From Bacteroidota bacterium (GTDB lineage Bacteria > Bacteroidota > Bacteroidia > B-17B0 > Aurantibacillaceae): a stretch of 64,000 bases of DNA. The translations under genes and the position numbers were made by a program. Under the pieces are notes generated by a model. The model did no database searches. It saw only the letters and a list, made by a program, of their open reading frames with translations, and was not told the origin of the DNA. Where the stretch lies: positions 62,001 to 126,000 of the forward strand of contig JAUXTT010000036.1 in assembly GCA_030684395.1 (NCBI GenBank), written 5' to 3'. Positions 1-64,000 of the stretch are shown one piece after another. How positions within the stretch are numbered: position 1 is the first letter of the stretch; each line of letters begins with the position of its first letter.

Positions 1-1797
1 AAATCAATATTCAGCGATGTTTTGCATCATAATGATGAAATATATCTTTCATCAAACTACGGGATCTTTAAAACGGACAGTACCTTTAGAAACTCAAAAC
101 CAATAAATCTTAAAAACGCACCATTCCATTACGTGGGTAGCCAAATAGCTATATGCGAGGGAAGAATATTTGGGATCAACAGCACAGCTTTGTTTGAAAT
201 AAGCGATCAAATAATTTATGAGCGGGTCCCAAATTTTAAGAGTAAATTAAAATCGATTTTTTCGCATGAAAACAAGCTGTTCATTGCCACGGAAGATGGA
301 ATATACCTTGTTGATCTGAAAGATTACAAATTCAACCTCATTAAACAAATAAAAAGCCTTAAAGAAGCGCAGATCAATAAGAAAGGAGAAACTGTAATTT
401 TAAGTAAATCAGAAGGAATCTGGGCACTTACAAATAATAGCAAACTTAATTATCGGTTTAATGAAATTTCCAATCTTAAAATAAATGATTTTAAATTAAC
501 TGATAGCAGCGAGATTTGGATATCTACAAATAAAGGAATAATTAAAATCCCCGATATCGACTCTACTCCCATTCTAATGTTTGATTCGAGATTTGGATTC
601 CCGAATTTGAATTACAAAAAGATTGACTGCACCAATGAAGATCTTTTTGTGTCAACCGAAGAAGAGATCTTCCACATCAAACTTCCCATAAACAGTTCTT
701 TTACCAGTAAAAATAAACTCTTCCTGAAACAAATTCAGTTAAATGACCAAACAGTTGACTCAAGCGAATTAAAGAATCTAAAATTCACACAAAATAATTT
801 CAGAATCACTATTGAGAATTTAAATTATGGAAATCGCATAGATGGAAATAAACTCTTCTATCAATTGGAAGGATATTCTTCCAACAAAAGCTACACTATC
901 GACAATGAGATCAATTTTACAGATATTCCACCGGGAGAGTACACCCTAAAAATATACTCCAATTCAGATCCAAAAGCAGAGGATTATCAGGTTTTATCGT
1001 TTACCATTAATATCAATAAACCCTTTTGGAAACAGTGGTGGTTTTTAACATTAGTAGGATTATTGATAGGGTCGACCATTTTTATTTTAGTCAGGAAATA
1101 TATAAAACGTGTTCGGCTTAAAGATCAAAAAACTGCGGAGATAAACAATCTGCTCAACAGCTATCAAATGGCAGCAATTAGAGCACAAATGAACCCACAT
1201 TTTGTATTTAACTGCATTAACTCCATTCAACGCTATATAATCACCAATGATTCCAAATCAGCTTATGACTACCTTACAAAATTCAGTAAACTTATCCGGG
1301 CTGTTTTAAATCATTCGGAAGAAGACATGATCAGCCTCGAACAAGAATTAGAGGTCGTTAGGCTCTACGTACAAATGGAGCAGCTTCGCTTCGAAAATGT
1401 ATTCACCTATGAAGTTACCATTGACGGGTCTATTGAAGAAGGAGATTTTCTTATGCCACCCATGATGCTTCAACCCTACATAGAAAATTCGATATGGCAC
1501 GGCATCATGCATCTCGATAAAAGTGTAAATGGCAAAATATCCATTTCCATTTCATCAGAAGAGAAAACGCTGATCGTTGTAATTGAAGACAATGGGGTAG
1601 GCAGGGAGCAATCAAAAAAACTGGTTGTGAGACAACACAAATCAAAGGCTATTTCCCTAAACGAAAAACGCATACAGGTGCTCAACTCGATCAATCAATC
1701 GATCATGGGATCTATTAAAATCGAAGATGTTCTGGACACCAATAATACCGTAAAAGGAACCAAAGTTACCATCATCATACCACAACCAAATGAATAA
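1..1797 (+). CDS. LytS-type sensor histidine kinase with Y_Y_Y region (5' truncated by window edge)
   Basis: The reading frame is open to base 1, so the true start lies outside the window; the first non-ATG start inside it is TTG at 22. The N-terminal part looks like periplasmic beta-propeller sensor repeats followed by a Y_Y_Y-type beta domain ending in PPGEYTLKIYS. One membrane helix follows (WWFLTLVGLLIGSTIFILV). The cytoplasmic part has the His_kinase signature QMNPHFVFNCINSIQ, with His as the expected phosphorylation site, then a HATPase_c domain with PPMMLQPYIENSIWHGI and EDNGVGRE. This is the Bacteroidota LytS/YehU-like architecture. The stop overlaps the next gene, a LytTR regulator, by 8 bases, so the two very probably form a two-component pair. 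The sensed signal is not visible. Confidence 0.9.
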   Translation, partial: KSIFSDVLHHNDEIYLSSNYGIFKTDSTFRNSKPINLKNAPFHYVGSQIAICEGRIFGINSTALFEISDQIIYERVPNFKSKLKSIFSHENKLFIATEDGIYLVDLKDYKFNLIKQIKSLKEAQINKKGETVILSKSEGIWALTNNSKLNYRFNEISNLKINDFKLTDSSEIWISTNKGIIKIPDIDSTPILMFDSRFGFPNLNYKKIDCTNEDLFVSTEEEIFHIKLPINSSFTSKNKLFLKQIQLNDQTVDSSELKNLKFTQNNFRITIENLNYGNRIDGNKLFYQLEGYSSNKSYTIDNEINFTDIPPGEYTLKIYSNSDPKAEDYQVLSFTININKPFWKQWWFLTLVGLLIGSTIFILVRKYIKRVRLKDQKTAEINNLLNSYQMAAIRAQMNPHFVFNCINSIQRYIITNDSKSAYDYLTKFSKLIRAVLNHSEEDMISLEQELEVVRLYVQMEQLRFENVFTYEVTIDGSIEEGDFLMPPMMLQPYIENSIWHGIMHLDKSVNGKISISISSEEKTLIVVIEDNGVGREQSKKLVVRQHKSKAISLNEKRIQVLNSINQSIMGSIKIEDVLDTNNTVKGTKVTIIIPQPNE

Positions 1798-2554
1798 ACT
1801 GAACTGTGTAATTATAGACGATGAAATTGCCGGAAGAATTGTTTTAAAAGAGCTCTTGGGCATGTATTTTGAAAACGTATCCATTGCCGGTGAAGCGAGC
1901 AATATTTCAGAAGGATTCGATATTATCAACACTACAAAACCTGATCTTGTGTTTCTTGATATTCAAATGCCCGGTGGAGATGGATTTGACTTGCTGAAAA
2001 AATTTGATACAATAACATTCGAGGTCATCTTTGTAACAAGCCATGACAAATACGCTATTAACGCGATCAAATTCAGCGCACTTGATTTCCTGCTTAAACC
2101 GGTTGATGTTGAAGAATTAAAGACAAGTGTGGCAAAGGTCTTCAACAAAAAAAATCTTATCGATCAAACTTCTTTGTTGATAAGCAATTTGCTCCGGAAC
2201 ATTAACAGTGAAGTTCAGGACAAAAAACTTGCTGTTCATGTTTTAGACAAAGTGAAATTACTAGACATTAAGGAGGTCATCTGCATTGAGGCTTCCGGGG
2301 CTTATTCAGACATATACTATACTGACCGGCAAAAATATACAACCCCAAAACTTCTCAAAGTCCTGGAAGAATTTTTAGAGGGCAATGAGAATTTTATACG
2401 TGTGAGTAAGTCCGCCTTAATTAATGCAAAGCACGTAACAAGTTATACTAAAGGAGCTGTGTGCATATTAAGCTTAAGTAATAACAAGCAGTATGAAATA
2501 AGCAGGAGAAGAAAAATTGAGATCAATGCAATATTGGCTAAAGCTTTGAAATAA
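1790..2554 (+). CDS. LytTR-family response regulator
   Basis: This 254-residue DNA-binding regulator has an N-terminal receiver domain with the acidic pair Asp10/Asp11, the expected phospho-acceptor Asp57 in LVFLDIQMPGGDG, Thr83 and Lys103 in LLKPVD. The C-terminal half is a LytTR domain (KLLDIKEVICIEASGAYSDI; FIRVSKSALINAKHV). It begins inside the end of the upstream LytS-type kinase gene, which implies translational coupling and a cognate pair. The target promoters cannot be told from the window. The convergent gene on the minus strand ends only 2 bases away, leaving no room for a separate terminator. Confidence 0.93.
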   Translation: MNKLNCVIIDDEIAGRIVLKELLGMYFENVSIAGEASNISEGFDIINTTKPDLVFLDIQMPGGDGFDLLKKFDTITFEVIFVTSHDKYAINAIKFSALDFLLKPVDVEELKTSVAKVFNKKNLIDQTSLLISNLLRNINSEVQDKKLAVHVLDKVKLLDIKEVICIEASGAYSDIYYTDRQKYTTPKLLKVLEEFLEGNENFIRVSKSALINAKHVTSYTKGAVCILSLSNNKQYEISRRRKIEINAILAKALK

Positions 2555-2556
2555 AG

Positions 2557-3708
2557 CTACAACTCCAGACAATCTTTAGACAGTACATTTTTGATTATCG
2601 GTTCAACTCCTTTATATATATCAACAAATTGCTTTGGAGAATTATGAATATATTTAGAAAACAAATCATATCCATAGTAATATTTAATTTTATGATTGGG
2701 ATACAATTTTGATAAATAATAAATACTAGAAGAAAATATGCAGAAAACATATTCGGTTTTTTCCTGCAGAAAATAAAACATTACTTCTGCGCTCATATTA
2801 ATTTCTCCGGCCTGTTCCTGAATATTATACTTTAACCCTTTTTGCTCAAAATAGTTCTTCGTGATTAAAATAGCGTCGAATGATTGAGAAGGGTGTGGCT
2901 TAATAATAAAAATAAATTTTTCAGGGTCAGGAATTTTAGAAAGGCAAATATCAATATAATCAGTCCAAAAATGTGCCGGAACCTGATATATCTCAACACT
3001 CTCCATTAGAATAAAAATGATAGGGCAATCCATTGCATAATTAATATCACCAGTCATTTTTACAACTCCACTCTGTTCCAGTTTTTTTATTGAATCTTCA
3101 AATTTTCCGCTCTGCAAATACCCATAAATTTTATTGCTCATTGAATGATTTCTTTCCTTCAGAAATAAAGAAAATTCTTCATTAAACACACAATAGAAAT
3201 TACCTTTTTTGATTTGATTCTGAAAAAAATACATGTAATCACCCATTCCATGCTCAAAATAGTTAATTTCTGCATCCGGATAAATCTTAAATAGTACCTC
3301 ATTCAAACCTGTTTTAGTAAGAACATTTAATTGAACATTCTGGTGTTTAATATTTTTAAAATCTTCTCTTAAAATTCTTTCAAAATTTAGCAGTTTATTC
3401 TTCATGTATCGACTTAACAATAAACCATAAACATTTTTAATTAATGGAAACTGCTTGAATTTACGTAAAAACCGCTTTTTAAAACTGGGTTTCAAATTTG
3501 CGCCATCTTTCAACTCTTCGGCATAATTGAACTGCTTATCCCATTTATAAATACCTGAAGTACTCATAATCAATTCCGTAAGTTTCTTTTTTTGAGGTGG
3601 GTAATCGGTTATTAAAACATCCACATAACCTTCTTGTTTTGTTGATTCTGCATAAATACTTTGGAGTATTGCACTTAAATGTGAGGATGTAAGAAATATT
3701 CGAAGCAT
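2557..3708 (-). CDS. Polysialyltransferase-like glycosyltransferase family protein
   Basis: A 383-residue protein of uncertain function. It begins MLRIFLTSSHLSAIL, has INYFEHGMGDYMYF in the middle and IFIIKPHPSQSFD near residue 290. A histidine-rich central motif plus a KPHPS-type motif is what I associate with the alpha-2,8-polysialyltransferase and related capsule glycosyltransferase families; this is recognition from motifs, not from a search. The frame extends 21 codons further upstream to 3771, but the ATG at 3708 gives the family-like N-terminus and has a -7-like box (TATATTCG) just upstream on the minus strand. It stands alone, convergent with the LytTR gene and divergent from the NHL-repeat gene, and close to a polysaccharide cluster. 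Confidence 0.6.
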   Translation of the reverse strand: MLRIFLTSSHLSAILQSIYAESTKQEGYVDVLITDYPPQKKKLTELIMSTSGIYKWDKQFNYAEELKDGANLKPSFKKRFLRKFKQFPLIKNVYGLLLSRYMKNKLLNFERILREDFKNIKHQNVQLNVLTKTGLNEVLFKIYPDAEINYFEHGMGDYMYFFQNQIKKGNFYCVFNEEFSLFLKERNHSMSNKIYGYLQSGKFEDSIKKLEQSGVVKMTGDINYAMDCPIIFILMESVEIYQVPAHFWTDYIDICLSKIPDPEKFIFIIKPHPSQSFDAILITKNYFEQKGLKYNIQEQAGEINMSAEVMFYFLQEKTEYVFCIFSSSIYYLSKLYPNHKIKYYYGYDLFSKYIHNSPKQFVDIYKGVEPIIKNVLSKDCLEL

Positions 3709-3791
3709 AATTACATGCGAATATAGTTTTTTTAGAAATAACTCTATAGCCTCCAAACTTACCTGACACATTCCAAATCAAAAAAAAGCAT

Positions 3792-3799
3792 TAAATTTG
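3792..3799 (+). promoter_or_regulatory. Putative Bacteroidota -7 promoter box (TAAATTTG)
   Basis: The octamer TAAATTTG matches the TAnnTTTG -7 consensus and lies 11 bases before the ATG of the NHL-repeat gene. No clear TTG is present at the -33 position, so the assignment rests on one box and on position. Confidence 0.4.
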
Positions 3800-3810
3800 A
3801 AAAAAAACCT

Positions 3811-5790
3811 ATGAAAATCGTCCTGCTATTAACTTGCTTGCTATTATCACTAGGTATTAAATCTCAGTCCTATGATGTAACTACTATTGCAGGAACCGGG
3901 AGTGCGGGATTACTCAATGGTTCCGGAACACCATCTGAATTCCATAATCCATATGGTGTTAAATATGATGGAATGAATTCGATTTACATCGCTGATCTTC
4001 TTAATCAGGTTATAAGAAAACTAGATCTTACTACAAACATAGTAACAACTGTTGCCGGAACCGGGGCTATAGGTTATCAAGATGGGCCATGCTCCACTGC
4101 AACCTTTCATGATCCAAGCGGACTTTTTTATCGAAATGGAGTTTTATATATTTCCGACAAAAACAATAATGTAATCAGGGCTATAGATATTGCAAATGAC
4201 TCTGTGTATACAGTTGCCGGAACTGGTGTTTCAGGGTTTCAGGATGGCCCAACAAATCTGGCAAAGTTCAAAGCTCCGGGCTATTTGTATGTTGATACTC
4301 AAGGTATTATTTATGTATGTGATTATGAAAACCATTGTATCAGAAAAATTAACGGAAGCATGGTAACTACTATAGCTGGAGTTCCGGGAGTAGCTGGGTT
4401 TGTAAATGGCCCGGGAAATCAGGCGAAATTTTACAGACCGGCAGATATTTGTATGGATGCAAATGGGAACATGTATGTTACAGATATTATGAATAATGTG
4501 ATCAGAAAAATTGATCAGACCTACAATGTAACCACTTATGCAGGAAATGGCAGTCAAAGCGGCACAGACGGGTCATTGCTAACATCTGCTATCAATAGAC
4601 CAACAAATATAGACATTACGCCAAGTGGCGCCATTTATGTCGCTAGTGGTGCGGGAGGCCATACAATCAAAAGGATTAGTTCAGGATCTGTTACTACTGT
4701 GGCTGGAACACACAACACCCCCGGTTCTGCAAATGGACCAGGATCGTCTGCTCTATTTAATCAAATTCAGGGCTTATGTTTTCACCCTTCCGGTCATGTG
4801 TATATTGGAGATGCTTATAACAATAAAATAAGGGAAATGATTATTCCAATGACTGACACAGTCCCATTAATTGACACTACATTATCGCCTGAGTGTTTGG
4901 TTGCTTCATATGATTTTGATGGAAATGCAAACGATATGGTAGGAACAAATTATAATGGTAGTATTTATGGAGCCACCCTCACAACGGATCGCTTTGGGAA
5001 TAGTAATTCTGCTTTTTATTTTGACGGTGTTGATGATCATATAAATTTTCCTACTGATTTTGATTTTAGTCAACGTTCAATTACGTTTTGGTTTAATGCA
5101 ACAACAATCACTACAACCTTAGGTGTAATGTTTGAAGCTGATCATAATGCTATGAATAATGCACAAACAGAGATTGGAGTTAAGAATGTAAGCGGTGTTG
5201 AAATTACGTCAATGCTGGTTGGAGGTGCCGCAAATAAAGTTACTCCACAAATAAATGGGAACAACTGGCATCAACTTGCAGTGGTAAGAGATCTGAATGA
5301 AATACGCTATTATATAGATTGTCAGTTAGTAGGAACCAAATTTGATATGTCCAATATAGTATCAAACAATGGAAACAATTCATTTGCTGCTTTAGGAATG
5401 GCAAGTACAAATGACTACTATTATAATGGAAAAATTGATGAGCTAAAAATATATAATTGCGCTCTTTCTGACTCCGAATTAATAGCTTGTTATAACCCGG
5501 TACAAATTGAAGAAACCAATAATAATTACGTATGCGGAGATCTATCTTCCAATAATTACTTGTTCGTTACTAATTCAAGTATGGAATCGTTTTTTTCATT
5601 GAAAAGAATGAAAAATGTTAGCCACATGAATCTTTTTGACATAAATGGTAAAGTTGTAGTTAATTTTATCGGTAATTACAATCAATTTAAGAATGAACTG
5701 GAAAAACTAAACGCTGGTATGTATTTTTACAACATGGATTGTGGCAATTCCATTCGAAGAGGGTACTTCAGTATTTTAAATAATAAGTAA
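3811..5790 (+). CDS. Secreted NHL-repeat protein with LamG-like domain and type IX-style C-terminus
   Basis: The 659-residue product starts with a signal peptide (MKIVLLLTCLLLSLGIKSQS). Residues about 20-345 hold six NHL-type blades, each built around variants of VTTVAGTG...GP...F.P.G...VD...IYV.D..N..IRK. Residues about 368-560 resemble a concanavalin/LamG domain (YDFDGNANDMVG; FYFDGVDDHI; NGKIDELKIYNCALSDSEL). The last 80 residues resemble a type IX sorting domain (FDINGKVV...LNAGMYFYNMDCGNSIRRGYF). Such proteins are exported and exposed at the surface; the ligand or enzymatic role is unknown. The neighbouring methyltransferase gene starts 9 bases after the stop, which could be read-through or coincidence. 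Confidence 0.85.
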   Translation: MKIVLLLTCLLLSLGIKSQSYDVTTIAGTGSAGLLNGSGTPSEFHNPYGVKYDGMNSIYIADLLNQVIRKLDLTTNIVTTVAGTGAIGYQDGPCSTATFHDPSGLFYRNGVLYISDKNNNVIRAIDIANDSVYTVAGTGVSGFQDGPTNLAKFKAPGYLYVDTQGIIYVCDYENHCIRKINGSMVTTIAGVPGVAGFVNGPGNQAKFYRPADICMDANGNMYVTDIMNNVIRKIDQTYNVTTYAGNGSQSGTDGSLLTSAINRPTNIDITPSGAIYVASGAGGHTIKRISSGSVTTVAGTHNTPGSANGPGSSALFNQIQGLCFHPSGHVYIGDAYNNKIREMIIPMTDTVPLIDTTLSPECLVASYDFDGNANDMVGTNYNGSIYGATLTTDRFGNSNSAFYFDGVDDHINFPTDFDFSQRSITFWFNATTITTTLGVMFEADHNAMNNAQTEIGVKNVSGVEITSMLVGGAANKVTPQINGNNWHQLAVVRDLNEIRYYIDCQLVGTKFDMSNIVSNNGNNSFAALGMASTNDYYYNGKIDELKIYNCALSDSELIACYNPVQIEETNNNYVCGDLSSNNYLFVTNSSMESFFSLKRMKNVSHMNLFDINGKVVVNFIGNYNQFKNELEKLNAGMYFYNMDCGNSIRRGYFSILNNK

Positions 5791-5798
5791 AAGATCGC

Positions 5799-6674
5799 AT
5801 GACAAATATTTTAATTAAAGAATTAGAGGATTTAGGTATTATAAATAAAAATGCGGTTGAAGGCTTTTACCCAAAAGTCAGGGACAGGGAAGATGTTGGG
5901 GCTTTAATTTGCAAAACCAGTGGACTCATATTTTTAAACAGAATAGACCACATGGAAGAGGCTTATTATAACGCAAAAGAAGGTACTTCATATTGGAACC
6001 AGAATGGTAGATCTCAGGCTTTACTTGAAACCAAAGAAGATGATGACCGGAGGTTTGAGCAATTCAAATCCTTTGTGCAAAACAAAAAGTATTGTGATGT
6101 GGGTTGTGGATTAGGAGGTGTGTTAGAAAGGATGAATAGTGTTACAAATCAGGCTCAGGGTGTTGAGCTCCAAAAAGAGATTCGCGATTTTCTAAATTCA
6201 AACGGATTTAAGGTGTCTGATTCAATTAATGCTATTGATTCCGATTTTGATGTAATTTCCATGTTTCATGTTTTTGAACATATTATAAGCCCTTTAGCAT
6301 TTTTAAAATCAGTACACGACAAATTAAAACCGGGAGGAAAGGTTATTATTGAAGTACCTCACGCAAATGATGCCCTGTTAAAATCATTTAACCTGGATTC
6401 ATTTAAAGCTTTTACACTATGGAGTGAACATCTTATTCTGCATACACGTAAAAGCCTACAAACATATCTTGAAAAAGCAGGGTTCAAAAACATTTCGGTG
6501 CAAGGCTTTCAACGCTATCCCTTAGCTAATCACATGTATTGGTTAAAAGAGGGCAAACCGGGTGGTCAAAACATTTTACCACAATTTAACGATGAAAAAC
6601 TAAACAGGGCGTACGCTCAAAAATTAGATGCATTAGACCAAACAGACACAATTATTGCGGTTGCCGAGAAATAA
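5799..6674 (+). CDS. Class I SAM-dependent methyltransferase
   Basis: A 291-residue cytoplasmic enzyme. Motif I is YCDVGCGLGGVLERM (residues about 97-111) and the later FHVFEHIISPLAFLKSV and KLKPGGKVIIEVPHAND give the typical Methyltransf_23 pattern. The N-terminal part with CKTSGLIFLNR resembles methyltransferases of surface-glycan clusters that modify sugars or lipid-linked intermediates, although a cysteine-rich zinc motif is not evident. It precedes a flippase, a glycosyltransferase and an acyltransferase on the same strand, so a role in modifying a surface polysaccharide is the likeliest reading. The substrate is not predictable. Confidence 0.85.
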   Translation: MTNILIKELEDLGIINKNAVEGFYPKVRDREDVGALICKTSGLIFLNRIDHMEEAYYNAKEGTSYWNQNGRSQALLETKEDDDRRFEQFKSFVQNKKYCDVGCGLGGVLERMNSVTNQAQGVELQKEIRDFLNSNGFKVSDSINAIDSDFDVISMFHVFEHIISPLAFLKSVHDKLKPGGKVIIEVPHANDALLKSFNLDSFKAFTLWSEHLILHTRKSLQTYLEKAGFKNISVQGFQRYPLANHMYWLKEGKPGGQNILPQFNDEKLNRAYAQKLDALDQTDTIIAVAEK

Positions 6675-6749
6675 CCTTTATGGTTAGATGCTCAACAGGA
6701 TTGTTTTTTGCTTTATAAAATGTACCTTTACCTCTTGATTTGCTTATAA

Positions 6750-8219
6750 ATGGGAATAGTAAAGCGTCAGGGTATAAAAAATACAATTATAATCTATATC
6801 GGAATTATAATTGGCTTTATTAGTTTGCTCATTATTCAACCCATGTACCTTTCAAAAACTGAAATTGGTTTAACAAGACTTTTACTTGCATTTGCTTCTT
6901 TGTTCTCATCCATATTTGCTTTCAGTATTAGTAATATAACCGTAAAGTTTTTTCCTTATTTTAAAGATTACAATAATAAACACAATGGTTTTTTTGGATT
7001 AACCGTTATTATCCCTACAATTGGCAGTGCTTTGGGCTGTATATTATTGTTGTTTTTCAAAGACCCAATTATAAAATACTACTCGTCAGAGTCACAGGTG
7101 TTTATATCCTATTTTTATCACACCTTTTTCTTTTCTTTTATTCTTTCACTTATTTTTGCACTAAACTCCTACTGTAACGCCTTACTAAAAACAACTGTTC
7201 CTTCTTTTCTTAATGATATTGTTACCCGCCTGATATTTGTATTACTAATTTTACTATATGCTTTTGGATTTGTTAGTTATCAGCAGTTCATACTTCTATT
7301 CATTTTAAGCTATGGACTACAAGCCTCTTTTTTAATTGGTTACATCATCTATTATGGCAACCCGTCATTCAAAATTAGTAAATCGGTAATTAAGCAAATC
7401 GGTTCAACCAATCTTGTAAAGTATGGTGCCGTCCTAACCATTACTACCATTACCTCAATAGGGCTCAAGTTCCTGGACATGATTATGATCGGGCATTATA
7501 AAAGTGATGCGGATGTAGGAGTTTATTCTATTGCAGTATTTATTGCCACTATCATTGAAACACCTCTTACCTCTTTAGAAAGAATTGCAAACCCGAAAAT
7601 AGCACATGGATTAGCTGCTAATAATCACGGCGAAGTAAAAGACATTTATTACCAATCGAGCAAATACCTCACTATACTTGGCGGGTTGCTAACTATATTA
7701 GTTGCACTTAATATTGAAGACCTTTTGCTTTTGCTTCCAAATGATTATTCGGGTGGTATAAAAGTTACAATTCTTATCAGCATTGGTGCTTTCATTAATA
7801 TGGCAACAGGAATTAATTACCCCATTCTATTCAATTCAAATAAATATTATTATGGTGCTGTTTTTATCGCAATTATGCTCACCACTTCTTTTGTTTTAAA
7901 CACTATACTCATTCCTGTTTATGGCATTTTGGGCGCTGCAATTGCTACCACCATTGCTTCGATAGTGTTTAATATCCTTAAATACCTTTTTATTCTAAAA
8001 GAATTTAAAATGCAACCCTTTCGCAAATCCTTTTTTAAAACCATTCTCGTTATAGGAATTTGTTTGGGAATTGGCATATTGATCCCTAAAACAGATAACC
8101 ACATTATGAATATTTTACTTAATGGTTCAGTTGTTACCTTCTGCTTTTTAACATTAACATTCTTCTTTAATATTGTTCCTGAATTTCACAAACATATTCC
8201 TTTCATTAAGAGTAAATGA
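6750..8219 (+). CDS. Polysaccharide (O-antigen-type) flippase, Wzx/MOP superfamily
   Basis: The 489-residue protein is almost entirely hydrophobic, with about 12-14 predicted membrane helices and few charged loops. It begins MGIVKRQGIKNTIIIYIGIII, the usual start of Bacteroidota lipopolysaccharide biosynthesis flippases, and contains the paired bundle pattern of the MOP superfamily. The expected role is to flip undecaprenyl-linked glycan units across the inner membrane. The stop overlaps the downstream glycosyltransferase start by 4 bases (ATGA), so the two are probably translated together. Specificity cannot be read from the sequence. Confidence 0.88.
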   Translation: MGIVKRQGIKNTIIIYIGIIIGFISLLIIQPMYLSKTEIGLTRLLLAFASLFSSIFAFSISNITVKFFPYFKDYNNKHNGFFGLTVIIPTIGSALGCILLLFFKDPIIKYYSSESQVFISYFYHTFFFSFILSLIFALNSYCNALLKTTVPSFLNDIVTRLIFVLLILLYAFGFVSYQQFILLFILSYGLQASFLIGYIIYYGNPSFKISKSVIKQIGSTNLVKYGAVLTITTITSIGLKFLDMIMIGHYKSDADVGVYSIAVFIATIIETPLTSLERIANPKIAHGLAANNHGEVKDIYYQSSKYLTILGGLLTILVALNIEDLLLLLPNDYSGGIKVTILISIGAFINMATGINYPILFNSNKYYYGAVFIAIMLTTSFVLNTILIPVYGILGAAIATTIASIVFNILKYLFILKEFKMQPFRKSFFKTILVIGICLGIGILIPKTDNHIMNILLNGSVVTFCFLTLTFFFNIVPEFHKHIPFIKSK

Positions 8220-9502
8220 AAAAGGTGCTCATCATAACTTATTACTGGCCGCCAAGCGGTGGCCCCGGTGTGCAACGATGGTTAAAATTCACAAAGTACC
8301 TGCGGGAATTTAATATTGAACCTATCATTGTTACTGTTGAAGCGGATAAAGCTTCTTACCCTGTTTTAGATCCATCTCTCGAAAAACAGATCCCTAAAGG
8401 AATTAAAATAGAAAAAACCTCCTCCTTTGAGCCACTGAAAATATTCTCTTCTTTTTTCAGAAAAGAAAAGGTGCCTTATGCCGGAATTCCCGACAGGGAT
8501 AAAATGAGTTTGGCAGGTAAACTTTCTCTTTATGCAAGAGCCAATTTTTTTATTCCCGACGCAAGGATTGGCTGGAATAAATATGCCTTTAAAAAGTGTT
8601 GCGAGATTATTGAACAGGAGAAGATCGATTTTATTGTTACTACCAGTCCGCCCCACTCTACTCAACTGATCGGTTTAAAATTAAAAAGGAAATATCACTT
8701 AAAATGGCTGGCTGATCTTCGTGATCCCTGGACTGATATTTATTATTACCACAAACTTCATCACTCACCAAAAGCGAAAGCCAAAGATAAACACTTAGAA
8801 AAATTAGTATTAAGTGAAGCGGATATTGTAAGTGTAACAAGCGAAAACACCAAAAATCTCTTTGGATCAAAAATTGAAAAAGGGTTGGAGAAAATAAAGG
8901 TGATAACTAATGGTTATGATGAAGACGATCTTCCTGCTTCCGTATCTTCAGAAAAAAACAAGTTATTCACCATCTCTTTCTCCGGAACCATTAACAAACA
9001 ATTCGGAATCGATACATTCATAGATGTACTTTCAAAAATAATTACTGAAGAAAAACAAATTCAACTTTTATTTGTTGGAAATGTGGAGCCACTACTGAAA
9101 GCAGAGATCGAAAACAAGATCCCCAATACTTTATTTAAAGGTTATGTTTCACATAAAGAAGCAATAGCTTTTTCTGCAAATTCCGACATGCTTTTGCTCG
9201 TTATTCCTGAAGGAGAAAATCAAGGCACTGTTCCGGGAAAAACATTTGAATACCTTGCTACTCAAAATCCGATCTTATGTTTAAGCCCTAAAAACGGAAG
9301 CGCTGCTCAAATCATTGAACAGTGCGAGGCCGGAAAAGAAATTGACCATCAGAACGCCGAAGCTATCACGCAATTTATTATCAAGCATTACCGCAAATGG
9401 CAAAAAAATGAGTCTATTAAAATAAATAATACTAATTTTAAAAAGTTTTCGAGGAAGGAAACAACCAAACAATTAGCAGAGATCATTTCTAACCTATCAT
9501 GA
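8216..9502 (+). CDS. Glycosyltransferase family 4 protein
   Basis: The 428-residue enzyme begins with ITYYWPPSGGPGVQRWLKF, a hallmark of a Bacteroidota GT4 group, followed by WLADLRDPWTDIYYY. The C-terminal Rossmann domain carries FSGTINKQFGIDTFIDV and the nucleotide-sugar-binding stretch around VPGKTFEYLATQNPI. It is predicted to be a retaining cytoplasmic transferase that adds a sugar to a lipid-linked glycan. Its start overlaps the flippase stop, and its stop overlaps the next gene by 4 bases, so the three genes behave as one operon. Donor and acceptor are unknown. Confidence 0.9.
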   Translation: MKKVLIITYYWPPSGGPGVQRWLKFTKYLREFNIEPIIVTVEADKASYPVLDPSLEKQIPKGIKIEKTSSFEPLKIFSSFFRKEKVPYAGIPDRDKMSLAGKLSLYARANFFIPDARIGWNKYAFKKCCEIIEQEKIDFIVTTSPPHSTQLIGLKLKRKYHLKWLADLRDPWTDIYYYHKLHHSPKAKAKDKHLEKLVLSEADIVSVTSENTKNLFGSKIEKGLEKIKVITNGYDEDDLPASVSSEKNKLFTISFSGTINKQFGIDTFIDVLSKIITEEKQIQLLFVGNVEPLLKAEIENKIPNTLFKGYVSHKEAIAFSANSDMLLLVIPEGENQGTVPGKTFEYLATQNPILCLSPKNGSAAQIIEQCEAGKEIDHQNAEAITQFIIKHYRKWQKNESIKINNTNFKKFSRKETTKQLAEIISNLS

Positions 9503-10131
9503 GCTTAACACAGTTAATATGGAGACAATACATGAGGTTGAAAAATCCATCGTGTACCATTAATTCAGATACATTAGCCAAACATGTTATTTTAGAAGGA
9601 AGCGTAACCCTCGAAAAAGGCTGCTACATTGGGGCAAAAAAAATCGGGAAATGTACTTTTATTGGAATGAATTCATACGTCGATAAAAGTACTGCTTCCA
9701 TAGGAAGGTTTTGTTCCATCGCTATGAATGCCAGAATCTCGTTAAAAAATCATCCTCTCGATTGGGTTAGCACACACCCTTTTACTTATAATAAGAATTA
9801 CGGCTACATAAACGAAAATTTAAGCATTGAAAATATCACTGATAAAGAAACCGTTATCGGAAACGATGTGTGGATTGGAGCAAACGTAACCATTTTGGCA
9901 GGTGTAACAGTTGGAAACGGGGCAGTTTTAGGAGCAAATTCACTAATAACAAGAGATGTTGCGGCCTACAGCATTGTTAGCGGAACACCCGCTCAGCACA
10001 TCAGGTACCGTTTTGACGAAAATACCATTGAAAAAATACAAAAATCTGCATGGTGGAATTGGGAGGATGCTAAATTGAAAGAAAACTTGTCGAAATTTCG
10101 CAATACCGAAGAGTTTTTGAAAACTTTATAG
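9499..10131 (+). CDS. CatB-like hexapeptide-repeat acyltransferase
   Basis: The 210-residue protein has left-handed beta-helix hexapeptide repeats (ITDKETVIGNDVWIGANVTI; LAGVTVGNGAVLGANSLITR) and the ending VSGTPAQHIRYRF, typical of the xenobiotic/CatB-like acetyltransferase group. HPLDWVSTHPF contains the histidines usual near the active site. In this context, the last gene of a flippase and glycosyltransferase operon, it more likely O- or N-acetylates a surface sugar than inactivates an antibiotic. Members of this family act as trimers in the cytoplasm. No terminator hairpin is seen directly after it; a dispersed palindromic repeat follows 35 bases downstream. Confidence 0.87.
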   Translation: MSLTQLIWRQYMRLKNPSCTINSDTLAKHVILEGSVTLEKGCYIGAKKIGKCTFIGMNSYVDKSTASIGRFCSIAMNARISLKNHPLDWVSTHPFTYNKNYGYINENLSIENITDKETVIGNDVWIGANVTILAGVTVGNGAVLGANSLITRDVAAYSIVSGTPAQHIRYRFDENTIEKIQKSAWWNWEDAKLKENLSKFRNTEEFLKTL

Positions 10132-10165
10132 CTTTTATCAATCCTAATCACCTAAACTATCGCAA

Positions 10166-10238
10166 TGTCACGTCGACAGAAGTCGAGACGCTTTAAGTGA
10201 TGGTCTCCGAACTGTTCTCGACTTCGCTCGAACTGACA
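10166..10238. repeat. Asymmetric palindromic element, copy 1
   Basis: Two 25-base arms (10166-10190 and 10214-10238) are separated by 23 bases. The arms share the core GTCGAG/CTCGAC and the outer TGTCA/TGACA. The right arm is the reverse complement of the left arm of a second element at 45805-45866 with one mismatch, and the left arm matches that element's right arm with two mismatches. The two copies are therefore related and lie in opposite orientation. It sits between the acyltransferase gene and pyrG. Confidence 0.8.
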
Positions 10239-10291
10239 TTAGTATTGACTGCTTGAACCGACATTAGTGGTAGTTATCGAACTTACATTAG
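10230..10291 (+). repeat. Three short direct repeats, consensus GAACYKACATTAG
   Basis: A 13-base motif occurs at 10230-10242, 10255-10267 and 10279-10291 with periods of 25 and 24 bases. The first unit includes the end of the palindromic element's right arm, so the tract may be a decayed local amplification of that end. Confidence 0.6.
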
Positions 10292-10370
10292 CATTTGTAA
10301 CGAAAACTAATTTTTACTCAAATACTCCTTTCTTTTCGTCGAATTTTAATGCTCATTATCTTTTATTATT

Positions 10371-10378
10371 TACCTTTG
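10371..10378 (+). promoter_or_regulatory. Putative pyrG -7 promoter box (TACCTTTG)
   Basis: TACCTTTG fits the TAnnTTTG consensus and lies 22 bases before the pyrG ATG. A TTG at -33 is not evident; the region upstream is only T-rich. Confidence 0.45.
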
Positions 10379-10400
10379 CGCACAGTTTCTAAAAAACTGT

Positions 10401-12011
10401 ATGTCCTCAACAACCAAATATATCTTTGTTACCGGTGGTGTAACATCTTCTCTAGGAAAAGGAATTATCTCAGCATCTTTAGCTAAATTGCTACAAGCTC
10501 GCGGATATACTGCTACCATTCAAAAACTGGATCCCTACATCAACGTAGATCCGGGAACTCTTAACCCTTACGAACATGGCGAGTGTTATGTAACCGACGA
10601 CGGTGCAGAAACAGATCTTGATCTTGGTCACTACGAGCGCTTTTTAGGCGTTCCAACTTCTCAGGCAAATAACGTTACTACGGGTAGAATTTACCAAAGC
10701 GTTATCGAAAAAGAACGTAAAGGTGAGTTTTTAGGTAAAACAGTTCAGGTTATCCCTCATATTACTGACGAGATCAAAAACAGAATTAAGATCTTAGGTA
10801 AAACAGGTAAATACCAATTTGTGATTACTGAAATTGGTGGTACTGTTGGTGATATCGAATCTCTTCCATACATAGAAGCTGTTCGTCAGCTTAAATGGGA
10901 AATACCGGAAGATTGTATGGTAATCCACCTTACACTCCTGCCTTACCTTTCTACTTCAGGTGAATTAAAAACAAAGCCAACTCAACACTCGGTAAAATTA
11001 TTATTGGAATACGGTGTGCAGCCCGATGTATTGGTTTGCCGTTCCGAACATGCCATTAACAAAGATATTCGCAGAAAGATCGCTTTATTCTGTAACGTTG
11101 CTCCTGACGCTGTTATTGAAGCTTTGGACGCAAGCACTATTTATGAAGTTCCTCTTTTAATGGAAAAAGAGAAACTGGATGTAATTGTACTAAAAAAGTT
11201 GGGTATCGATCACAGCACAGAACCAAATCTTGACAATTGGAAAACATTTTTGAACCGACTTCACAATCCTAAAAAGGAAGTTAGAATTGGTTTGATAGGT
11301 AAATACGTTGAATTAAAAGATTCTTACAAATCCATTGCTGAAGCATTTATTCATGCGGGTGCTATGAACGAATGTAAAGTTCAGTTAGACTGGATCCATT
11401 CTGAAAGTATTACTGAAGAAAATATTAAAGAAAAATTAAAGGGACTGAAAGGTATTTTAGTTGCTCCCGGTTTTGGTAACAGGGGAATTGAAGGCAAGAT
11501 TGCTGCTATTAAATATGCGCGTGAAAACAATGTTCCATTTCTTGGAATTTGTTTAGGAATGCAGTGTGCAGTAATTGAATTTGCCCGTAATGTACTGGGG
11601 TTAAAAGACGCACATAGCCGTGAAATGAATCCTGCCACCAGCAGTCCTGTTATTGACATTTTAGAGGCTCAGAAAAATATTTCCCACATGGGAGGAACCA
11701 TGCGTCTGGGATCTTATCCCTGTAAACTGGAAGAAGGAACAAAAGCCTTTGAAGTTTACAGTAAAAAAGAGATCAACGAGCGTCACCGACATCGTTATGA
11801 GTTCAATAACGAATACACCAAAGAATTTATAGAAGCGGGAATGGTTTTATCAGGTGTTAATCCTGATGCCGGACTTGTTGAGATAGTTGAGCTGCCAAAC
11901 CATCCGTGGTTCATAGGTGTGCAATTTCATCCTGAATATAAAAGTACAGTAGTTAATCCTCACCCTTTGTTTGTAAGTTTCGTTAATGCTGCCTTAACAA
12001 AAATCAGCTAA
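10401..12011 (+). CDS. pyrG: CTP synthase
   Basis: The 536-residue enzyme makes CTP from UTP, ATP and glutamine in the cytoplasm. The N-terminal amidoligase domain starts with [14 protein letters not shown] (P-loop) and contains [16 protein letters not shown] and [12 protein letters not shown]. The C-terminal class I glutamine amidotransferase domain has the oxyanion region APGFGNRG, the nucleophile Cys in [15 protein letters not shown], and the catalytic His/Glu in GVQFHPEY. The length is normal for the family and all key motifs are intact. It is transcribed alone, between a repeat-rich intergenic region and a convergent lipoprotein gene. Confidence 0.98.
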
Positions 12012-12019
12012 GATCTTCA

Positions 12020-12070
12020 TAATCATAATTGGGTTCAAAAAAATTTCAATTTAGGCAGTAATTATGATTA
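12020..12070. repeat. 11-base inverted repeat between convergent genes
   Basis: TAATCATAATT (12020-12030) and its exact reverse complement (12060-12070) enclose 29 bases between the ends of pyrG and the convergent lipoprotein gene. The stem is entirely A/T-rich with no clean U-tract, so a terminator role is only possible. Confidence 0.45.
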
Positions 12071-12076
12071 GCCGTA

Positions 12077-12712
12077 TTAACGAATAATATTTTTACTTTT
12101 TAATATCTTATTAGATAGTAAAACATTGGTAGAAGAATAGATCTCCTTTTTCAAAAAACCGAACTCTGAGTTGATGTAATAAACCGTTTTCTTAAACTCA
12201 GTATTATCGTTCGGCCTGGTTAGGATTACTACATTTTTATAATATTGATCGTACACAAATACCGAATCCTTTTTAACCACAGTATTAGTACTTCCGGTTG
12301 GTAGTGCCCCAAAATTATAATCTACATACACCGACCCGTTTAAATCAGAAAGTGTCGTTGTATTTCTATCCATACTTCCTCCTTTTAAGCGGTAAATATC
12401 CTGTTTGGAAGTATCAACCGAACTTCTCACTCTAATGCCGTATCCCTCATAGGTTTCTGTCGGGCACGAAGTTTTAATCGGGTACATCCCATAATAAAGA
12501 ACCGAATCCACATACATACTGTCAATGGATAAGGAAACCGAATCAATAAAAACCCAGTAAGTACTTTTCTTCAGCTTTAATTTCGTAATATCAGTCGATA
12601 AATATTCTGCTGAAACATCGCAGGTGTCAATAACTTCAGTTGGCTTTTTACACGAAAAGAATAAAACTAAAACCAGTAATAAACCTGACACTATAACTTT
12701 TTGGATCTTCAT
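12077..12712 (-). CDS. Hypothetical lipoprotein
   Basis: A 211-residue protein of unknown function. The N-terminus MKIQKVIVSGLLLVLVLFFSC is a lipoprotein signal peptide with the lipobox ending at Cys21, so it should be acylated and held in the envelope. The mature part is rich in Thr, Ser and Val with alternating hydrophobic residues (DSVSLSIDSMYVDSVLYYG; TVYYINSEFGFLKKEIYS), suggesting beta structure. No catalytic motif is recognised. It lies 35 bases downstream of nadK on the same strand and may be the last gene of that minus-strand group. Confidence 0.75.
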   Translation of the reverse strand: MKIQKVIVSGLLLVLVLFFSCKKPTEVIDTCDVSAEYLSTDITKLKLKKSTYWVFIDSVSLSIDSMYVDSVLYYGMYPIKTSCPTETYEGYGIRVRSSVDTSKQDIYRLKGGSMDRNTTTLSDLNGSVYVDYNFGALPTGSTNTVVKKDSVFVYDQYYKNVVILTRPNDNTEFKKTVYYINSEFGFLKKEIYSSTNVLLSNKILKSKNIIR

Positions 12713-12747
12713 ATTATAAACTTATTTTTTAATTTGGTTAATACTGT

Positions 12748-13626
12748 TTAATTTCTTTTATCAATTCCCCACATCAGTTTATCACGAAGGGTTTTGAAAA
12801 AATGCTGTGAATCAAGGCTGATCAGATTAAAAGTAAAATTCGCTTTTTTTATCTGAACTTCATTACCTGCATCAATAGTTGCAGAACGTGAGTCTAATGA
12901 CATCAGATACTCAGGGCTTCTCCCATGTATTTTTAATCTCACATCACTATTACTTGAAATAATAATAGGTCGCACATTTAAATTATGCGGCGCAATAGGC
13001 GTAATTACAAAATTTTCTGCGTCGGGAACCATGATGGGGCCCCCACAACTTAACGAATAAGCTGTAGATCCTGTTGGTGTAGAGATTATTAATCCATCTG
13101 CCCAATAAGAATTTAAATAAGCGCCGTTTATTGTAGTATCAATACTAATCATGGAAGAAGAATCCTTTTTCAAAATGGTTATTTCATTCACCGCCCATTT
13201 CAAATCTCCAAATAATCCATCGTGGCTCACCAACTCAATAATAGTTCGCTTATCCAACTTAAATTTATTTCCCAAAAGATACTCAATGGCCATGCTGAAA
13301 TCTTCTTTATAAACACTCGCCAAAAAACCCAGGCGCCCGGTATTAACTCCCAAAACAGGAATACCCGAATCTCTAACCAAATCAAGCGTCTCTAAAATTG
13401 TTCCATCGCCTCCCAAAGAAATTATGTAATTCACTTTCCCTTTAATATCTTCATGCGAACAATATGTTGCTATTTCAAGGTTAAAGTTAAACTCCTTTTT
13501 CAGGAAGCCATAATACGATTCATTGATTATAAGTTTAATGTTTGCCTTATTAAGCTTAGTACTTAAAGTCTTAATATAATCAGGATGATTGTCTTTTACC
13601 GAACGAGCGTATACTGCAATTGTCAT
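12748..13626 (-). CDS. nadK: NAD kinase
   Basis: The 292-residue cytoplasmic enzyme phosphorylates NAD to NADP with ATP. Diagnostic features are GGDGT at residues 72-76, VLGVNTGRLGFLA, the NEITI stretch and the substrate-binding loop ISTPTGSTAYSLSCGGP followed by PIAPHNLNVRP. The length is typical. It lies 10 bases downstream of the Omp85-like gene and 35 bases upstream of the lipoprotein gene, in a block that runs divergently from pdxJ. I recall pdxJ, CBS protein and nadK neighbouring each other in other Bacteroidota; that is background knowledge, not a search result. Confidence 0.97.
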   Translation of the reverse strand: MTIAVYARSVKDNHPDYIKTLSTKLNKANIKLIINESYYGFLKKEFNFNLEIATYCSHEDIKGKVNYIISLGGDGTILETLDLVRDSGIPVLGVNTGRLGFLASVYKEDFSMAIEYLLGNKFKLDKRTIIELVSHDGLFGDLKWAVNEITILKKDSSSMISIDTTINGAYLNSYWADGLIISTPTGSTAYSLSCGGPIMVPDAENFVITPIAPHNLNVRPIIISSNSDVRLKIHGRSPEYLMSLDSRSATIDAGNEVQIKKANFTFNLISLDSQHFFKTLRDKLMWGIDKRN

Positions 13627-13636
13627 TTCTTCAAAA

Positions 13637-15115
13637 TTATAGTGGAGCAGAAAAATGTAAAAATATACCCTTCTCCCGCAATTTATTTACAGAAGCTTCC
13701 ACCCTTAAAACATAGTCATAATAAGTTACAAAGCTAACACCTAAACCAGTTCCGCCCAACCAACTATTTGATAATGGATTGTCATTATAAAAAACTTTAT
13801 CCTGTACAAAGGCAGCGTCGGCATGTGCAGATAAGTATATGGAATATGGAATTCTGTTGAACTTCTCCAAACGTTTAACCGGAATCGTAACAACTCTTGG
13901 TTTTACTAACTGAAAGTTTACATTGGCTTTTAGCATGGCAAAAGTTTGCCCGTCTACCACATAATACTCATAGCCTCTCACAAAATCATTGTATCCTAAA
14001 GCCCGGTTAAAGTAATAACCTGAAGTATTAAAAAGCTTATACCTCAGCCGTAAAGCTGTTCCAACAAAAAATCTCTTCATTGGGCTCCAGTAATTTTTCA
14101 CAACAGCATCAGCCGTAAAATTATCAACGTTTTCGTTCTTCAACAAATTTAATCCATCTTTCACAAGAGAAAGTTCATAGTAATACCCACGCAATGGAAA
14201 TATCTTCGCATCTCTGTAATCACGCTTATATCTGTACTGCATACTGAAATAACTTACACTCCCTATATTTTCCCCAAAATAATTTTTATTAAGGTTTTTA
14301 ATAGTATCGTCCACATAACTTTCACAATACAGTAGTTCCAAAAAATGCCTGGTGTATAAGCCCTTTCTGAAAGTTAGTCCCAACTTTGCCTCCTTCTCTT
14401 TGCGCATGAACTTTTTATAATTTCTGTTGAATTGCAATCTGTTTCCATAGGTGCAATAAGCTACTTCATTATTTCTCAAAAAATTATACGATGCGCTTAG
14501 TCCCACAGTTTGTTTTTTATTAATGAAAGGAATTTTATAACTGAAGCCATACAATTCGGTATAACCTTTTCTAAACTTTAATACGGCACTTTCATTTCTA
14601 CCTCTTACATTTTCCATAGTAAGGTACATTCCATAGTTGATCCTGAACATATCTTTTGTTTGCCACCAACTGTTAAAATTCCTGTCCTGAATTTCGAAGA
14701 TAGGTGCTGGCCACAGGTACCAACGTTCTTTTACATCCAACAATAAAACAACTGAGGAAGAATCGACAGCATAAATTGGCGTGATGGTTACAAAATTAAA
14801 TAATGAAGTGTTGATGAGATTTTGCTTTGATCGTTCGATCCTTTTTTCGGTTTCTTTTACAGTTAAAGAGTCTCCCGCCTTAAATGCGAGTTCACGTAAA
14901 ATTATTTTTTCTTTTGTTCTTTTATTACCTGAAATGGTAATTAAACTAATTACTCTCTTTTCATTTGCCTGACCACTCAATTTAGAGTTATCCAAATGAT
15001 CGTCCGTTTGTGAAAACGCAGAAGTAACTGTAAGTAAAAAAAGGGCAAAAGCAATGGCTCTTGTCGGCACCTTCAAAAAAATTCTACTATATGTTAAGAA
15101 AGCGCATAAATTCAT
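13637..15115 (-). CDS. BamA/TamA-like outer-membrane protein (short Omp85 homolog)
   Basis: A 492-residue protein with a signal sequence (IAFALFLLTVTSAFSQ), one POTRA-like domain at about residues 50-125 (ISGNKRTKEKIILREL; KQNLINTSLFNFVTI) and a C-terminal beta-barrel rich in aromatic alternation (YRDAKIFPLRGYYYEL; LGYNDFVRGYEYYV), ending in a short strand. The single POTRA makes it shorter than BamA. It could help insert or secrete outer-membrane or surface proteins. The chosen ATG overlaps the end of the CBS gene by 29 bases; an in-frame GTG at 15070 would remove the overlap and still keep the signal peptide. It is upstream of nadK in an apparent operon. Confidence 0.8.
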   Translation of the reverse strand: MNLCAFLTYSRIFLKVPTRAIAFALFLLTVTSAFSQTDDHLDNSKLSGQANEKRVISLITISGNKRTKEKIILRELAFKAGDSLTVKETEKRIERSKQNLINTSLFNFVTITPIYAVDSSSVVLLLDVKERWYLWPAPIFEIQDRNFNSWWQTKDMFRINYGMYLTMENVRGRNESAVLKFRKGYTELYGFSYKIPFINKKQTVGLSASYNFLRNNEVAYCTYGNRLQFNRNYKKFMRKEKEAKLGLTFRKGLYTRHFLELLYCESYVDDTIKNLNKNYFGENIGSVSYFSMQYRYKRDYRDAKIFPLRGYYYELSLVKDGLNLLKNENVDNFTADAVVKNYWSPMKRFFVGTALRLRYKLFNTSGYYFNRALGYNDFVRGYEYYVVDGQTFAMLKANVNFQLVKPRVVTIPVKRLEKFNRIPYSIYLSAHADAAFVQDKVFYNDNPLSNSWLGGTGLGVSFVTYYDYVLRVEASVNKLREKGIFLHFSAPL

Positions 15116-15752
15116 TGAAACGGCCTTTTAGGTCTTCTTCAAATTCAGATTGGTGGTAAGAAGCCTTTACATTATAATCGTATCTGTAAAATGTTTGAAG
15201 TATGCGGGTAAGATCCTCTTTATTTACTTTGATGGTAATTTCTATTTTTTTTGAATCAGGCATAGAAGAAACGTATAAGCTCAAAATTTTAGCATCATTG
15301 CTCTCCACTATTCCTGCAATTTGAACTAAAGAATAATCTGCATCATGCATTTCCAACTCTATAATTCCGCCCGGGTCTTTAATCGCAGAAAAACCTGTAA
15401 ATTTTTCTAAAGCACTTTTGTATGTTACTGATCCTGCAAATTGCTCCTTTTCATCCAAAACAGGTAATAACGTAAGATTCATGCCCGCCATTAACTTCAA
15501 AGCCTCGTAAGCATGTTGAGATTGATGAACGACAGGCTTTATAAAATGCACTTTACTTTGCTCAATTGGCAGAGATGGATCAGCGTTTGCATCCAACAGA
15601 TCATCTTCCGAAACCAAACCCAACAAAGCCTTTCCCTTAATTACAGCCAAATGCGTAACCTTAAACTCCTCCATCCAATGAAGAGCCTGATCAATTGTAT
15701 CGGTGCTTTTTAGAGGGGGAACCTCTTCCGTAATAAGGTCTGCTATAAGCAT
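15087..15752 (-). CDS. CBS-domain protein
   Basis: The 221-residue cytoplasmic protein carries a tandem CBS pair in residues 1-125 (DTIDQALHWMEEFKVTHLAV; QHAYEALKLMAGMNLTLLPV). The C-terminal half (PGGIIELEMHDADYSLVQIA and following) looks like an ACT-type regulatory fold. CBS pairs bind adenosine nucleotides, so an energy- or NAD-sensing regulator is plausible next to nadK, but that is inference. It is the first gene of the minus-strand block and lies divergent from pdxJ across about 110 bases. Confidence 0.85.
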   Translation of the reverse strand: MLIADLITEEVPPLKSTDTIDQALHWMEEFKVTHLAVIKGKALLGLVSEDDLLDANADPSLPIEQSKVHFIKPVVHQSQHAYEALKLMAGMNLTLLPVLDEKEQFAGSVTYKSALEKFTGFSAIKDPGGIIELEMHDADYSLVQIAGIVESNDAKILSLYVSSMPDSKKIEITIKVNKEDLTRILQTFYRYDYNVKASYHQSEFEEDLKGRFNEFMRFLNI

Positions 15753-15864
15753 ATAAATATCGTCTTGTCTAATTTAGCAATTTTATCGCAATCTTTGTAC
15801 CAAAGCCTCAAATAATCTGCGTAATTTTAAGCACAAATCTACTATTTATTAATTGAATTTCAGC

Positions 15865-16581
15865 ATGACCAAATTAAGCGTAAACATTAATAAAATTGCT
15901 ACATTAAGAAACTCACGCGGTCACAATACCCCCGATGTAATAAAAGCAGCACTCAATATTGAACGTTTTGGCGCTCAAGGAATTACAGTACACCCTCGTC
16001 CTGATGAACGACACATTCGTTACAACGATGTAATTACTTTAAAACCATTATTAACCACCGAATTTAATATTGAAGGCAACCCCAAAGAAAAGAAATTTGT
16101 TGACTTGGTATTGGAAACAAAACCTGCACAGGTAACCTTGGTTCCCGACATTCAGGGGCAGCTTACCTCAGATCATGGTTGGGATACAATAAAAGAAAAA
16201 AAATATTTAAAGGAGATCATTGCTGTTTTTAAATCGGCAGGTATTCGTACTTCTATATTTGTTGATGCAGATGTAAATATAGTTAGTCATGCAGCCGATA
16301 CCGGAACTGACAGGATTGAACTTTATACTGAAAGTTATGCAAAACATTTTTCTGCAAATAAAGAAAATGCCATAAAACCATTTATCGAAGCCGCTCAAAA
16401 AGCAAATGAGGTTGGATTAGGAATTAATGCAGGTCATGACCTAAGTCTTGAAAACCTGGCCTATTTTAAGCAAAACATTCCGGGTTTACTGGAGGTTTCC
16501 ATCGGGCACGCACTTATTTCGGATGCTCTTTACTTTGGTTTGGAGAATACTGTTCAGCTTTATTTACGTCAACTGAAGTAA
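15865..16581 (+). CDS. pdxJ: Pyridoxine 5'-phosphate synthase
   Basis: The 238-residue cytoplasmic enzyme condenses 3-amino-2-oxopropyl phosphate with deoxyxylulose 5-phosphate to form pyridoxine 5'-phosphate. Motifs seen are [52 protein letters not shown] and [11 protein letters not shown], which cover the known active-site loops. A TTG exists four codons upstream at 15853, but the ATG at 15865 gives the standard [10 protein letters not shown] start. The gene runs divergently from the CBS/Omp85/nadK block. Confidence 0.97.
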
Positions 16582-16597
16582 TTAAGTATGATTTTAC

Positions 16598-16605
16598 TAC
16601 TTTTG
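16598..16605 (+). promoter_or_regulatory. Putative -7 promoter box (TACTTTTG)
   Basis: TACTTTTG fits TAnnTTTG and ends 11 bases before the glycosyltransferase ATG. No -33 TTG is clear at the usual distance. Confidence 0.4.
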
Positions 16606-16616
16606 CCCACTTAAAT

Positions 16617-17369
16617 ATGATTAACGGTAAAAAAATAGTAGTTGTTTTACCTGCTTACAATGCAGAGAAAACCCTTCAGCGTACTTACGACGAAATTCCA
16701 TTCGACATTGTAGATGATGTGGTATTGGTGGATGACCACAGTAAAGATAATACCAGTGAGCTGGGAAAAAGGATCGGAATAAAACACGTAATCCGTCACG
16801 AAAAAAACAAAGGCTACGGAGGGAATCAAAAAACCTGTTATGATAAAGCTATGGAGTTGGGAGCTGATATTGTTATTATGCTTCATCCCGATTATCAATA
16901 TACTCCCAAACTGATACCATCCATGGCCCATCTCATAGCCAGTGGTTTATACCCTGCCGTTTTTGGATCCCGTATTTTAGGTAAAGGCGCACTCAAAGGA
17001 GGCATGCCAATGTATAAATATATATTTAACCGTTGTTTAACTCTTACCCAAAACATTTTAATCAATCAAAAGCTCTCTGAATATCACACGGGTTACAGAG
17101 CATTCTCCGCGGAAGTTATTAAGGGGATCAATTACCATGCTAACAGCGATGATTTTGTTTTTGATAATCAAATGATTTCTCAGGTATTTTATGCGGGTTT
17201 TGATATCGCCGAGATAACTTGCCCAACAAAATATTTTGACGACGCTTCATCCATTAATTTCAGAAGAAGTTCAAAATATGGGATGGGAGTTTTGGGAACA
17301 TCGTTCAAACACTTCTTCAATAAAATTGGTCTGATGAAATCCGACATCTACAAAAAACCCAATTATTAA
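16617..17369 (+). CDS. Family 2 glycosyltransferase (DPM/DPG synthase-like)
   Basis: The 250-residue protein has a GT-A fold start (VVVLPAYNAEKTLQRTYDEI), the VLVDDHSKDNTSE motif, the KNKGYGGNQKTCYDKAMELG stretch and a catalytic-metal region around VIMLHPDYQYTP. This matches the dolichyl/undecaprenyl-phosphate sugar transferase group. No C-terminal membrane helices are present, so it is the short soluble form. The acceptor may be a polyprenyl phosphate feeding surface glycan synthesis, but the window does not show which. It is separated from the downstream YfiR-like gene by about 150 bases with its own promoter-like box. Confidence 0.88.
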   Translation: MINGKKIVVVLPAYNAEKTLQRTYDEIPFDIVDDVVLVDDHSKDNTSELGKRIGIKHVIRHEKNKGYGGNQKTCYDKAMELGADIVIMLHPDYQYTPKLIPSMAHLIASGLYPAVFGSRILGKGALKGGMPMYKYIFNRCLTLTQNILINQKLSEYHTGYRAFSAEVIKGINYHANSDDFVFDNQMISQVFYAGFDIAEITCPTKYFDDASSINFRRSSKYGMGVLGTSFKHFFNKIGLMKSDIYKKPNY

Positions 17370-17449
17370 CAAAAAAGAAAGTGTGATTTTAGCTAGTTAA
17401 ATTCAATTTTAACTCTCTAAAAACTCAAGCGTTTGAAAATCAATCGTTT

Positions 17450-17477
17450 TTGTAATTTAATTTTATTAGTATATTTG
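17450..17477 (+). promoter_or_regulatory. Putative promoter for the YfiR/TPR/SpoIIE gene set
   Basis: TATATTTG (17470-17477) fits the -7 consensus, and TTG (17450-17452) lies 17 bases upstream, slightly closer than the usual 19-22. It is 40 bases before the YfiR-like ATG. Confidence 0.5.
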
Positions 17478-17517
17478 TGTTTTAACATTTGGCACTTAAT
17501 TTGCCTTACTGAGCTCG

Positions 17518-18051
17518 ATGCGTAAATTTTTGATAATAAGTATTAGTATTCTATTCTTGTCTTTCGACTTGGTAGAATATTCATTTTATCAAAGAGACGA
17601 CGGTCCTTCAAAAATCAAAGCCTCCTTCATTTATAATTTCACCCGTTATTTCGAATGGCCGGAAAGTAAAGAACCTACTTTTAACATTACAATATTGGGT
17701 GACAATCCCGGACTTGCCGCTAAACTCACAGATATGTCGAGTACCAAAACAGTTGGTGCAAAAAAAATCGTAGTTCATACTATTAATACACTTGCCGAAG
17801 CTGCTAAACCCGAAATTCTTTTTATTCTTCCTGATAAGTCAAGCGCACTAAGTGAGGCCGTTTCCAAATTTAAAGGAAAGGGAACTTTGATCGTTACAGA
17901 GAAACAAGGTTTAGCAAAAGTAGGCGCAGCTATCAACTTCGTTATTTTAGAGAACAATATAAAATTTGAATTAAATAAAACAAGTGCAGGAAAGGCAGGG
18001 CTAAAGGTTAGTTCTAAAATTGAGCCGCTTGCATCGAAAGTACTGGACTAA
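17518..18051 (+). CDS. YfiR family (DUF4154) periplasmic protein
   Basis: The 177-residue product has an N-terminal signal sequence and the family pattern IKASFIYNFTRYFEWPES, FNITILGDNP, PEILFILP and GTLIVTEKQGLAK...INFVI. In Pseudomonas, YfiR is a periplasmic repressor of the diguanylate cyclase YfiN; other homologs pair with various HAMP-bearing membrane sensors. Here it lies 2 bases before a TPR gene and two genes before a membrane HAMP/SpoIIE phosphatase, so it may gate that phosphatase from the periplasm. That pairing is inferred from gene order. Confidence 0.87.
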   Translation: MRKFLIISISILFLSFDLVEYSFYQRDDGPSKIKASFIYNFTRYFEWPESKEPTFNITILGDNPGLAAKLTDMSSTKTVGAKKIVVHTINTLAEAAKPEILFILPDKSSALSEAVSKFKGKGTLIVTEKQGLAKVGAAINFVILENNIKFELNKTSAGKAGLKVSSKIEPLASKVLD

Positions 18052-18053
18052 GA

Positions 18054-18932
18054 ATGCTGAAAAACAGGACATATAGGTTTATATTGTTACTAATTTTATT
18101 GGCCGGCACAACTTATGCCCAAACGGTAAAAGTTCAGCAGGCTTATGAGTGCGTTACACAAGGCAAACTGGATTCGGCTAAATTACTGATTGATGTTGCT
18201 ATTACTGACCCTGAATCTGCTAAAGATTTTCAGGCATGGTACATCAGAGGGTTTATCTACAAAGAGATCTATAAACAAAAAGAAAGCTCTGATTTTAAAT
18301 CTCCGGCCAGAGATGTTGCAGTTGAATCATTAATAAAAGGCCTCGAACTGGATGTTGAAAAACAGGAAACACCTAATATGGTTCAGAACCTTAAGTTTTT
18401 AGGCTCTAAATATAATAACGACGCCATAAAAACTATGGATAGCGTTAATTACGAATTATCGGTTTTGTTATTTGACAAGTATATTTCCGTATACAAAATA
18501 TGTGATCCTGCATTTTCTGAAAAGTCAAAACGTGTAGAATATTATTTGGCACTTAGTTATAAATTCAATGTTTATTTTGATCAGGACACATTAGACAAAC
18601 ATCTAGCTGTTGCAAAATTGTACCTCCAACAAGTTCTTGATCTTGAGCCAAACTCACCAATGGCTAATAAAAACTACGCTTTACTATACTATAACATGGG
18701 CGTTAACATTATCAAGAAAATGGATTATGACGTTGACCTGGAGCAGCTATATGTACTACAGGAACAAGCTACAAAATTATTTAAACAAGCGGAACCATAT
18801 ATGTTGAAAGCACATGAAGTTTCTCCAAAGGACAAAACTATTGTAGAAGGTTTACAAGGAATTTATTACCAATTGAACGACACAGAAAAATCAAACGAGT
18901 ACAAAAAAAAGTTAGACGAACTGAATAAGTAA
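18054..18932 (+). CDS. Secreted TPR-like protein
   Basis: The 292-residue protein has a signal peptide (YRFILLLILLAGTTYAQ) and a mostly alpha-helical mature part with TPR-like helix pairs (FQAWYIRGFIYKEIYKQ; ANKNYALLYYNMGVNIIKKM; ISPKDKTIVEGLQGIY-like end). No enzymatic motif is seen. It lies 2 bases after the YfiR-like gene and directly before the SpoIIE phosphatase, so the three are almost certainly co-transcribed. It may be a periplasmic scaffold in that signalling set, which is inference from position. Confidence 0.8.
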   Translation: MLKNRTYRFILLLILLAGTTYAQTVKVQQAYECVTQGKLDSAKLLIDVAITDPESAKDFQAWYIRGFIYKEIYKQKESSDFKSPARDVAVESLIKGLELDVEKQETPNMVQNLKFLGSKYNNDAIKTMDSVNYELSVLLFDKYISVYKICDPAFSEKSKRVEYYLALSYKFNVYFDQDTLDKHLAVAKLYLQQVLDLEPNSPMANKNYALLYYNMGVNIIKKMDYDVDLEQLYVLQEQATKLFKQAEPYMLKAHEVSPKDKTIVEGLQGIYYQLNDTEKSNEYKKKLDELNK

Positions 18933-18953
18933 TTGTTTGGCAGAAAAAATGGT

Positions 18954-20750
18954 ATGGGTTTTAAATTAACTATTGGAACAAAAATAGGAGCCGGATTTGG
19001 TATAGTGATCTTACTCACTATAGTGGCGTTTATATTTACCAATATTACCCTCAATGATTCTAAAAAACGTACCGATGATGTTGTACAGGTTGTAACGCCA
19101 AGTGTAGCTTCACTTAATGAACTTAATTTACTTTTGGAGCGTTCTCAACGATTGATCTCCAAATGGTATTTTGTTCCTTCTCCCAAAGATGACGTTTCTA
19201 AACAAGAACTGAGAGATCTGATAAAATACGATTATCCAAAAATTAAAAATCAACTGGATAGCCTTTCTGTAAACTGGACTAAAGAAGAGAAAGAAAGTAT
19301 AAAAACAATTACCAGTTTAACCGATCAGCTTTTTGTTGTATTTCAGGAAGAGATCATGGAGCAGCTTGTTGATTTCTCTAACTATGAAGATGCACAGCTC
19401 TATTTCCTTGTAAAACTCCCTTTAGATGAGTCCGAAGAAAAACTCATTGTCATAAATAACCAACTTCACTCACTTATTGAGTCCCAAAAAAAACATGCTG
19501 AAACAGTTACGGGGCAGATGTTTGATTCGTTTACCTTCTTACAAACTTTTGTAAAATTACTGGGTATTGCTTTGGTGATAGGTGGAATTTTTGTTGCTCT
19601 CATAACAATTAGAACCATTGTAAAACCTGTGAAGTTGTTGAAAGAAATGCTCAACTCCATGAGTAAAGGCATTTTACCAAAGCAGCGTTTCCAAAAAAGA
19701 AGTGATGAAATAGGTGAAATGAATGAAGCCCTCACAGGTTTGGTAGGAGCTCTCGAAGGCACAACAGATTTCGCACGTGAAGTAGGTAGCGGTAACTTTA
19801 CATCTGAATACAAACCCCTGAGCGATCACGATACACTAGGACATGCCTTAATAAAAATGCGTTATAACCTTGCAGAAAACGAGCGCATACTAGAGCAAAA
19901 AGTAATTGAACGTACCGAAGAAGTTGTAAGACAAAAAGAAGAGATCTTAGGAAAGAACGAAGAATTAGAAGTACTGTACACACAAGTTACAGATAGTATT
20001 CGTTACGCTAAACGAATTCAGGAAGCTATTTTACCACCTGAGTCAGTTGTGAGTTCTATATTACCAAATTCATTCATCCTATACAAACCAAAAGATATTG
20101 TGAGTGGAGATTTTTATTGGTTAGACAAAAAAGAAAATCGCTCGATGGTTGCGGCAGTTGACTGTACTGGTCATGGTGTACCTGGTGCTTTCATGAGTAT
20201 TGTGGGTTATAACTTATTAAAAGACATTGTTACCAACTCATCCCTTACTGCCCCCGGAGAAATTATGGACGCTATGAGTGACGGCGTAAACAAAACCTTA
20301 CATAATAAAACTAAAAACGGTGCGGAAGGCGGACAAACTAAAGACGGAATGGACATGACCCTGGTCTCTATAGATTATGCGAAAATGGAACTTCAGTTTG
20401 CAGGTGCTAACAACCCTTTATACATTATTCGTAATGGTGAAATTATTCAGTACAAAGCTGATAAATTCCCTATTGGATACAGTATTTTTGACGAACCTAA
20501 AAAATATACTACTCACACTATTCCCGTTCAAAAGAAAGACACTGTTTATATTTTCTCCGATGGTTATGCAGATCAGTTTGGCGGACCTAAAGGAAAAAAA
20601 TTAATGCTCGGTAAATTCAGAGAAATCTTATTCGAAGCTTCCAAACTTCCTGTTGAGGAACAAAAACAATTTCTTAACGAAACCATCGAAAGCTGGAAAG
20701 GCAACCACGAACAGGTGGATGACATTCTTGTTATCGGTATCAACTTATAG
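18954..20750 (+). CDS. Membrane HAMP-domain SpoIIE-type PP2C serine phosphatase
   Basis: The 598-residue protein has a first membrane helix (IGAGFGIVILLTIVAFIFT), a periplasmic four-helix segment of about 180 residues, a second helix (LLGIALVIGGIFVALITI), a HAMP domain, a coiled coil (residues about 300-360) and a SpoIIE/PP2C domain. The metal-binding motifs SGDFYW, VDCTGHGVPGAFMS, DGMDMTLVSID and EQVDDILVIGI are intact. Such phosphatases usually act on anti-sigma antagonists in partner-switching systems. No kinase or antagonist gene is nearby. The reading frame also allows a TTG at 18933, right after the upstream stop; the ATG is preferred. A terminator follows. Confidence 0.9.
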   Translation: MGFKLTIGTKIGAGFGIVILLTIVAFIFTNITLNDSKKRTDDVVQVVTPSVASLNELNLLLERSQRLISKWYFVPSPKDDVSKQELRDLIKYDYPKIKNQLDSLSVNWTKEEKESIKTITSLTDQLFVVFQEEIMEQLVDFSNYEDAQLYFLVKLPLDESEEKLIVINNQLHSLIESQKKHAETVTGQMFDSFTFLQTFVKLLGIALVIGGIFVALITIRTIVKPVKLLKEMLNSMSKGILPKQRFQKRSDEIGEMNEALTGLVGALEGTTDFAREVGSGNFTSEYKPLSDHDTLGHALIKMRYNLAENERILEQKVIERTEEVVRQKEEILGKNEELEVLYTQVTDSIRYAKRIQEAILPPESVVSSILPNSFILYKPKDIVSGDFYWLDKKENRSMVAAVDCTGHGVPGAFMSIVGYNLLKDIVTNSSLTAPGEIMDAMSDGVNKTLHNKTKNGAEGGQTKDGMDMTLVSIDYAKMELQFAGANNPLYIIRNGEIIQYKADKFPIGYSIFDEPKKYTTHTIPVQKKDTVYIFSDGYADQFGGPKGKKLMLGKFREILFEASKLPVEEQKQFLNETIESWKGNHEQVDDILVIGINL

Positions 20751-20784
20751 CGCCGCTCCGGTGTTATATTCATTAATCAATTAC

Positions 20785-20809
20785 CCCCGATAGCTATCGG
20801 GGTTTTATT
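20785..20809 (+). terminator. Terminator formed by the CCCGATAG palindrome
   Basis: A perfect 18-base palindrome (20785-20802: 8-bp stem, GC centre) is followed by TTTTATTC. It lies 35 bases after the SpoIIE phosphatase stop and 19 bases before prfA, so it probably separates the two transcripts. The same core recurs at 44981-44998 and 49783-49800. Confidence 0.75.
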
Positions 20810-20820
20810 CAAAAATCAAA

Positions 20821-21894
20821 ATGGTTGACAAATTAGAAGCTATTAAGCGCAGGTACGAAGAAGTTGAACAAAAATTAGCTGACCCAACAGTTATAAGTGA
20901 TATGAAATTGTTTAAGAAATTAAACAAAGAATACCGCGATCTGGAACCTGTTGTAGAGATATACGGGGAGTATAAAATTATTCTTAACAACATCGAATCA
21001 GCAAAAGAAATTCTGGATACAGAAAAGGATAAGGAAATGCTGGATATGGCCAAAGCCGAATTGGATGAAAGCAGACTGGCACAGGAAAAACTGGAAAGCG
21101 ATATTAAAATGATGTTGATTCCGAAAGATCCGGAAGATGCAAAACATGCAGTAATGGAAATCCGTGCAGGAACAGGTGGTGATGAAGCTTCTATTTTTGC
21201 AGGAAATTTATTTGAAATGTATCAACGTTATTTCGAAAAAAACGGAATGAAAATCGAAATGATGGATGAGAATCAGGGAACTATGGGAGGATACAATAAA
21301 GTAACTTTTAATATTCTTGCTGATAATGCATATGGTAGAATGAAATTTGAAAGTGGTGTACATCGTGTACAACGTGTACCTGCTACAGAAACTGCCGGTC
21401 GGGTACATACATCAGCAGCAACTGTTGTTGTTCTTCCGGAAGCTGAGGATGTGGATGTAGTTATCAATCCTGCTGATCTCGAAATTCAAACATCACGCTC
21501 AGGTGGTGCAGGTGGGCAGAATGTAAATAAAGTAGAAACAAAAGTTCAGATCACACACAAACCAACCGGAATTATGGTTGTTTGTCAGATAGAACGTTCA
21601 CAGCTTGGTAACAAAGAAAGAGCTATGGCAATGCTTCGTACCAAGTTATATGAAATCGAATTTCAAAAATACCAGGACAGTGTTTCTGCTAAGCGAAAAA
21701 CAATGGTAACAACCGGAGACCGTTCAGCAAAGATCAGAACATACAACTATCCTCAAAATCGCATAACAGATCATCGTATCAATCTTACACTTTACAACCT
21801 CACTGATTTTATGAATGGTGATATTCAGGAAATGATGGATGCTTTGCAATTTGCAGAGAATGCAGAGCGATTGAAAGAAGGCGGGCTATCGTAA
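20821..21894 (+). CDS. prfA: Peptide chain release factor 1
   Basis: The 357-residue protein terminates translation at UAA and UAG. The peptidyl-hydrolase motif GGQ is at residues 231-233 in [14 protein letters not shown]. The codon-recognition tripeptide PAT is at 187-189, the RF1 (PxT) version rather than the RF2 SPF type. The N-terminal coiled region and the central domain beginning [16 protein letters not shown] are complete. It follows a rho-independent terminator and is probably transcribed on its own. A gene-less inverted-repeat element begins 12 bases after the stop. Confidence 0.98.
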
Positions 21895-21905
21895 TTAATT
21901 CTTTT

Positions 21906-22057
21906 AACACAGAGATTACTGAGGATACAGAGGTTCACAGAGATTTTTTTTTAATTCCCGAAATGTAAATATTTGTAAGGCTTGTTTCTTGCACGTTACG
22001 GTCCTTTCCAATTCAAAAAACTCTGTGTAACTCCTTAAACTCTGCGCGCTCTGTGTT
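21906..22057. mobile_element. 152-bp MITE-like element with 37-base terminal inverted repeats
   Basis: The left end (21906-21942) begins AACACAGAG and ends TTCACAGAG; the right end (22021-22057) begins CTCTGTGTAA and ends CTCTGTGTT. Both ends are 37 bases and are imperfect inverted copies. They have the same length and boundary words as the ends that enclose the GxxExxY gene at 63400-63881. The 78-base centre has no coding potential, so this looks like a deletion derivative or a non-autonomous form. It fills the gap between prfA and the convergent phosphoesterase. Confidence 0.75.
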
Positions 22058-22062
22058 GAAGA

Positions 22063-22707
22063 TCAGTCTACATCCGTTCCGGCAGTAGGTTCTGAAACGA
22101 TCTCTATTAACTCTCCCGTTGGTTTCAATCTTAATGCACAAATTCCTCTTTTGAGATAAACACCTGTATCAATATTCCATGAATTGCTTTCCGGATAAAA
22201 CTGGGGTTTTCCCGACTTTAGAGGTGTATGCCCGTATATTTGCAGTTTTCCAATATTTTTCACCTCTCCCCTGTTCCACACTAATCCATCGGGATGTTTT
22301 TCGTCCATAGCAAAGGAGGAATGACTAATGCCTGCGTGCGAAATAAAAATATGATCATTCTCCCATGTTAGCGGGAAGGTTGAAATCCATTCCATATCCT
22401 TATCAAAATCCAGTTCCGCCAAAGTGTATTGCCACAATACTTTTATCCCGTATTTTTTGTACCATTTCTCATGTTTTTTATGGAGAAAGTACTGCAAAGC
22501 CAGTTGTTCATGATTTCCTTTAATAAAAACTGCTCCGTGTTTTTCCTGTAATTCCCTGCACAACTTTACCGTTTCAGGAGTGTGGTTGCCTCTATCCATA
22601 ATATCGCCTACCTGTAGCAAGAGTTCATTTTCCCTATCCCAGTTTTTCAATAGGTTTTTGAAAGTTTTATAACAACCGTGGATATCTCCAACTACAAATA
22701 AATTCAT
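22063..22707 (-). CDS. Metallophosphoesterase (serine/threonine phosphatase 1-like)
   Basis: The 214-residue cytoplasmic protein has the calcineurin-type metal motifs in order: VVGDIHGCYKTF (residues about 5-16), VGDIMDRGNHTP, KGNHEQ, ISHAGIS and IYGHTPL. This is the compact PrpA/ApaH-like family, which dephosphorylates phosphoproteins or cleaves dinucleoside polyphosphates. The substrate cannot be decided from sequence. It is a single gene on the minus strand and its stop lies 6 bases from the MITE-like element downstream of prfA. Confidence 0.9.
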   Translation of the reverse strand: MNLFVVGDIHGCYKTFKNLLKNWDRENELLLQVGDIMDRGNHTPETVKLCRELQEKHGAVFIKGNHEQLALQYFLHKKHEKWYKKYGIKVLWQYTLAELDFDKDMEWISTFPLTWENDHIFISHAGISHSSFAMDEKHPDGLVWNRGEVKNIGKLQIYGHTPLKSGKPQFYPESNSWNIDTGVYLKRGICALRLKPTGELIEIVSEPTAGTDVD

Positions 22708-22804
22708 GGCACTAACCTTGTTAAAAAAGGTTCTTAAAGTTAATAAAATCTATTGCTTCTTAGTCCAAAATTGCTTTAATTTATAACTCTTAAAACAAAC
22801 AGGT

Positions 22805-23848
22805 ATGCGTGTATTACTCATTTCATCATTAATAATCGGAGGACTTTCTGTTGCAAAAGCACAGGGCGACACCGTAAAAGTAAAAGTAGATGAAAACAGT
22901 CCCGAACTTTTTTATAATAAAGGTTTAGAACTTTTTAAAGCTAAAAATTATGGTGAAGCCGTAAATGAATTTACCAAAGCTATTGGAATGAAAGCTGATT
23001 TTGAAAAAGCATTCTACAATCGCGGGCTAAGTTATTCGGAAATGAATAAAGCAACAGATGCGGTAAACGATTTTAATAAATCGATAGAACTGAATCCGAA
23101 TGCTGATTATTCCTATTTTTCCCGTGGAGAAAGTATGTACACTCAAACACAGAAAGAAAAAGCTTATGCTGATTTTTCGAAAGCAGTGGAGATCAATGCC
23201 AATCATGCCGATGCCTGGTATAAAAAAGGATTGATAGATTTTGAGAATAAAGAATATGCAAAAGCAATTGAAGATTATAACAAAGCCCTTATAGCTAAAC
23301 CTGATTTCGCCTATGCTTTTAACGACAGGGCAAGTGCAAAGCTGGAATCGGGAAACACCGATGCTGCTATCGAAGATTACAAGAGCGCTGTAAAAGCAAA
23401 TCCTGACATGGCTTTTGCACACAACAACCTCGGCAGTGCTTATAGAAAAGTAAAAAACTATGATGCTGCAATTGCTTCTTATACCAAAGCAATTACGTTG
23501 AAAAAAGACTACTACATCGCCTACAATAATCGTGGAAGTGCAAAGCTGGAAAAACTGGATTTTGACGGGGCTATTGCAGATTTCTCTAAAGCCATTGAAT
23601 TAAAAGGTGATTATGCTTTTGCTTACAACAACCGTTCTTCTGCCAACTACAAAAAGAAAAATTACCAGTTAGCTGTAAATGATGCCAACAAAGCAATTAT
23701 GATCAATGAAAATTATGGCGAAGCCTATCTGAACCTTGGAATTGCCAAAGAAATGCTGAAAGATTTTAAAGGCGCATGCGAAGATTTTAAAAAAGCTGCT
23801 TCATTAGGAATCGACAGAGCCAAACAATACTTTGATGTTTGCGACTAA
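22805..23848 (+). CDS. Secreted tetratricopeptide-repeat protein
   Basis: The 347-residue protein has a signal peptide (MRVLLISSLIIGGLSVAKAQ) and eight or so canonical 34-residue TPRs from residue 30 to the end. Typical unit patterns are YNKGLELFKAKNYGEAVNEF and YNNRGSAKLEKLDFDGAIAD. TPR arrays are protein-binding scaffolds and this one should act in the periplasm or at the surface. The next gene, a PD40-OmpA protein, is on the same strand about 110 bases away. A partner is not identified. Confidence 0.88.
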   Translation: MRVLLISSLIIGGLSVAKAQGDTVKVKVDENSPELFYNKGLELFKAKNYGEAVNEFTKAIGMKADFEKAFYNRGLSYSEMNKATDAVNDFNKSIELNPNADYSYFSRGESMYTQTQKEKAYADFSKAVEINANHADAWYKKGLIDFENKEYAKAIEDYNKALIAKPDFAYAFNDRASAKLESGNTDAAIEDYKSAVKANPDMAFAHNNLGSAYRKVKNYDAAIASYTKAITLKKDYYIAYNNRGSAKLEKLDFDGAIADFSKAIELKGDYAFAYNNRSSANYKKKNYQLAVNDANKAIMINENYGEAYLNLGIAKEMLKDFKGACEDFKKAASLGIDRAKQYFDVCD

Positions 23849-23956
23849 ATCAATTTGGTAATTTGATGATTTAAAAATTTGAAAATGACATTCTGTAATA
23901 TAAAACCTTATATGAGCTTAAATGCCTTAAATGGTTTAAAAAATAAAACTAATAAT

Positions 23957-26134
23957 ATGAGATTACACTTTATACCATCTGCCCTCACAAAATCTTTATT
24001 ACTTGTTTGTATACTCATTTCATCATTTGGAATGTTAGCCCAAACAAATGTTGAATTTGATAAGGACAACTTTAAAGATCGTAAAGACGAATTTAAAGAA
24101 GCCAGAAAAAACTTCAACGAAGGAAAAGAGCTTTTTGAAAAAGCCATGAATGACTACAAAGTATTTATAGGAGAATACTGCAATGAGCATTCCTATATGC
24201 CCGTAAGTAGAAAAGAATACCTGCATCTTGATGATGAGATTTTTATCCAGGCACTTTCCTTTTTAGAAAAAGCACAAGCTTTTAACCCTGATAACGCTCA
24301 ATTAAACTGGATGATCGGCTTCTCAAAATTTCATCATAACCCACAAAGCGATGCCTGCATTAAATTTTTAGAAAAAGCCTATAAGCTTAATCCCAAAGTA
24401 GATGAACAGTTACCTTATATTCTTGCCTGGTCGCTCCAATTGCATTACAAATGGGACGATGCCATCTCTTACTACACCGCCTACAAATCAGGTTTATCTC
24501 AGGGAAATTTGTACGCCATTCAATTAGAAGATATTGCTAAAAAAATCGGAGAGTGTTACAATGGAAAAAAATACATGTCGAATCCGCAGCGTGTATTTAT
24601 TGATAACATGGGGCCCCATGTAAATTCTTCTTTCCCTGACTATAGTGCATTTATTTCTACTGACGAATCAGTATTAATGTTCACTTCCCGAAGAAATACT
24701 TCTTTAGGTGCAAAACACGATGAATCGGATAACGGATTTTTTGAAGATATTTATGTGTGTACCAAAACAAACGGAGAATGGAGCGACCCTAAAAATATGG
24801 GTGCACCTATTAACTCTGAAGACCATGATGCAACAGCCGGTCTTTCTCCTGATGGAACAACATTATATATATACGCTCATCACGGTAAGGGCGGTGGCGA
24901 TGTTTATGAAAGTAAATTAAACGGAGCAAGCTGGAGTAAACCCGAAAAATTAAATAAAAATATCAACTCCGAATTTCGCGAGACCACTGTTTCCGAATCG
25001 TACGATGGAAACCTTTTATACTTTGTATCCAACAAAAAAGGAGGGTCAGGTATGGGAGATATTTACATGAGTAAAAAAGATCCTAAAGGTAAATGGGGCG
25101 AATCAGCAAATGTAGGTGCCCCGGTTAATACCAAATATGCAGAAGAAGGGGTGTTTTTATTACCTGATGGCAAAACCATGTACTTCAGTTCTAAGGGCGG
25201 AGCAACCATGGGTGGTTACGATATTTTTAAAACTACTTATGAGAATGGGAAATGGAGTACACCCGAAAACCTTGGTTATCCTGTAAACAGTCCTGACGAT
25301 GATGTGTACTTTGTAATTTCAGGTAGCGGACGCCGTGGATACTACGCCTCTTCCAAAGATGGCGGTTACGGTGAGAAGGATCTTTACATGATTACCTTCT
25401 TAGGTCCTGAGAAGCCTGGAATGCTCAGCAACGAAGATAATTTAATTGCTTGTATTGCAGAGCCGATTAAAACAGTTCAGGCAGCTCCTGCAATGGAAAT
25501 TGTATCAAACCCATTAACTATTTTAAAAGGAACCATTACCGATGCATTTACTAATAAGCCATTGGAAACAACAATTGAATTAGTTGATAATACAAAGAAC
25601 GAATTGCTTGCTACTTTTAAATCTAACAGCTCTACTGGTAAATACTTAGTAATGTTGCCATCGGGTAAAAACTACGGTATTGCAGTGAAAGCCGAAGGTT
25701 ATTTGTTTCACTCCGAAAACTTTGATATTCCTACAGCTACCGGTTACCAGGAAATCATTAAGGACATACAATTAAAGAACATTGCTGTGGGTAGCAAAAT
25801 TGTACTGAAGAATATTTTCTTTGATGTGGCAAAAGCAACATTGCGTCCTGAATCTACCAACGAGTTAGAACGATTGGTAAAACTACTAACTGATGTACCA
25901 AGCCTGAAAATTGAGATCGGAAGCCACACCGATTCTGATGGAACAGATGAGTCCAACAACAAACTTTCTCAGGCGAGATCCGAATCAGTTGTAAACTACC
26001 TCATAAGTAAAGGAATTGCCAAAGATCGTTTACAATCTAAAGGTTACGGAGAAACCAAACCAATTGCACCAAACGATACCAAAGAAAACAAACAACAAAA
26101 CAGAAGATCAGAGTTTGAGATTTTGAGTAAGTAG
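23957..26134 (+). CDS. OmpA-family protein with PD40 repeats and carboxypeptidase-regulatory-like domain
   Basis: The 725-residue envelope protein has a signal peptide (LLLVCILISSFGMLAQ), TPR-like helices (residues about 60-200), PD40/WD40-like beta-propeller repeats (PDYSAFISTDESVLMFTSRR; LSPDGTTLYIYAHHG; LLPDGKTMYFSSKGG), a CarboxypepD_reg-like domain (LKGTITDAFTNKPLETTIEL) and a C-terminal OmpA peptidoglycan-binding domain (IEIGSHTDSDGTDESNNKLS; RLQSKGYGETKPI). This is the architecture of Bacteroidota PorE-type proteins that link the outer membrane and the type IX machinery to peptidoglycan. The frame extends to TTG 23879 and includes ATG 23885, but only the ATG at 23957 yields a normal signal peptide. 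Confidence 0.9.
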   Translation: MRLHFIPSALTKSLLLVCILISSFGMLAQTNVEFDKDNFKDRKDEFKEARKNFNEGKELFEKAMNDYKVFIGEYCNEHSYMPVSRKEYLHLDDEIFIQALSFLEKAQAFNPDNAQLNWMIGFSKFHHNPQSDACIKFLEKAYKLNPKVDEQLPYILAWSLQLHYKWDDAISYYTAYKSGLSQGNLYAIQLEDIAKKIGECYNGKKYMSNPQRVFIDNMGPHVNSSFPDYSAFISTDESVLMFTSRRNTSLGAKHDESDNGFFEDIYVCTKTNGEWSDPKNMGAPINSEDHDATAGLSPDGTTLYIYAHHGKGGGDVYESKLNGASWSKPEKLNKNINSEFRETTVSESYDGNLLYFVSNKKGGSGMGDIYMSKKDPKGKWGESANVGAPVNTKYAEEGVFLLPDGKTMYFSSKGGATMGGYDIFKTTYENGKWSTPENLGYPVNSPDDDVYFVISGSGRRGYYASSKDGGYGEKDLYMITFLGPEKPGMLSNEDNLIACIAEPIKTVQAAPAMEIVSNPLTILKGTITDAFTNKPLETTIELVDNTKNELLATFKSNSSTGKYLVMLPSGKNYGIAVKAEGYLFHSENFDIPTATGYQEIIKDIQLKNIAVGSKIVLKNIFFDVAKATLRPESTNELERLVKLLTDVPSLKIEIGSHTDSDGTDESNNKLSQARSESVVNYLISKGIAKDRLQSKGYGETKPIAPNDTKENKQQNRRSEFEILSK

Positions 26135-26216
26135 AACCTCACATAATTGACTAATTTTTCCAACATTCGTATACTAAAAACAATAAAGTGACGTTTTGAA
26201 ACAAAAAATACAAAAT

Positions 26217-26594
26217 ATGAGATCTAAAACACTTCTTCTACTAAGTTTATTTAGCGTTTTACTTTTAAGCACTGAGTGCAAAAAAAAGCTTTTTGAAAAA
26301 ATAACCTTTGAAGGCACTACTTACAGCCGCAGTACAGGCTTACCTCTTTCAGGAGTTAAGGTTACCTTAAAAGCTTGTGGCGCAGGAGGCGGCGATGCAT
26401 CAGTTAGCTGCACCAACAACCAATTTGTAATAGGTGAAGCTACCAGTGATGGTTCCGGGCATTTTTCGATTACAGAGAAGGCTGCCAAATCCGATAATTA
26501 TTTTGTTTGGTACAATGGAAATAATGGAGTTAATATGCATGGAGTAAGCGGTGGTGAACTTTATACACTCTCTGATATTTATGTAAGTCAGTAG
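26217..26594 (+). CDS. Small hypothetical lipoprotein
   Basis: The 125-residue product begins MRSKTLLLLSLFSVLLLSTEC, a lipoprotein signal with Cys at 21. The mature part has a beta-sandwich look (TTYSRSTGLPLSGVKVTLKA; SDGSGHFSITEKA), like a carboxypeptidase-regulatory or Ig-like domain that often decorates Bacteroidota surface lipoproteins. The start at 26217 is chosen because the TTG at 26196 would put a charged stretch before the signal peptide. It lies about 80 bases after the OmpA-family gene on the same strand. Function is unknown. Confidence 0.72.
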   Translation: MRSKTLLLLSLFSVLLLSTECKKKLFEKITFEGTTYSRSTGLPLSGVKVTLKACGAGGGDASVSCTNNQFVIGEATSDGSGHFSITEKAAKSDNYFVWYNGNNGVNMHGVSGGELYTLSDIYVSQ

Positions 26595-26619
26595 AGCCAA
26601 ACTTGCTTCTTTAAGATTT

Positions 26620-26736
26620 TTATATTGATTTAAACGAAGAGGTAAGCTTGGGATCTTGAGTATTTGGGTGCCATAAAACCACTCCAATAGGGTAGCCATA
26701 AGCGACCAAATAAGGCACTCCTCCTCCGCCAAATAT
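26620..26736 (-). pseudogene. Possible gene-end fragment
   Basis: On the minus strand a frame without a good start reads IFGGGGVPYLVAYGYPIGVV followed by LWHPNTQDPKLTSSFKSI and a stop. The Gly-rich and Pro-rich composition looks like protein, while an in-frame TAG just upstream blocks a longer reading. It may be the 3' remnant of a lost gene. The family is not recognised and the call is weak. Confidence 0.2.
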
Positions 26737-26739
26737 ATT

Positions 26740-28140
26740 ATGATTAAGATAAAACTAATTTTCCTTTCTATAATTGTCATTGGGCATTTCAATTACATAA
26801 TGTCACAAAATGACATAGGAAATAAGTACCTGACAGACTTTACTATGTTAGTTACTAATCTCAAAGAACTACATCCAATTTTATATAAAAACCTTAGCCA
26901 AAACGAATTCGATAATGAGGTAAAAAAAATTTCAGAAAGACTCCGACAAACAACTTCGCAAAACAAGGCAATATATATGATTCAAGAACTCATATATAAA
27001 ATTGGCAATGGTCATGCAGGAGATATTTCAATTTATAACGGCAACCTGGGGATAAGCAGAGCTCTTCCGTTTAGTGTGTATATAATTGACACTGACCTTT
27101 ATATAAATGATTATCCTGCCGATACCACACTTAATGGAACAAAAATTATTTCTATTGAAAATACGGCATCAAAATCAATTATTGACAGCCTGAAAATATT
27201 CTTCCCTACAGATGGAAATCGAAATTTAATCTGCTATTTTTTACAACCCTATTTTAATACATATTATAGCGCGTTTTGTTCTCAAAAAGATACTTTTTTA
27301 ATAAATACTGAAAAAGGAATAATTAAAGCGGCTGCTTGCAAAACAGAATCGGAACTCTTTACTAAATTAATCATCAAAAAAAATTGGGAAGAATATTTCG
27401 GAAAGAGTAATTTCAAAATTGACGTCACACAAAATTACGGATACTATAGATTTGGACGATTCGATAATCCAAAAAATGAAAAAGCTTACTATTCCTTAAT
27501 AAAGGAATTGAATGAGAAAAAAGTTAACAACCTAATAATAGATCTGAGATATAACAATGGCGGGGAAGCATTAATGACAGGAAAAATGGCATCTTACTTA
27601 AAGACCAAGCCATTTAAAATATTTACAAATATGTATATTACAAATATTAGAAGGCCAACTAATTTAAAATATATGGGCAATAAACTTCATTTCAAATTCC
27701 GTAATTTAAAAACAGTTAAGAAAAATGATCTAAGAAAAATTGTGCGGTTCGAAAAATGTTTAAAAGAGATTAAGCCCAACAAAAATGCATTTAAAGGGCA
27801 TATTTATATTTTAACAGGTTCAATTACGCTTTCTGCTTCAACCATGTTCTGCAAATATCTTGAAGATGAAACAAATGTATCCTTTGTTGGTTCAGAAACT
27901 TCCGGAGCAATAAATTATCTATGGGCATCCAATTTTTGCATTACGGAATGTAAAAATTTAAATACTATTTTCTCGTTCGGAATGGAATTGTTGGAGTTAA
28001 AAGAAAATAGCATTCAATTTGAATCGCCTAAAGGGTTAATTCCCGAAAACAAAATCGAATATACAATTCAAGACAGGTTAAATAAAAAGGATAAAGAACT
28101 TGATTGGGTTAAAGAGGACATATTTAAGAACAATAAATAA
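26740..28140 (+). CDS. S41-family peptidase-like protein (1)
   Basis: The 466-residue secreted protein starts with a hydrophobic signal (IKLIFLSIIVIGHFNYIMSQ). It has the S41 tail-protease core: LIIDLRYNNGGEALMTGKM (residues about 267-285), then YILTGSITLSASTMFCKYL with the probable catalytic Ser in LSAS, and FVGSETSGAINYLWAS. There is no clear PDZ domain. Such proteins cleave C-terminal regions in the periplasm or act as signalling proteases. A second S41 gene follows after an intergenic repeat, but the two share only the family core, so they are not a recent duplication. Confidence 0.8.
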   Translation: MIKIKLIFLSIIVIGHFNYIMSQNDIGNKYLTDFTMLVTNLKELHPILYKNLSQNEFDNEVKKISERLRQTTSQNKAIYMIQELIYKIGNGHAGDISIYNGNLGISRALPFSVYIIDTDLYINDYPADTTLNGTKIISIENTASKSIIDSLKIFFPTDGNRNLICYFLQPYFNTYYSAFCSQKDTFLINTEKGIIKAAACKTESELFTKLIIKKNWEEYFGKSNFKIDVTQNYGYYRFGRFDNPKNEKAYYSLIKELNEKKVNNLIIDLRYNNGGEALMTGKMASYLKTKPFKIFTNMYITNIRRPTNLKYMGNKLHFKFRNLKTVKKNDLRKIVRFEKCLKEIKPNKNAFKGHIYILTGSITLSASTMFCKYLEDETNVSFVGSETSGAINYLWASNFCITECKNLNTIFSFGMELLELKENSIQFESPKGLIPENKIEYTIQDRLNKKDKELDWVKEDIFKNNK

Positions 28141-28179
28141 TCTGGCAGCTTATAACACAACCTGCGGATAATCAAGGCA

Positions 28180-28317
28180 GGCACCAAAGCATTTGTAAAT
28201 TTCAAGGTCGCTGCGAGAAAATTATTTTCATTTTGCAAATGTCCAAAAAGCAGTTAGTTTTGTTAAAAAATTTGGTAGACGAGTGCCTTGAGGCAAACTA
28301 CTGGTAGCTCGAAACCG
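28180..28317 (+). repeat. Dispersed intergenic repeat, copy A
   Basis: About 138 bases beginning GGCACCAAAGCATTTG resemble 30236-30372 along most of their length, including an AAAAAGCAGTTAG segment and the closing GCTCGAAACC/GCTTGAAAACC. Inside, GCATTTGTAAAT and the reversed TTTTGCAAATGT can pair into a hairpin. It lies between the two S41 genes and in the same orientation as copy B. Confidence 0.7.
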
Positions 28318-28370
28318 TTATCATTCAATATAGTGTATACTCAAGGACACAATAAATTTCAATTGCAAAA

Positions 28371-29756
28371 ATGAACAAAGCACTTATAATTATATTCCTG
28401 ACCTTTACTCTAAACTTTATTGGGCAAGAATGTGATTGTTTTAAGAACATCTCTTTGCTTCAACAAAAAATTGAGGATAATCAGGCATCCTATCAGCATC
28501 AGGTAATTGAGAAAAATCAACTAAAGGAATATCTTCTTTTCAAAAACGATGTAAACAAAAAGGCAAAAACGCTTCGTACAAAACGTGAGTGCATAGGTTT
28601 GATCGCCGTTTATTTAAACTTCTTCAGAGATGAACACTCATCTATTTCTTATAATGAAAATTATTCTCCTGATGAGAATCGTTTGGTAATTTCTAAAACA
28701 AAAAAAGTAAAGGGAAACAAAACAAAATTGGCGGGACTCTGGTATTTTCAAGATGGAAGTTTTAGCGTAAATATTACAAATGAAAAAACAGCACTTGGAG
28801 AGTGGATAGCCCTCATGCAAAGCGATAAGTCCTCAAAGTGGGAAAACGGACAAGTAAAAATTGAGTTTTTTAAAGCGAAAAACGGAGCATTAAAATGCAT
28901 TTATTGGCGGCAAAATTTAGTGCCGAAAGTGTATGATGTAAGCATTTCAGATTCTTCTTTGCATATTGGAAGATCTTTCGTGTTCTACAGAAAACAACCA
29001 ACTGATACTAAACCTGCAAATAACATCGATAATAATTTTGTGTTTAGTTCATTATCCAAAGAAACCAATTATTTAAAACTCCCATCATTTGATTTATCCA
29101 ACATAAATAAAATAGACAGTCTGATAACTGCCAATAAAAAAGCAATTCTATCCAAAAACAATTTGATCATCGACCTTAGAAATAATGGCGGTGGTGGTTT
29201 TGATGCTTTTAAACCGGTCTTGCCTTTTGTAATGGATAATTCGGTTGTTGAGCCACCCTATTATGGATCTGTTTGGGTGAGCAAAGATAATTTTAATTAT
29301 TACGACAGCTCAAAATATGGTTATGCCGAAACCAAACAGGACAGTATAAATGAATTAAACTACGTTACGTTTTTGAAAGAGCACTTAGGGAAATTTACCC
29401 CTATTGAAAAAGAAGTTGACACACTTGTTTTATCAGGTAAATTCCCTGCACGTGTAGCTTTGATTTTCAACAGATATAGTGCAAGCACAGCGGAAGGATT
29501 TATCTTACAATCAAAGTATTCCAAAAAAGTAAAAACCTTTGGCGAAAACTCTGCAGGTGCAGTATCTTATGGAGATTGGATGCCATTTGAACTACCCGAA
29601 CTAAATAGTTGGGTAGCCATCACCACCAAAAAATCGATCTTCAAACATAACGAAGACTTCGAGAGTATTGGTATTTCGCCTGATGTTGATTTGAAAAACA
29701 GCGAAGAAAGTAACTGGATAGAAATTGTAGTAAAAGAATTAGAAAAACAACACTAG
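28371..29756 (+). CDS. S41-family peptidase (2)
   Basis: The 461-residue protein has a signal peptide (IIIFLTFTLNFIGQ), an N-terminal region of about 200 residues with no recognised domain, and an S41 catalytic region at about 265-440: NLIIDLRNNGGGGFDAFKPV, ALIFNRYSASTAEGFILQS with the nucleophile Ser expected in SAST, and FGENSAGAVSYGDW. All core motifs are intact. The role is probably periplasmic proteolysis. The gene lies between the two copies of the dispersed repeat (A at 28180, B at 30236), together with the DUF2200 gene. Confidence 0.85.
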   Translation: MNKALIIIFLTFTLNFIGQECDCFKNISLLQQKIEDNQASYQHQVIEKNQLKEYLLFKNDVNKKAKTLRTKRECIGLIAVYLNFFRDEHSSISYNENYSPDENRLVISKTKKVKGNKTKLAGLWYFQDGSFSVNITNEKTALGEWIALMQSDKSSKWENGQVKIEFFKAKNGALKCIYWRQNLVPKVYDVSISDSSLHIGRSFVFYRKQPTDTKPANNIDNNFVFSSLSKETNYLKLPSFDLSNINKIDSLITANKKAILSKNNLIIDLRNNGGGGFDAFKPVLPFVMDNSVVEPPYYGSVWVSKDNFNYYDSSKYGYAETKQDSINELNYVTFLKEHLGKFTPIEKEVDTLVLSGKFPARVALIFNRYSASTAEGFILQSKYSKKVKTFGENSAGAVSYGDWMPFELPELNSWVAITTKKSIFKHNEDFESIGISPDVDLKNSEESNWIEIVVKELEKQH

Positions 29757-29843
29757 CAAAAACACTGGTTTCCCTTATTTTCAATTGACACTCTAGCAAC
29801 CGAATTGTTTCTATGAAACATTTATACTAAATTTATATAAGCA

Positions 29844-30209
29844 ATGAATACTTCCAACACACATAATGAGCGCATCGCAAAAATGAGCTTCGCTTCCGTC
29901 TATCCTCTGTACCTCACAAAAGTAGAGAAGAAAAGCCGAACAAAAGAAGAATTACATCAGGTAATAGAATGGTTAACCGGCTACACTAACAAAAAGCTGC
30001 AGGAACTAATAAAGGAAAAAGTGAATTTCGAAGTATTCTTCAGGCATGCTTCGCTAAACCCTAATGTACATCTCATCACCGGAGTGATTTGTGGTTATCG
30101 TGTAGAGGAAATCGAGAATAAATTAACGCAGCAGGTTAGGTATCTGGATAAATTAATAGATGAGTTGGCAAAAGGGAGAAAGATGGAGAAGATTTTGCGT
30201 GGCTCCTAA
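29844..30209 (+). CDS. DUF2200 family protein
   Basis: The 121-residue protein is cytoplasmic. The start NERIAKMSFASVYPLYLTKV and the segments KSRTKEELHQVIEWLTGYT and FFRHASLNPN...ITGVICGYRVEEIE are those of the DUF2200 family, which has no assigned function to my knowledge. The domain fills the whole protein. It is preceded by an S41 peptidase gene and followed by repeat copy B. Single small-domain genes of this sort are common in accessory regions. Confidence 0.85.
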   Translation: MNTSNTHNERIAKMSFASVYPLYLTKVEKKSRTKEELHQVIEWLTGYTNKKLQELIKEKVNFEVFFRHASLNPNVHLITGVICGYRVEEIENKLTQQVRYLDKLIDELAKGRKMEKILRGS

Positions 30210-30235
30210 GCGTGTCCTTTTTCAAAAACAAATAT

Positions 30236-30372
30236 GGCACCAAAACATTTGCAAATTTCAAGACTCCTACGCAAAGTTATCTTCATTTTGTAAATGTCTA
30301 AAAAGCAGTTAGCTTTGTTAAGGGCTTTCGGTAAACATTGCCTTGAATTACACTACCGACAGCTTGAAAACC
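30236..30372 (+). repeat. Dispersed intergenic repeat, copy B
   Basis: The second copy of the roughly 138-base repeat, beginning GGCACCAAAACATTTG. It differs from copy A by scattered substitutions and small indels, so the duplication is not recent. It lies between the DUF2200 and VOC genes. Confidence 0.7.
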
Positions 30373-30412
30373 TTTATAAGTAATCGTTACAAATAATAAA
30401 TATTCGCACAAA

Positions 30413-30898
30413 ATGAAAAAGACAACATTTATAATTATTTTAGCGCTTGCGACATCATTCGGTTTTGGTTTCGCATTTAAAACAATAGTAACAAAACGAC
30501 CTAACAATCAAACAAAAATGAAAAAAGTAACAGGCATTGGTGGCATTTTTTTCAAATGCAAAGATCCAAAAAAAATAACCGAATGGTATCAAAAACACCT
30601 TGGTTTAAACACTAATCCATACGGGGCAACTTTTGAGTGGTATGAAGGTGCAGATAGTACAAAAAAAGGGCAAACACAATGGACTCCATTTGCCGAAACA
30701 ACAAAGTATTTTGAACCTTCAACAAAAGACTTTATGATAAATTACAGAGTAGAGAATTTAGTTGAACTTGTTGAGCAACTTAAAAAAGAAGGTGTAACAA
30801 TAGTCGACAAAATTGAGACATACGACTATGGTAAATTTGTCCATATCCTTGACGCAGAAGGAAACAAAATTCAACTATGGGAACCTACCGGAGAATAG
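30413..30898 (+). CDS. VOC-family (glyoxalase-like) protein with N-terminal membrane anchor or signal
   Basis: The 161-residue protein has a hydrophobic start (TTFIIILALATSFGFGFAF) and a VOC domain from about residue 40 (GIGGIFFKCKDPKKITEWYQ; KFVHILDAEGNKIQLWEP, with the metal-ligand Glu in the last strand). VOC proteins bind a metal and act as dioxygenases, glyoxalases or resistance proteins; the substrate is not predictable. A second ATG at 30518 (MKKVTGIGGIFFK) would give a soluble cytoplasmic form, so the start is uncertain. It lies just after repeat copy B. Confidence 0.8.
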   Translation: MKKTTFIIILALATSFGFGFAFKTIVTKRPNNQTKMKKVTGIGGIFFKCKDPKKITEWYQKHLGLNTNPYGATFEWYEGADSTKKGQTQWTPFAETTKYFEPSTKDFMINYRVENLVELVEQLKKEGVTIVDKIETYDYGKFVHILDAEGNKIQLWEPTGE

Positions 30899-31027
30899 AA
30901 GGCGGGCCAGCAAAGTAAGTATAAGGATTAGGCAAGATGAAACAGGATCCATCACATCCCAAATTCTGTTAAACACTAACAACTCTTTAAACAATAGTTT
31001 TATTTTTATCAAAGCAAAAATTTAACT

Positions 31028-31513
31028 ATGACCAGAAACATACTCTTAGCACTCATTTTTTCTGTTTTTACAGCTACTGTTGCACATGCACAGTTAGGAA
31101 AAAGTCACGCTCAATGGCAACTGTCAACAAAAAAAATAAACGATTGTGAATACGATTTAATATTTACTGTTACGTTAGATAAGGGCTGGCATACTTTTTC
31201 GATCAACAAAGTTAAAGGTGCAGAACAAGAAGTTTTCGCAACAGAGATCCTTTTTAAACCGAGCAAAGATTACAGCCTTGTTGGTAAGCTTACAGAAAGC
31301 AAACCAACGCCTGAATACGATGAAACAATTGAGAAAACCGTTTATTTACATTATAAAAAAGTTGTGTTTACACAAAGAGTTAAATTAAACTCCCCCACCA
31401 ATGTAAAGATTAGCGGAAGGTACGAATATCAGGTTTGCAACCAGGCCTGCGAGCAACCTCCTTATGAGACATTTGATTTTGACCTGAAAGGTACATCTGC
31501 TTGCAAAAAGTAG
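31028..31513 (+). CDS. Isolated DsbD alpha-domain-like periplasmic protein
   Basis: The 161-residue protein has a signal peptide (ALIFSVFTATVAHAQ) and one immunoglobulin-like domain similar to the N-terminal alpha domain of the thiol:disulfide transporter DsbD (DKGWHTFSINKV; YEYQVCNQACEQPPYETF with a Cys-x3-Cys pair). The membrane and thioredoxin domains of DsbD are absent and no partial copies lie nearby, so this appears to be a stand-alone domain rather than a truncation. It may relay reducing power to a periplasmic target. That role is inference. Confidence 0.75.
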   Translation: MTRNILLALIFSVFTATVAHAQLGKSHAQWQLSTKKINDCEYDLIFTVTLDKGWHTFSINKVKGAEQEVFATEILFKPSKDYSLVGKLTESKPTPEYDETIEKTVYLHYKKVVFTQRVKLNSPTNVKISGRYEYQVCNQACEQPPYETFDFDLKGTSACKK

Positions 31514-31569
31514 TTCTTAAACCAGGTCACACACAAATGAATGAAGTAATAAAATTCAACTCATGACAA

Positions 31570-32223
31570 TCACTTACAATTAATCTTATTCCCCAAAAAA
31601 ATCTCCTTTAATTTTACATCCCCGTCATCCTTAAAATTCCCTTCAAAGAATTTCTTAAGATTAGAGGAACTTAACACCATATCGCATTCAAAACAAACTT
31701 CAACAAATCCAATTACCTTGTTGCTTTTATCATAAAACAAGATAGTGTGTCGCGGAAAAAAACAGGAAGAACCTCCTCCGGGAATTTTCTGAAAAACTTT
31801 CTTATTATTGAATACGGAAAATAAGGAATCGATTTCGGCAAAGGGAAGGTCAGCTTTATTGGGAGGGCACATTTTTGTATTTACAATGGCAAGGCTATCC
31901 GTAATAAGAAAAAGTTTATCAGTTGGGTTATTTGGATGAACCGCCATTAATTGATTTCCAGAAGCGTGAGAAAACACTGTTACTTTTGCAACGTTAGCTT
32001 TCTTAAATACCGGGTATTTTTTCTTAGTGGTGAAACTACTTTTTGTAAAATAAGTGCTGTCGATCTTTAACTGCAATACTTTATTTGTATAAGGCATAAA
32101 GTTATATGCTTTATATGCAGGTCTTTTCTTTACTACTAAACTATCTTTAATCTGAGCAATTCCCTTACCACTTATTACAATTAGAAGTATAAAAGGTATG
32201 ATCGTTTTTAATTTTAATAGCAT
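31570..32223 (-). CDS. Hypothetical secreted protein
   Basis: A 217-residue protein with a signal peptide (IIPFILLIVISGKGIAQ). The mature part has the cysteine-bearing stretch GGGSSCFFPRHTILFYDKSN followed by VCFECDMVLSSSNL, giving three cysteines, and DLPFAEIDSLFSVFNN. I do not recognise the family. It is a lone minus-strand gene, divergent from the hotdog thioesterase across about 50 bases, and its stop lies 56 bases from the end of the DsbD-alpha-like gene. Confidence 0.65.
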   Translation of the reverse strand: MLLKLKTIIPFILLIVISGKGIAQIKDSLVVKKRPAYKAYNFMPYTNKVLQLKIDSTYFTKSSFTTKKKYPVFKKANVAKVTVFSHASGNQLMAVHPNNPTDKLFLITDSLAIVNTKMCPPNKADLPFAEIDSLFSVFNNKKVFQKIPGGGSSCFFPRHTILFYDKSNKVIGFVEVCFECDMVLSSSNLKKFFEGNFKDDGDVKLKEIFLGNKINCK

Positions 32224-32275
32224 ACGTAAATATACAAAAAACGCTTATCTTCGGTATAACAACAAAACATAGTCT

Positions 32276-32752
32276 ATGCAAAATCAGTTAACCTTTCAGT
32301 TTATCAGTGAACCCGCCGATGTAAATTATGGCGGTAAAGTACATGGTGGAGCTGTAATGAAATGGATCGATCAAACAGGTTACGCCTGTGCCACATCATG
32401 GGCAGAAGGTTACTGTGTTACTTTGTATGTTGGAGGGATTCGGTTTTTCAGACCTATACACATTGGTGATTTGGTAAAAATTGTGGCTCGCGTAATCTAT
32501 ACTGGCACTACAAGTATTCATATTGCCTGCGATGTTTTTTCGCGTAAAATAACCGAGCATAAATTCGTTAAAACAACACATTGTGTAATAGTGTTTGTTG
32601 CAGTAGATGAAAACGGAAAATCAAAACCTTCCAGAAAATGGGAACCGCATACCGATCATGAAATTGCTCTGGAAAAATATGCCAAACGGTTGATGGAATT
32701 AAGAAAGGATATTGAGATAGAAATGAAGCCTTTTTTGGAGAATTATTTTTAA
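32276..32752 (+). CDS. Acyl-CoA thioesterase, hotdog fold (YciA-like)
   Basis: The 158-residue cytoplasmic enzyme shows the hotdog-fold signature NYGGKVHGGAVMKWIDQTGY (residues about 15-34), with the Asp/Thr of the active-site helix, and VARVIYTGTTSIHIACDVFS. It should hydrolyse acyl-CoA to free acid and CoA; chain-length preference cannot be told. A -7-like box (TATCTTCG, 32246-32253) lies upstream. It is a single-gene unit divergent from the secreted hypothetical gene. Confidence 0.88.
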   Translation: MQNQLTFQFISEPADVNYGGKVHGGAVMKWIDQTGYACATSWAEGYCVTLYVGGIRFFRPIHIGDLVKIVARVIYTGTTSIHIACDVFSRKITEHKFVKTTHCVIVFVAVDENGKSKPSRKWEPHTDHEIALEKYAKRLMELRKDIEIEMKPFLENYF

Positions 32753-32943
32753 TAAAGAAGCCACGGAAAAAGAATTAAAAAAGTACTATACCGCTCCTTA
32801 GCTCTCACAATTTAATTATTGACAGAAGTCATTTTGCTCAATGAGCCTTGTCACTACTTCCCAAAATTCTCTTTTGTACTTTCGCATTGGTTCATGTAAA
32901 TATTAATCAACTGAAGAAAGAAAAAATTATTATCTGAAATAAT

Positions 32944-33750
32944 TTGAAGTTTGCTATAAAAATATTTCTCATCGGAATAACATTTATATTCACAGGTTGT
33001 GTAACACTATACAAGCCTAATGCAATCCATTCTCCCTTAATCAAAGAAAAAGGAGACCTTAATGCATCTGCTTCAATTGGAGCATCAGGTTGCGGATTAT
33101 ACAATTTGCAGGCAGCCTATGCTATATCAAATAACATCGGAATAATGGTAGATGGCATGCATCACAGAAGACGATTAAGTGGTGCTGATTCTTCTGTTGA
33201 AAAACTCGAAATGTTTTTTGGAGAAGCTGGCGCAGGTTATTTTACCAGATTTGGCAATAACAAAAACGGCTTGTTTCAATGCTATAGTGGCGCAGGTTAT
33301 GGCGTCAGTAAAGACAGGGTTACCAGTCTTCACCGGGACCCGAATGAGATGAATGCTAAGTATTTTAATGTATTCATTCAGCCCGGTGTTGCATTTACAG
33401 GCAAAAATTTCGAGATGGCTTTTGATTTAAGGGCAAATTATGTAAACTTATTTAATATACGGTCTCCGCTCTACGACAAATTTGAATGGTGGAATACAGA
33501 TTTCCGTTTCCATTCTGATACCTCGCTTTATTTTATTAACCTGGAACCTACCTTAACAATGAAAGCAGGGGGGCAAAAACTAAAAGGGATTGTGCAATTC
33601 GGACTAACCATTCCGTCGATTAATGCTCATTCTTATTTCATTGTGAATACTTCTTCCTTGTTGGGGATCCCGCTTATTAAATTCTCTCTTGGGCTCAATT
33701 ATTATTTTGGAAAATTCACCCGTGATTCCGGTATTGCACTCCCTCCTTAA
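32944..33750 (+). CDS. Hypothetical lipoprotein, probable outer-membrane barrel
   Basis: The 268-residue protein starts at TTG 32944, the only start that gives a lipoprotein signal (MKFAIKIFLIGITFIFTGC). The mature chain has alternating aromatic and hydrophobic residues with Gly-rich turns (ASIGASGCGLYNLQAAYAIS; FFGEAGAGYFTRFGNN; VQFGLTIPSINAHSYFIV), consistent with a small beta-barrel. It ends LNYYFGKFTRDSGIALPP. No catalytic motif is recognised. It precedes the cbpA-like gene by about 150 bases and is probably separately transcribed. Confidence 0.7.
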   Translation: MKFAIKIFLIGITFIFTGCVTLYKPNAIHSPLIKEKGDLNASASIGASGCGLYNLQAAYAISNNIGIMVDGMHHRRRLSGADSSVEKLEMFFGEAGAGYFTRFGNNKNGLFQCYSGAGYGVSKDRVTSLHRDPNEMNAKYFNVFIQPGVAFTGKNFEMAFDLRANYVNLFNIRSPLYDKFEWWNTDFRFHSDTSLYFINLEPTLTMKAGGQKLKGIVQFGLTIPSINAHSYFIVNTSSLLGIPLIKFSLGLNYYFGKFTRDSGIALPP

Positions 33751-33904
33751 CTATTTCAATATAAAATAAACAACAATCAATATTAGTGCTGTGCATTTGA
33801 ATTAAATCATTGCTTTTTTCTTCAAAATCACGTACATTCACTTACAGAATTTTCTCTGCATTTAGCAGTATAATTTTCATTCTCAACATTATTCACTATA
33901 AAAC

Positions 33905-34810
33905 ATGGAGTACATAGATTATTATAAAGTACTTGGAATTACCAAAAGCGCTTCAGAAGATGATATCAAAAAGGCTTACCGAAAATTAGCCCGAAAATAT
34001 CATCCTGACCTCAATCCAAATAACAGCGAGGCAGAAAAAAAGTTTAAAGAGATCAATGAGGCTAACGAAGTATTGAGCAATCCTGACAGTCGTAAAAAAT
34101 ACGACGAGTATGGAAAAGACTGGAAACACGCGGAGCAGTTTGAACAACAAAAGAAACAGCAAAAGCAGGATCAGCAACAAGGTAATTACGGACAAAGCAG
34201 TGGCGGAGGATTTGGAGGTGAAGACTACTCCGATTTTTTTGAATCCATGTTTGGTGGGGGTAGTACAAAAGGAAGAGGTGCTAAAGTAAAATACAAAGGA
34301 CAGGATTTTAATGCTGAACTTCAGCTGGACATCAAAGATGTTTATACCACACAAAAACAAACATTAACCGTAAACGGAAAAAACATCCGGATAACCATTC
34401 CTGCAGGTGTAAAAAACGGACAGGTAATTAAGATAAGCGGTTATGGCGGGGAAGGCATGAATGGCGGGCCCAACGGTGACCTTTATATTAAATTTTCTAT
34501 TCTAAATAATACCCGGTTTAAATTAGACGATGAAAGTAACCTGCACTCAACTATTGAGTTGGATTTGTACAAAGCTTTATTAGGCGGAGAAATCATGGTA
34601 GATGCATTCGATAGTAAAGTGAAATTAAACGTACATCCCGAAACACAAAATGGAACAAAAGTAAAGTTGAAAGGTAAAGGTTTTCCTATTTATAAAAAAG
34701 AAGGAAGCTTTGGAGATCTTTATATAACATACAGCATTACCTTACCTAAAAACCTCACAGAGAAAGAAAAAGAATTAATTGGAGAACTTGCTAAATTAAG
34801 AACGCCATGA
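33905..34810 (+). CDS. CbpA-type J-domain co-chaperone
   Basis: The 301-residue protein has an N-terminal J domain (residues 1-70) with HPD in [11 protein letters not shown], a Gly/Gln-rich linker (residues about 75-125) and two C-terminal substrate-binding domains ([46 protein letters not shown]). The DnaJ cysteine zinc finger is absent, so it is the CbpA class. It should deliver clients to DnaK. The stop overlaps the next gene by 4 bases. That next gene looks like CbpM, the known CbpA inhibitor, so the pair forms a regulated chaperone unit. Confidence 0.93.
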
Positions 34811-35100
34811 CAACAGAAGAATTTATATCATTAAACCAATTGAGTGAATATTATGAAATAGAAATTTCCTTTTTCAGTGGTTTAAGTGAAATAGGCCTGA
34901 TAGAAATTCAAACCATTGAACAGGTACCGCATATCCACCGTGATACAATCAGTGAGATTGAGAAAATGATCCGAATGCACCGGGAGCTAAACATAAACGC
35001 AGAAGGAATTGATACTGTTTTGAACCTGCTCGAACAAATAGATGAACTGCAACGAGAATTGACAATTGCAAGAAACAGATTGAGCTTGTATGAAGATTAA
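34807..35100 (+). CDS. Chaperone modulator CbpM-like protein
   Basis: The 97-residue protein is alpha-helical and MerR-like ([23 protein letters not shown]...[18 protein letters not shown] with a C-terminal coiled coil). CbpM proteins bind the J domain of CbpA and reduce its activity. The 4-base overlap with the cbpA-like gene argues strongly for this function, although similarity to E. coli CbpM is only at the level of pattern. Confidence 0.85.
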
Positions 35101-35167
35101 TTCGCGAACTTTGAGTGATCTTGAGACATTCTGCGGTTTATCCAATTAAAAGGTCTACCTTGCTCCT

Positions 35168-35842
35168 ATGTGTTTTTCGGCAAGTGCAAGTTTTGGAGCA
35201 GGTGTTGTTCTTTCGGTAATAGGAGTTGCTTCTGTTAAAAAGGCCAGAACGTCTAAAGAAGTTCTTTTTGCCAGCATCCCATTAATTTTTGCCATTCAAC
35301 AAATTACCGAAGGTTTTTTATGGTTAGCACTTACTAAGCCCGCATTTGCAGGCTTGCAATCTATAACCACATACCTCTTCTTGTTTTTCGCCCAGGTGGT
35401 TTGGCCAATATGGGTTCCTTATTCCATTTTCAAATTACATAAGGAAGAAAAGTATGAAGTGGCTCAAAAGCTACTGATTGTGACAGGTATTTTGGTATCT
35501 GTTTATTTAGGTTATTGTTTGTTCACATACCATGTTGAAGCCAAAATACTTGGGTATCATATTTCTTACGATCAGGATTATCCTTCACAACTTAGCCGTT
35601 ACGGAGGTATACTTTATGTTATTGCTACTATCGTCCCGCCATTTATTTCAGGAATAAAAAAAATGCGGCTCCTTGGTGTATCTATTCTTATTTCATACAT
35701 TATTACAACTATATTTTATAAAGATTACATTGTTTCGGTTTGGTGTTTTTTTTCCTCACTAATCAGCATTATCGTGCTTTTCATAATGCATCGGATCAGA
35801 ACATCCGACAATACTGCTGCTCAGGCTCTTTCTGCAAATTAA
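35168..35842 (+). CDS. DUF6629-like integral membrane protein
   Basis: The 224-residue protein has about seven membrane helices. The start MCFSASASFGAGVVLSVIGV and the EGFLWLAL segment are typical of a small family (DUF6629) of unknown function. An aromatic-rich helix (FFAQVVWPIWVPYSIFKLH) follows. It lies about 65 bases after the CbpM gene on the same strand. No function can be proposed. Confidence 0.8.
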   Translation: MCFSASASFGAGVVLSVIGVASVKKARTSKEVLFASIPLIFAIQQITEGFLWLALTKPAFAGLQSITTYLFLFFAQVVWPIWVPYSIFKLHKEEKYEVAQKLLIVTGILVSVYLGYCLFTYHVEAKILGYHISYDQDYPSQLSRYGGILYVIATIVPPFISGIKKMRLLGVSILISYIITTIFYKDYIVSVWCFFSSLISIIVLFIMHRIRTSDNTAAQALSAN

Positions 35843-36053
35843 ACCGACACTTCCTGTTTCACACTAATCCTGAAATTAATAAACTCCATTCCCCGGCTTT
35901 ATTAAGCCATGCCAAATTTCTTTCAATTTCTCTATAAGCTGTAAGGTTTTGAAATCATTAACTTTATTTGACAGATATCAGCTTTTAAAGAGACCTTTAT
36001 CATTATTTAGCCGTAACAAGCTCCATACCTTTACTTCATAAATTAAGGAAACC

Positions 36054-36326
36054 ATGAAAACAGAAAAAATAGTAATCGCAAACCTTAAATGCGGAGGATG
36101 CGAAAACACCATTAAGACCAGGCTTTCAGAAATTGAAGGGGTTAAGGATGTAAGCGTAAACCAAGACGAAGATTCGGTAACCGTTACTTACGATGGAAAA
36201 GCAACCAGAGAAGATTTCACTCAAAAGCTTCACTCGCTTGGCTATCCGGAAGCAACCGAAGAAAACGGGCTTTTGCTACAGCTTAAAAGTTATGCCAGTT
36301 GTATTGTTGGAAGGATCAATAAATAA
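36054..36326 (+). CDS. Heavy-metal-associated (HMA) domain protein
   Basis: The 90-residue cytoplasmic protein is one HMA domain: IVIANLKCGGCENTIKTRL with the metal-binding Cys-x2-Cys, then EGVKDVSVNQDEDSVTVTYD. Such proteins resemble the copper chaperone CopZ. The MxCxxC methionine is replaced by Leu, and no copper ATPase is nearby, so the metal is not certain. A possible -7 box with weak match lies upstream. The Hsp20 gene follows about 110 bases later. Confidence 0.88.
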   Translation: MKTEKIVIANLKCGGCENTIKTRLSEIEGVKDVSVNQDEDSVTVTYDGKATREDFTQKLHSLGYPEATEENGLLLQLKSYASCIVGRINK

Positions 36327-36434
36327 AAAATTATCAAAATTAACCAGCCACTGACCTGTATCATTTCATCTGTTTCCAACAGACTTTACCTTTGACATAA
36401 ATAAAATAATGTTTAACCCTTAAATCCAAACACC

Positions 36435-36878
36435 ATGTCACTCATTAAATCAAACAAAAGCGGGAGTCCATTCCCATCATTAATGTCGGATTTTTTTGAC
36501 ACCGACAATTTTTTCAGCCCAAAATGGTTCGAAAAAGAATTTGAACATTCTATGCCTGCAGTTAACATTAAAGAAAACGGGAAGGAATTCCACATTGAGT
36601 TAGCAATTCCCGGAATGAAAAAAGAAGACTTTAAGGTAGATGTGCAGAACAACATCCTTACCATCAGCGCAGAGAAAAAGGAAGAGAAAAGCGATAAGAA
36701 CGAACGCTATACCAGAAAAGAATTTTCTTATAGCTCCTTCTCTCGTTCTTTTACACTTCCCGGCTCCGTGAATGGAGACAAAATTGACGCAAAATACAAT
36801 GATGGTATCTTGCACCTGAGCATTCCGAAAAAGGAAGAAGCTAAAACTTTACCGAAAAAAGAAATTAAAGTAGGTTAA
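36435..36878 (+). CDS. Hsp20/alpha-crystallin small heat-shock protein
   Basis: The 147-residue chaperone has an alpha-crystallin domain at about residues 40-133 (VNIKENGKEFHIELAIPGMK; FKVDVQNNILTISAEKK; YSSFSRSFTLPGSVNGDKID) and the YNDGILHLSIPKKE motif near the C-terminus. Such proteins hold unfolded clients for DnaK. It is monocistronic: a strong terminator follows 24 bases after the stop. Two other proteostasis genes lie close by (CbpA, CbpM). Confidence 0.95.
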   Translation: MSLIKSNKSGSPFPSLMSDFFDTDNFFSPKWFEKEFEHSMPAVNIKENGKEFHIELAIPGMKKEDFKVDVQNNILTISAEKKEEKSDKNERYTRKEFSYSSFSRSFTLPGSVNGDKIDAKYNDGILHLSIPKKEEAKTLPKKEIKVG

Positions 36879-36902
36879 AATGTTCTGCTTAACTAAGGCA
36901 AA

Positions 36903-36937
36903 AGAGGCTGTCTCAAAATCGAGGGCAGCCTCTTTTT
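36903..36937 (+). terminator. Rho-independent terminator after the Hsp20 gene
   Basis: AGAGGCTG (36903-36910) pairs with CAGCCTCT (36926-36933), followed by TTTTATTTTA. The loop of 15 bases can extend the stem slightly (TCTC with GAGG). Confidence 0.88.
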
Positions 36938-36977
36938 ATTTTATCAGTTTTTCCTTTTCTTTCCATTTTCATTTTGC

Positions 36978-36985
36978 TATATTTG
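36978..36985 (+). promoter_or_regulatory. Putative -7 promoter box (TATATTTG) close to a start codon
   Basis: TATATTTG matches the -7 consensus but ends only 4 bases before the ATG of the TPM-domain gene. If used, the transcript would have almost no leader. No TTG is seen at the -33 position. Confidence 0.35.
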
Positions 36986-36989
36986 GTTC

Positions 36990-37877
36990 ATGCAACCAAT
37001 AAAAAAAATCATCTTCTTTTTATTCTTGCTGCCACTAGTTGGATGGTCGCAGAGCTTTCCGGATAAACCGCTTAATTATGTTACCGATGAAGCTGAAGCG
37101 CTAAGTATTGAAGAAGAGGAACTATTAAATCATAAACTCCATCTTTTTCAGGATTCAACCTCCTCACAAATATTTGTTTATATTGCTCCCAGCCTTAACG
37201 GTCAAGATCTCTCTACTATCGGGCAGGAAATATTCGTAAAATGGGATATTGGTCAGAAAGGGAAAAACAATGGTGTATTGATTGCGATTTTTATTAATGA
37301 TCACAAATTCAGAATTCATACTGGCTACGGAATGGAAGGTGTTTTGCCCGATCTTCTCACTAAAAAAATACAGGATGAAGAAATGCGTCCTTCCTTCAAA
37401 AAAAATAATTACTACGAAGGAATTAACAAAGGAGTTGATAAGATCATTTACTATAACAAAAATGAATATAAGCCTGAAGTTGAAGATCCCTTTTGGGGCT
37501 TTGTACTATTATATGTAGCTGCAGCCATTGTGTATGCCTTATTATGTATTGTCCTCCATTTTGGATTCAAACAAAACAAAGGGCTTAGAATAACCCTATT
37601 TATAGTTGGCGGTGTATTTTTGTTAATTCCATTTGTAGGGCTCATTGTATTAGGGCTCATGTTAGTTGTAATGGGAATCCTTGTTATTGTCATTAGAGTT
37701 TCAAAAAATATTGGTTCAGGAAATTACCGTTCAGGAAACAATTCTGATAACAACAACTTCTGGTCATCTTCTTCTTCATCCGACTCAAGTTATTCAAGCA
37801 GTTCCGATTCAGATTCCAGTTTTAGCGGTGGTGGCGGTGGCGATTCGGGTGGAGGAGGAAGTAACAGCGATTGGTAA
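36990..37877 (+). CDS. TPM-domain (YgcG-like) membrane protein
   Basis: The 295-residue protein has a signal peptide (MQPIKKIIFFLFLLPLVGWS), a TPM domain (VTDEAEALSIEEEELLNHKL; KNNGVLIAIFINDHKFRIHT; GVLPDLLTKKIQDEEM) at residues about 28-150, two membrane helices near 165-235 and a low-complexity tail of Ser, Gly and Asn ending NSDW. In plants and bacteria TPM domains have been linked to assembly or repair of membrane complexes; here the role is unknown. The VOC gene downstream starts 20 bases later. Confidence 0.87.
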   Translation: MQPIKKIIFFLFLLPLVGWSQSFPDKPLNYVTDEAEALSIEEEELLNHKLHLFQDSTSSQIFVYIAPSLNGQDLSTIGQEIFVKWDIGQKGKNNGVLIAIFINDHKFRIHTGYGMEGVLPDLLTKKIQDEEMRPSFKKNNYYEGINKGVDKIIYYNKNEYKPEVEDPFWGFVLLYVAAAIVYALLCIVLHFGFKQNKGLRITLFIVGGVFLLIPFVGLIVLGLMLVVMGILVIVIRVSKNIGSGNYRSGNNSDNNNFWSSSSSSDSSYSSSSDSDSSFSGGGGGDSGGGGSNSDW

Positions 37878-37897
37878 AACAAATTAAAAACAACGTA

Positions 37898-38290
37898 ATG
37901 ATAAAATTTGCATACACTATTTTGTACGTACAGGATGTAGTAAAAACAGTTGCGTTTTACGAAAAAGCTTTTGGCTTTAAACATAGATTTATTTCCCCGG
38001 GAAACGAATACTGTGAAATAGCAAGTGGAGAAACAACACTTTCCTTTGCCTCCGTTGAACTTGCTAAAACAAACCTGAGTGGGGGATTTAAAGAAAGCAG
38101 CCTTAAAGAAAAAACATTCGGGATAGAGATAGGTTTTACAACAGATAATGTAAAGAAAACCGTTCAATCGGCACTTGATGCAGGAGCAATATTACTCGAA
38201 GCAGCTAAAACAAAACCCTGGGGCCAGGAAGTAGCCTATGTAAGAGACCCGGATGGTTTTTTAATTGAAATATGTACTCCAATGGAATAA
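37898..38290 (+). CDS. VOC-family (glyoxalase/bleomycin-resistance-like) protein
   Basis: The 130-residue cytoplasmic protein is a complete VOC domain: FAYTILYVQDVVKTVAFYEK, GNEYCEIASGETTLSF, and AYVRDPDGFLIEICTP with the terminal metal-ligand Glu. The frame extends to a TTG at 37871, but the ATG at 37898 gives the family N-terminus. It may be a metal-dependent glyoxalase or binding protein; the substrate is not visible. It differs strongly from the VOC protein at 30413. Confidence 0.85.
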   Translation: MIKFAYTILYVQDVVKTVAFYEKAFGFKHRFISPGNEYCEIASGETTLSFASVELAKTNLSGGFKESSLKEKTFGIEIGFTTDNVKKTVQSALDAGAILLEAAKTKPWGQEVAYVRDPDGFLIEICTPME

Positions 38291-38323
38291 TGATAGAATA
38301 CCTCAACAAATAAAACAGGAATA

Positions 38324-38857
38324 ATGAATACTCTACCATTTAATTTATTACAGGCAATTGAAGTACTTGAACGTACCCCTCTTCTACTTGATACCATGTT
38401 AAGAAACTTATCGGATGCATGGATAACTCACAACGAAGGCGAAGAGACATGGAGCCCTTATGATGTAATAGGACATTTGATTCATGGTGAATGCACCGAC
38501 TGGATAACCAGAATGGATATTATATTATCTGATGAGCCAAATAAAACCTTTACAAAGTTTGATCGTTTTGCTCAATTCGAAGAAAGCAAAGGCAAAACGC
38601 TTACCCAACTACTCGATGAGTTCAAAACAGTGCGACAAAAAAACATTGCTTACCTAAAATCAAAAAGCCTTACCGAAGCTGATCTTAACAAAACAGGAAT
38701 TCATCCTGTCTTTGGTGAGGTTACTTTAAAACAATTGCTTTCTACCTGGGCGGTTCACGACTTAAATCACATTGCTCAAATCTCCAGAGTAATGGCTAAG
38801 CAGTACACTACTGAAGTTGGCCCGTGGGTAGAATATTTGAGAATACTTAAATTCTAA
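38324..38857 (+). CDS. DinB-family four-helix metal-binding protein
   Basis: The 177-residue protein has the DinB pattern: VIGHLIHGECTDWITRMDII with His, and STWAVHDLNHIAQISRVMAK carrying the HxxxH-type metal pair. DinB-like proteins can act as thiol-dependent transferases, including bacillithiol transferases. Bacillithiol synthesis in this organism is suggested by bshB1 at 59469, so this could be one, but the link is inference. It starts 33 bases after the VOC gene. Confidence 0.85.
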   Translation: MNTLPFNLLQAIEVLERTPLLLDTMLRNLSDAWITHNEGEETWSPYDVIGHLIHGECTDWITRMDIILSDEPNKTFTKFDRFAQFEESKGKTLTQLLDEFKTVRQKNIAYLKSKSLTEADLNKTGIHPVFGEVTLKQLLSTWAVHDLNHIAQISRVMAKQYTTEVGPWVEYLRILKF

Positions 38858-38911
38858 AGAGAGGCTTTAAATTTTTGATTAAATTAGTCATTGAAAATAA
38901 AATAAAGAAGT

Positions 38912-39538
38912 ATGAGCGCATCAATCTGGCCGGAAGCATGTAAACCTTTGATCAAAAAATATAAAGGCAAACCACATCCATTAGAATATAAAAGCATTTA
39001 TCAATTAGTAGTGATGGTAATTCTTTCGGCACAGGACTCGGATAAAAACATCAATCAGTTATCAGGTAATTTATTCAAAGCATTTCCCGATATGGCTTCT
39101 TTAAAAAGGGCAGATGCTGAAGCATTATTCCCGTTCATAAGTAAGATCCGTAATTTTGGCAACAAAACAAAGTGGTTGCTTGATCTTGCAGGAAAAATAA
39201 AAGAAGATAAAAATATTCCACTCACCATGGAAGAACTCATAGAACTTCCCGGAATAGGCCGTAAATCTGCTAATGTAATTATGCGTGAAGCAGGTGTAAA
39301 AGCTGAAGGTGTTATTTGTGACCTGCACGTATTACGTGTTGCCCCCCGTTTAGGCATTGCCCAAGGAACCGATCCAAAGAAAGTTGAAAAACAAATTATG
39401 GAAGTTATTCCGGCTAAAGACTGGGGAGAAATTGGAATGGCCTTTTCATTTTTAGGAAGAGAAACTTGCAGACCTACAAATCCTAATTGCAAGGAGTGTG
39501 TTATGAAACCTAATTGTGATTATGGAAGAAAATTATAG
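38912..39538 (+). CDS. nth: Endonuclease III-like DNA glycosylase
   Basis: The 208-residue DNA repair enzyme has the helix-hairpin-helix motif LPGIGRKSANVIM with the catalytic Lys, the Asp in VICDLHVLRVAPRLGI, and a C-terminal iron-sulfur motif of spacing C-x6-C-x2-C-x5-C. All key elements of the EndoIII group are present. EndoIII normally has VDTH around the catalytic Asp and here it is CDLH, so the exact subfamily is less certain. It is convergent with nhaD, with a short inverted-repeat element between. Confidence 0.88.
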   Translation: MSASIWPEACKPLIKKYKGKPHPLEYKSIYQLVVMVILSAQDSDKNINQLSGNLFKAFPDMASLKRADAEALFPFISKIRNFGNKTKWLLDLAGKIKEDKNIPLTMEELIELPGIGRKSANVIMREAGVKAEGVICDLHVLRVAPRLGIAQGTDPKKVEKQIMEVIPAKDWGEIGMAFSFLGRETCRPTNPNCKECVMKPNCDYGRKL

Positions 39539-39550
39539 CCCTCACTTATT

Positions 39551-39679
39551 TTAAGCACATAGATTCATAGGTTTTTCTATTTGTAATTAAGGTTTATTTT
39601 TGTATAAGGCACTATGTGCAAAACATAGTTCTCATGTCTTCTAATACAACCCACACCTTCTATGTTCCTATGTGGTTAA
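39551..39679. mobile_element. 129-bp inverted-repeat element of a CACATAG family
   Basis: The left end (39551-39570) begins TTAAGCACATAG and ends CATAG; the right end (39660-39679) is its inverted imperfect copy, CTATGTTCCTATGTGGTTAA (16 of 20 positions pair). The 89-base middle has no coding potential but includes CTATGTGC and CATAG words. The layout parallels the 152-bp element at 21906 but with a different terminal sequence. It fills the gap between the nth-like gene and nhaD. Confidence 0.6.
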
Positions 39680-39714
39680 GCATTTTGGATTCGTAAAGAT
39701 ATTTTGTTGAAACC

Positions 39715-40965
39715 TCAAATAAAGAACAGAAGAGCTCCCGCAGTAAAACCAAGCAATGCTAACCAGGAAATATTTTTTAAGTACCAACCAAAACTTATTT
39801 CTTCCAAGCCCATAACTGCCACTCCTGCTGCTGATCCAATAATTAAACAACTTCCACCAGTTCCGCTTGCATATGCTAAAAAATGCCAGAACGAGCTGTC
39901 TATTGGATAGTCGAACATACTCATGCCTGCTGCAACCAACGGAACATTATCTACAACCGCAGAAATCATCCCTATAGAATAAATTACACCATTCTGGTTA
40001 TTATTAAATAAACCGTTTAAATTATCAGCCAGCCCACTTAAAGCGCCACTCAACTCTAATGGTTTTATTGCAATCAATATTCCGAGGAAAAATAAAATGC
40101 TCTTTACATCCGTTTTTTGAATTGCTGCCATTACCGAGAATTTCCCTTTTATCTCAGCATCTGTTTTACGGTGAATTATTTCCGTTACTATCCACAATAT
40201 TCCCAGTCCCGCCAATATTCCCATATAAGGTGGTAAATGCGTTACCTGCTTAAAAACAGGCACCATCAATAAACTCAAAATACCAACAGCAAAAACTATA
40301 TTTCTTTCTTTCAGGGTATAAGTTAATATGTCTGATCCCGATTTACGCACTACATTCCCTTTAAAGAAAACACTTATTACAGCCAAAGGGGTAATTAAAC
40401 ATAAAAGACTTGGGAGTATTGCTGCTTTCATGATTCCTGTGGCGGAGATCTTTTTACCCAACCATAACATAGTTGTTGTGACATCACCTATCGGGCTCCA
40501 GGCACCACCCGCATTGGCTGCTATCACAACAACACCTAACATTATCCAGCGGTCTTTCTTTTCAGAAAATATTTTTTGCGTTAATGCGGTCATTACAATA
40601 GCTGTTGTAAGATTATCTAAAATTGCAGAAGCGAAAAAAGAAATAAAACCAATAATCCAAAGTAAGTTTCGTTTGCTGTTGGTTTTTACCAATTGCGTTA
40701 TTATATCAAAACCATTGTGTGCATCTATTAATTCTACAATAGTCATCGCGGCTAACAAAAAAAAGAGGATCCCCGAAATATCTCCCAACGCATGAGTAAG
40801 CTGTTCGTTCACTGTATCAACATTTATTCCCGCATTAAACACATAATACATCCAACAAGCTACACCTGTTAATAATGAAAAAGCTGCTTTATCTACCCGA
40901 AAATTATGTTCGAAAATGATCAAACAATAACCTATAATAAACAATATGACCAAGCCTGTAATCAT
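39715..40965 (-). CDS. nhaD: NhaD-type Na+/H+ antiporter
   Basis: The 416-residue inner-membrane protein has about 11-13 helices and the NhaD/ArsB-type pattern: ALGDISGILFFLLAAMTIVE, SFFASAILDNLTTAIVMTAL with the buried Asp, NAGGAWSPIGDVTTTMLWL and ISAVVDNVPLVAAGMSM. It should export Na+ (or Li+) in exchange for protons at high pH. The gene start overlaps the CLC gene stop by 4 bases, so the two are co-translated and probably act together in ion and pH balance. It is convergent with nth. Confidence 0.92.
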   Translation of the reverse strand: MITGLVILFIIGYCLIIFEHNFRVDKAAFSLLTGVACWMYYVFNAGINVDTVNEQLTHALGDISGILFFLLAAMTIVELIDAHNGFDIITQLVKTNSKRNLLWIIGFISFFASAILDNLTTAIVMTALTQKIFSEKKDRWIMLGVVVIAANAGGAWSPIGDVTTTMLWLGKKISATGIMKAAILPSLLCLITPLAVISVFFKGNVVRKSGSDILTYTLKERNIVFAVGILSLLMVPVFKQVTHLPPYMGILAGLGILWIVTEIIHRKTDAEIKGKFSVMAAIQKTDVKSILFFLGILIAIKPLELSGALSGLADNLNGLFNNNQNGVIYSIGMISAVVDNVPLVAAGMSMFDYPIDSSFWHFLAYASGTGGSCLIIGSAAGVAVMGLEEISFGWYLKNISWLALLGFTAGALLFFI

Positions 40966-42758
40966 GAATTATCTTTTTTACTTTTCAATTGATCGGTGTA
41001 AGCTTCAAAAATATCTTTAGATCGTATGTACCCTAAAGTAAGTTCACCCTCTACTACCGCAACCTTATCCACATCATGGCGCATAATCACATCAAGTGCT
41101 TTGCTCAACTTATCTTCCGGTCTTACAAATGGAACTGATTTATCCATAAAGCGGGAAACAGGAACTTTGGTCTCACCCAACTTTTTTGTTATTTCATAAT
41201 CAACACTTCTTAAGGAAATAATTCCCTGATACTTTAATTGATCATTAACAACTACAAAATCGCTCGCCTGAATTTCTGCTGCCAGATTTAATGTTTCAAT
41301 TACAGTTGCATTTCTTTTTACCATCGCCAACAAACGATATTCAGGAAAGTGATCCTTAATTAATATCTGGTCGATGATATCATTCTTCATTTCCCAACTG
41401 TGAGCAGGGCTTTTAAAACGATTGTCCACCTGATTTTTATAAAACGAAATACGTTTTGATAAGATAAAAGTAAATATAGATACAATAATTAAAGGTGGCA
41501 ATAACACATAACTACCTGTCATCTCTACAATCATCACAATACCTGCAATAGGGGCGTTGGCAACACCCGAATAAAATGCACCCATGCCAACCACCATAAA
41601 TGAAGCAATACTTACCTTATGTCCTAAAAAGTGTTGAGCCGCAACTCCAACCGCAGCACCCAACATAGCGCCGATAAATAAGGAAGGGCCAAAAATACCT
41701 GCAGAACCACCACTACCAATGGTAAGCGTAGTTGCAACAATTTTCACAAATGCTATTATCAATAAACTCAATAATAATTCGAACCACAATGCTCCTCCAA
41801 AAAAATCAGGCATGTGTCCCTGAATGGTTGACTCTAAAAACAGACTTCCTGTTCCTGCCACTTCAAATAATATTAAAGCAATAGCACCCGTGAGTAAACC
41901 ACCAATTGCAGGTTTAATATAAACAGGGATCTTAATTTTATTAATAAAAGCTTTTGCATCATTAAATCCCTTGATAAATAAATAACCAAACGAAAAACAC
42001 AAAACACCCAATATGAGATAAAAAACAATTTCGCTAAAATGAAAACTGGTAAGGCCTGAAACATTAATAAAAGGTTCTGTTCCGGCGTAAAGTGTATAAA
42101 CCAGATAAGCAGTTACGGACGAAATAAAACACGGAATCAAAGCATCGGTTTCAATATCTTCTTTGTACACCATTTCAGCAGCAGTGAGCGCACCGCCTAA
42201 TGGAGTTTTAAAAACCGCACCCAAACCTGCCGCAGTACCTGCAAGCAAAAGTGTTCTTCTTGCCCTTGCTCCGGCCTTAGCCATATTTGCAACCCACACT
42301 CCCACTCCTGCACCAATAAAAGAAATTGGCCCTTCTTTTCCTCCGCTACCTCCTGTAGGCAAAGTAAATAAAGTTGCGAGCGATTTAAATACAGGAACTT
42401 TTGTATCAATCTTTCCATCCTTGTGGTGAAATGCATAAATCATCTCATCAGTTCCCGTACCTTTTGACTCACGCGAAAAAAGATAAACTATCAACCCTGC
42501 CATCAAACCACCAAATGCCGGTAAAAGTAAAACCGTTAAAGAAGATCCCGGATGTTCAAAAATGTAATTTATTTTCTGACTGAAAGTAAAGTATTCATCT
42601 GCACGGTGTGTATGAAATGAATTATAAAAATATTCCAGCAAATGCAGAACCCATGAAAAAATCATCGACACTACTCCCGCCAAAATCCCCACCACAACCG
42701 CGTATAAAAAAATACTGTTCTGATTTTTTATATTTACAATGTCCTTTAGTTTTCGCAT
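40962..42758 (-). CDS. CLC-family chloride channel/transporter with C-terminal CBS pair
   Basis: The 598-residue protein has the CLC core of about 430 residues and a CBS pair from about 460 (MVKRNATVIETLNLAAEI; SKALDVIMRHDVDKVAVVEG). The gating-glutamate motif is present as GKEGP (140-144, Glu142), and the third motif as GSAGIFGPSLFIGA. The first filter motif, normally GSGIP, reads GTGTD (100-104). The position equivalent to the proton glutamate of E. coli CLC is Met196 by my hand alignment, with Glu195 before it. The latter resembles channel-type members, so the transport mode is uncertain. The stop overlaps the nhaD start, so the two are coupled. Confidence 0.92.
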   Translation of the reverse strand: MRKLKDIVNIKNQNSIFLYAVVVGILAGVVSMIFSWVLHLLEYFYNSFHTHRADEYFTFSQKINYIFEHPGSSLTVLLLPAFGGLMAGLIVYLFSRESKGTGTDEMIYAFHHKDGKIDTKVPVFKSLATLFTLPTGGSGGKEGPISFIGAGVGVWVANMAKAGARARRTLLLAGTAAGLGAVFKTPLGGALTAAEMVYKEDIETDALIPCFISSVTAYLVYTLYAGTEPFINVSGLTSFHFSEIVFYLILGVLCFSFGYLFIKGFNDAKAFINKIKIPVYIKPAIGGLLTGAIALILFEVAGTGSLFLESTIQGHMPDFFGGALWFELLLSLLIIAFVKIVATTLTIGSGGSAGIFGPSLFIGAMLGAAVGVAAQHFLGHKVSIASFMVVGMGAFYSGVANAPIAGIVMIVEMTGSYVLLPPLIIVSIFTFILSKRISFYKNQVDNRFKSPAHSWEMKNDIIDQILIKDHFPEYRLLAMVKRNATVIETLNLAAEIQASDFVVVNDQLKYQGIISLRSVDYEITKKLGETKVPVSRFMDKSVPFVRPEDKLSKALDVIMRHDVDKVAVVEGELTLGYIRSKDIFEAYTDQLKSKKDNS

Positions 42759-42789
42759 TCTCTTTTATGCATTGTAAACAGTAATGAAA

Positions 42790-43752
42790 TTACATCATGT
42801 ACTGAAATTTTTGTTTTTCAAATCCATGCCCACCACGATGATGATCATGAGTTGAATTATCAAATATATAAACCAATTTAAATTCGTGGCTTCCTTTATT
42901 AGATTGCATCAACCCATTCGTGTTAAAATCATAAGAATAACCTATTTGTCCAACACCTTTAAAAGTATAACCTATCTGCCCATATACGCATGTCTTCAAA
43001 CGAATACCTCCTCCGAAAAAAATTGCATTCTTAACATGCATTTTTAAATTGTAATCGATAAGCATTGGAGTACCCGCCACAAAATTCGTCATTAAACTGT
43101 TCTCAAAAATAAAATCTGTATTCTCGGCCCAATTATAACCTACACCAAAGGAATAATGCGGAACAGTGGTTAAATTAGTAAAGGTAGTAGCATTCTTGTT
43201 TTCTCTGAATTTATAACTTGCCCCGAGCATATTATTCATACTTAAGCTTACATAAAAACGATCGTTATGCATTAAAAAACCCGCTGCCATATTGGCTATC
43301 TTTGCTTTATTGTAAGTAGTTGCATTTATCAATAAGGGGTCATGCGAATTCATATAAGTAACCTTATTAATATCCAAACCGTTTACATTATAACTTCCAT
43401 TTAAGCCTAAAGAAAACTCCACATCCTCAAATCTCATGTGAAAAGCATATGCTCCCGCTATACCTGTAATTTTTTGAGGTCCCAGTTTATCCTGATACAA
43501 TAAAAAACCCGCCCCCATCTTGCCTTTGTAAAATCTACCGTGAGCACTTAACACCGCAGTCTTAGGCCCATCCGAAATACCCGCCCATTGGTAGCGATAA
43601 TTGGCGCGAACATCAATTGTTTTACGTGTACCTGCAACCGCTGGATTGGCAATAAATAAATTGTTTCTGCTATCCGTCCAAAATGGATATTGCTGTCCAA
43701 ACACTAAGCTGGTTTGAAGCAATAAATAAACTATGAATAATAGGTTTTTCAA
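42790..43752 (-). CDS. PorP/SprF-family type IX secretion system membrane protein
   Basis: The 320-residue protein has a signal peptide (LLFIVYLLLQTSLVFG) and the family start QYPFWTDSRNNLFIANPAVA followed by VRANYRYQWAGISDGPKTAV, with beta-barrel strands to the end. PorP/SprF proteins belong to the type IX secretion or gliding machinery, either as barrel partners or cargo-associated membrane proteins. No SprB-like adhesin or other Por gene is adjacent, so it may be a stand-alone paralog. It is upstream of the CLC gene by 31 bases on the same strand, and divergent from the PTPS gene. Confidence 0.9.
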   Translation of the reverse strand: MKNLLFIVYLLLQTSLVFGQQYPFWTDSRNNLFIANPAVAGTRKTIDVRANYRYQWAGISDGPKTAVLSAHGRFYKGKMGAGFLLYQDKLGPQKITGIAGAYAFHMRFEDVEFSLGLNGSYNVNGLDINKVTYMNSHDPLLINATTYNKAKIANMAAGFLMHNDRFYVSLSMNNMLGASYKFRENKNATTFTNLTTVPHYSFGVGYNWAENTDFIFENSLMTNFVAGTPMLIDYNLKMHVKNAIFFGGGIRLKTCVYGQIGYTFKGVGQIGYSYDFNTNGLMQSNKGSHEFKLVYIFDNSTHDHHRGGHGFEKQKFQYMM

Positions 43753-43812
43753 GACCCGAAAGATAAGATTTTATTTTAATGTTTTATGGTTCTCAGAGTG
43801 ATTTACAAATAG

Positions 43813-43820
43813 TATATTTG
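43813..43820 (+). promoter_or_regulatory. Putative -7 promoter box for the PTPS-folE pair (TATATTTG)
   Basis: TATATTTG matches the -7 consensus and ends 10 bases before the PTPS start codon. The -33 TTG is not evident. It lies in the divergent gap with the PorP/SprF gene. Confidence 0.45.
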
Positions 43821-43830
43821 CAGTATTGCT

Positions 43831-44244
43831 ATGGTATATTTAACAAGAAAAGAGCATTTTAATTCAGCTCACAAACTGGCTAATCCCAATTGGAGTGACG
43901 AGAAGAACCTGGAAGTATTTGGTAAATGTTCCAACAAAAATTGGCATGGGCATAATTACGATCTTTATATCACTGTTAAAGGAAAACCAAACCCCGATAC
44001 AGGATTTATTATTAACCTGAAAGAACTGAGTGTACTGATCAGAAATGAAGTTTGTATGGAATTGGATCACAAAAACCTGAATACAGATGTTCCTTTTCTA
44101 AAAGGAATTTTGCCCAGTACAGAAAATGTTGCCATTGCCATTTGGGATATTCTTGCACCACAGATCATAGAAATGGGTGCCACTTTGCATTGCGTGAAAC
44201 TATACGAAACAGAGAATAATTTTGTAGAATACTTTGGCGAATAA
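43831..44244 (+). CDS. 6-pyruvoyl-tetrahydropterin synthase / QueD family protein
   Basis: The 137-residue enzyme carries the zinc and catalytic motifs: [26 protein letters not shown] with Cys and two zinc His, and [12 protein letters not shown] with the catalytic Asp/His. It ends [11 protein letters not shown] with the substrate-binding Glu. The pattern FGKC...HGHNY...YETENN is close to animal-type PTPS, and is also compatible with the queuosine enzyme QueD. It lies 11 bases before folE, whose product dihydroneopterin triphosphate is the substrate of both. A PTPS or QueD role cannot be separated here. Confidence 0.9.
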
Positions 44245-44255
44245 AAAAATACATT

Positions 44256-44882
44256 ATGCTAAACGAAGAATTTGAACACGATGAACACGGCTACAGAAAA
44301 GTTGATAAGTACAACAAAAAACTAGTTGCATCAATTTCTGAATCATACAATCATATTTTAAAAGATGTTGGTGAAAATTCGAACCGTGAGGGTTTACTTA
44401 AAACGCCGATACGTGCTGCGAAAGCTATGCAATTTCTCACTCAGGGTTATGAAATAAATCCGGTTGAAATACTACAATCTGCCATGTTTAAGGAAGAGTA
44501 TAGTCAAATGGTAATTGTAAAAGACATTGAAGTTTACAGTTTGTGCGAACACCATTTATTACCTTTTTTTGGAAAAGCTCATATTGCTTATATTCCAAAC
44601 GGTCATATAGTTGGATTGAGTAAACTGCCCCGCGTAGTTGACGCTTTTGCCCGCAGATTACAAGTGCAGGAAAGACTAACAAATGAAATCCGCGATTGTA
44701 TTCATGACACCTTAAAACCTTTGGGAGTAGCCGTGGTTATGGAGTGCTCTCATTTGTGCATGCAAATGCGTGGCGTTCAAAAACAAAATTCGGTTACCAC
44801 AACTTCGGCGTTTACCGGCGAATTTTTACACGACTCAACAAGAAAAGAATTCATCAGTTTAATTGCATCAAGGTTGCATTAA
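44256..44882 (+). CDS. folE: GTP cyclohydrolase I
   Basis: The 208-residue enzyme converts GTP to 7,8-dihydroneopterin triphosphate, the entry to folate, biopterin and queuosine. Zinc ligands are visible in [19 protein letters not shown] and in [13 protein letters not shown], followed by [12 protein letters not shown]. The N-terminal extension is charged ([16 protein letters not shown]), and the length is normal. Together with the adjacent PTPS/QueD gene it should make a reduced pterin or the precursor of 7-deazaguanine. Confidence 0.96.
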
Positions 44883-44974
44883 GGTCAAGTATTGAAGATA
44901 TTTAATTTAAATAAATAATAAACATATCGACAAAATCAGCCCACAAAAATTAATCAAAATAAAATCCGCATAAT

Positions 44975-45004
44975 CCGCGATCCCGATAGTTATCGGGACT
45001 GCGG
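44975..45004. repeat. CCCGATAG palindrome, extended copy
   Basis: The 18-base TCCCGATAGTTATCGGGA (44981-44998) is flanked by CCGC and GCGG, so the whole 30 bases form an imperfect hairpin. The same core occurs at 20785 and 49783. It lies between folE and the hydratase gene and lacks a T-tract, so it is not an obvious terminator. Confidence 0.7.
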
Positions 45005-45023
45005 CAAAAAACAAAATCACAAA

Positions 45024-45785
45024 ATGGAAAACGGACATATTAAATCTAAAGTAGAGAACGGAATAGGATACATCACTTTTTTTCATCCCCAAAGTAATTC
45101 AATGCCGGGAGCACTACTTCGTGAGTTAGCACAGGAAGTTGAAGCAATGGGGCAAAACAATGATGCAAAAGTTATTGTATTACAAAGTGAAGGTGATAAA
45201 GCATTTTGTGCAGGCGCATCTTTTGACGAGTTAATTTCTATTAAAGACCTGGAAACAGGAACTACTTTTTTCTCCGGATTTGCAGGTGTAATTAACTCAA
45301 TGCGTAAAGCTCCAAAGTTTGTGATTGCACGTGTACAGGGAAAAGCTGTGGGTGGTGGTGTTGGTATTGCATCTTCTGCAGATTATACTTTTGCAGTTGA
45401 AGCTGCTTCTGTAAAATTAAGCGAACTTGCCGTTGGCATCGGCCCCTTTGTAGTTGGCCCGGCTGTTGAGCGTAAAGTAGGTAAATCTGCTTTTTGTCAG
45501 TTAACAATAAATGCTACCGAATGGCAAACGGCTCAGTGGGCAAAAGAAAAAGGCTTATATGCTGAACTGTTTTCAACGGTTGAAGATATGGATAAAGGTA
45601 TTGCTGCATTGGCACAACGCTTGGCAGGAAGCAATCCCGAAGCAATGATGATGTTAAAAAAGATCATGTGGGAAGGAACAGAGAACTGGGATACTTTATT
45701 ATTAGAACGCGCAGCCATGAGCGGTAAACTGGTGTTGAGCGAGTTCACGGTGAATGCGATCAACAAATTCAAACAAAAGGCTTAG
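45024..45785 (+). CDS. Enoyl-CoA hydratase/isomerase family protein
   Basis: The 253-residue cytoplasmic enzyme has the crotonase fold signatures AFCAGASFDELI and RVQGKAVGGGVGIASSADYT, then VKLSELAVGIGPFVVGPAV. The first supplies the oxyanion hole. The Glu of the usual catalytic pair is present in SELAVG, although the second Glu is replaced in the GPF stretch, so the exact reaction is uncertain. It may work in fatty acid or branched-chain degradation. Just downstream is the second palindromic repeat element. Confidence 0.88.
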   Translation: MENGHIKSKVENGIGYITFFHPQSNSMPGALLRELAQEVEAMGQNNDAKVIVLQSEGDKAFCAGASFDELISIKDLETGTTFFSGFAGVINSMRKAPKFVIARVQGKAVGGGVGIASSADYTFAVEAASVKLSELAVGIGPFVVGPAVERKVGKSAFCQLTINATEWQTAQWAKEKGLYAELFSTVEDMDKGIAALAQRLAGSNPEAMMMLKKIMWEGTENWDTLLLERAAMSGKLVLSEFTVNAINKFKQKA

Positions 45786-45804
45786 TTTATTTATTCACAG
45801 ATTA

Positions 45805-45866
45805 TGTCAGTTCGAGCGCAGTCGAGAACCTGCCCGTAATCCGTCTCGACTTCGCTCGACGTGACA
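45805..45866. repeat. Asymmetric palindromic element, copy 2 (inverted relative to copy 1)
   Basis: Arms of 25 bases (45805-45829 and 45842-45866) enclose 12 bases. The left arm is the reverse complement of copy 1's right arm with one mismatch; the right arm matches copy 1's left arm with two mismatches. The element lies between the hydratase and hydrolase genes, and its end holds a GTG in frame with the hydrolase. Confidence 0.8.
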
Positions 45867-45890
45867 TTAACCTGGTTAAATTTTAAACCA

Positions 45891-46583
45891 TTGAATTCAA
45901 TCATTCTTTTACATGGAGCCATTGGCTCATCTGATCAGTTAAAACCTTTGTCTGATGCACTTTCCGCAGCCGGTAAGAACGTTTATACATTTAACTTTTC
46001 AGGTCATGGAAAAATGTCTTTTAAATTTAAAGGCTTTGGAATAGAAGTATTTGCTGAAGAACTACATGACTTCGTTATTTCCAAAGGACTTAACAAACCT
46101 GATGTTTTTGGGTATAGCATGGGAGGTTTCGTTGCTTTATACCTGGCGAGCCAAAACCAAAGCTTATTAGGAAAGATCATTACACTCGGAACTAAGTTTG
46201 CCTGGAATCCTGAAATTTCAGCAAAAGAAGCTGCCATGCTGAATGCAGAAAAAATAGAAGAAAAGATCCCGAAGTTTGCAGATGCCTTAAAACAACGTCA
46301 CAGTGAAGAAAACTGGAAACAACTGCTTTCCAAAACTGCAGAGATGATGCATGCATTGGGTAAAAATAATATACTTACTGAAGACAAGCTGAAAGAAATC
46401 CAAAACGATGTATTGATTGGCTTGGCCGATAAAGATAACATGGTAAGTCTGGAAGAAACCACTTCCGTTTACAAAACACTTCCAAACGCATCTATGTATA
46501 TGCTACCAAATAGCAAACATCCAATTGAACAAATCAATACAGGTATACTAAGCAAGATCATTCTGGACTTTATTGCTATTTAA
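45891..46583 (+). CDS. Alpha/beta hydrolase
   Basis: The 230-residue enzyme begins MNSIILLHGAIGSSDQLKPL from a TTG at 45891. The nucleophile is in VFGYSMGGFVALYLA, with the catalytic His in LPNSKHPIEQI and an Asp in GLADKDNM. An in-frame GTG at 45861 exists but lies inside the repeat element and adds no family sequence, so the TTG is preferred. The ester or thioester substrate is unknown. The last base triplet (TAA) is part of a 37-base element end (46582-46618), so the 3' end of this gene may have been modified by an insertion. Confidence 0.82.
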   Translation: MNSIILLHGAIGSSDQLKPLSDALSAAGKNVYTFNFSGHGKMSFKFKGFGIEVFAEELHDFVISKGLNKPDVFGYSMGGFVALYLASQNQSLLGKIITLGTKFAWNPEISAKEAAMLNAEKIEEKIPKFADALKQRHSEENWKQLLSKTAEMMHALGKNNILTEDKLKEIQNDVLIGLADKDNMVSLEETTSVYKTLPNASMYMLPNSKHPIEQINTGILSKIILDFIAI

Positions 46584-46618
46584 CACAGAGCACACCGAGT
46601 TATTGGTGTTGCACAGAG
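46582..46618. mobile_element. Solo 37-base end of the AACACAGAG element family
   Basis: The 37 bases start AACACAGAG and end GCACAGAG, the same length and boundary words as the ends at 21906, 22021, 63400 and 63845. No second end is seen within the 200-base gap. It begins in the TAA stop of the hydrolase gene. Confidence 0.65.
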
Positions 46619-46686
46619 TATAAATCAATGATGCTTGCAATCTTTTTGCAACTCAAGCTCCCTTGTGCCAGTGTCCCTGCCCGCCG

Positions 46687-46700
46687 ACAGACAGGTCTGT
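46687..46700. repeat. Short palindrome ACAGAC-AG-GTCTGT
   Basis: A perfect 6-base stem with a 2-base centre is set in a GC-rich tract (CCCGCCG). It lies between the solo element end and the NlpC/P60 gene and has no T-tract. Confidence 0.4.
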
Positions 46701-46786
46701 GGTGAAATCTTCCTACTCTTATTAACACTGCTATGTAGATAAGCTTTACCCCGAAGCAGGGTTAAACCGCACTAACAAGCTTATTT

Positions 46787-47380
46787 TTGAGTGTGCTATT
46801 ACTTAAAAATATTCGCTTGCTGCGTACATTGTTTGTGCTGATGGTGTTTATTTTATTTTTAGCATCGTGCAGAAACAAAAAAGAGATCGCAAGCACGGAT
46901 GTCACTAAAAACAACAATTCTACCACTACTCCCAAAAAAAGTGAGACCTCAGTAAAGTCAAATTATATAGTTGACAAATATGCTACTCAACTAAAAGTAG
47001 ACAAAAAAGATATAAAAAACGAAAAACTTTATTCATTTATTGATGAGTGGTACGCTGTTCCGTATAAATACGCCGGCTTTGAAAAAACAGGAATTGACTG
47101 TTCCGGATTCACTTGCAAACTTTATGAATCAGTTTATTCAAAAAAGATCTCAAGAGCCTCAAAGGATATTTATGCTTCCAGTAAAGAACTTGAATTGAAA
47201 GATCTGAATGAAGGGGACTTTGTTTTTTTCAAGATCGAATCAAAAAATGTTTCGCACGTTGGAGTGTATTTACAAAACAACAAGTTTGTGCATGCCAGCA
47301 CAAAAAAAGGGGTTATCATAAACGATCTGAATGAGCCTTATTATAAAAAATACTTTTATAAAGGGGGACGAATAAAATAA
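46787..47380 (+). CDS. NlpC/P60-family lipoprotein peptidase
   Basis: The 197-residue product has a lipoprotein signal ending at FLASC (Cys28). The C40 papain-like domain at about 85-197 shows the nucleophile in TGIDCSGFTCKLY, and the His in SHVGVYLQNNKFVHAS. It should cut peptidoglycan stem peptides in the periplasm. The frame begins with TTG at 46787; GTG at 46793 is a close alternative. It is followed 3 bases later by a membrane protein gene. Confidence 0.88.
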   Translation: MSVLLLKNIRLLRTLFVLMVFILFLASCRNKKEIASTDVTKNNNSTTTPKKSETSVKSNYIVDKYATQLKVDKKDIKNEKLYSFIDEWYAVPYKYAGFEKTGIDCSGFTCKLYESVYSKKISRASKDIYASSKELELKDLNEGDFVFFKIESKNVSHVGVYLQNNKFVHASTKKGVIINDLNEPYYKKYFYKGGRIK

Positions 47381-47383
47381 ACT

Positions 47384-48544
47384 ATGTTGAAAGATCTCTA
47401 CTATCCCGCTATCCTTTTACCACGCCGCTTGAAAGCAGTAAAAAACATTGTTGCACTCGGGCTCTTGCTATCCGTACTCGCGTCCTGGAAATTATGGACC
47501 AGCAATCATTTATTCCCTCAGGTGCCATTTTTCAATTTTGGATTTAGCATTGGCCACCCTTACGATTATATTTTATTTGGTTTATTTATTGCAAGTATTA
47601 CAGGCATTTTATTAAGCAGAAAGCCCCGTACATTTATCATTATTACTTTAGTTATTTCTACAGCGCTTGTTTTGTTCGATCAAAACCGCTTACAACCCTG
47701 GTTCTATATGTATATGTTGATACTGGGAGTTTTATGTTTCTATAACTGGAGAGTGGATGAACCTAAAAATTACACTGCTATTTATACTTCAATTACGATT
47801 GTTATTGGTGCAATTTATTTTTGGAGCGGCGTTCAAAAACTGAATCCAAACTTTATGAGCAGTACCTGGGAATGGTTTATTAAACCACTGGGAAAGTTAT
47901 TTACACCCGAAGAAATGAGTTTTTCGTATAAGATGGGATACGCAATCCCTTACCTGGAAATTGCAATGGGATTAGGCTTATTTTTTGAGCAAACCAAACG
48001 TATTATTATTCCTATCGCGATAACTATGCATATTGTTATTCTGATCATTCTGAGCCCTTTATTCCATAATTACAATCAAACCGTTTGGGGCTGGAATTTC
48101 TGTATGGCTTTATTAATCTATTTCGTGTTTGCAGGTAATACTCAAAATAAATACCGTCAGTTAGCTTATTTGGTGGAATTCAAACCTATTTTTCTTGTTT
48201 TCTTTATCTGCGTTTGTTTACCGGTTCTTAATCTCTTCAATAAATGGGATTCTTATTTATCTGCTAATTTATATTCCGGAAACACTACTAACGCAAACAT
48301 CTATCTTTCGGAAAAAGCAAAAGACAAATTACCCTATTATATTCAGTTATTCACTAAAAAAGAGAACAACGAACTATACACCATTCAGGTAAGAAAATGG
48401 GCAATGAATGAAATAGGGGTTCCCGGTTACCCTGAAACCAGGGTATTTGAAGCACTCCAAAAACACATACAAACCATCACTTGTTGTGATGACGAAGTAA
48501 CCATGTTTGTAAACGAAAAGAGTAGTTTATTGGCCGATTCATGA
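47384..48544 (+). CDS. Integral membrane protein, DoxX/HTTM-like
   Basis: The 386-residue protein has about eight hydrophobic helices in residues 20-290 and a soluble C-terminal tail of about 90 residues. The middle has FWSGVQKLNPNFMSSTWEWF and GYAIPYLEIAMGLGLFFEQT, reminiscent of the DoxX/MauE and HTTM groups. No catalytic motif is certain. It starts 3 bases after the NlpC/P60 gene, so the two are probably co-expressed. Function unknown. Confidence 0.7.
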   Translation: MLKDLYYPAILLPRRLKAVKNIVALGLLLSVLASWKLWTSNHLFPQVPFFNFGFSIGHPYDYILFGLFIASITGILLSRKPRTFIIITLVISTALVLFDQNRLQPWFYMYMLILGVLCFYNWRVDEPKNYTAIYTSITIVIGAIYFWSGVQKLNPNFMSSTWEWFIKPLGKLFTPEEMSFSYKMGYAIPYLEIAMGLGLFFEQTKRIIIPIAITMHIVILIILSPLFHNYNQTVWGWNFCMALLIYFVFAGNTQNKYRQLAYLVEFKPIFLVFFICVCLPVLNLFNKWDSYLSANLYSGNTTNANIYLSEKAKDKLPYYIQLFTKKENNELYTIQVRKWAMNEIGVPGYPETRVFEALQKHIQTITCCDDEVTMFVNEKSSLLADS

Positions 48545-48628
48545 TTTTTAATAAAATTTCATAAACTTTTCCCATAATTTCCTCGTTTTAAAACCTCTCT
48601 TAGTAAATTAGCGTTCTAAATTTTTATT

Positions 48629-49294
48629 ATGAACAGGATTTCTATTGCTTTGAATGCTGTATTGCTTATTGCGGTTGCGGTACTTTTTTATTTATATTTC
48701 TCCTTAAACAGTAAACTCTCTCCTTCTACAGAAGCGCCTGAAGATGTAAACTCAACAGGAAAAATACCTAAATTGGTAACTGACCCTTCTAAACTTGCAA
48801 ATTCCAAAATTGCTTATATCAATATTGATTCACTCGATATGAAATACGAATACATCAACGATAAATCAAAAGAGATCAAGAACAAACAAGCTGCCATTGA
48901 AGGGCAATTGAGCAGTATGTATGCCAAGTTTCAGCAAGATGTAGCTGACCTTCAGCAAGCTGCTCAGGCTGGCTTACGTTCAGAAGCTGAATTGAAAAAA
49001 GAAGAAGCATCTCTGCAACAACGCCAATACGATATCGCAAATAAAGAAAAGCAATTACAAACATTAAGTGAAGAAGTTGGTACAACACAAGCTGCAATGC
49101 TTCAAAATGTTTCCAAATTTATTGAAAAATTCAACAACGGAAAATATGATTTCATTTTAGCTTATACTTCTAACATTAGCTCTGTATTATATGCAAAGCC
49201 TGATTTGGAGATCACTACAGAAGTAGTGAACGGGTTAAACGAAGAATACCGTGCAACAAAAGCTGCAAATACAATAACACCAAAAAAGAAATAA
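48629..49294 (+). CDS. OmpH/Skp-family periplasmic coiled-coil protein
   Basis: The 221-residue protein has one N-terminal hydrophobic helix (ALNAVLLIAVAVLFYLYF), then a Skp-like body: IAYINIDSLDMKYEYI followed by a long coiled coil (KSKEIKNKQAAIEGQLSSMY; ELKKEEASLQQRQYDIANKE) and NGKYDFILAYTSNISSVLYA. Skp-type proteins hold outer-membrane proteins in the periplasm before Bam insertion. The start keeps the helix as an uncleaved anchor or a signal. The TAA stop overlaps the ATG of the MazG-like gene by one base. Confidence 0.87.
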   Translation: MNRISIALNAVLLIAVAVLFYLYFSLNSKLSPSTEAPEDVNSTGKIPKLVTDPSKLANSKIAYINIDSLDMKYEYINDKSKEIKNKQAAIEGQLSSMYAKFQQDVADLQQAAQAGLRSEAELKKEEASLQQRQYDIANKEKQLQTLSEEVGTTQAAMLQNVSKFIEKFNNGKYDFILAYTSNISSVLYAKPDLEITTEVVNGLNEEYRATKAANTITPKKK

Positions 49295-49689
49295 TGGATT
49301 CAAATTCACTTTTGCTTAAAATAATGAGTGTTCATGAATTTCATGAATCATTTTTAATTGGAAACGGCTCAGAGCCTAAACTGGTTGAAGAAAAAGATTA
49401 TATGCTTCGTCACCGGTTGATGAAGGAAGAGAATGATGAATATTTGGAAGCTTGTCAAAAAGGGGATCTTACAGAGATCGCAGACGCATTGGGTGATCAA
49501 ATGTATATACTTTTCGGAACAATCCTAAAACACGGCTTGCAACACAAGATAGGCGATATCTTTGATGAGATCCACAGAAGTAATATGAGTAAGTTGGATG
49601 AAAACGGAAAACCTATTTTCAGGGAAGATGGTAAAGTACTTAAGAGTAATTTATATTTCCGACCGGATATTGCGAAACTTTTGAAGTAA
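49294..49689 (+). CDS. MazG-like/PRA-PH-fold nucleotide pyrophosphohydrolase
   Basis: The 131-residue protein has the all-alpha NTP-PPase pattern: MKEENDEYLEACQKGDLTEI and ADALGDQMYILFGTIL, with the E-E-x2-E and E-x2-D metal ligands. The C-terminal SNMSKLDENGKPIF resembles phage and bacterial MazG-like proteins that hydrolyse nucleoside triphosphates to monophosphates for pool cleaning. The substrate is not predictable. The start shares one base with the stop of the OmpH-like gene. Confidence 0.88.
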   Translation: MDSNSLLLKIMSVHEFHESFLIGNGSEPKLVEEKDYMLRHRLMKEENDEYLEACQKGDLTEIADALGDQMYILFGTILKHGLQHKIGDIFDEIHRSNMSKLDENGKPIFREDGKVLKSNLYFRPDIAKLLK

Positions 49690-49782
49690 ACCCTTCTTCT
49701 TAATTGTTTAAACCATATAAGGCATGTAAGGGCATATAAGTCCGCATTCTCCATGCGTATGTGAGTAGCGTTTAACCGCAAA

Positions 49783-49800
49783 TCCCTATAGCTATCGGGA
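49783..49800. repeat. CCCGATAG palindrome, third copy
   Basis: TCCCTATAGCTATCGGGA, one base different from perfect symmetry. It is embedded between CCGCAAA and CACAAAGGTCGCAAAG, so it appears inserted into another common repeat. It lies in the gap between the MazG-like and MATE genes. Confidence 0.65.
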
Positions 49801-49862
49801 CACAAAGGTCGCAAAGATTTTAAACCATTTTTTTTACAGCTAACTCTTCACTAAAAAACAAA

Positions 49863-51197
49863 TTGACTCTAAAACATCACATACGTGAAACTGCGGTACT
49901 CTCATTGCCTTTGGTGATAAGTCAGATAGGTCATATCATAACCGGGATGGTGGATAATATTTTCCTGGGAAGAATTGGAAAAACGGAACAAGCCGCAGGG
50001 ATCTTAGCCAATAATTTATTTATTCTCTTATTGGTTTTTAGTATTGGTATGTCGTATTCACTTACGCCATTGGTATCTCAGGCGCATGCAAAAAACAATG
50101 ATCAGGAAAAAGCATTCTTGCTAAAAAATGGTTTGTACTTGAATTTCGGAATCAGCATTCTACTTTCGATGATCCTTTATTTTGCTTCTCCCCTGCTCCA
50201 TTTTGCGCAACAACCAAAAGACGTAGTAGATCTCTCTTTGCCTTTTTTTCACATCATTACTATCAGTATCATTCCATGTAGTTTGTTTTTTGCAGGGAAA
50301 CAATACACAGAAGGTCTTAATAATACTGTGATTGCAATGGTTGTGAGTGTTGTAGGAAATTTACTCAACATCTTACTCAATTATCTTTTGATCAACGGGA
50401 AATGGGGATTACCTGAAATGGGCTATATGGGCTCTTGTTGGGCAACGTTTATTGCACGTTGTTTTATGGGAGGATTTTTTGTGGTATTACTCTTTTATTC
50501 TAAACCATTTAAATCATTTCGTCCATTTCTTCGAAAAGCCGCTTTCAGTATTCAGCACTGTTGGCAATTATTTAAACTGGGGATCGGCTTTGCGATGCAG
50601 TTCACATTTGAAGTAACAGCCTTTGCTTTATCAGGTTTAATGACCGGGTGGTATGGAAAAGAACAAATTGATGCACACGGAATTGCGCTTTCAATTGCGG
50701 CATTCACATACATGTTTAGCAGCGGAATTAGTGGCGCTGCAACCATTCGTGTAGGAAATTTTAAAGGACAAAATGATTATGTGAACGTAAACAAAGCAAG
50801 CAATGCTTCAATGATCTCTGTTTTAGTAGTAATGGGGGGCTTCGCTATGATCTTTTTCTTACTTCACTCCTACTTACCACAAGCATTCAGTACAGATCAG
50901 GAAGTAATTGGATTGGCATCTAAACTTTTGATCATTGCCGGCTTTTTCCAGTTATTCGACGGAATGCAGGTTACCATACTCGGAATACTTCGTGGATTGG
51001 GAGATGTAAGAGTTCCAACCATTATAACTCTTATTGGTTACTGGATCATTTGTTTACCCTTAAGTTATTTCTTTGGAAAAACTTTGGGTTATACCGCTCA
51101 GGGAATTTGGTCGGCCTTGCTTTGCGGGCTATCATTTGTTGCTGTGGCGCTTTATATTCGTTTTAGAATTCTGATGAAACGGAAACTTCTTCAATAG
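49863..51197 (+). CDS. MATE-family multidrug efflux transporter
   Basis: The 444-residue inner-membrane protein has twelve predicted helices in two bundles. It starts at TTG 49863 (MTLKHHIRETAVLSLPLVIS), and has the family patterns MVDNIFLGRIGKTEQAAGIL, SQAHAKNNDQEKAFLLKNGL and GAATIRVGNFKGQNDY. MATE proteins use sodium or proton gradients to export cationic drugs or metabolites. Nothing nearby indicates a substrate. The last 35 bases overlap the 3' end of aroA on the other strand. Confidence 0.93.
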   Translation: MTLKHHIRETAVLSLPLVISQIGHIITGMVDNIFLGRIGKTEQAAGILANNLFILLLVFSIGMSYSLTPLVSQAHAKNNDQEKAFLLKNGLYLNFGISILLSMILYFASPLLHFAQQPKDVVDLSLPFFHIITISIIPCSLFFAGKQYTEGLNNTVIAMVVSVVGNLLNILLNYLLINGKWGLPEMGYMGSCWATFIARCFMGGFFVVLLFYSKPFKSFRPFLRKAAFSIQHCWQLFKLGIGFAMQFTFEVTAFALSGLMTGWYGKEQIDAHGIALSIAAFTYMFSSGISGAATIRVGNFKGQNDYVNVNKASNASMISVLVVMGGFAMIFFLLHSYLPQAFSTDQEVIGLASKLLIIAGFFQLFDGMQVTILGILRGLGDVRVPTIITLIGYWIICLPLSYFFGKTLGYTAQGIWSALLCGLSFVAVALYIRFRILMKRKLLQ

Positions 51198-52416
51198 AAA
51201 ATCCTAGTTGTTTTAAATGCTCCCAATATTCGGGATACGATTTCTCGATTACCATTGGGTCATCAATATCTATATGATCAAGAACTAATGCCAACGGCGC
51301 AAAAGCCAATGCCATACGATGATCATGATAAGTATTTATTGCTTCATTAGAAGTGCGGGGGTCAAAAAGAGCATCTATTTCTACTGTTTCCTTGCCAACT
51401 TCTGTTGGAATACCGAGCTTTTGTAATTCATTATGCAACGCACTTATACGATCGGTTTCTTTGATCCTCAAGGTTTTTAATCCGTTCAATTTTCCTGAAA
51501 TACCTTTCCCTGCCATAACAACTGCAATGGTTTGAGCTATATCCGGACAGTTGGTGAAATTATTTTTTTGAGGAGTGATTACGTTATTTGTTTTTGTCAG
51601 CAACAAACACTCGCCGGTAAAATCACTCTTGATACCGAATTTATCAAACAGAACAACGCACATCGAATCTGCCTGTAAACTTTTTTTCTGCAAACCATGT
51701 ATTTTTAATTCTGCTTCTTTCGCCAACGCAGCAATTGCATACAAATAGGATGCAGAACTCCAGTCGGCCTCTACGGTAAACGATTTTTCTTCTGAAGAAT
51801 ATGGTTTGTTGTTGCAGTAAATACTATTTCCTTTCCAGCACACTTCAGCACCAAAATAATTCATTAACTGCATGGTCATATCAATATAGGGTTTTGAAAC
51901 CAGTTCACCTTCAAATTCAATTTCCAGCGCTTCGGAAAGGTTTGGGGCAATCATTAGCAAAGCTGAAATATATTGCGAGCTAATACTTCCATTCATTTCT
52001 ATTTTACCACCTGATAATTTTTTACCTTTTATTTTGATGGGAGGAAAACCTTCTTTTTCAAGATATGTAATTTCAGCTCCTGATTTTCTTAAGCAATTCA
52101 CCAACTCTGTTATAGGTCGTTGTTTCATTCTAACAGATCCGGTGAGTATTCGTTCACCTTCAATACTTGCAAAATATGCCGTTAAAAACCGCATAGTTGT
52201 TCCTGCATGCCCAACATCAAAAACAGTAGTCTCGTTAATTTTACTTATACATTGCAGAAATGTAACAGTATCTTTTGCTGTGGATATATTTTTCAGGTCA
52301 ACTTTTAATCGGCCAATTTCTTTAATAATAAGCAATCGGTTACTAATGCTTTTAGAAGCAGGTAATGTGATATTACCTTTAATAACTTTAGTAGTGTGAG
52401 AGATTCTGTAAACCAA
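51163..52416 (-). CDS. aroA: 3-phosphoshikimate 1-carboxyvinyltransferase (EPSP synthase)
   Basis: The 417-residue enzyme joins shikimate 3-phosphate and phosphoenolpyruvate in the aromatic amino acid pathway. Motifs seen: LPASKSISNRLLII, GHAGTTMRFLTAYF, ADWSSASYLYAIAALA, CPDIAQTIAVVMA and HDHRMALAFAPLAL. The start is unsure: TTG at 52416 (MVYRISH) or TTG at 52437 seven codons upstream, with no in-frame ATG near. A terminator for the upstream gene lies at 52448-52480. The 3' end overlaps the MATE gene by 35 bases. No other aro gene is nearby. Confidence 0.95.
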   Translation of the reverse strand: MVYRISHTTKVIKGNITLPASKSISNRLLIIKEIGRLKVDLKNISTAKDTVTFLQCISKINETTVFDVGHAGTTMRFLTAYFASIEGERILTGSVRMKQRPITELVNCLRKSGAEITYLEKEGFPPIKIKGKKLSGGKIEMNGSISSQYISALLMIAPNLSEALEIEFEGELVSKPYIDMTMQLMNYFGAEVCWKGNSIYCNNKPYSSEEKSFTVEADWSSASYLYAIAALAKEAELKIHGLQKKSLQADSMCVVLFDKFGIKSDFTGECLLLTKTNNVITPQKNNFTNCPDIAQTIAVVMAGKGISGKLNGLKTLRIKETDRISALHNELQKLGIPTEVGKETVEIDALFDPRTSNEAINTYHDHRMALAFAPLALVLDHIDIDDPMVIEKSYPEYWEHLKQLGFSIEEVSVSSEF

Positions 52417-52447
52417 TTTCTTTTTGTTAAGCCTCAAAATTAAGCAT

Positions 52448-52480
52448 AAAAAAAGAGCCGTACCATAGGTACGACCCTTT
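52448..52480 (-). terminator. Terminator after the first T9SS cargo gene
   Basis: Read on the minus strand, CGTACC-TAT-GGTACG (52459-52473) with an extended stem is followed by a run of T (complement of 52448-52456). It lies 23 bases after the stop of the gene at 52503-54248 and before aroA. Confidence 0.85.
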
Positions 52481-52502
52481 TAATTATAATATCAAGAAGC
52501 GA

Positions 52503-54248
52503 TTACTTGTTAATCACAACACGTTTACTGATAGTGTATTCTCCTGACTTCACCTTAACGATGTAAGAACCGGCAGCTAAATTAGCTAGCTCAACCGTGT
52601 TATATCCTTTTGACATATTTGATGTATAAACTTTTTCTCCGATGATATTGTATACTTCAACAGAAGAATTGTTCTCTAAAGCGCGGATGGTGAATACTCC
52701 GTTGTTTGGGTTAGGGAAAACGGTAATTGCCTCAGCAGTAAGTACATTTTCTTTAACACCAACCGGAACCACTTTTGTTATACTCACATCATCCAATTTA
52801 ACCATCGTTCCGCTACCTGTTGCAGTACCTGCTCCACGAATACCTAAGTAAATGGTTCCCGAAACAGGAGCAAGATAATCAACTGAATCTTTTCTCCATA
52901 CATTTCCAGGAGTTGTTGCAACGTATGGTTTAATTTCTATACCTGCCACCATATCAGCAGCAGTTTGTCCTGTACCCAAACTTACACTAATTCCACCATT
53001 GTAATTTGTGTTGGTTCTTGTCCAGTATATTAAACGATAAGTATCCCCTGCTGTTATGTTCATACACTTAAACATATTCCATGCGTCAGCAATTGCTGTC
53101 GGAGCTTGCAAATTTAAGCAGCGTGTACCTGTGTGGGGAGTTGTTGTAGACCATTGCCAGTTCGCTGTACTTCCGCTGGAAGGTGTTTGCTGAATATATA
53201 GCATAAATAAATCCGGATCAGCTGTTTCAAAACTATTAGCATAATTCACATTTGAAAGGTCATTAGGTACAGCGTTATCAAAACTGGCAGATCCCATATC
53301 ATTAGCTGCGTTTCCATCACCTGTAACAATGATAGTTACATCAACAGTATGAGTTCCTTCTGAAGACACATCTGCAGTAGTAGTAAATGTATAATTAGCG
53401 GTAGCTCCGCCAACGATTGTATCAGTATATGTTTCTATAACCGGAGCACCACCATCAACCGAATAAGAAAGGTCAAAATTGTAAATTGAGTCTAATCCGA
53501 TATTAAAAATAGTAGTGGTAATGGGAGTGGTAGCAGTTCCTGTTAAACAACCTGTAGCAGGTAGAGTTACCGCTGTAATTGAAGCATCTGTAGTGGGTAC
53601 ATCCTGAAAAGTTACATCATCAACTAACCACCAATAATCCCAAAAGCCACGGAAAATAAATTTTACCAATACTGCGGGCTGGTTTCCTGCAACAGAAGAA
53701 ATATTTACTGTAACCATTTCCGGATCAGGAGATTCTGCAGCTCCACCTGTAGCATAACCAGCATTTACCTGATATTCAGTCCAGTTTGCGCCATTATCAT
53801 TACTTACTGCAACATAAGTTGAGTCCATATATCTTTGATAATGTTGTTCGAATACCAAATTAACATCAGGATGACCTACACATGATACCGGATTAACCAA
53901 TATCAATTCAGCATTATTCGGATCCGTTTGACTAGCGCCATCCGAATCGAACATCGCGAAATTTCCTCCCGAGGTTGAATTAATAAGGAAAGTTGGAATT
54001 TGCACGGGGCCTGTTGTTCCAATCTGCCATGCTTGTCCCATTCCGGTTACGTCATTAGATACCCAATCAGCCGGATTTGAAAAATCATTTGTGAAGAAGG
54101 TAGCCTGAATTTGATTTGGCGTTTTAATGCCTTTGTTTGAAGAGATATTAATTTTCTTACTGCTTTGATATGTTTTAATTTTCGCACTTTGAGCAAAAAC
54201 TGAACAGGTTAAAACTGCAGAAACACCTAATAAGTAGATTTTTTTCAT
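52503..54248 (-). CDS. Type IX-secreted adhesin-like protein, paralog A
   Basis: The 581-residue protein has a signal peptide (MKKIYLLGVSAVLTCSVFAQ), an N-terminal cleaved-adhesin/MAM-like domain (NDFSNPADWVSNDVTG; VNLVFEQHYQRYMDSTYVAV), central beta domains (TDASITAVTLPATGCLTGT), a second adhesin-like domain at about 330-490 (GDTYRLIYWTRTNTN; WRKDSVDYLAPVSGTIYLGI) and a type IX C-terminal sorting domain from about 505 (VFPNPNNGVFTIRALE; LAAGSYIVKVKSGEYTISKR). It should be exported across the outer membrane and attached at the surface or released. Its central adhesin domain matches paralog B, while its first domain is its own. Function is probably adhesion. Confidence 0.87.
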   Translation of the reverse strand: MKKIYLLGVSAVLTCSVFAQSAKIKTYQSSKKINISSNKGIKTPNQIQATFFTNDFSNPADWVSNDVTGMGQAWQIGTTGPVQIPTFLINSTSGGNFAMFDSDGASQTDPNNAELILVNPVSCVGHPDVNLVFEQHYQRYMDSTYVAVSNDNGANWTEYQVNAGYATGGAAESPDPEMVTVNISSVAGNQPAVLVKFIFRGFWDYWWLVDDVTFQDVPTTDASITAVTLPATGCLTGTATTPITTTIFNIGLDSIYNFDLSYSVDGGAPVIETYTDTIVGGATANYTFTTTADVSSEGTHTVDVTIIVTGDGNAANDMGSASFDNAVPNDLSNVNYANSFETADPDLFMLYIQQTPSSGSTANWQWSTTTPHTGTRCLNLQAPTAIADAWNMFKCMNITAGDTYRLIYWTRTNTNYNGGISVSLGTGQTAADMVAGIEIKPYVATTPGNVWRKDSVDYLAPVSGTIYLGIRGAGTATGSGTMVKLDDVSITKVVPVGVKENVLTAEAITVFPNPNNGVFTIRALENNSSVEVYNIIGEKVYTSNMSKGYNTVELANLAAGSYIVKVKSGEYTISKRVVINK

Positions 54249-54324
54249 GGATATATTTTTATATTTAGAAGTAAAGATAACTAATTTTCCTGCGAATTCT
54301 ATCGATTAAAGGCTAAAAAAGTCA

Positions 54325-54351
54325 CAAAAAAAGTCCCGGTTGCCCGGGACT
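54325..54351 (-). terminator. Terminator after paralog B
   Basis: On the minus strand AGTCCCGG and CCGGGACT form an 8-bp stem (54332-54339 with 54344-54351), followed by a T-run (complement of 54325-54331). Nearly the same hairpin follows paralog C at 56125. Confidence 0.85.
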
Positions 54352-54378
54352 CTCTTTTTAATAAATATCTGAAAACGA

Positions 54379-56055
54379 TTATTTGTTGATTACAACACGT
54401 TTGCTGATAGTTTGCGTACCTGATTTTACTTTTACAATGTAAGAACCAGCAGCTAAGTTAGAAAGATCAACAGAGTTGTTTCCTTTTACTAAGTTGTTAG
54501 AGTATACGTTTTCTCCAATGATGCTATAAACCTCTACAGAAGAGTTATTTTCGAAAGCACGGATAGAGAAAATACCATTATTAGGGTTAGGGAAAACAGA
54601 GATAGCTTCAACAGCAGCGTTTTCTTTAACTCCGATTGGAGTAACTTTCGAAATATTGATATTGTCGTAACGAACATTGATTCCGTTTGTACCAGCAACA
54701 ACTGCACCAGTAGCACCTAAAGCAAAATAACGCGTTTCAGTAGCGGTAGCAGTATAATCAACTGAATCTTTAATCCAGGCAGCATACGGAGTAATTTGAG
54801 TGTAAGGCTGTAATATAGTTGTCATTGCAGCAGGATCATTTGCTAAACCTGTAAATACACCAGTTTGTCCGTTATTAGCAGCAGCTGTACCGTTGATACG
54901 TTTCCAGAAAGTAATACGGTAGATATCACCCAAAGTAACATCAACGCAAGGTAAAATCACCATTGCTTCGTGAGCACCAACAGTAGCAGTGTTAGGAACT
55001 GTATAGAATAATGCCTGTGCACCTGATTGGAATGTTATCTGAGATGGTCCGAAGATGTACCCATCACCAGATACATAAGCCATGTTTAAACTGTTATATT
55101 CATAACCTGCTTCACAACCATTTGAATAAACTGTTGTAGCAAGATCAGTTGGCAATGCATTGTTGAATGTTAAACTAGCAGTATCATTTGTCAAATCTAT
55201 ATCAGAAGCAACACCCACATAAGCAACAATTGTATAATCTGTAGCTGCATTGAAATCATAAGCTGGTAAATAACCAACATACGCAGAATCACCAGGAGCT
55301 AAAGTAGAAACAACAAATGGAGTTTGAGCAACACCATTTACAGTACAAGCAACTGAAATATTAGTTTCAGTTGTAGTACCTAAGTTCTTAATTTGACCAA
55401 CAATTGAATCTAATCCATAAGAACAAGTATTCAATGAAGTTAAATTGTAAGGTTGAACAAATGTTGTTCTTAAATTAACAACAGACGCTCCGGCTTCGTA
55501 AATAGTAAATGTAGCACCCATTTGATCACCAGGAGTTGCGCCGTAACCATCACCTGAAAGGTCATAATTTGCGATTAAATTACCAGTTGTTCCCGGAGCA
55601 ATAGTAGCTTCTACAACAAATGTAATACCTGTTGAAGAAAAAATTCCGCCATACTGATCATTGTTGTCAGCACCCCAGGAAATTAGTTGTCCTACAGGAG
55701 CATTTAACGCTTCTAATCCACCACCTGCATCTTCAGTGTTAGGGAAAGGGTTAGAAGTATTACCAGCACCTGTTGGAGTAATCCCGGCAGGAAAGGTAAT
55801 TGCCATATAATCACCATACTCAGCGTCAGTATTTGACATTGTAAAAGTAAAACTCAGATCCATAGTTGATCCAGCTACGTATTGAGTATTACACACAATA
55901 GTACTAGCAACCTGAGTAACTGAATTCGGTCCTGCAATAGTTTTTTCAGTTGCAGAAGTTCTTTTTTTAAGCGGGTTCTTAACTTTCACTGTTGTTTGAG
56001 CATTAACTGCCAAAGTAAACATTGAAGCGAAACCTAATAAGTAGATTTTTTTCAT
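54379..56055 (-). CDS. Type IX-secreted adhesin-like protein, paralog B (mosaic)
   Basis: The 558-residue protein starts at ATG 56055 (MKKIYLLGFASMFTLAVNAQ); the frame runs 21 codons further but without a signal. Residues about 1-190 match paralog C almost residue for residue (FSSTGITFVVEATIAPGTTG; SGDGYGATPGDQ). The later adhesin-like domain matches paralog A (GDIYRITFWKRINGT; IKDSVDYTATATET; KVTPIGVKEN). The type IX sorting tail (residues about 485-558) matches C. It therefore looks assembled from neighbours by recombination. It is a surface or secreted protein, probably for adhesion. Confidence 0.87.
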   Translation of the reverse strand: MKKIYLLGFASMFTLAVNAQTTVKVKNPLKKRTSATEKTIAGPNSVTQVASTIVCNTQYVAGSTMDLSFTFTMSNTDAEYGDYMAITFPAGITPTGAGNTSNPFPNTEDAGGGLEALNAPVGQLISWGADNNDQYGGIFSSTGITFVVEATIAPGTTGNLIANYDLSGDGYGATPGDQMGATFTIYEAGASVVNLRTTFVQPYNLTSLNTCSYGLDSIVGQIKNLGTTTETNISVACTVNGVAQTPFVVSTLAPGDSAYVGYLPAYDFNAATDYTIVAYVGVASDIDLTNDTASLTFNNALPTDLATTVYSNGCEAGYEYNSLNMAYVSGDGYIFGPSQITFQSGAQALFYTVPNTATVGAHEAMVILPCVDVTLGDIYRITFWKRINGTAAANNGQTGVFTGLANDPAAMTTILQPYTQITPYAAWIKDSVDYTATATETRYFALGATGAVVAGTNGINVRYDNINISKVTPIGVKENAAVEAISVFPNPNNGIFSIRAFENNSSVEVYSIIGENVYSNNLVKGNNSVDLSNLAAGSYIVKVKSGTQTISKRVVINK

Positions 56056-56078
56056 GTATATAATTTTATTATTTGTAG

Positions 56079-56086
56079 CAAAAATA
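56079..56086 (-). promoter_or_regulatory. Putative -7 promoter box of paralog B (TATTTTTG)
   Basis: On the minus strand TATTTTTG lies 23 bases before the ATG at 56055, after a GGAAAATTTG stretch. Paralog A has a related GGAAAATTAG...TATCTTTA upstream of its start, so the promoter regions seem to be duplicated with the genes. Confidence 0.4.
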
Positions 56087-56116
56087 ACAAATTTTCCGTC
56101 AAATTCATTCAATTGC

Positions 56117-56144
56117 AAAAAAAAAGTCCCGATTGCTCGGGACT
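56117..56144 (-). terminator. Terminator after paralog C
   Basis: On the minus strand AGTCCCGA and TCGGGACT pair (56125-56132 with 56137-56144), followed by a T-run (complement of 56117-56124). It lies 25 bases after the stop of paralog C. Confidence 0.85.
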
Positions 56145-56169
56145 CTCTTTTATAAATATCTGAAAACGA

Positions 56170-57912
56170 TTATTTGTTGATTACAACACGTTTGCTGATA
56201 GTTTGTGTAGCTGATTTTACTTTTACAATGTATGAACCAGCAGCTAAGCCAGAAAGGTCAACTGAGTTGTTTCCTTTTACTAAGTTGTTAGAGTATACGT
56301 TTTCTCCAATAATGCTGTAAACCTCTACAGAAGAGTTATTTTCGTTCGCTTTAACGGTAAACACACCATTGTTTGGGTTAGGGAAAATAGAGATTGCGTC
56401 CATTTTCAGGTTCTCCTTAATAGAAACCGGAGAGTAAGTTAAGTTAATATCATCAAAAATTGTAGCTGAAGATCCGGTTGCAGATACAGCATGGAATCCA
56501 ATATAGTATGTTCCAGTAGTTGCAGGTACAATTGAATAGTTATACTGATAGTATATAGTATCAGCTGGTAAAGCCATTGGATTAGCGCTTACTAAATTTG
56601 TCATACCTGCAACATCTGCAGAAGTTCCATAATAAACTGACATATCAGCAACTGAAGCTAAATCATAATACTTCATCCAGAAAGAAAGATCATAAGTGTT
56701 ACCACCAACAAGATCAATACAACCTGTTATAGCCCAATCATCGTCTCCAGCTGTACCAAACTTCACAAGGTTTTGAGCACCTGTGTGTACAAATTGGTTA
56801 AACACAGACCAGTTAGCCATGTTTGTTGCAGGGAAACTCCAGGCAGCAAATAAAGCATCATCAGCAGGAGATTCGAAGCCCATTGTGTAAGGAGCTGCTG
56901 TCGCATCAAAAGAAGTGAAATGAGTGATTGTATAGTTTGCAGCAGCATCATCACTTGCGTTTGCATCACCTGAACCAACATAAGAAACAGAAGCGTCTAG
57001 GCTATATGCCCCAGGAGTGCTAAAATCAACAGGAGTAAGATCTAAGATAATAACTGTATCGCCGGGAGCAATAGTAGCAACCGGATTACCTGCTAGATCA
57101 GAAACATTAGTAGCAGCAACAGTAGTAGTTGAAGCATTAACAACGTATGATAAAGAATCACCCGGTGTACCTACAGTAATAGTAGAAGAACCATTGTTAG
57201 TTGCCACAACTACCACATAACCGTCAACTAATCCACAACCACTTGTTATCAAAGAACCGCTCATTGCATAAAAACCTGCCTGAATAACAGCCATATTAAC
57301 CGGTTGTTGTTCGTTGATTGCAAAAGTAGTAGCTCCTTGATCGCCGGGAGTAGCACCATATCCATCACCCGAAAGCGTATAAGAAGCATTTAAAGCTCCT
57401 GTTGTACCGGGCGCAACTGTAACCTCAACAACAAATGTAATACCTGTTGAAGAAAAAATTCCACCATATTGATCATTGTTGTCTACACCCCATGAAATAT
57501 CCTGTCCTATTGGTGCATTCAATGCTTCTAATCCACCACCTGCATCTTCTGTGTTAGGGAATGGATCGGAAGTATTACCTAAACCTGTTGGAGTAATTCC
57601 TGCAGGAAATGTAATAGTTAACAAATCACCGTATTCTGCATCAGTATTTGTCATAGTAAATGTGAAACTTAGATCCATAGTTGTTCCTGCAACATAAGGA
57701 GTGTTGCAAACTATAGTACTTGCAACTTGCTGAACAGAATTTGGTCCACCAACATTCTTTGCAGTACTTGCTTTTACACCTTTTACAGGCTTATTCAATG
57801 TTGTACCGGTTGTTGTGCTCTTTTTTAGAGGGTTTTTAACTTTCATTGTTGTTTGAGCATTTACTGCCAAAGCAAACATTGAAGCGAAACCTAATAAGTA
57901 GATTTTTTTCAT
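56170..57912 (-). CDS. Type IX-secreted adhesin-like protein, paralog C
   Basis: The 580-residue protein has a signal peptide (MKKIYLLGFASMFALAVNAQ), an N-terminal domain shared with paralog B (residues about 55-210), a central region with CARDB-like beta repeats (GSSTITVGTPGDSLSYVV; STPGAYSLDASVSYVGSG), a cleaved-adhesin-like domain (MGFESPADDALFAAWSFP; GNTYDLSFWMKYYDL), and the type IX tail (SIFPNPNNGVFTVKAN; VDLSGLAAGSYIVKVKS). It should be secreted through the type IX pathway. It is transcribed from its own well-formed promoter. Confidence 0.87.
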   Translation of the reverse strand: MKKIYLLGFASMFALAVNAQTTMKVKNPLKKSTTTGTTLNKPVKGVKASTAKNVGGPNSVQQVASTIVCNTPYVAGTTMDLSFTFTMTNTDAEYGDLLTITFPAGITPTGLGNTSDPFPNTEDAGGGLEALNAPIGQDISWGVDNNDQYGGIFSSTGITFVVEVTVAPGTTGALNASYTLSGDGYGATPGDQGATTFAINEQQPVNMAVIQAGFYAMSGSLITSGCGLVDGYVVVVATNNGSSTITVGTPGDSLSYVVNASTTTVAATNVSDLAGNPVATIAPGDTVIILDLTPVDFSTPGAYSLDASVSYVGSGDANASDDAAANYTITHFTSFDATAAPYTMGFESPADDALFAAWSFPATNMANWSVFNQFVHTGAQNLVKFGTAGDDDWAITGCIDLVGGNTYDLSFWMKYYDLASVADMSVYYGTSADVAGMTNLVSANPMALPADTIYYQYNYSIVPATTGTYYIGFHAVSATGSSATIFDDINLTYSPVSIKENLKMDAISIFPNPNNGVFTVKANENNSSVEVYSIIGENVYSNNLVKGNNSVDLSGLAAGSYIVKVKSATQTISKRVVINK

Positions 57913-57941
57913 TTTTTGTTTTTTTTTAAATTAGTAGGTGA

Positions 57942-57972
57942 CAAATATAAGAATTAATGATACCTCAATCAA
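57942..57972 (-). promoter_or_regulatory. Promoter of paralog C (TTG-N20-TATATTTG)
   Basis: On the minus strand TTG (complement of 57970-57972) is followed after exactly 20 bases by TATATTTG (complement of 57942-57949). This fits the Bacteroidota consensus well and lies 30 bases before the start codon. Confidence 0.7.
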
Positions 57973-58366
57973 ATATTTCATCTCCTTTATTGAATTACAT
58001 CTAATTGATTTTTAATTAGTTAAAAAATAAAACGTTTCCTTTTTTGTTAATTTTTTAATTTAGAATGTTTAGCATTCGTCGAAATAACTTCAATTTTCAG
58101 ATTTTTTTATATTACAAAGAGATGTTTTTATTGTTACGAATTTATTACTATTTACTTCTGCAGATCGAGTCGTAAATAAAACCGAATTGTTCTTATCATA
58201 AATTCTAACTTCATATTTATGAGATTTATATTTTCTATTCAATCTCCAGATACTTCATGAGCGAAGCAGGAAATTTCTCTTTTACTTGCAGAATAAAATT
58301 GCTTTTTTGGTTGTAGAATAAAGTGTAACATTTTGCATCCTTAACATAAGGAAACTCAAACATTAT
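57973..58366. other. Long AT-rich intergenic region with nothing recognised
   Basis: About 390 bases between the promoters of paralog C and the TsdA-like gene. I see runs of A and T and one short hairpin (GAATG...CATTC, 58063-58077). No coding frame with protein-like composition, RNA gene or known repeat was recognised. Confidence 0.5.
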
Positions 58367-58397
58367 TTGATTATAATTCAGCTTAGAACTATCTTTG
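58367..58397 (+). promoter_or_regulatory. Promoter of the TsdA-like gene (TTG-N20-TATCTTTG)
   Basis: TTG (58367-58369), 20 bases, then TATCTTTG (58390-58397). Both boxes and the spacing fit the Bacteroidota consensus. The start codon at 58433 is 35 bases downstream. Confidence 0.7.
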
Positions 58398-58432
58398 AGC
58401 TAAATTTAATAAACGTTGGATTTATCAGGAAG

Positions 58433-59446
58433 ATGAAAAAAATACTTTTCAGTATAAGTATACCTATACTATTATTCGCGTTGTTAGATTGCAGTTCCAA
58501 AGAAAATAAAACAAACAATAAGTTAGCAATTGTTAATATAAAAGATACCATTGTTGAAGATAAAATCTGGGTAGTGCCTGATACCAATGAAATTCCTAAC
58601 AATGATTTTGGTGACCTAGTAAGGTACGGTAGAGATCTTATTCTTAATACAGCTTATTATATAGGTCCGGAAGGAAAAGTAGGAAAATACCTGGGCAATA
58701 AAATGAACTGCACCAACTGTCATTTGGAAGCAGGAACAAAGCCTTACGCTTTTAATTACTTTAGTACACATGCCAGATATCCGCAATACCGGGCACGTGA
58801 AAATAAAGTGCTCACTTTAGCTGATAGAATTAATAATTGCATCGAACGTCCTCATATTGGAAAACATCTTCCGCTAAATAGCAAAGAAATTATTGCCATG
58901 CAATGTTATATGAAGTGGCTCTGCGAAAATGTACCGGTTAATGGTAATGTAAAAGGCGATGGTCCTTTAAAAGTAGAATACCCTGATAGAGCTGCTGAGC
59001 CTATAAAAGGTGAGTTGGTATATAAACGCGATTGCGCAGTTTGCCATGGAGCAAATGGTGAAGGAAAAATGAAAGCAGATAATGTTTGTTATGAATATCC
59101 CCCGTTATGGGGAAATGAAAGTTATCAGGCAGGAAGCAGTGTGCATCGTGTATTAAAGTTGGGAGTTTTTATTTATACCAATATGCCGAACAAAATTGCT
59201 ACTTATGACAAACCAAAATTAACTATTGAAGAAGCCTTTGATGTAAGCGCATTTATTAATGATGATGCAATTCATAAGAGGCCGCAACCTGTCACTAACA
59301 ACGATTATCCCAATGTAACAACAAAACCACTGGATTATGGCAATGGGCCCTACTTAGATTCCTTTCCGGTTAGTCAGCATAAATTTGGACCTTACAAACC
59401 AATTATCGAATATTACAAGAGCCTAGGAAAAGAGCCTAAATTTTAA
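58433..59446 (+). CDS. Di-heme cytochrome c lipoprotein, TsdA-like (thiosulfate dehydrogenase family)
   Basis: The 337-residue lipoprotein has a lipobox ending at Cys20 (FALLDC). Two c-type heme sites are CTNCH (93-97) and CAVCH (201-205). Between them DRINNCIERPHIGKHLPL contains Cys136, which aligns with the axial heme Cys of TsdA thiosulfate dehydrogenases by pattern. TsdA enzymes convert thiosulfate to tetrathionate or the reverse. The frame extends to 58367, but only the ATG at 58433 gives a lipoprotein signal, and the region before it is the promoter. The bshB1 gene follows 22 bases later. Confidence 0.87.
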   Translation: MKKILFSISIPILLFALLDCSSKENKTNNKLAIVNIKDTIVEDKIWVVPDTNEIPNNDFGDLVRYGRDLILNTAYYIGPEGKVGKYLGNKMNCTNCHLEAGTKPYAFNYFSTHARYPQYRARENKVLTLADRINNCIERPHIGKHLPLNSKEIIAMQCYMKWLCENVPVNGNVKGDGPLKVEYPDRAAEPIKGELVYKRDCAVCHGANGEGKMKADNVCYEYPPLWGNESYQAGSSVHRVLKLGVFIYTNMPNKIATYDKPKLTIEEAFDVSAFINDDAIHKRPQPVTNNDYPNVTTKPLDYGNGPYLDSFPVSQHKFGPYKPIIEYYKSLGKEPKF

Positions 59447-59468
59447 TAAACTTGCACAAACATAAAGC

Positions 59469-60188
59469 ATGCAAAAGTTAGATATACTTGCCATAGGTGT
59501 TCACCCCGACGATGTTGAATTATCATGCAGTGGAACATTACTAAAGCACATTGTTTTAGGAAAACATTGTGGTATTCTTGATCTTACAAGAGGTGAGTTG
59601 GGTACCAGAGGTAGCGCTGAGTTAAGAACTGCAGAAGCTAACAACTCTGCCATGTTGATGGGACTTGCAGTGAGAAAGCAATTGGATTTTAAAGATGGTT
59701 TTTTTCAAAACGAAGAAACTCACCTTAAGGAGATAATAAAAATCATAAGAGAATTTCGACCCGAAATCATTTTAGCAAATGCTGTTTCCGACAGGCATCC
59801 TGATCACGGAAGGGCTGCAAAACTGGTTTCAGATGCTTGTTTCTACTCCGGGTTAGTTAAAATAGAAACTGAATTTGACGGTCACAAACAGGAAGCATGG
59901 AGGCCAAAAGCAGTTTATCATTATATACAAGACAATTTTATTCATCCCGATTTTGTTATTGATGTAACCGAATTCGCCGACAAAAAACGTGAAGCAATTA
60001 TGTGTTTTTCTTCGCAATTTTTTGATCCTGATTCAAATGAACCACCAACACCTATTTCAGGCCCGGAATTTCTGGAAAGCCTTTTTGCAAAAATGAGTAC
60101 CTGGGGCAGAGCCATCGGAGTTAAATATGCAGAAGGTTTTACTGTAAATCGATATCCCGGGGTTAAGAACCTGTTTGATCTGCAGTAG
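59469..60188 (+). CDS. bshB1: Bacillithiol biosynthesis deacetylase BshB1
   Basis: The 239-residue zinc enzyme of the LmbE/PIG-L family has IGVHPDDVELSCSGTLL (metal ligands His and Asp-Asp), GELGTRGSAELR and SDRHPDHGRAAKLV. These are typical of the BshB1 step, which removes the acetyl group from GlcNAc-malate in bacillithiol synthesis. Bacteroidota commonly make bacillithiol. The other bsh genes are not in the window. It lies 22 bases after the TsdA-like gene. Confidence 0.92.
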   Translation: MQKLDILAIGVHPDDVELSCSGTLLKHIVLGKHCGILDLTRGELGTRGSAELRTAEANNSAMLMGLAVRKQLDFKDGFFQNEETHLKEIIKIIREFRPEIILANAVSDRHPDHGRAAKLVSDACFYSGLVKIETEFDGHKQEAWRPKAVYHYIQDNFIHPDFVIDVTEFADKKREAIMCFSSQFFDPDSNEPPTPISGPEFLESLFAKMSTWGRAIGVKYAEGFTVNRYPGVKNLFDLQ

Positions 60189-60274
60189 ATAGAACGCTGA
60201 TACTTATGATTTTTAAGATCTAGATCTTGTCGTTTAAAAAATAGTGTTAATCATATTAATCTGCGTCATCTCCG

Positions 60275-60306
60275 CCTGAATGAAAGAATTCATTCTTTCG
60301 GGCAGG
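60275..60306. repeat. Palindromic repeat GAAAGAAT-TC-ATTCTTTC before lnt
   Basis: A perfect 8-base stem (60282-60299) with outer CCTG/CAGG pairing, next to the common word ATCTGCGTCATC. It lies 30 bases before the lnt start and just upstream of the -7-like box TATTTTCG (60324-60331). Confidence 0.55.
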
Positions 60307-60335
60307 TGTGTTCCATTAAATTGTATTTTCGCAAC

Positions 60336-61943
60336 GTGAAAAAGATTCCTTCTATACCCCTTTCCATACTTGGTGCATTATTATTGAGCATGGCGTGGCA
60401 GAAATATTTTACTATTTTCATATTTGTCGCTTTTGTTCCCCTTTTATTTGTTGCAGATGAATTTGGATGGGATCAACCAAAAAAAAGAAAGGGACTCAAG
60501 AAATTCGGACTATTCTATCTCTCTTTTCTGATCTGGAATTTACTTACAACCTGGTGGGTTTACAATGCAAGTCCGGCAGCTGTGATGGCATGGACACTCA
60601 ATTCTTTATTTATGGTTTGGGCCTTGCGCTTAGCCTGGTGGACCAAAAAAAGATTTAATTCAGATGCTTCTTATTTTATTCTGGTTCCATTTTGGCTGGC
60701 ATTCGAATACCTGCATCAAAACTGGGACCTGAGTTGGACATGGCTCACCTTAGGTAATGCATTTGCCAATCAAAGTAATCTGGTTCAGTGGTATGAGATC
60801 ACCGGTACTTCAGGTGGAAGTGCCTGGATACTTGCGGTAAATATTTTAATTTTCTTATTGATCAAAAAAAGAATTGAATTAGGCAACTGGAATAAAAAAC
60901 TAAGCCTAAGCATTGTTCTTATCTTATTTATTCCAACATTTTTCTCGTACATAATTTATTATACCGTAGATGCACGCATAGCATCATCTAAACTCAAAGA
61001 GCAACGAATAGTTGTTGTTCAACCTAACATTGACCCTTATAATGAAAAGTTTTCTTCTGATCCTCAGGTTCAGATTGAAAAGACATTAAAACTTCTCAAT
61101 GAAAACATAAAGTCTTTAAATGAAGTTGACTACCTTGTTTTTCCGGAAACATTTCTTACAAGCAATATGTGGGAAAGTGAATTGCCTGATGTTTTTGAGA
61201 TACAGTATTTAAGAGAAAAACTCATTTCACAAAACAAGGATCTCAAGATAGTAAGCGGGGCAAATACTCTTAAATTGTACGAGCCCGGAGAGAAAAAAAC
61301 ACCTACTGCTCATAAGTTTACTCAGGAAGAAGGTTACTACGATTCTTATAATTCAGCCATACAAATTGATTCCACTAAAAACGTGCAGGTGTACCGAAAA
61401 TCCAAACTGGTTCCAGGTTCTGAGATCATGCCCTTTTTATGGCTTTTTAAACCTCTGGAAAAATATGCACTTGATTTGGGTGGAACAGTTGGAAGCTTGG
61501 GGCTTCAAAAAGAAAGATCTGTTTTCAAAACTAATGATTTAAATATTGCACCTATTATATGTTACGAAAGTGTATATCCCGAATACGTAACCGAATACGT
61601 TAAGAATGGAGCTAACCTGCTTTTCATTGTGACAAACGATGGTTGGTGGGGAGACACCCCCGGTTATCATCAACATTTAGTTTATGGGGCTTTAAGAGCA
61701 ATTGAAACCCGCAAACCCATTGCCCGTTCAGCTAATACCGGGACTTCCTGTTTTGTGAATGAAAAAGGTGAAGTTTACAATGCAACTTCCTGGTGGCAAC
61801 CTGCAATTATTAAAGCCACATTAAACCCAAATACTTATCAAACACTATTTGTAAAACTGGGTGATGTATTGGCAAAAGCATCGTTAATGCTGGCGGTTAT
61901 TCTTTTCATAATATCTCTTTATAAGCGTTTTGCTAAACGATAA
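60336..61943 (+). CDS. lnt: Apolipoprotein N-acyltransferase
   Basis: The 535-residue inner-membrane enzyme adds the third acyl chain to lipoproteins. About eight helices in the first 220 residues are followed by a nitrilase-like domain with the catalytic Glu in LVFPETFL, Lys in VYRKSKLVPGSE and Cys in PIICYESVYPE, and a last helix. The start is GTG at 60336 (VKKIPSIPLSILGALL); the frame runs to ATG 60306, but that is inside a palindromic repeat. A -7-like box precedes it. The many lipoproteins here agree with its role. Confidence 0.94.
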   Translation: MKKIPSIPLSILGALLLSMAWQKYFTIFIFVAFVPLLFVADEFGWDQPKKRKGLKKFGLFYLSFLIWNLLTTWWVYNASPAAVMAWTLNSLFMVWALRLAWWTKKRFNSDASYFILVPFWLAFEYLHQNWDLSWTWLTLGNAFANQSNLVQWYEITGTSGGSAWILAVNILIFLLIKKRIELGNWNKKLSLSIVLILFIPTFFSYIIYYTVDARIASSKLKEQRIVVVQPNIDPYNEKFSSDPQVQIEKTLKLLNENIKSLNEVDYLVFPETFLTSNMWESELPDVFEIQYLREKLISQNKDLKIVSGANTLKLYEPGEKKTPTAHKFTQEEGYYDSYNSAIQIDSTKNVQVYRKSKLVPGSEIMPFLWLFKPLEKYALDLGGTVGSLGLQKERSVFKTNDLNIAPIICYESVYPEYVTEYVKNGANLLFIVTNDGWWGDTPGYHQHLVYGALRAIETRKPIARSANTGTSCFVNEKGEVYNATSWWQPAIIKATLNPNTYQTLFVKLGDVLAKASLMLAVILFIISLYKRFAKR

Positions 61944-61957
61944 AATACTTACCTTCG
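61930..61957 (+). promoter_or_regulatory. Putative lpdA promoter (TTG-N17-TACCTTCG)
   Basis: TTG (61930-61932) and TACCTTCG (61950-61957, one mismatch to TAnnTTTG) are 17 bases apart, in the end of lnt. The lpdA start is 28 bases downstream. Confidence 0.4.
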
Positions 61958-61985
61958 CTATCGTTTATTTTTAACTCTTCAAACC

Positions 61986-63392
61986 ATGGAAAAATTTGAT
62001 GTTGCCGTTATCGGCTCAGGCCCCGGCGGATATGTTGCAGCTATTCGTTGCGCACAACTAGGTTTCAAAACCGCATTAATTGAAAAATACCCTAACCTTG
62101 GTGGAACCTGCTTAAATGTTGGTTGTATTCCATCAAAAGCATTATTAGATTCTTCTGAGCATTATCATAATGCAGCTCATTCATTTGCCGAACATGGTAT
62201 TGAAGTAAAATCTTTAAAAGTTGACCTGGCAAAAATGATCGAACGTAAACGCGGTGTTGTAAAAATGACCTGCGACGGGATCAACTTCTTAATGAAGAAA
62301 AATAAAATTACTGTTATTACAGGACACGGAAGTTTTACTTCCAAAAATACTATTGAAATAGCAAAAGCAGATGGTTCTAAAGAAACAATTGAATCTGCAA
62401 AAATAATTATAGCTACTGGTTCTAAGCCTTCTTCTTTACCTGGAATTGAGATCGACAAAAAACGTGTGATCACTTCTACAGAAGCATTAGAGTTAAAAGA
62501 AGTTCCTAAACATTTGATTGTTATAGGAGGTGGTGTTATTGGTTTAGAATTAGGTTCTGTGTATGCACGTTTGGGATCAAAAGTATCTGTTGTAGAATAT
62601 ATGGATGGTTTAGTTGCAAGCATGGACAAAGGTTTAGGAAAAGAGCTGACCCGTGTATTGAAAAAAGATCTTGGGTTCGAATATTACTTCAATCATAAAG
62701 TAACCGGTGCTGTTGCAAAGGGAAAAGAAGCGATTGTAACTGCTGAAAACAAAGCCGGAGAAAAAGTTGAATTAAAAGGTGATTATGTTTTAGTTGCTGT
62801 TGGAAGAAAACCATACACAGATAATTTAGGATTGGATAAAGCCGGAGTAAAAGTAGATGCCCGTGGCAAGGTTGAAGTGGATGACCATTTGAAAACAAAC
62901 ATAGATGGCATTTATGCAATTGGTGATGTAATAAAAGGAGCAATGCTCGCTCACAAAGCTGAAGAAGAAGGTGTGTTTGTTGCTGAGCAATTAGCAGGGC
63001 AAAAACCTCATATTGATTACAACTTAATTCCCGGTGTAGTTTATACATGGCCCGAAGTTGCTTCTGTTGGTTTAACAGAAGAACAATTAAAAGAGCAGGG
63101 AAGAAAATACAAAGCAGGTTCTTTCCCTTTCAAAGCAAGCGGAAGAGCTCGTGCTTCAATGGATACAGATGGGTTCATAAAAGTACTGGCCGACGAAGCT
63201 ACTGATGAGGTATTAGGCGTGCATATGATAGGGCCACGTGTTGCGGATGTGATTATGGAAGCCGTGGTTGCGATGGAATTCAGAGCAAGTGCTGAAGATA
63301 TTGCCCGTATTTGTCATGCTCACCCTACGTTTACTGAGAGTTTGAAAGAAGCTGCTTTGGATGCGACTGCGAAAAGATCGATACATATATAA
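61986..63392 (+). CDS. lpdA: Dihydrolipoyl dehydrogenase
   Basis: The 468-residue flavoprotein is the E3 component of 2-oxoacid dehydrogenase complexes and possibly glycine cleavage. The FAD site is VAVIGSGPGGYVAAIRCAQL, the redox disulfide is Cys42/Cys47 in GGTCLNVGCIPSKAL, the NAD site is VIGGGVIGLELGSVYARLGS, and the C-terminal His-Glu pair is in CHAHPTFTESLKEAAL. Length and motifs are complete. It is alone on the plus strand, with no other complex genes nearby. The GxxExxY element begins 8 bases after the stop. Confidence 0.97.
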   Translation: MEKFDVAVIGSGPGGYVAAIRCAQLGFKTALIEKYPNLGGTCLNVGCIPSKALLDSSEHYHNAAHSFAEHGIEVKSLKVDLAKMIERKRGVVKMTCDGINFLMKKNKITVITGHGSFTSKNTIEIAKADGSKETIESAKIIIATGSKPSSLPGIEIDKKRVITSTEALELKEVPKHLIVIGGGVIGLELGSVYARLGSKVSVVEYMDGLVASMDKGLGKELTRVLKKDLGFEYYFNHKVTGAVAKGKEAIVTAENKAGEKVELKGDYVLVAVGRKPYTDNLGLDKAGVKVDARGKVEVDDHLKTNIDGIYAIGDVIKGAMLAHKAEEEGVFVAEQLAGQKPHIDYNLIPGVVYTWPEVASVGLTEEQLKEQGRKYKAGSFPFKASGRARASMDTDGFIKVLADEATDEVLGVHMIGPRVADVIMEAVVAMEFRASAEDIARICHAHPTFTESLKEAALDATAKRSIHI

Positions 63393-63399
63393 TTCATTC

Positions 63400-63881
63400 A
63401 ACACAGAGAACACTGAGTATGCAGAGTTTCACAGAGACGCATTATAATGACCTTAGTCATCAGATAATTGAAGCTTGCATTGAAGTTCATAAAGAATTGG
63501 GTCCAGGTTTGATGGAATCTGTTTATGAGGTATGCTTAGTTTCAGTTTTGAAAAAAAAAGGATTGTTTGTTCAAAAACAGGTTCTTCTTCCAGTTTATTT
63601 TAAGGGAGAGAAACTTCAAAAAGAATTTGTGATTGATCTTCTCATTGAAAACAAAATAATTCTTGAACTTAAATCCGTAGAATCTATTTTGCCTGTTCAT
63701 GAAGCACAATTAGTCACCTACCTAAAATTAGCTGACATGAGATTAGGTTTATTGATAAACTTTCACGTTCCACTTTTAACCCAGGGTATAAAGAGAAAAA
63801 TTAATGACATTTTAAGTAACGAGTTTGAAAATAAAATTTAAAACCTCTGTGCAACTCATAAGACTCTGAGCACTCTGTGTT
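63400..63881 (+). mobile_element. 482-bp inverted-repeat unit carrying a GxxExxY gene
   Basis: The left end (63400-63436) starts AACACAGAG and ends TTCACAGAG; the right end (63845-63881) is its inverted copy, matching at 28 of 37 positions by hand count. The enclosed gene begins inside the left end and stops 4 bases before the right end. The unit lies between lpdA and hemH. No transposase is seen. Confidence 0.75.
63419..63841 (+). CDS. GxxExxY protein
   Basis: The 140-residue protein has the name-giving motif in GPGLMESVYEVCL (Gly-x2-Glu-x2-Tyr), then QKQVLLPVYFKGEKLQKEF, VIDLLIENKIILELKSVESI and HEAQLVTYLKLADMRLGLLI. The Asp in FVIDLL and the Glu/Lys in ILELKSV resemble the PD-(D/E)xK nuclease core, so a nuclease-like role is suggested for this family. 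The start ATG is in the left terminal repeat, which therefore encodes the first residues (MQSFTETHYND). No function is established. Confidence 0.88.
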   Translation: MQSFTETHYNDLSHQIIEACIEVHKELGPGLMESVYEVCLVSVLKKKGLFVQKQVLLPVYFKGEKLQKEFVIDLLIENKIILELKSVESILPVHEAQLVTYLKLADMRLGLLINFHVPLLTQGIKRKINDILSNEFENKI

Positions 63882-63895
63882 AAAAAATGATGATC

Positions 63896-64000
63896 ATGAA
63901 GAAAGGCGTATTACTCATTAATCTCGGTACCCCCGATAGCCCTGCAACAGGGAACGTTAGAAAATATTTAACTGAATTTCTTAACGATAGAAGAGTCATA
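63896..64000 (+). CDS. hemH: Ferrochelatase (N-terminal part, cut by window edge)
   Basis: The frame reads [20 protein letters not shown] followed by [15 protein letters not shown] up to the last base. The NLGTP...VRKYL.EFL..RRV pattern is the start of ferrochelatase, which inserts iron into protoporphyrin. In-frame ATGs at 63887 and 63890 would add two or three residues. The right end of the inverted-repeat unit lies 14 bases upstream. Confidence 0.92.

Follow-up and report, generated by a model that had tools for sequence, protein, structure and literature searches.

A GxxExxY nuclease-family gene between inverted arrays of a seven-nucleotide word: a candidate class of minimal mobile-like units

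Why should a single small gene lie between two matching inverted repeats, and could such a unit be mobile through a protein that acts on its own ends? The window analysed here, a stretch of 64,000 nucleotides from a Bacteroidota bacterium of the Aurantibacillaceae (contig JAUXTT010000036.1, positions 62,001 to 126,000), raises this question at positions 63400–63881, a unit of exactly 482 bp that sits between lpdA and hemH and not within 23S rRNA. The unit comprises a left array (63400–63436, + strand), a GxxExxY gene encoding 140 amino acids (63419–63841, +) and an inverted right array of the same type (63845–63881, −). Both 37-base ends are in turn built as arrays, with some four copies of the 7-nt word CACAGAG separated by short spacers; the left end reads AACACAGAGAACACTGAGTATGCAGAGTTTCACAGAG, with an outer terminus of TTC followed by AACACAGAG, and the reverse of the right end reads AACACAGAGTGCTCAGAGTCTTATGAGTTGCACAGAG. 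The two ends are identical at 27 of 37 positions; the next-best 37-mers of the window, which are unrelated, reach only 20–23. The ATG of the gene lies within the left array, so part of the array is translated (MQSFTETHY), and the stop codon lies three bases ahead of the right array. An apparently separate repeat, the palindrome CCCGATAGCTATCGGG, interrupts or abuts the word array at two loci (L003, right end; L167, left flank).

Profile searches with the window protein returned TIGR04256 (E 4.5e-43, 146.3 bits against a curated cut-off of 35) and PF13366 (PDDEXK_3; E 7.2e-42, 142.9 bits against a cut-off of 22); these GxxExxY/PDDEXK_3 families were the only matches, with no Y1/HUH (TnpA_REP) and no DDE transposase among them. 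The protein carries the motifs G30xxE33xxY36, D73, E83xK85 and Q97xxxY101, of which E83 is nearly invariant in alignment A1 and the other residues are invariant. Motifs in the order E, D, ExK, QxxxY characterize RecB/Cas4-type PD-(D/E)xK nucleases, and the predicted catalytic residues of the window protein are intact. A sequence search of solved structures gave nothing. The best solved-structure match to an AlphaFold2 model (mean pLDDT 92.7) was Cas4 SSO0001 (4ic1; Z 9.0 over 103 residues), with lambda-type exonucleases next (Foldseek), and the modelled fold is Cas4/lambda-exonuclease-like. Family matches, catalytic residues and modelled fold all agree with the proposal, made earlier from the sequence, that the protein is PD-(D/E)xK-like. 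The gene is hardly ever carried by phages (0), viral contigs (1) or plasmids (7), which counts against a mobile unit. One gene-carrying “plasmid”, Bacteroides finegoldii NZ_OY725952.1 (L456), also bears radA and thrA and resembles a piece of a chromosome.

The same ends recur without the gene, as had been claimed: in the window as a 152-bp pair (left array 21906–21942, +; right array 22021–22057, −) and as a solo array with no partner found nearby (46582–46618, +), and genome-wide at 60 sites of the pattern RACACAGAGN{20,25}CACAGAG, compared with 0 for a reversed-pattern control. Most of the seemingly solo ends elsewhere in the genome proved on inspection to have a partner within about 200 bp. 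Of the six GxxExxY genes in the genome, one intact gene and one broken copy have ends of the window type. The words around the six genes differ (CACAGAG, CACGGAG/CACAAAG-like, CATATAAG and ACGAATA). Some units have mixed arms, one CACAGAG and one CATATAAG, and a gene-less CATATAAG unit is nested in a CACAGAG unit (loci among L024, L036 and L015).

The layout is widespread. GxxExxY genes scored above the family cut-off in 42 of 60 relatives, and a genome-collection scan gave 80 named loci in Bacteroidota, Acidobacteriota, Chloroflexota, Cyanobacteria, Planctomycetota, Proteobacteria, Verrucomicrobiota and Cloacimonadota, plus one archaeal record, Methanothrix, at whose locus the aligner used found no clear repeat. 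Inverted repeats were scored by aligning flank against flank and comparing the score with a null distribution; across 208 loci from many phyla, 79% exceeded the 95th percentile of the null and 64% the 99th (p 1e-67), and 9% of control ORFs exceeded the 95th. About a fifth of the 208 loci show no clear inverted repeat, which counts against the mobile-unit reading. From the outside of a GxxExxY array inwards, the spacers between words tend to measure 1, 2 and 3 nt, and the outer terminus commonly resembles TTTYAC. The proposal that the gene and its 37-base inverted ends form one 482-bp unit is borne out by the coordinates and match of the window copy as well as by this survey. With a probability of roughly 0.6, we read the window feature as belonging to a large class of minimal mobile-like units in which a single small gene lies between inverted arrays of a clade-specific 7-nt word and encodes a protein that would act on its own arrays.

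Site comparisons, made with one genome per species, revealed polymorphic sites. The two neighbours of a Prevotella unit, which we take from their sequence to be the methylmalonyl-CoA mutase gene pair, adjoin directly, with the unit absent, in at least 78 of the species listed (hand count); the unit is also present at this site in other Bacteroidales, so gain and loss are not distinguishable there. At a second Prevotella site, at least eight of the species checked have no unit, one species has a GxxExxY unit, and another has a four-helix-bundle gene between AAATGAT arrays. Comparison of the lpdA–hemH junctions showed an unrelated, CACTAAG-ended unit in another genus of the family, the protein of which is 49% identical to that of the window and 72% identical to a copy elsewhere in the window genome; the gene does not occupy a single shared place, without paired ends, in all relatives. 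An exact empty site was sought in the window's own genus and not obtained (74% identity). Only 18 of 171 protein pairs with >60% identity share a neighbour gene, a lower bound because some loci have short flanks. Which unit occupies the lpdA–hemH, mutase and deoC–aldehyde dehydrogenase intergenic sites differs repeatedly from lineage to lineage, a pattern suggestive of hot spots or of unit replacement. None of 19 curated paired units (0/19) showed a target-site duplication, which counts against the mobile-unit reading; the outer flanks are rich in T on the left and in A on the right, and we take this bias to belong to the repeat itself. Of the earlier suggestion of a small mobile or gene-carrying unit, dispersed gene-less copies and polymorphic sites support one part, and target-site duplication and transposition as such are the part left without support.

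Gene-less arrays were followed in Dolichospermum, where one genome contains 97 arrays against 0 in the control. One Dolichospermum site occurs in four states: with a CGCAGAG-ended gene, with a CGCAAAG-ended gene, with a gene in the opposite orientation that has four-word ends, and with the gene gone and the arms collapsed. At the gene-less arrays the word changes in concert, from CGCAGAG to CGCAAAG in every copy of an array, and the number of words per locus varies from 2 to 4, a pattern for which overwriting from other arrays accounts more readily than point mutation does. A synteny scan of Dolichospermum revealed mostly unrelated insertions. Most solo arrays stay in place across species, so current mobility may be low. 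A further Dolichospermum repeat, with ends GGCGTTGCTGAATTGAGG, holds CGCAAAG arrays inside and is inserted beside an array in one species (L217, L222, L226, L239, L245 and the G069 copy of L225).

The conservation of array positions between Dolichospermum species would also fit a role of the arrays as binding sites of a chromosome-organizing or regulatory protein, either IHF/HU-like or the encoded protein; selection for regulation would have spread and maintained these sites, and the gene would be an autoregulated factor and not part of a mobile unit. Paired opposite-strand arrays of three tandem repeats (consensus TCTCCGTS) in Geobacter metallireducens are, in the accessible text of PMC2700814, predicted binding sites of a global regulator. 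We consider this explanation unlikely, since the same intergenic site is empty in so many Prevotella species or holds unrelated units in different lineages, gene copies within one genome have different words, and gene-less arrays switch word type in concert.

The same layout encloses a second protein family. Among the same relatives, 65% of 74 loci with PF05635 four-helix-bundle genes exceeded the 95th percentile of the null (p 7e-18). Each of these genes has its own 7-nt tandem word in inverted arrays (L038–L042, L387–L455; G216 site in L386); the notion that four-helix-bundle genes lack such ends was rejected when arrays of other words were found. Their arms have a strict period of 7 (self-match 0.61 at lag 7 and 0.60 at lag 14), and the self-match of GxxExxY arms peaks at 8–10. 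The four-helix proteins are not nucleases, and their occurrence in units of this layout counts against the mobile-unit reading and indicates that a nuclease may not be common to all such units.

Two unrelated families in one layout could also mean that the arrays themselves are the selfish part, tandem words that host enzymes expand and spread through slippage and gene conversion, and that GxxExxY or four-helix genes are enclosed passengers. Solo arrays that change word number and type without a gene fit this, as do orphan arrays that persist when the cognate gene is missing: genome G012 has 72 CACAGAG-type arrays, and its sole detected GxxExxY gene is CACATAG-ended, an observation that counts against the mobile-unit reading. 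Against it stands the scarcity of arrays in genomes that lack the gene. The 43 relatives with any GxxExxY match contain 471 CRCARAG arrays and the 17 without contain 5 (p 1e-4); the arrays are nearly confined to GxxExxY-carrying genomes, and ends are thus not scattered at random with respect to the gene. The co-variation of word and protein, which extends across phyla, makes passengers rather improbable as well. In 128 units with clear arms, arm similarity tracks protein identity (Mantel rho 0.376, permutation maximum 0.107), compared with a rho of 0.207 for the neighbouring DNA used as control flanks; across phyla the effect is weaker but present (0.215 against 0.200). This proves joint inheritance of ends and gene, and it only suggests that the protein may specifically recognize its own word. 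For four-helix units the correlation is weak (rho 0.09, p 0.046).

Least likely of the explanations considered is that the arms are retained for the hairpins they form in RNA (terminators, mRNA protectors or RNase III sites), with an RNA-processing nuclease beside them and incidental spread: gene-less units are indeed more stably folded than shuffled sequence (z −4.0 to −9.6), spacer bases agree between arms at 0.54 within a unit versus 0.37 between units (an agreement partly built in because arms were picked by alignment), and RNase III cuts S23-coding intervening sequences at such a stem (PMC4990558), but in the window's family the variable arm positions match less within units than between them (0.16 vs 0.35), so pairing is not maintained there, and word i of one arm is nearly as similar to word j of the other (0.92) as to word i (0.94).

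The reading as minimal mobile-like units can be put as a mechanism. The GxxExxY protein would recognize its own arrays and cut or nick there, and the ensuing repair or recombination would copy the unit or its arrays into new intergenic places, often directly after a stop codon and with no target-site duplication. On this view, internal deletion would have produced the gene-less copies, which would then be moved or overwritten in trans. The sequence-only reading suggested that the protein may act on its own ends; the word in the ends does go with the protein, and it is array cleavage, like transposition of the unit, that we infer. The model predicts that each protein acts on its cognate word but not on the words of other proteins.

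A wider version is tentative, and we hold it to be possible but rather less than probable: a broad class of minimal selfish units, each a single small gene between inverted 7-nt-word arrays, encoding either a Cas4-like GxxExxY nuclease (spacing 8–10) or an S23 four-helix protein (period 7), might spread by array-directed recombination without target-site duplication, and the 23S rRNA intervening sequences of Coxiella, Leptospira and others might be members that landed in rRNA. The four-helix S23 family is encoded by such intervening sequences, the mobility of which was once proposed and the origin of which is described as unclear (PMC4990558). Our link between them and the intergenic four-helix units is a proposal. 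The GxxExxY and four-helix S23 families are both very common in bacteria, and neither has a known role; a tie of both to dispersed word arrays, if true, would explain these families and many unexplained intergenic repeats, and possibly also how the rRNA intervening sequences arose.

No paper tying GxxExxY to repeats was found in the literature searched, from which most subscription journals were missing. The S23-coding 23S rRNA intervening sequences share with it a single small gene between inverted repeats (PMC4990558), and the window unit differs from them in its nuclease-family protein, its lpdA–hemH location and a word spacing of 8–10 instead of the period of 7 seen in S23-family arrays. 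The Geobacter metallireducens sites resemble the window arrays in having three tandem CACGGAGA-like words paired on opposite strands; they are read as IHF/HU sites, and no gene is linked to them in the accessible text (PMC2700814). Cas4 and lambda exonuclease (RecB-like) share the fold and the ordered motifs of the window protein, which at 140 aa differs from Cas4 in having no cas neighbours and only two cysteines, leaving no room for the four-cysteine Fe–S cluster of Cas4. MITEs and DDE insertion sequences likewise have terminal inverted repeats, internal-deletion derivatives and nested copies; unlike them, the window unit has word-built ends, no DDE transposase and no target-site duplication that could be found. 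REPIN/RAYT systems, as the accessible parts of PMC3116915 and PMC8266576 describe them, also combine one chromosomal single-gene locus framed by repeats with many dispersed gene-less intergenic copies, in several families per genome. Their protein is a Y1/HUH transposase (TnpA_REP) and their ends are short palindromes, whereas the window unit combines a PD-(D/E)xK protein with inverted arrays of a 7-nt word, and looks like a kind of minimal mobile element so far undescribed.
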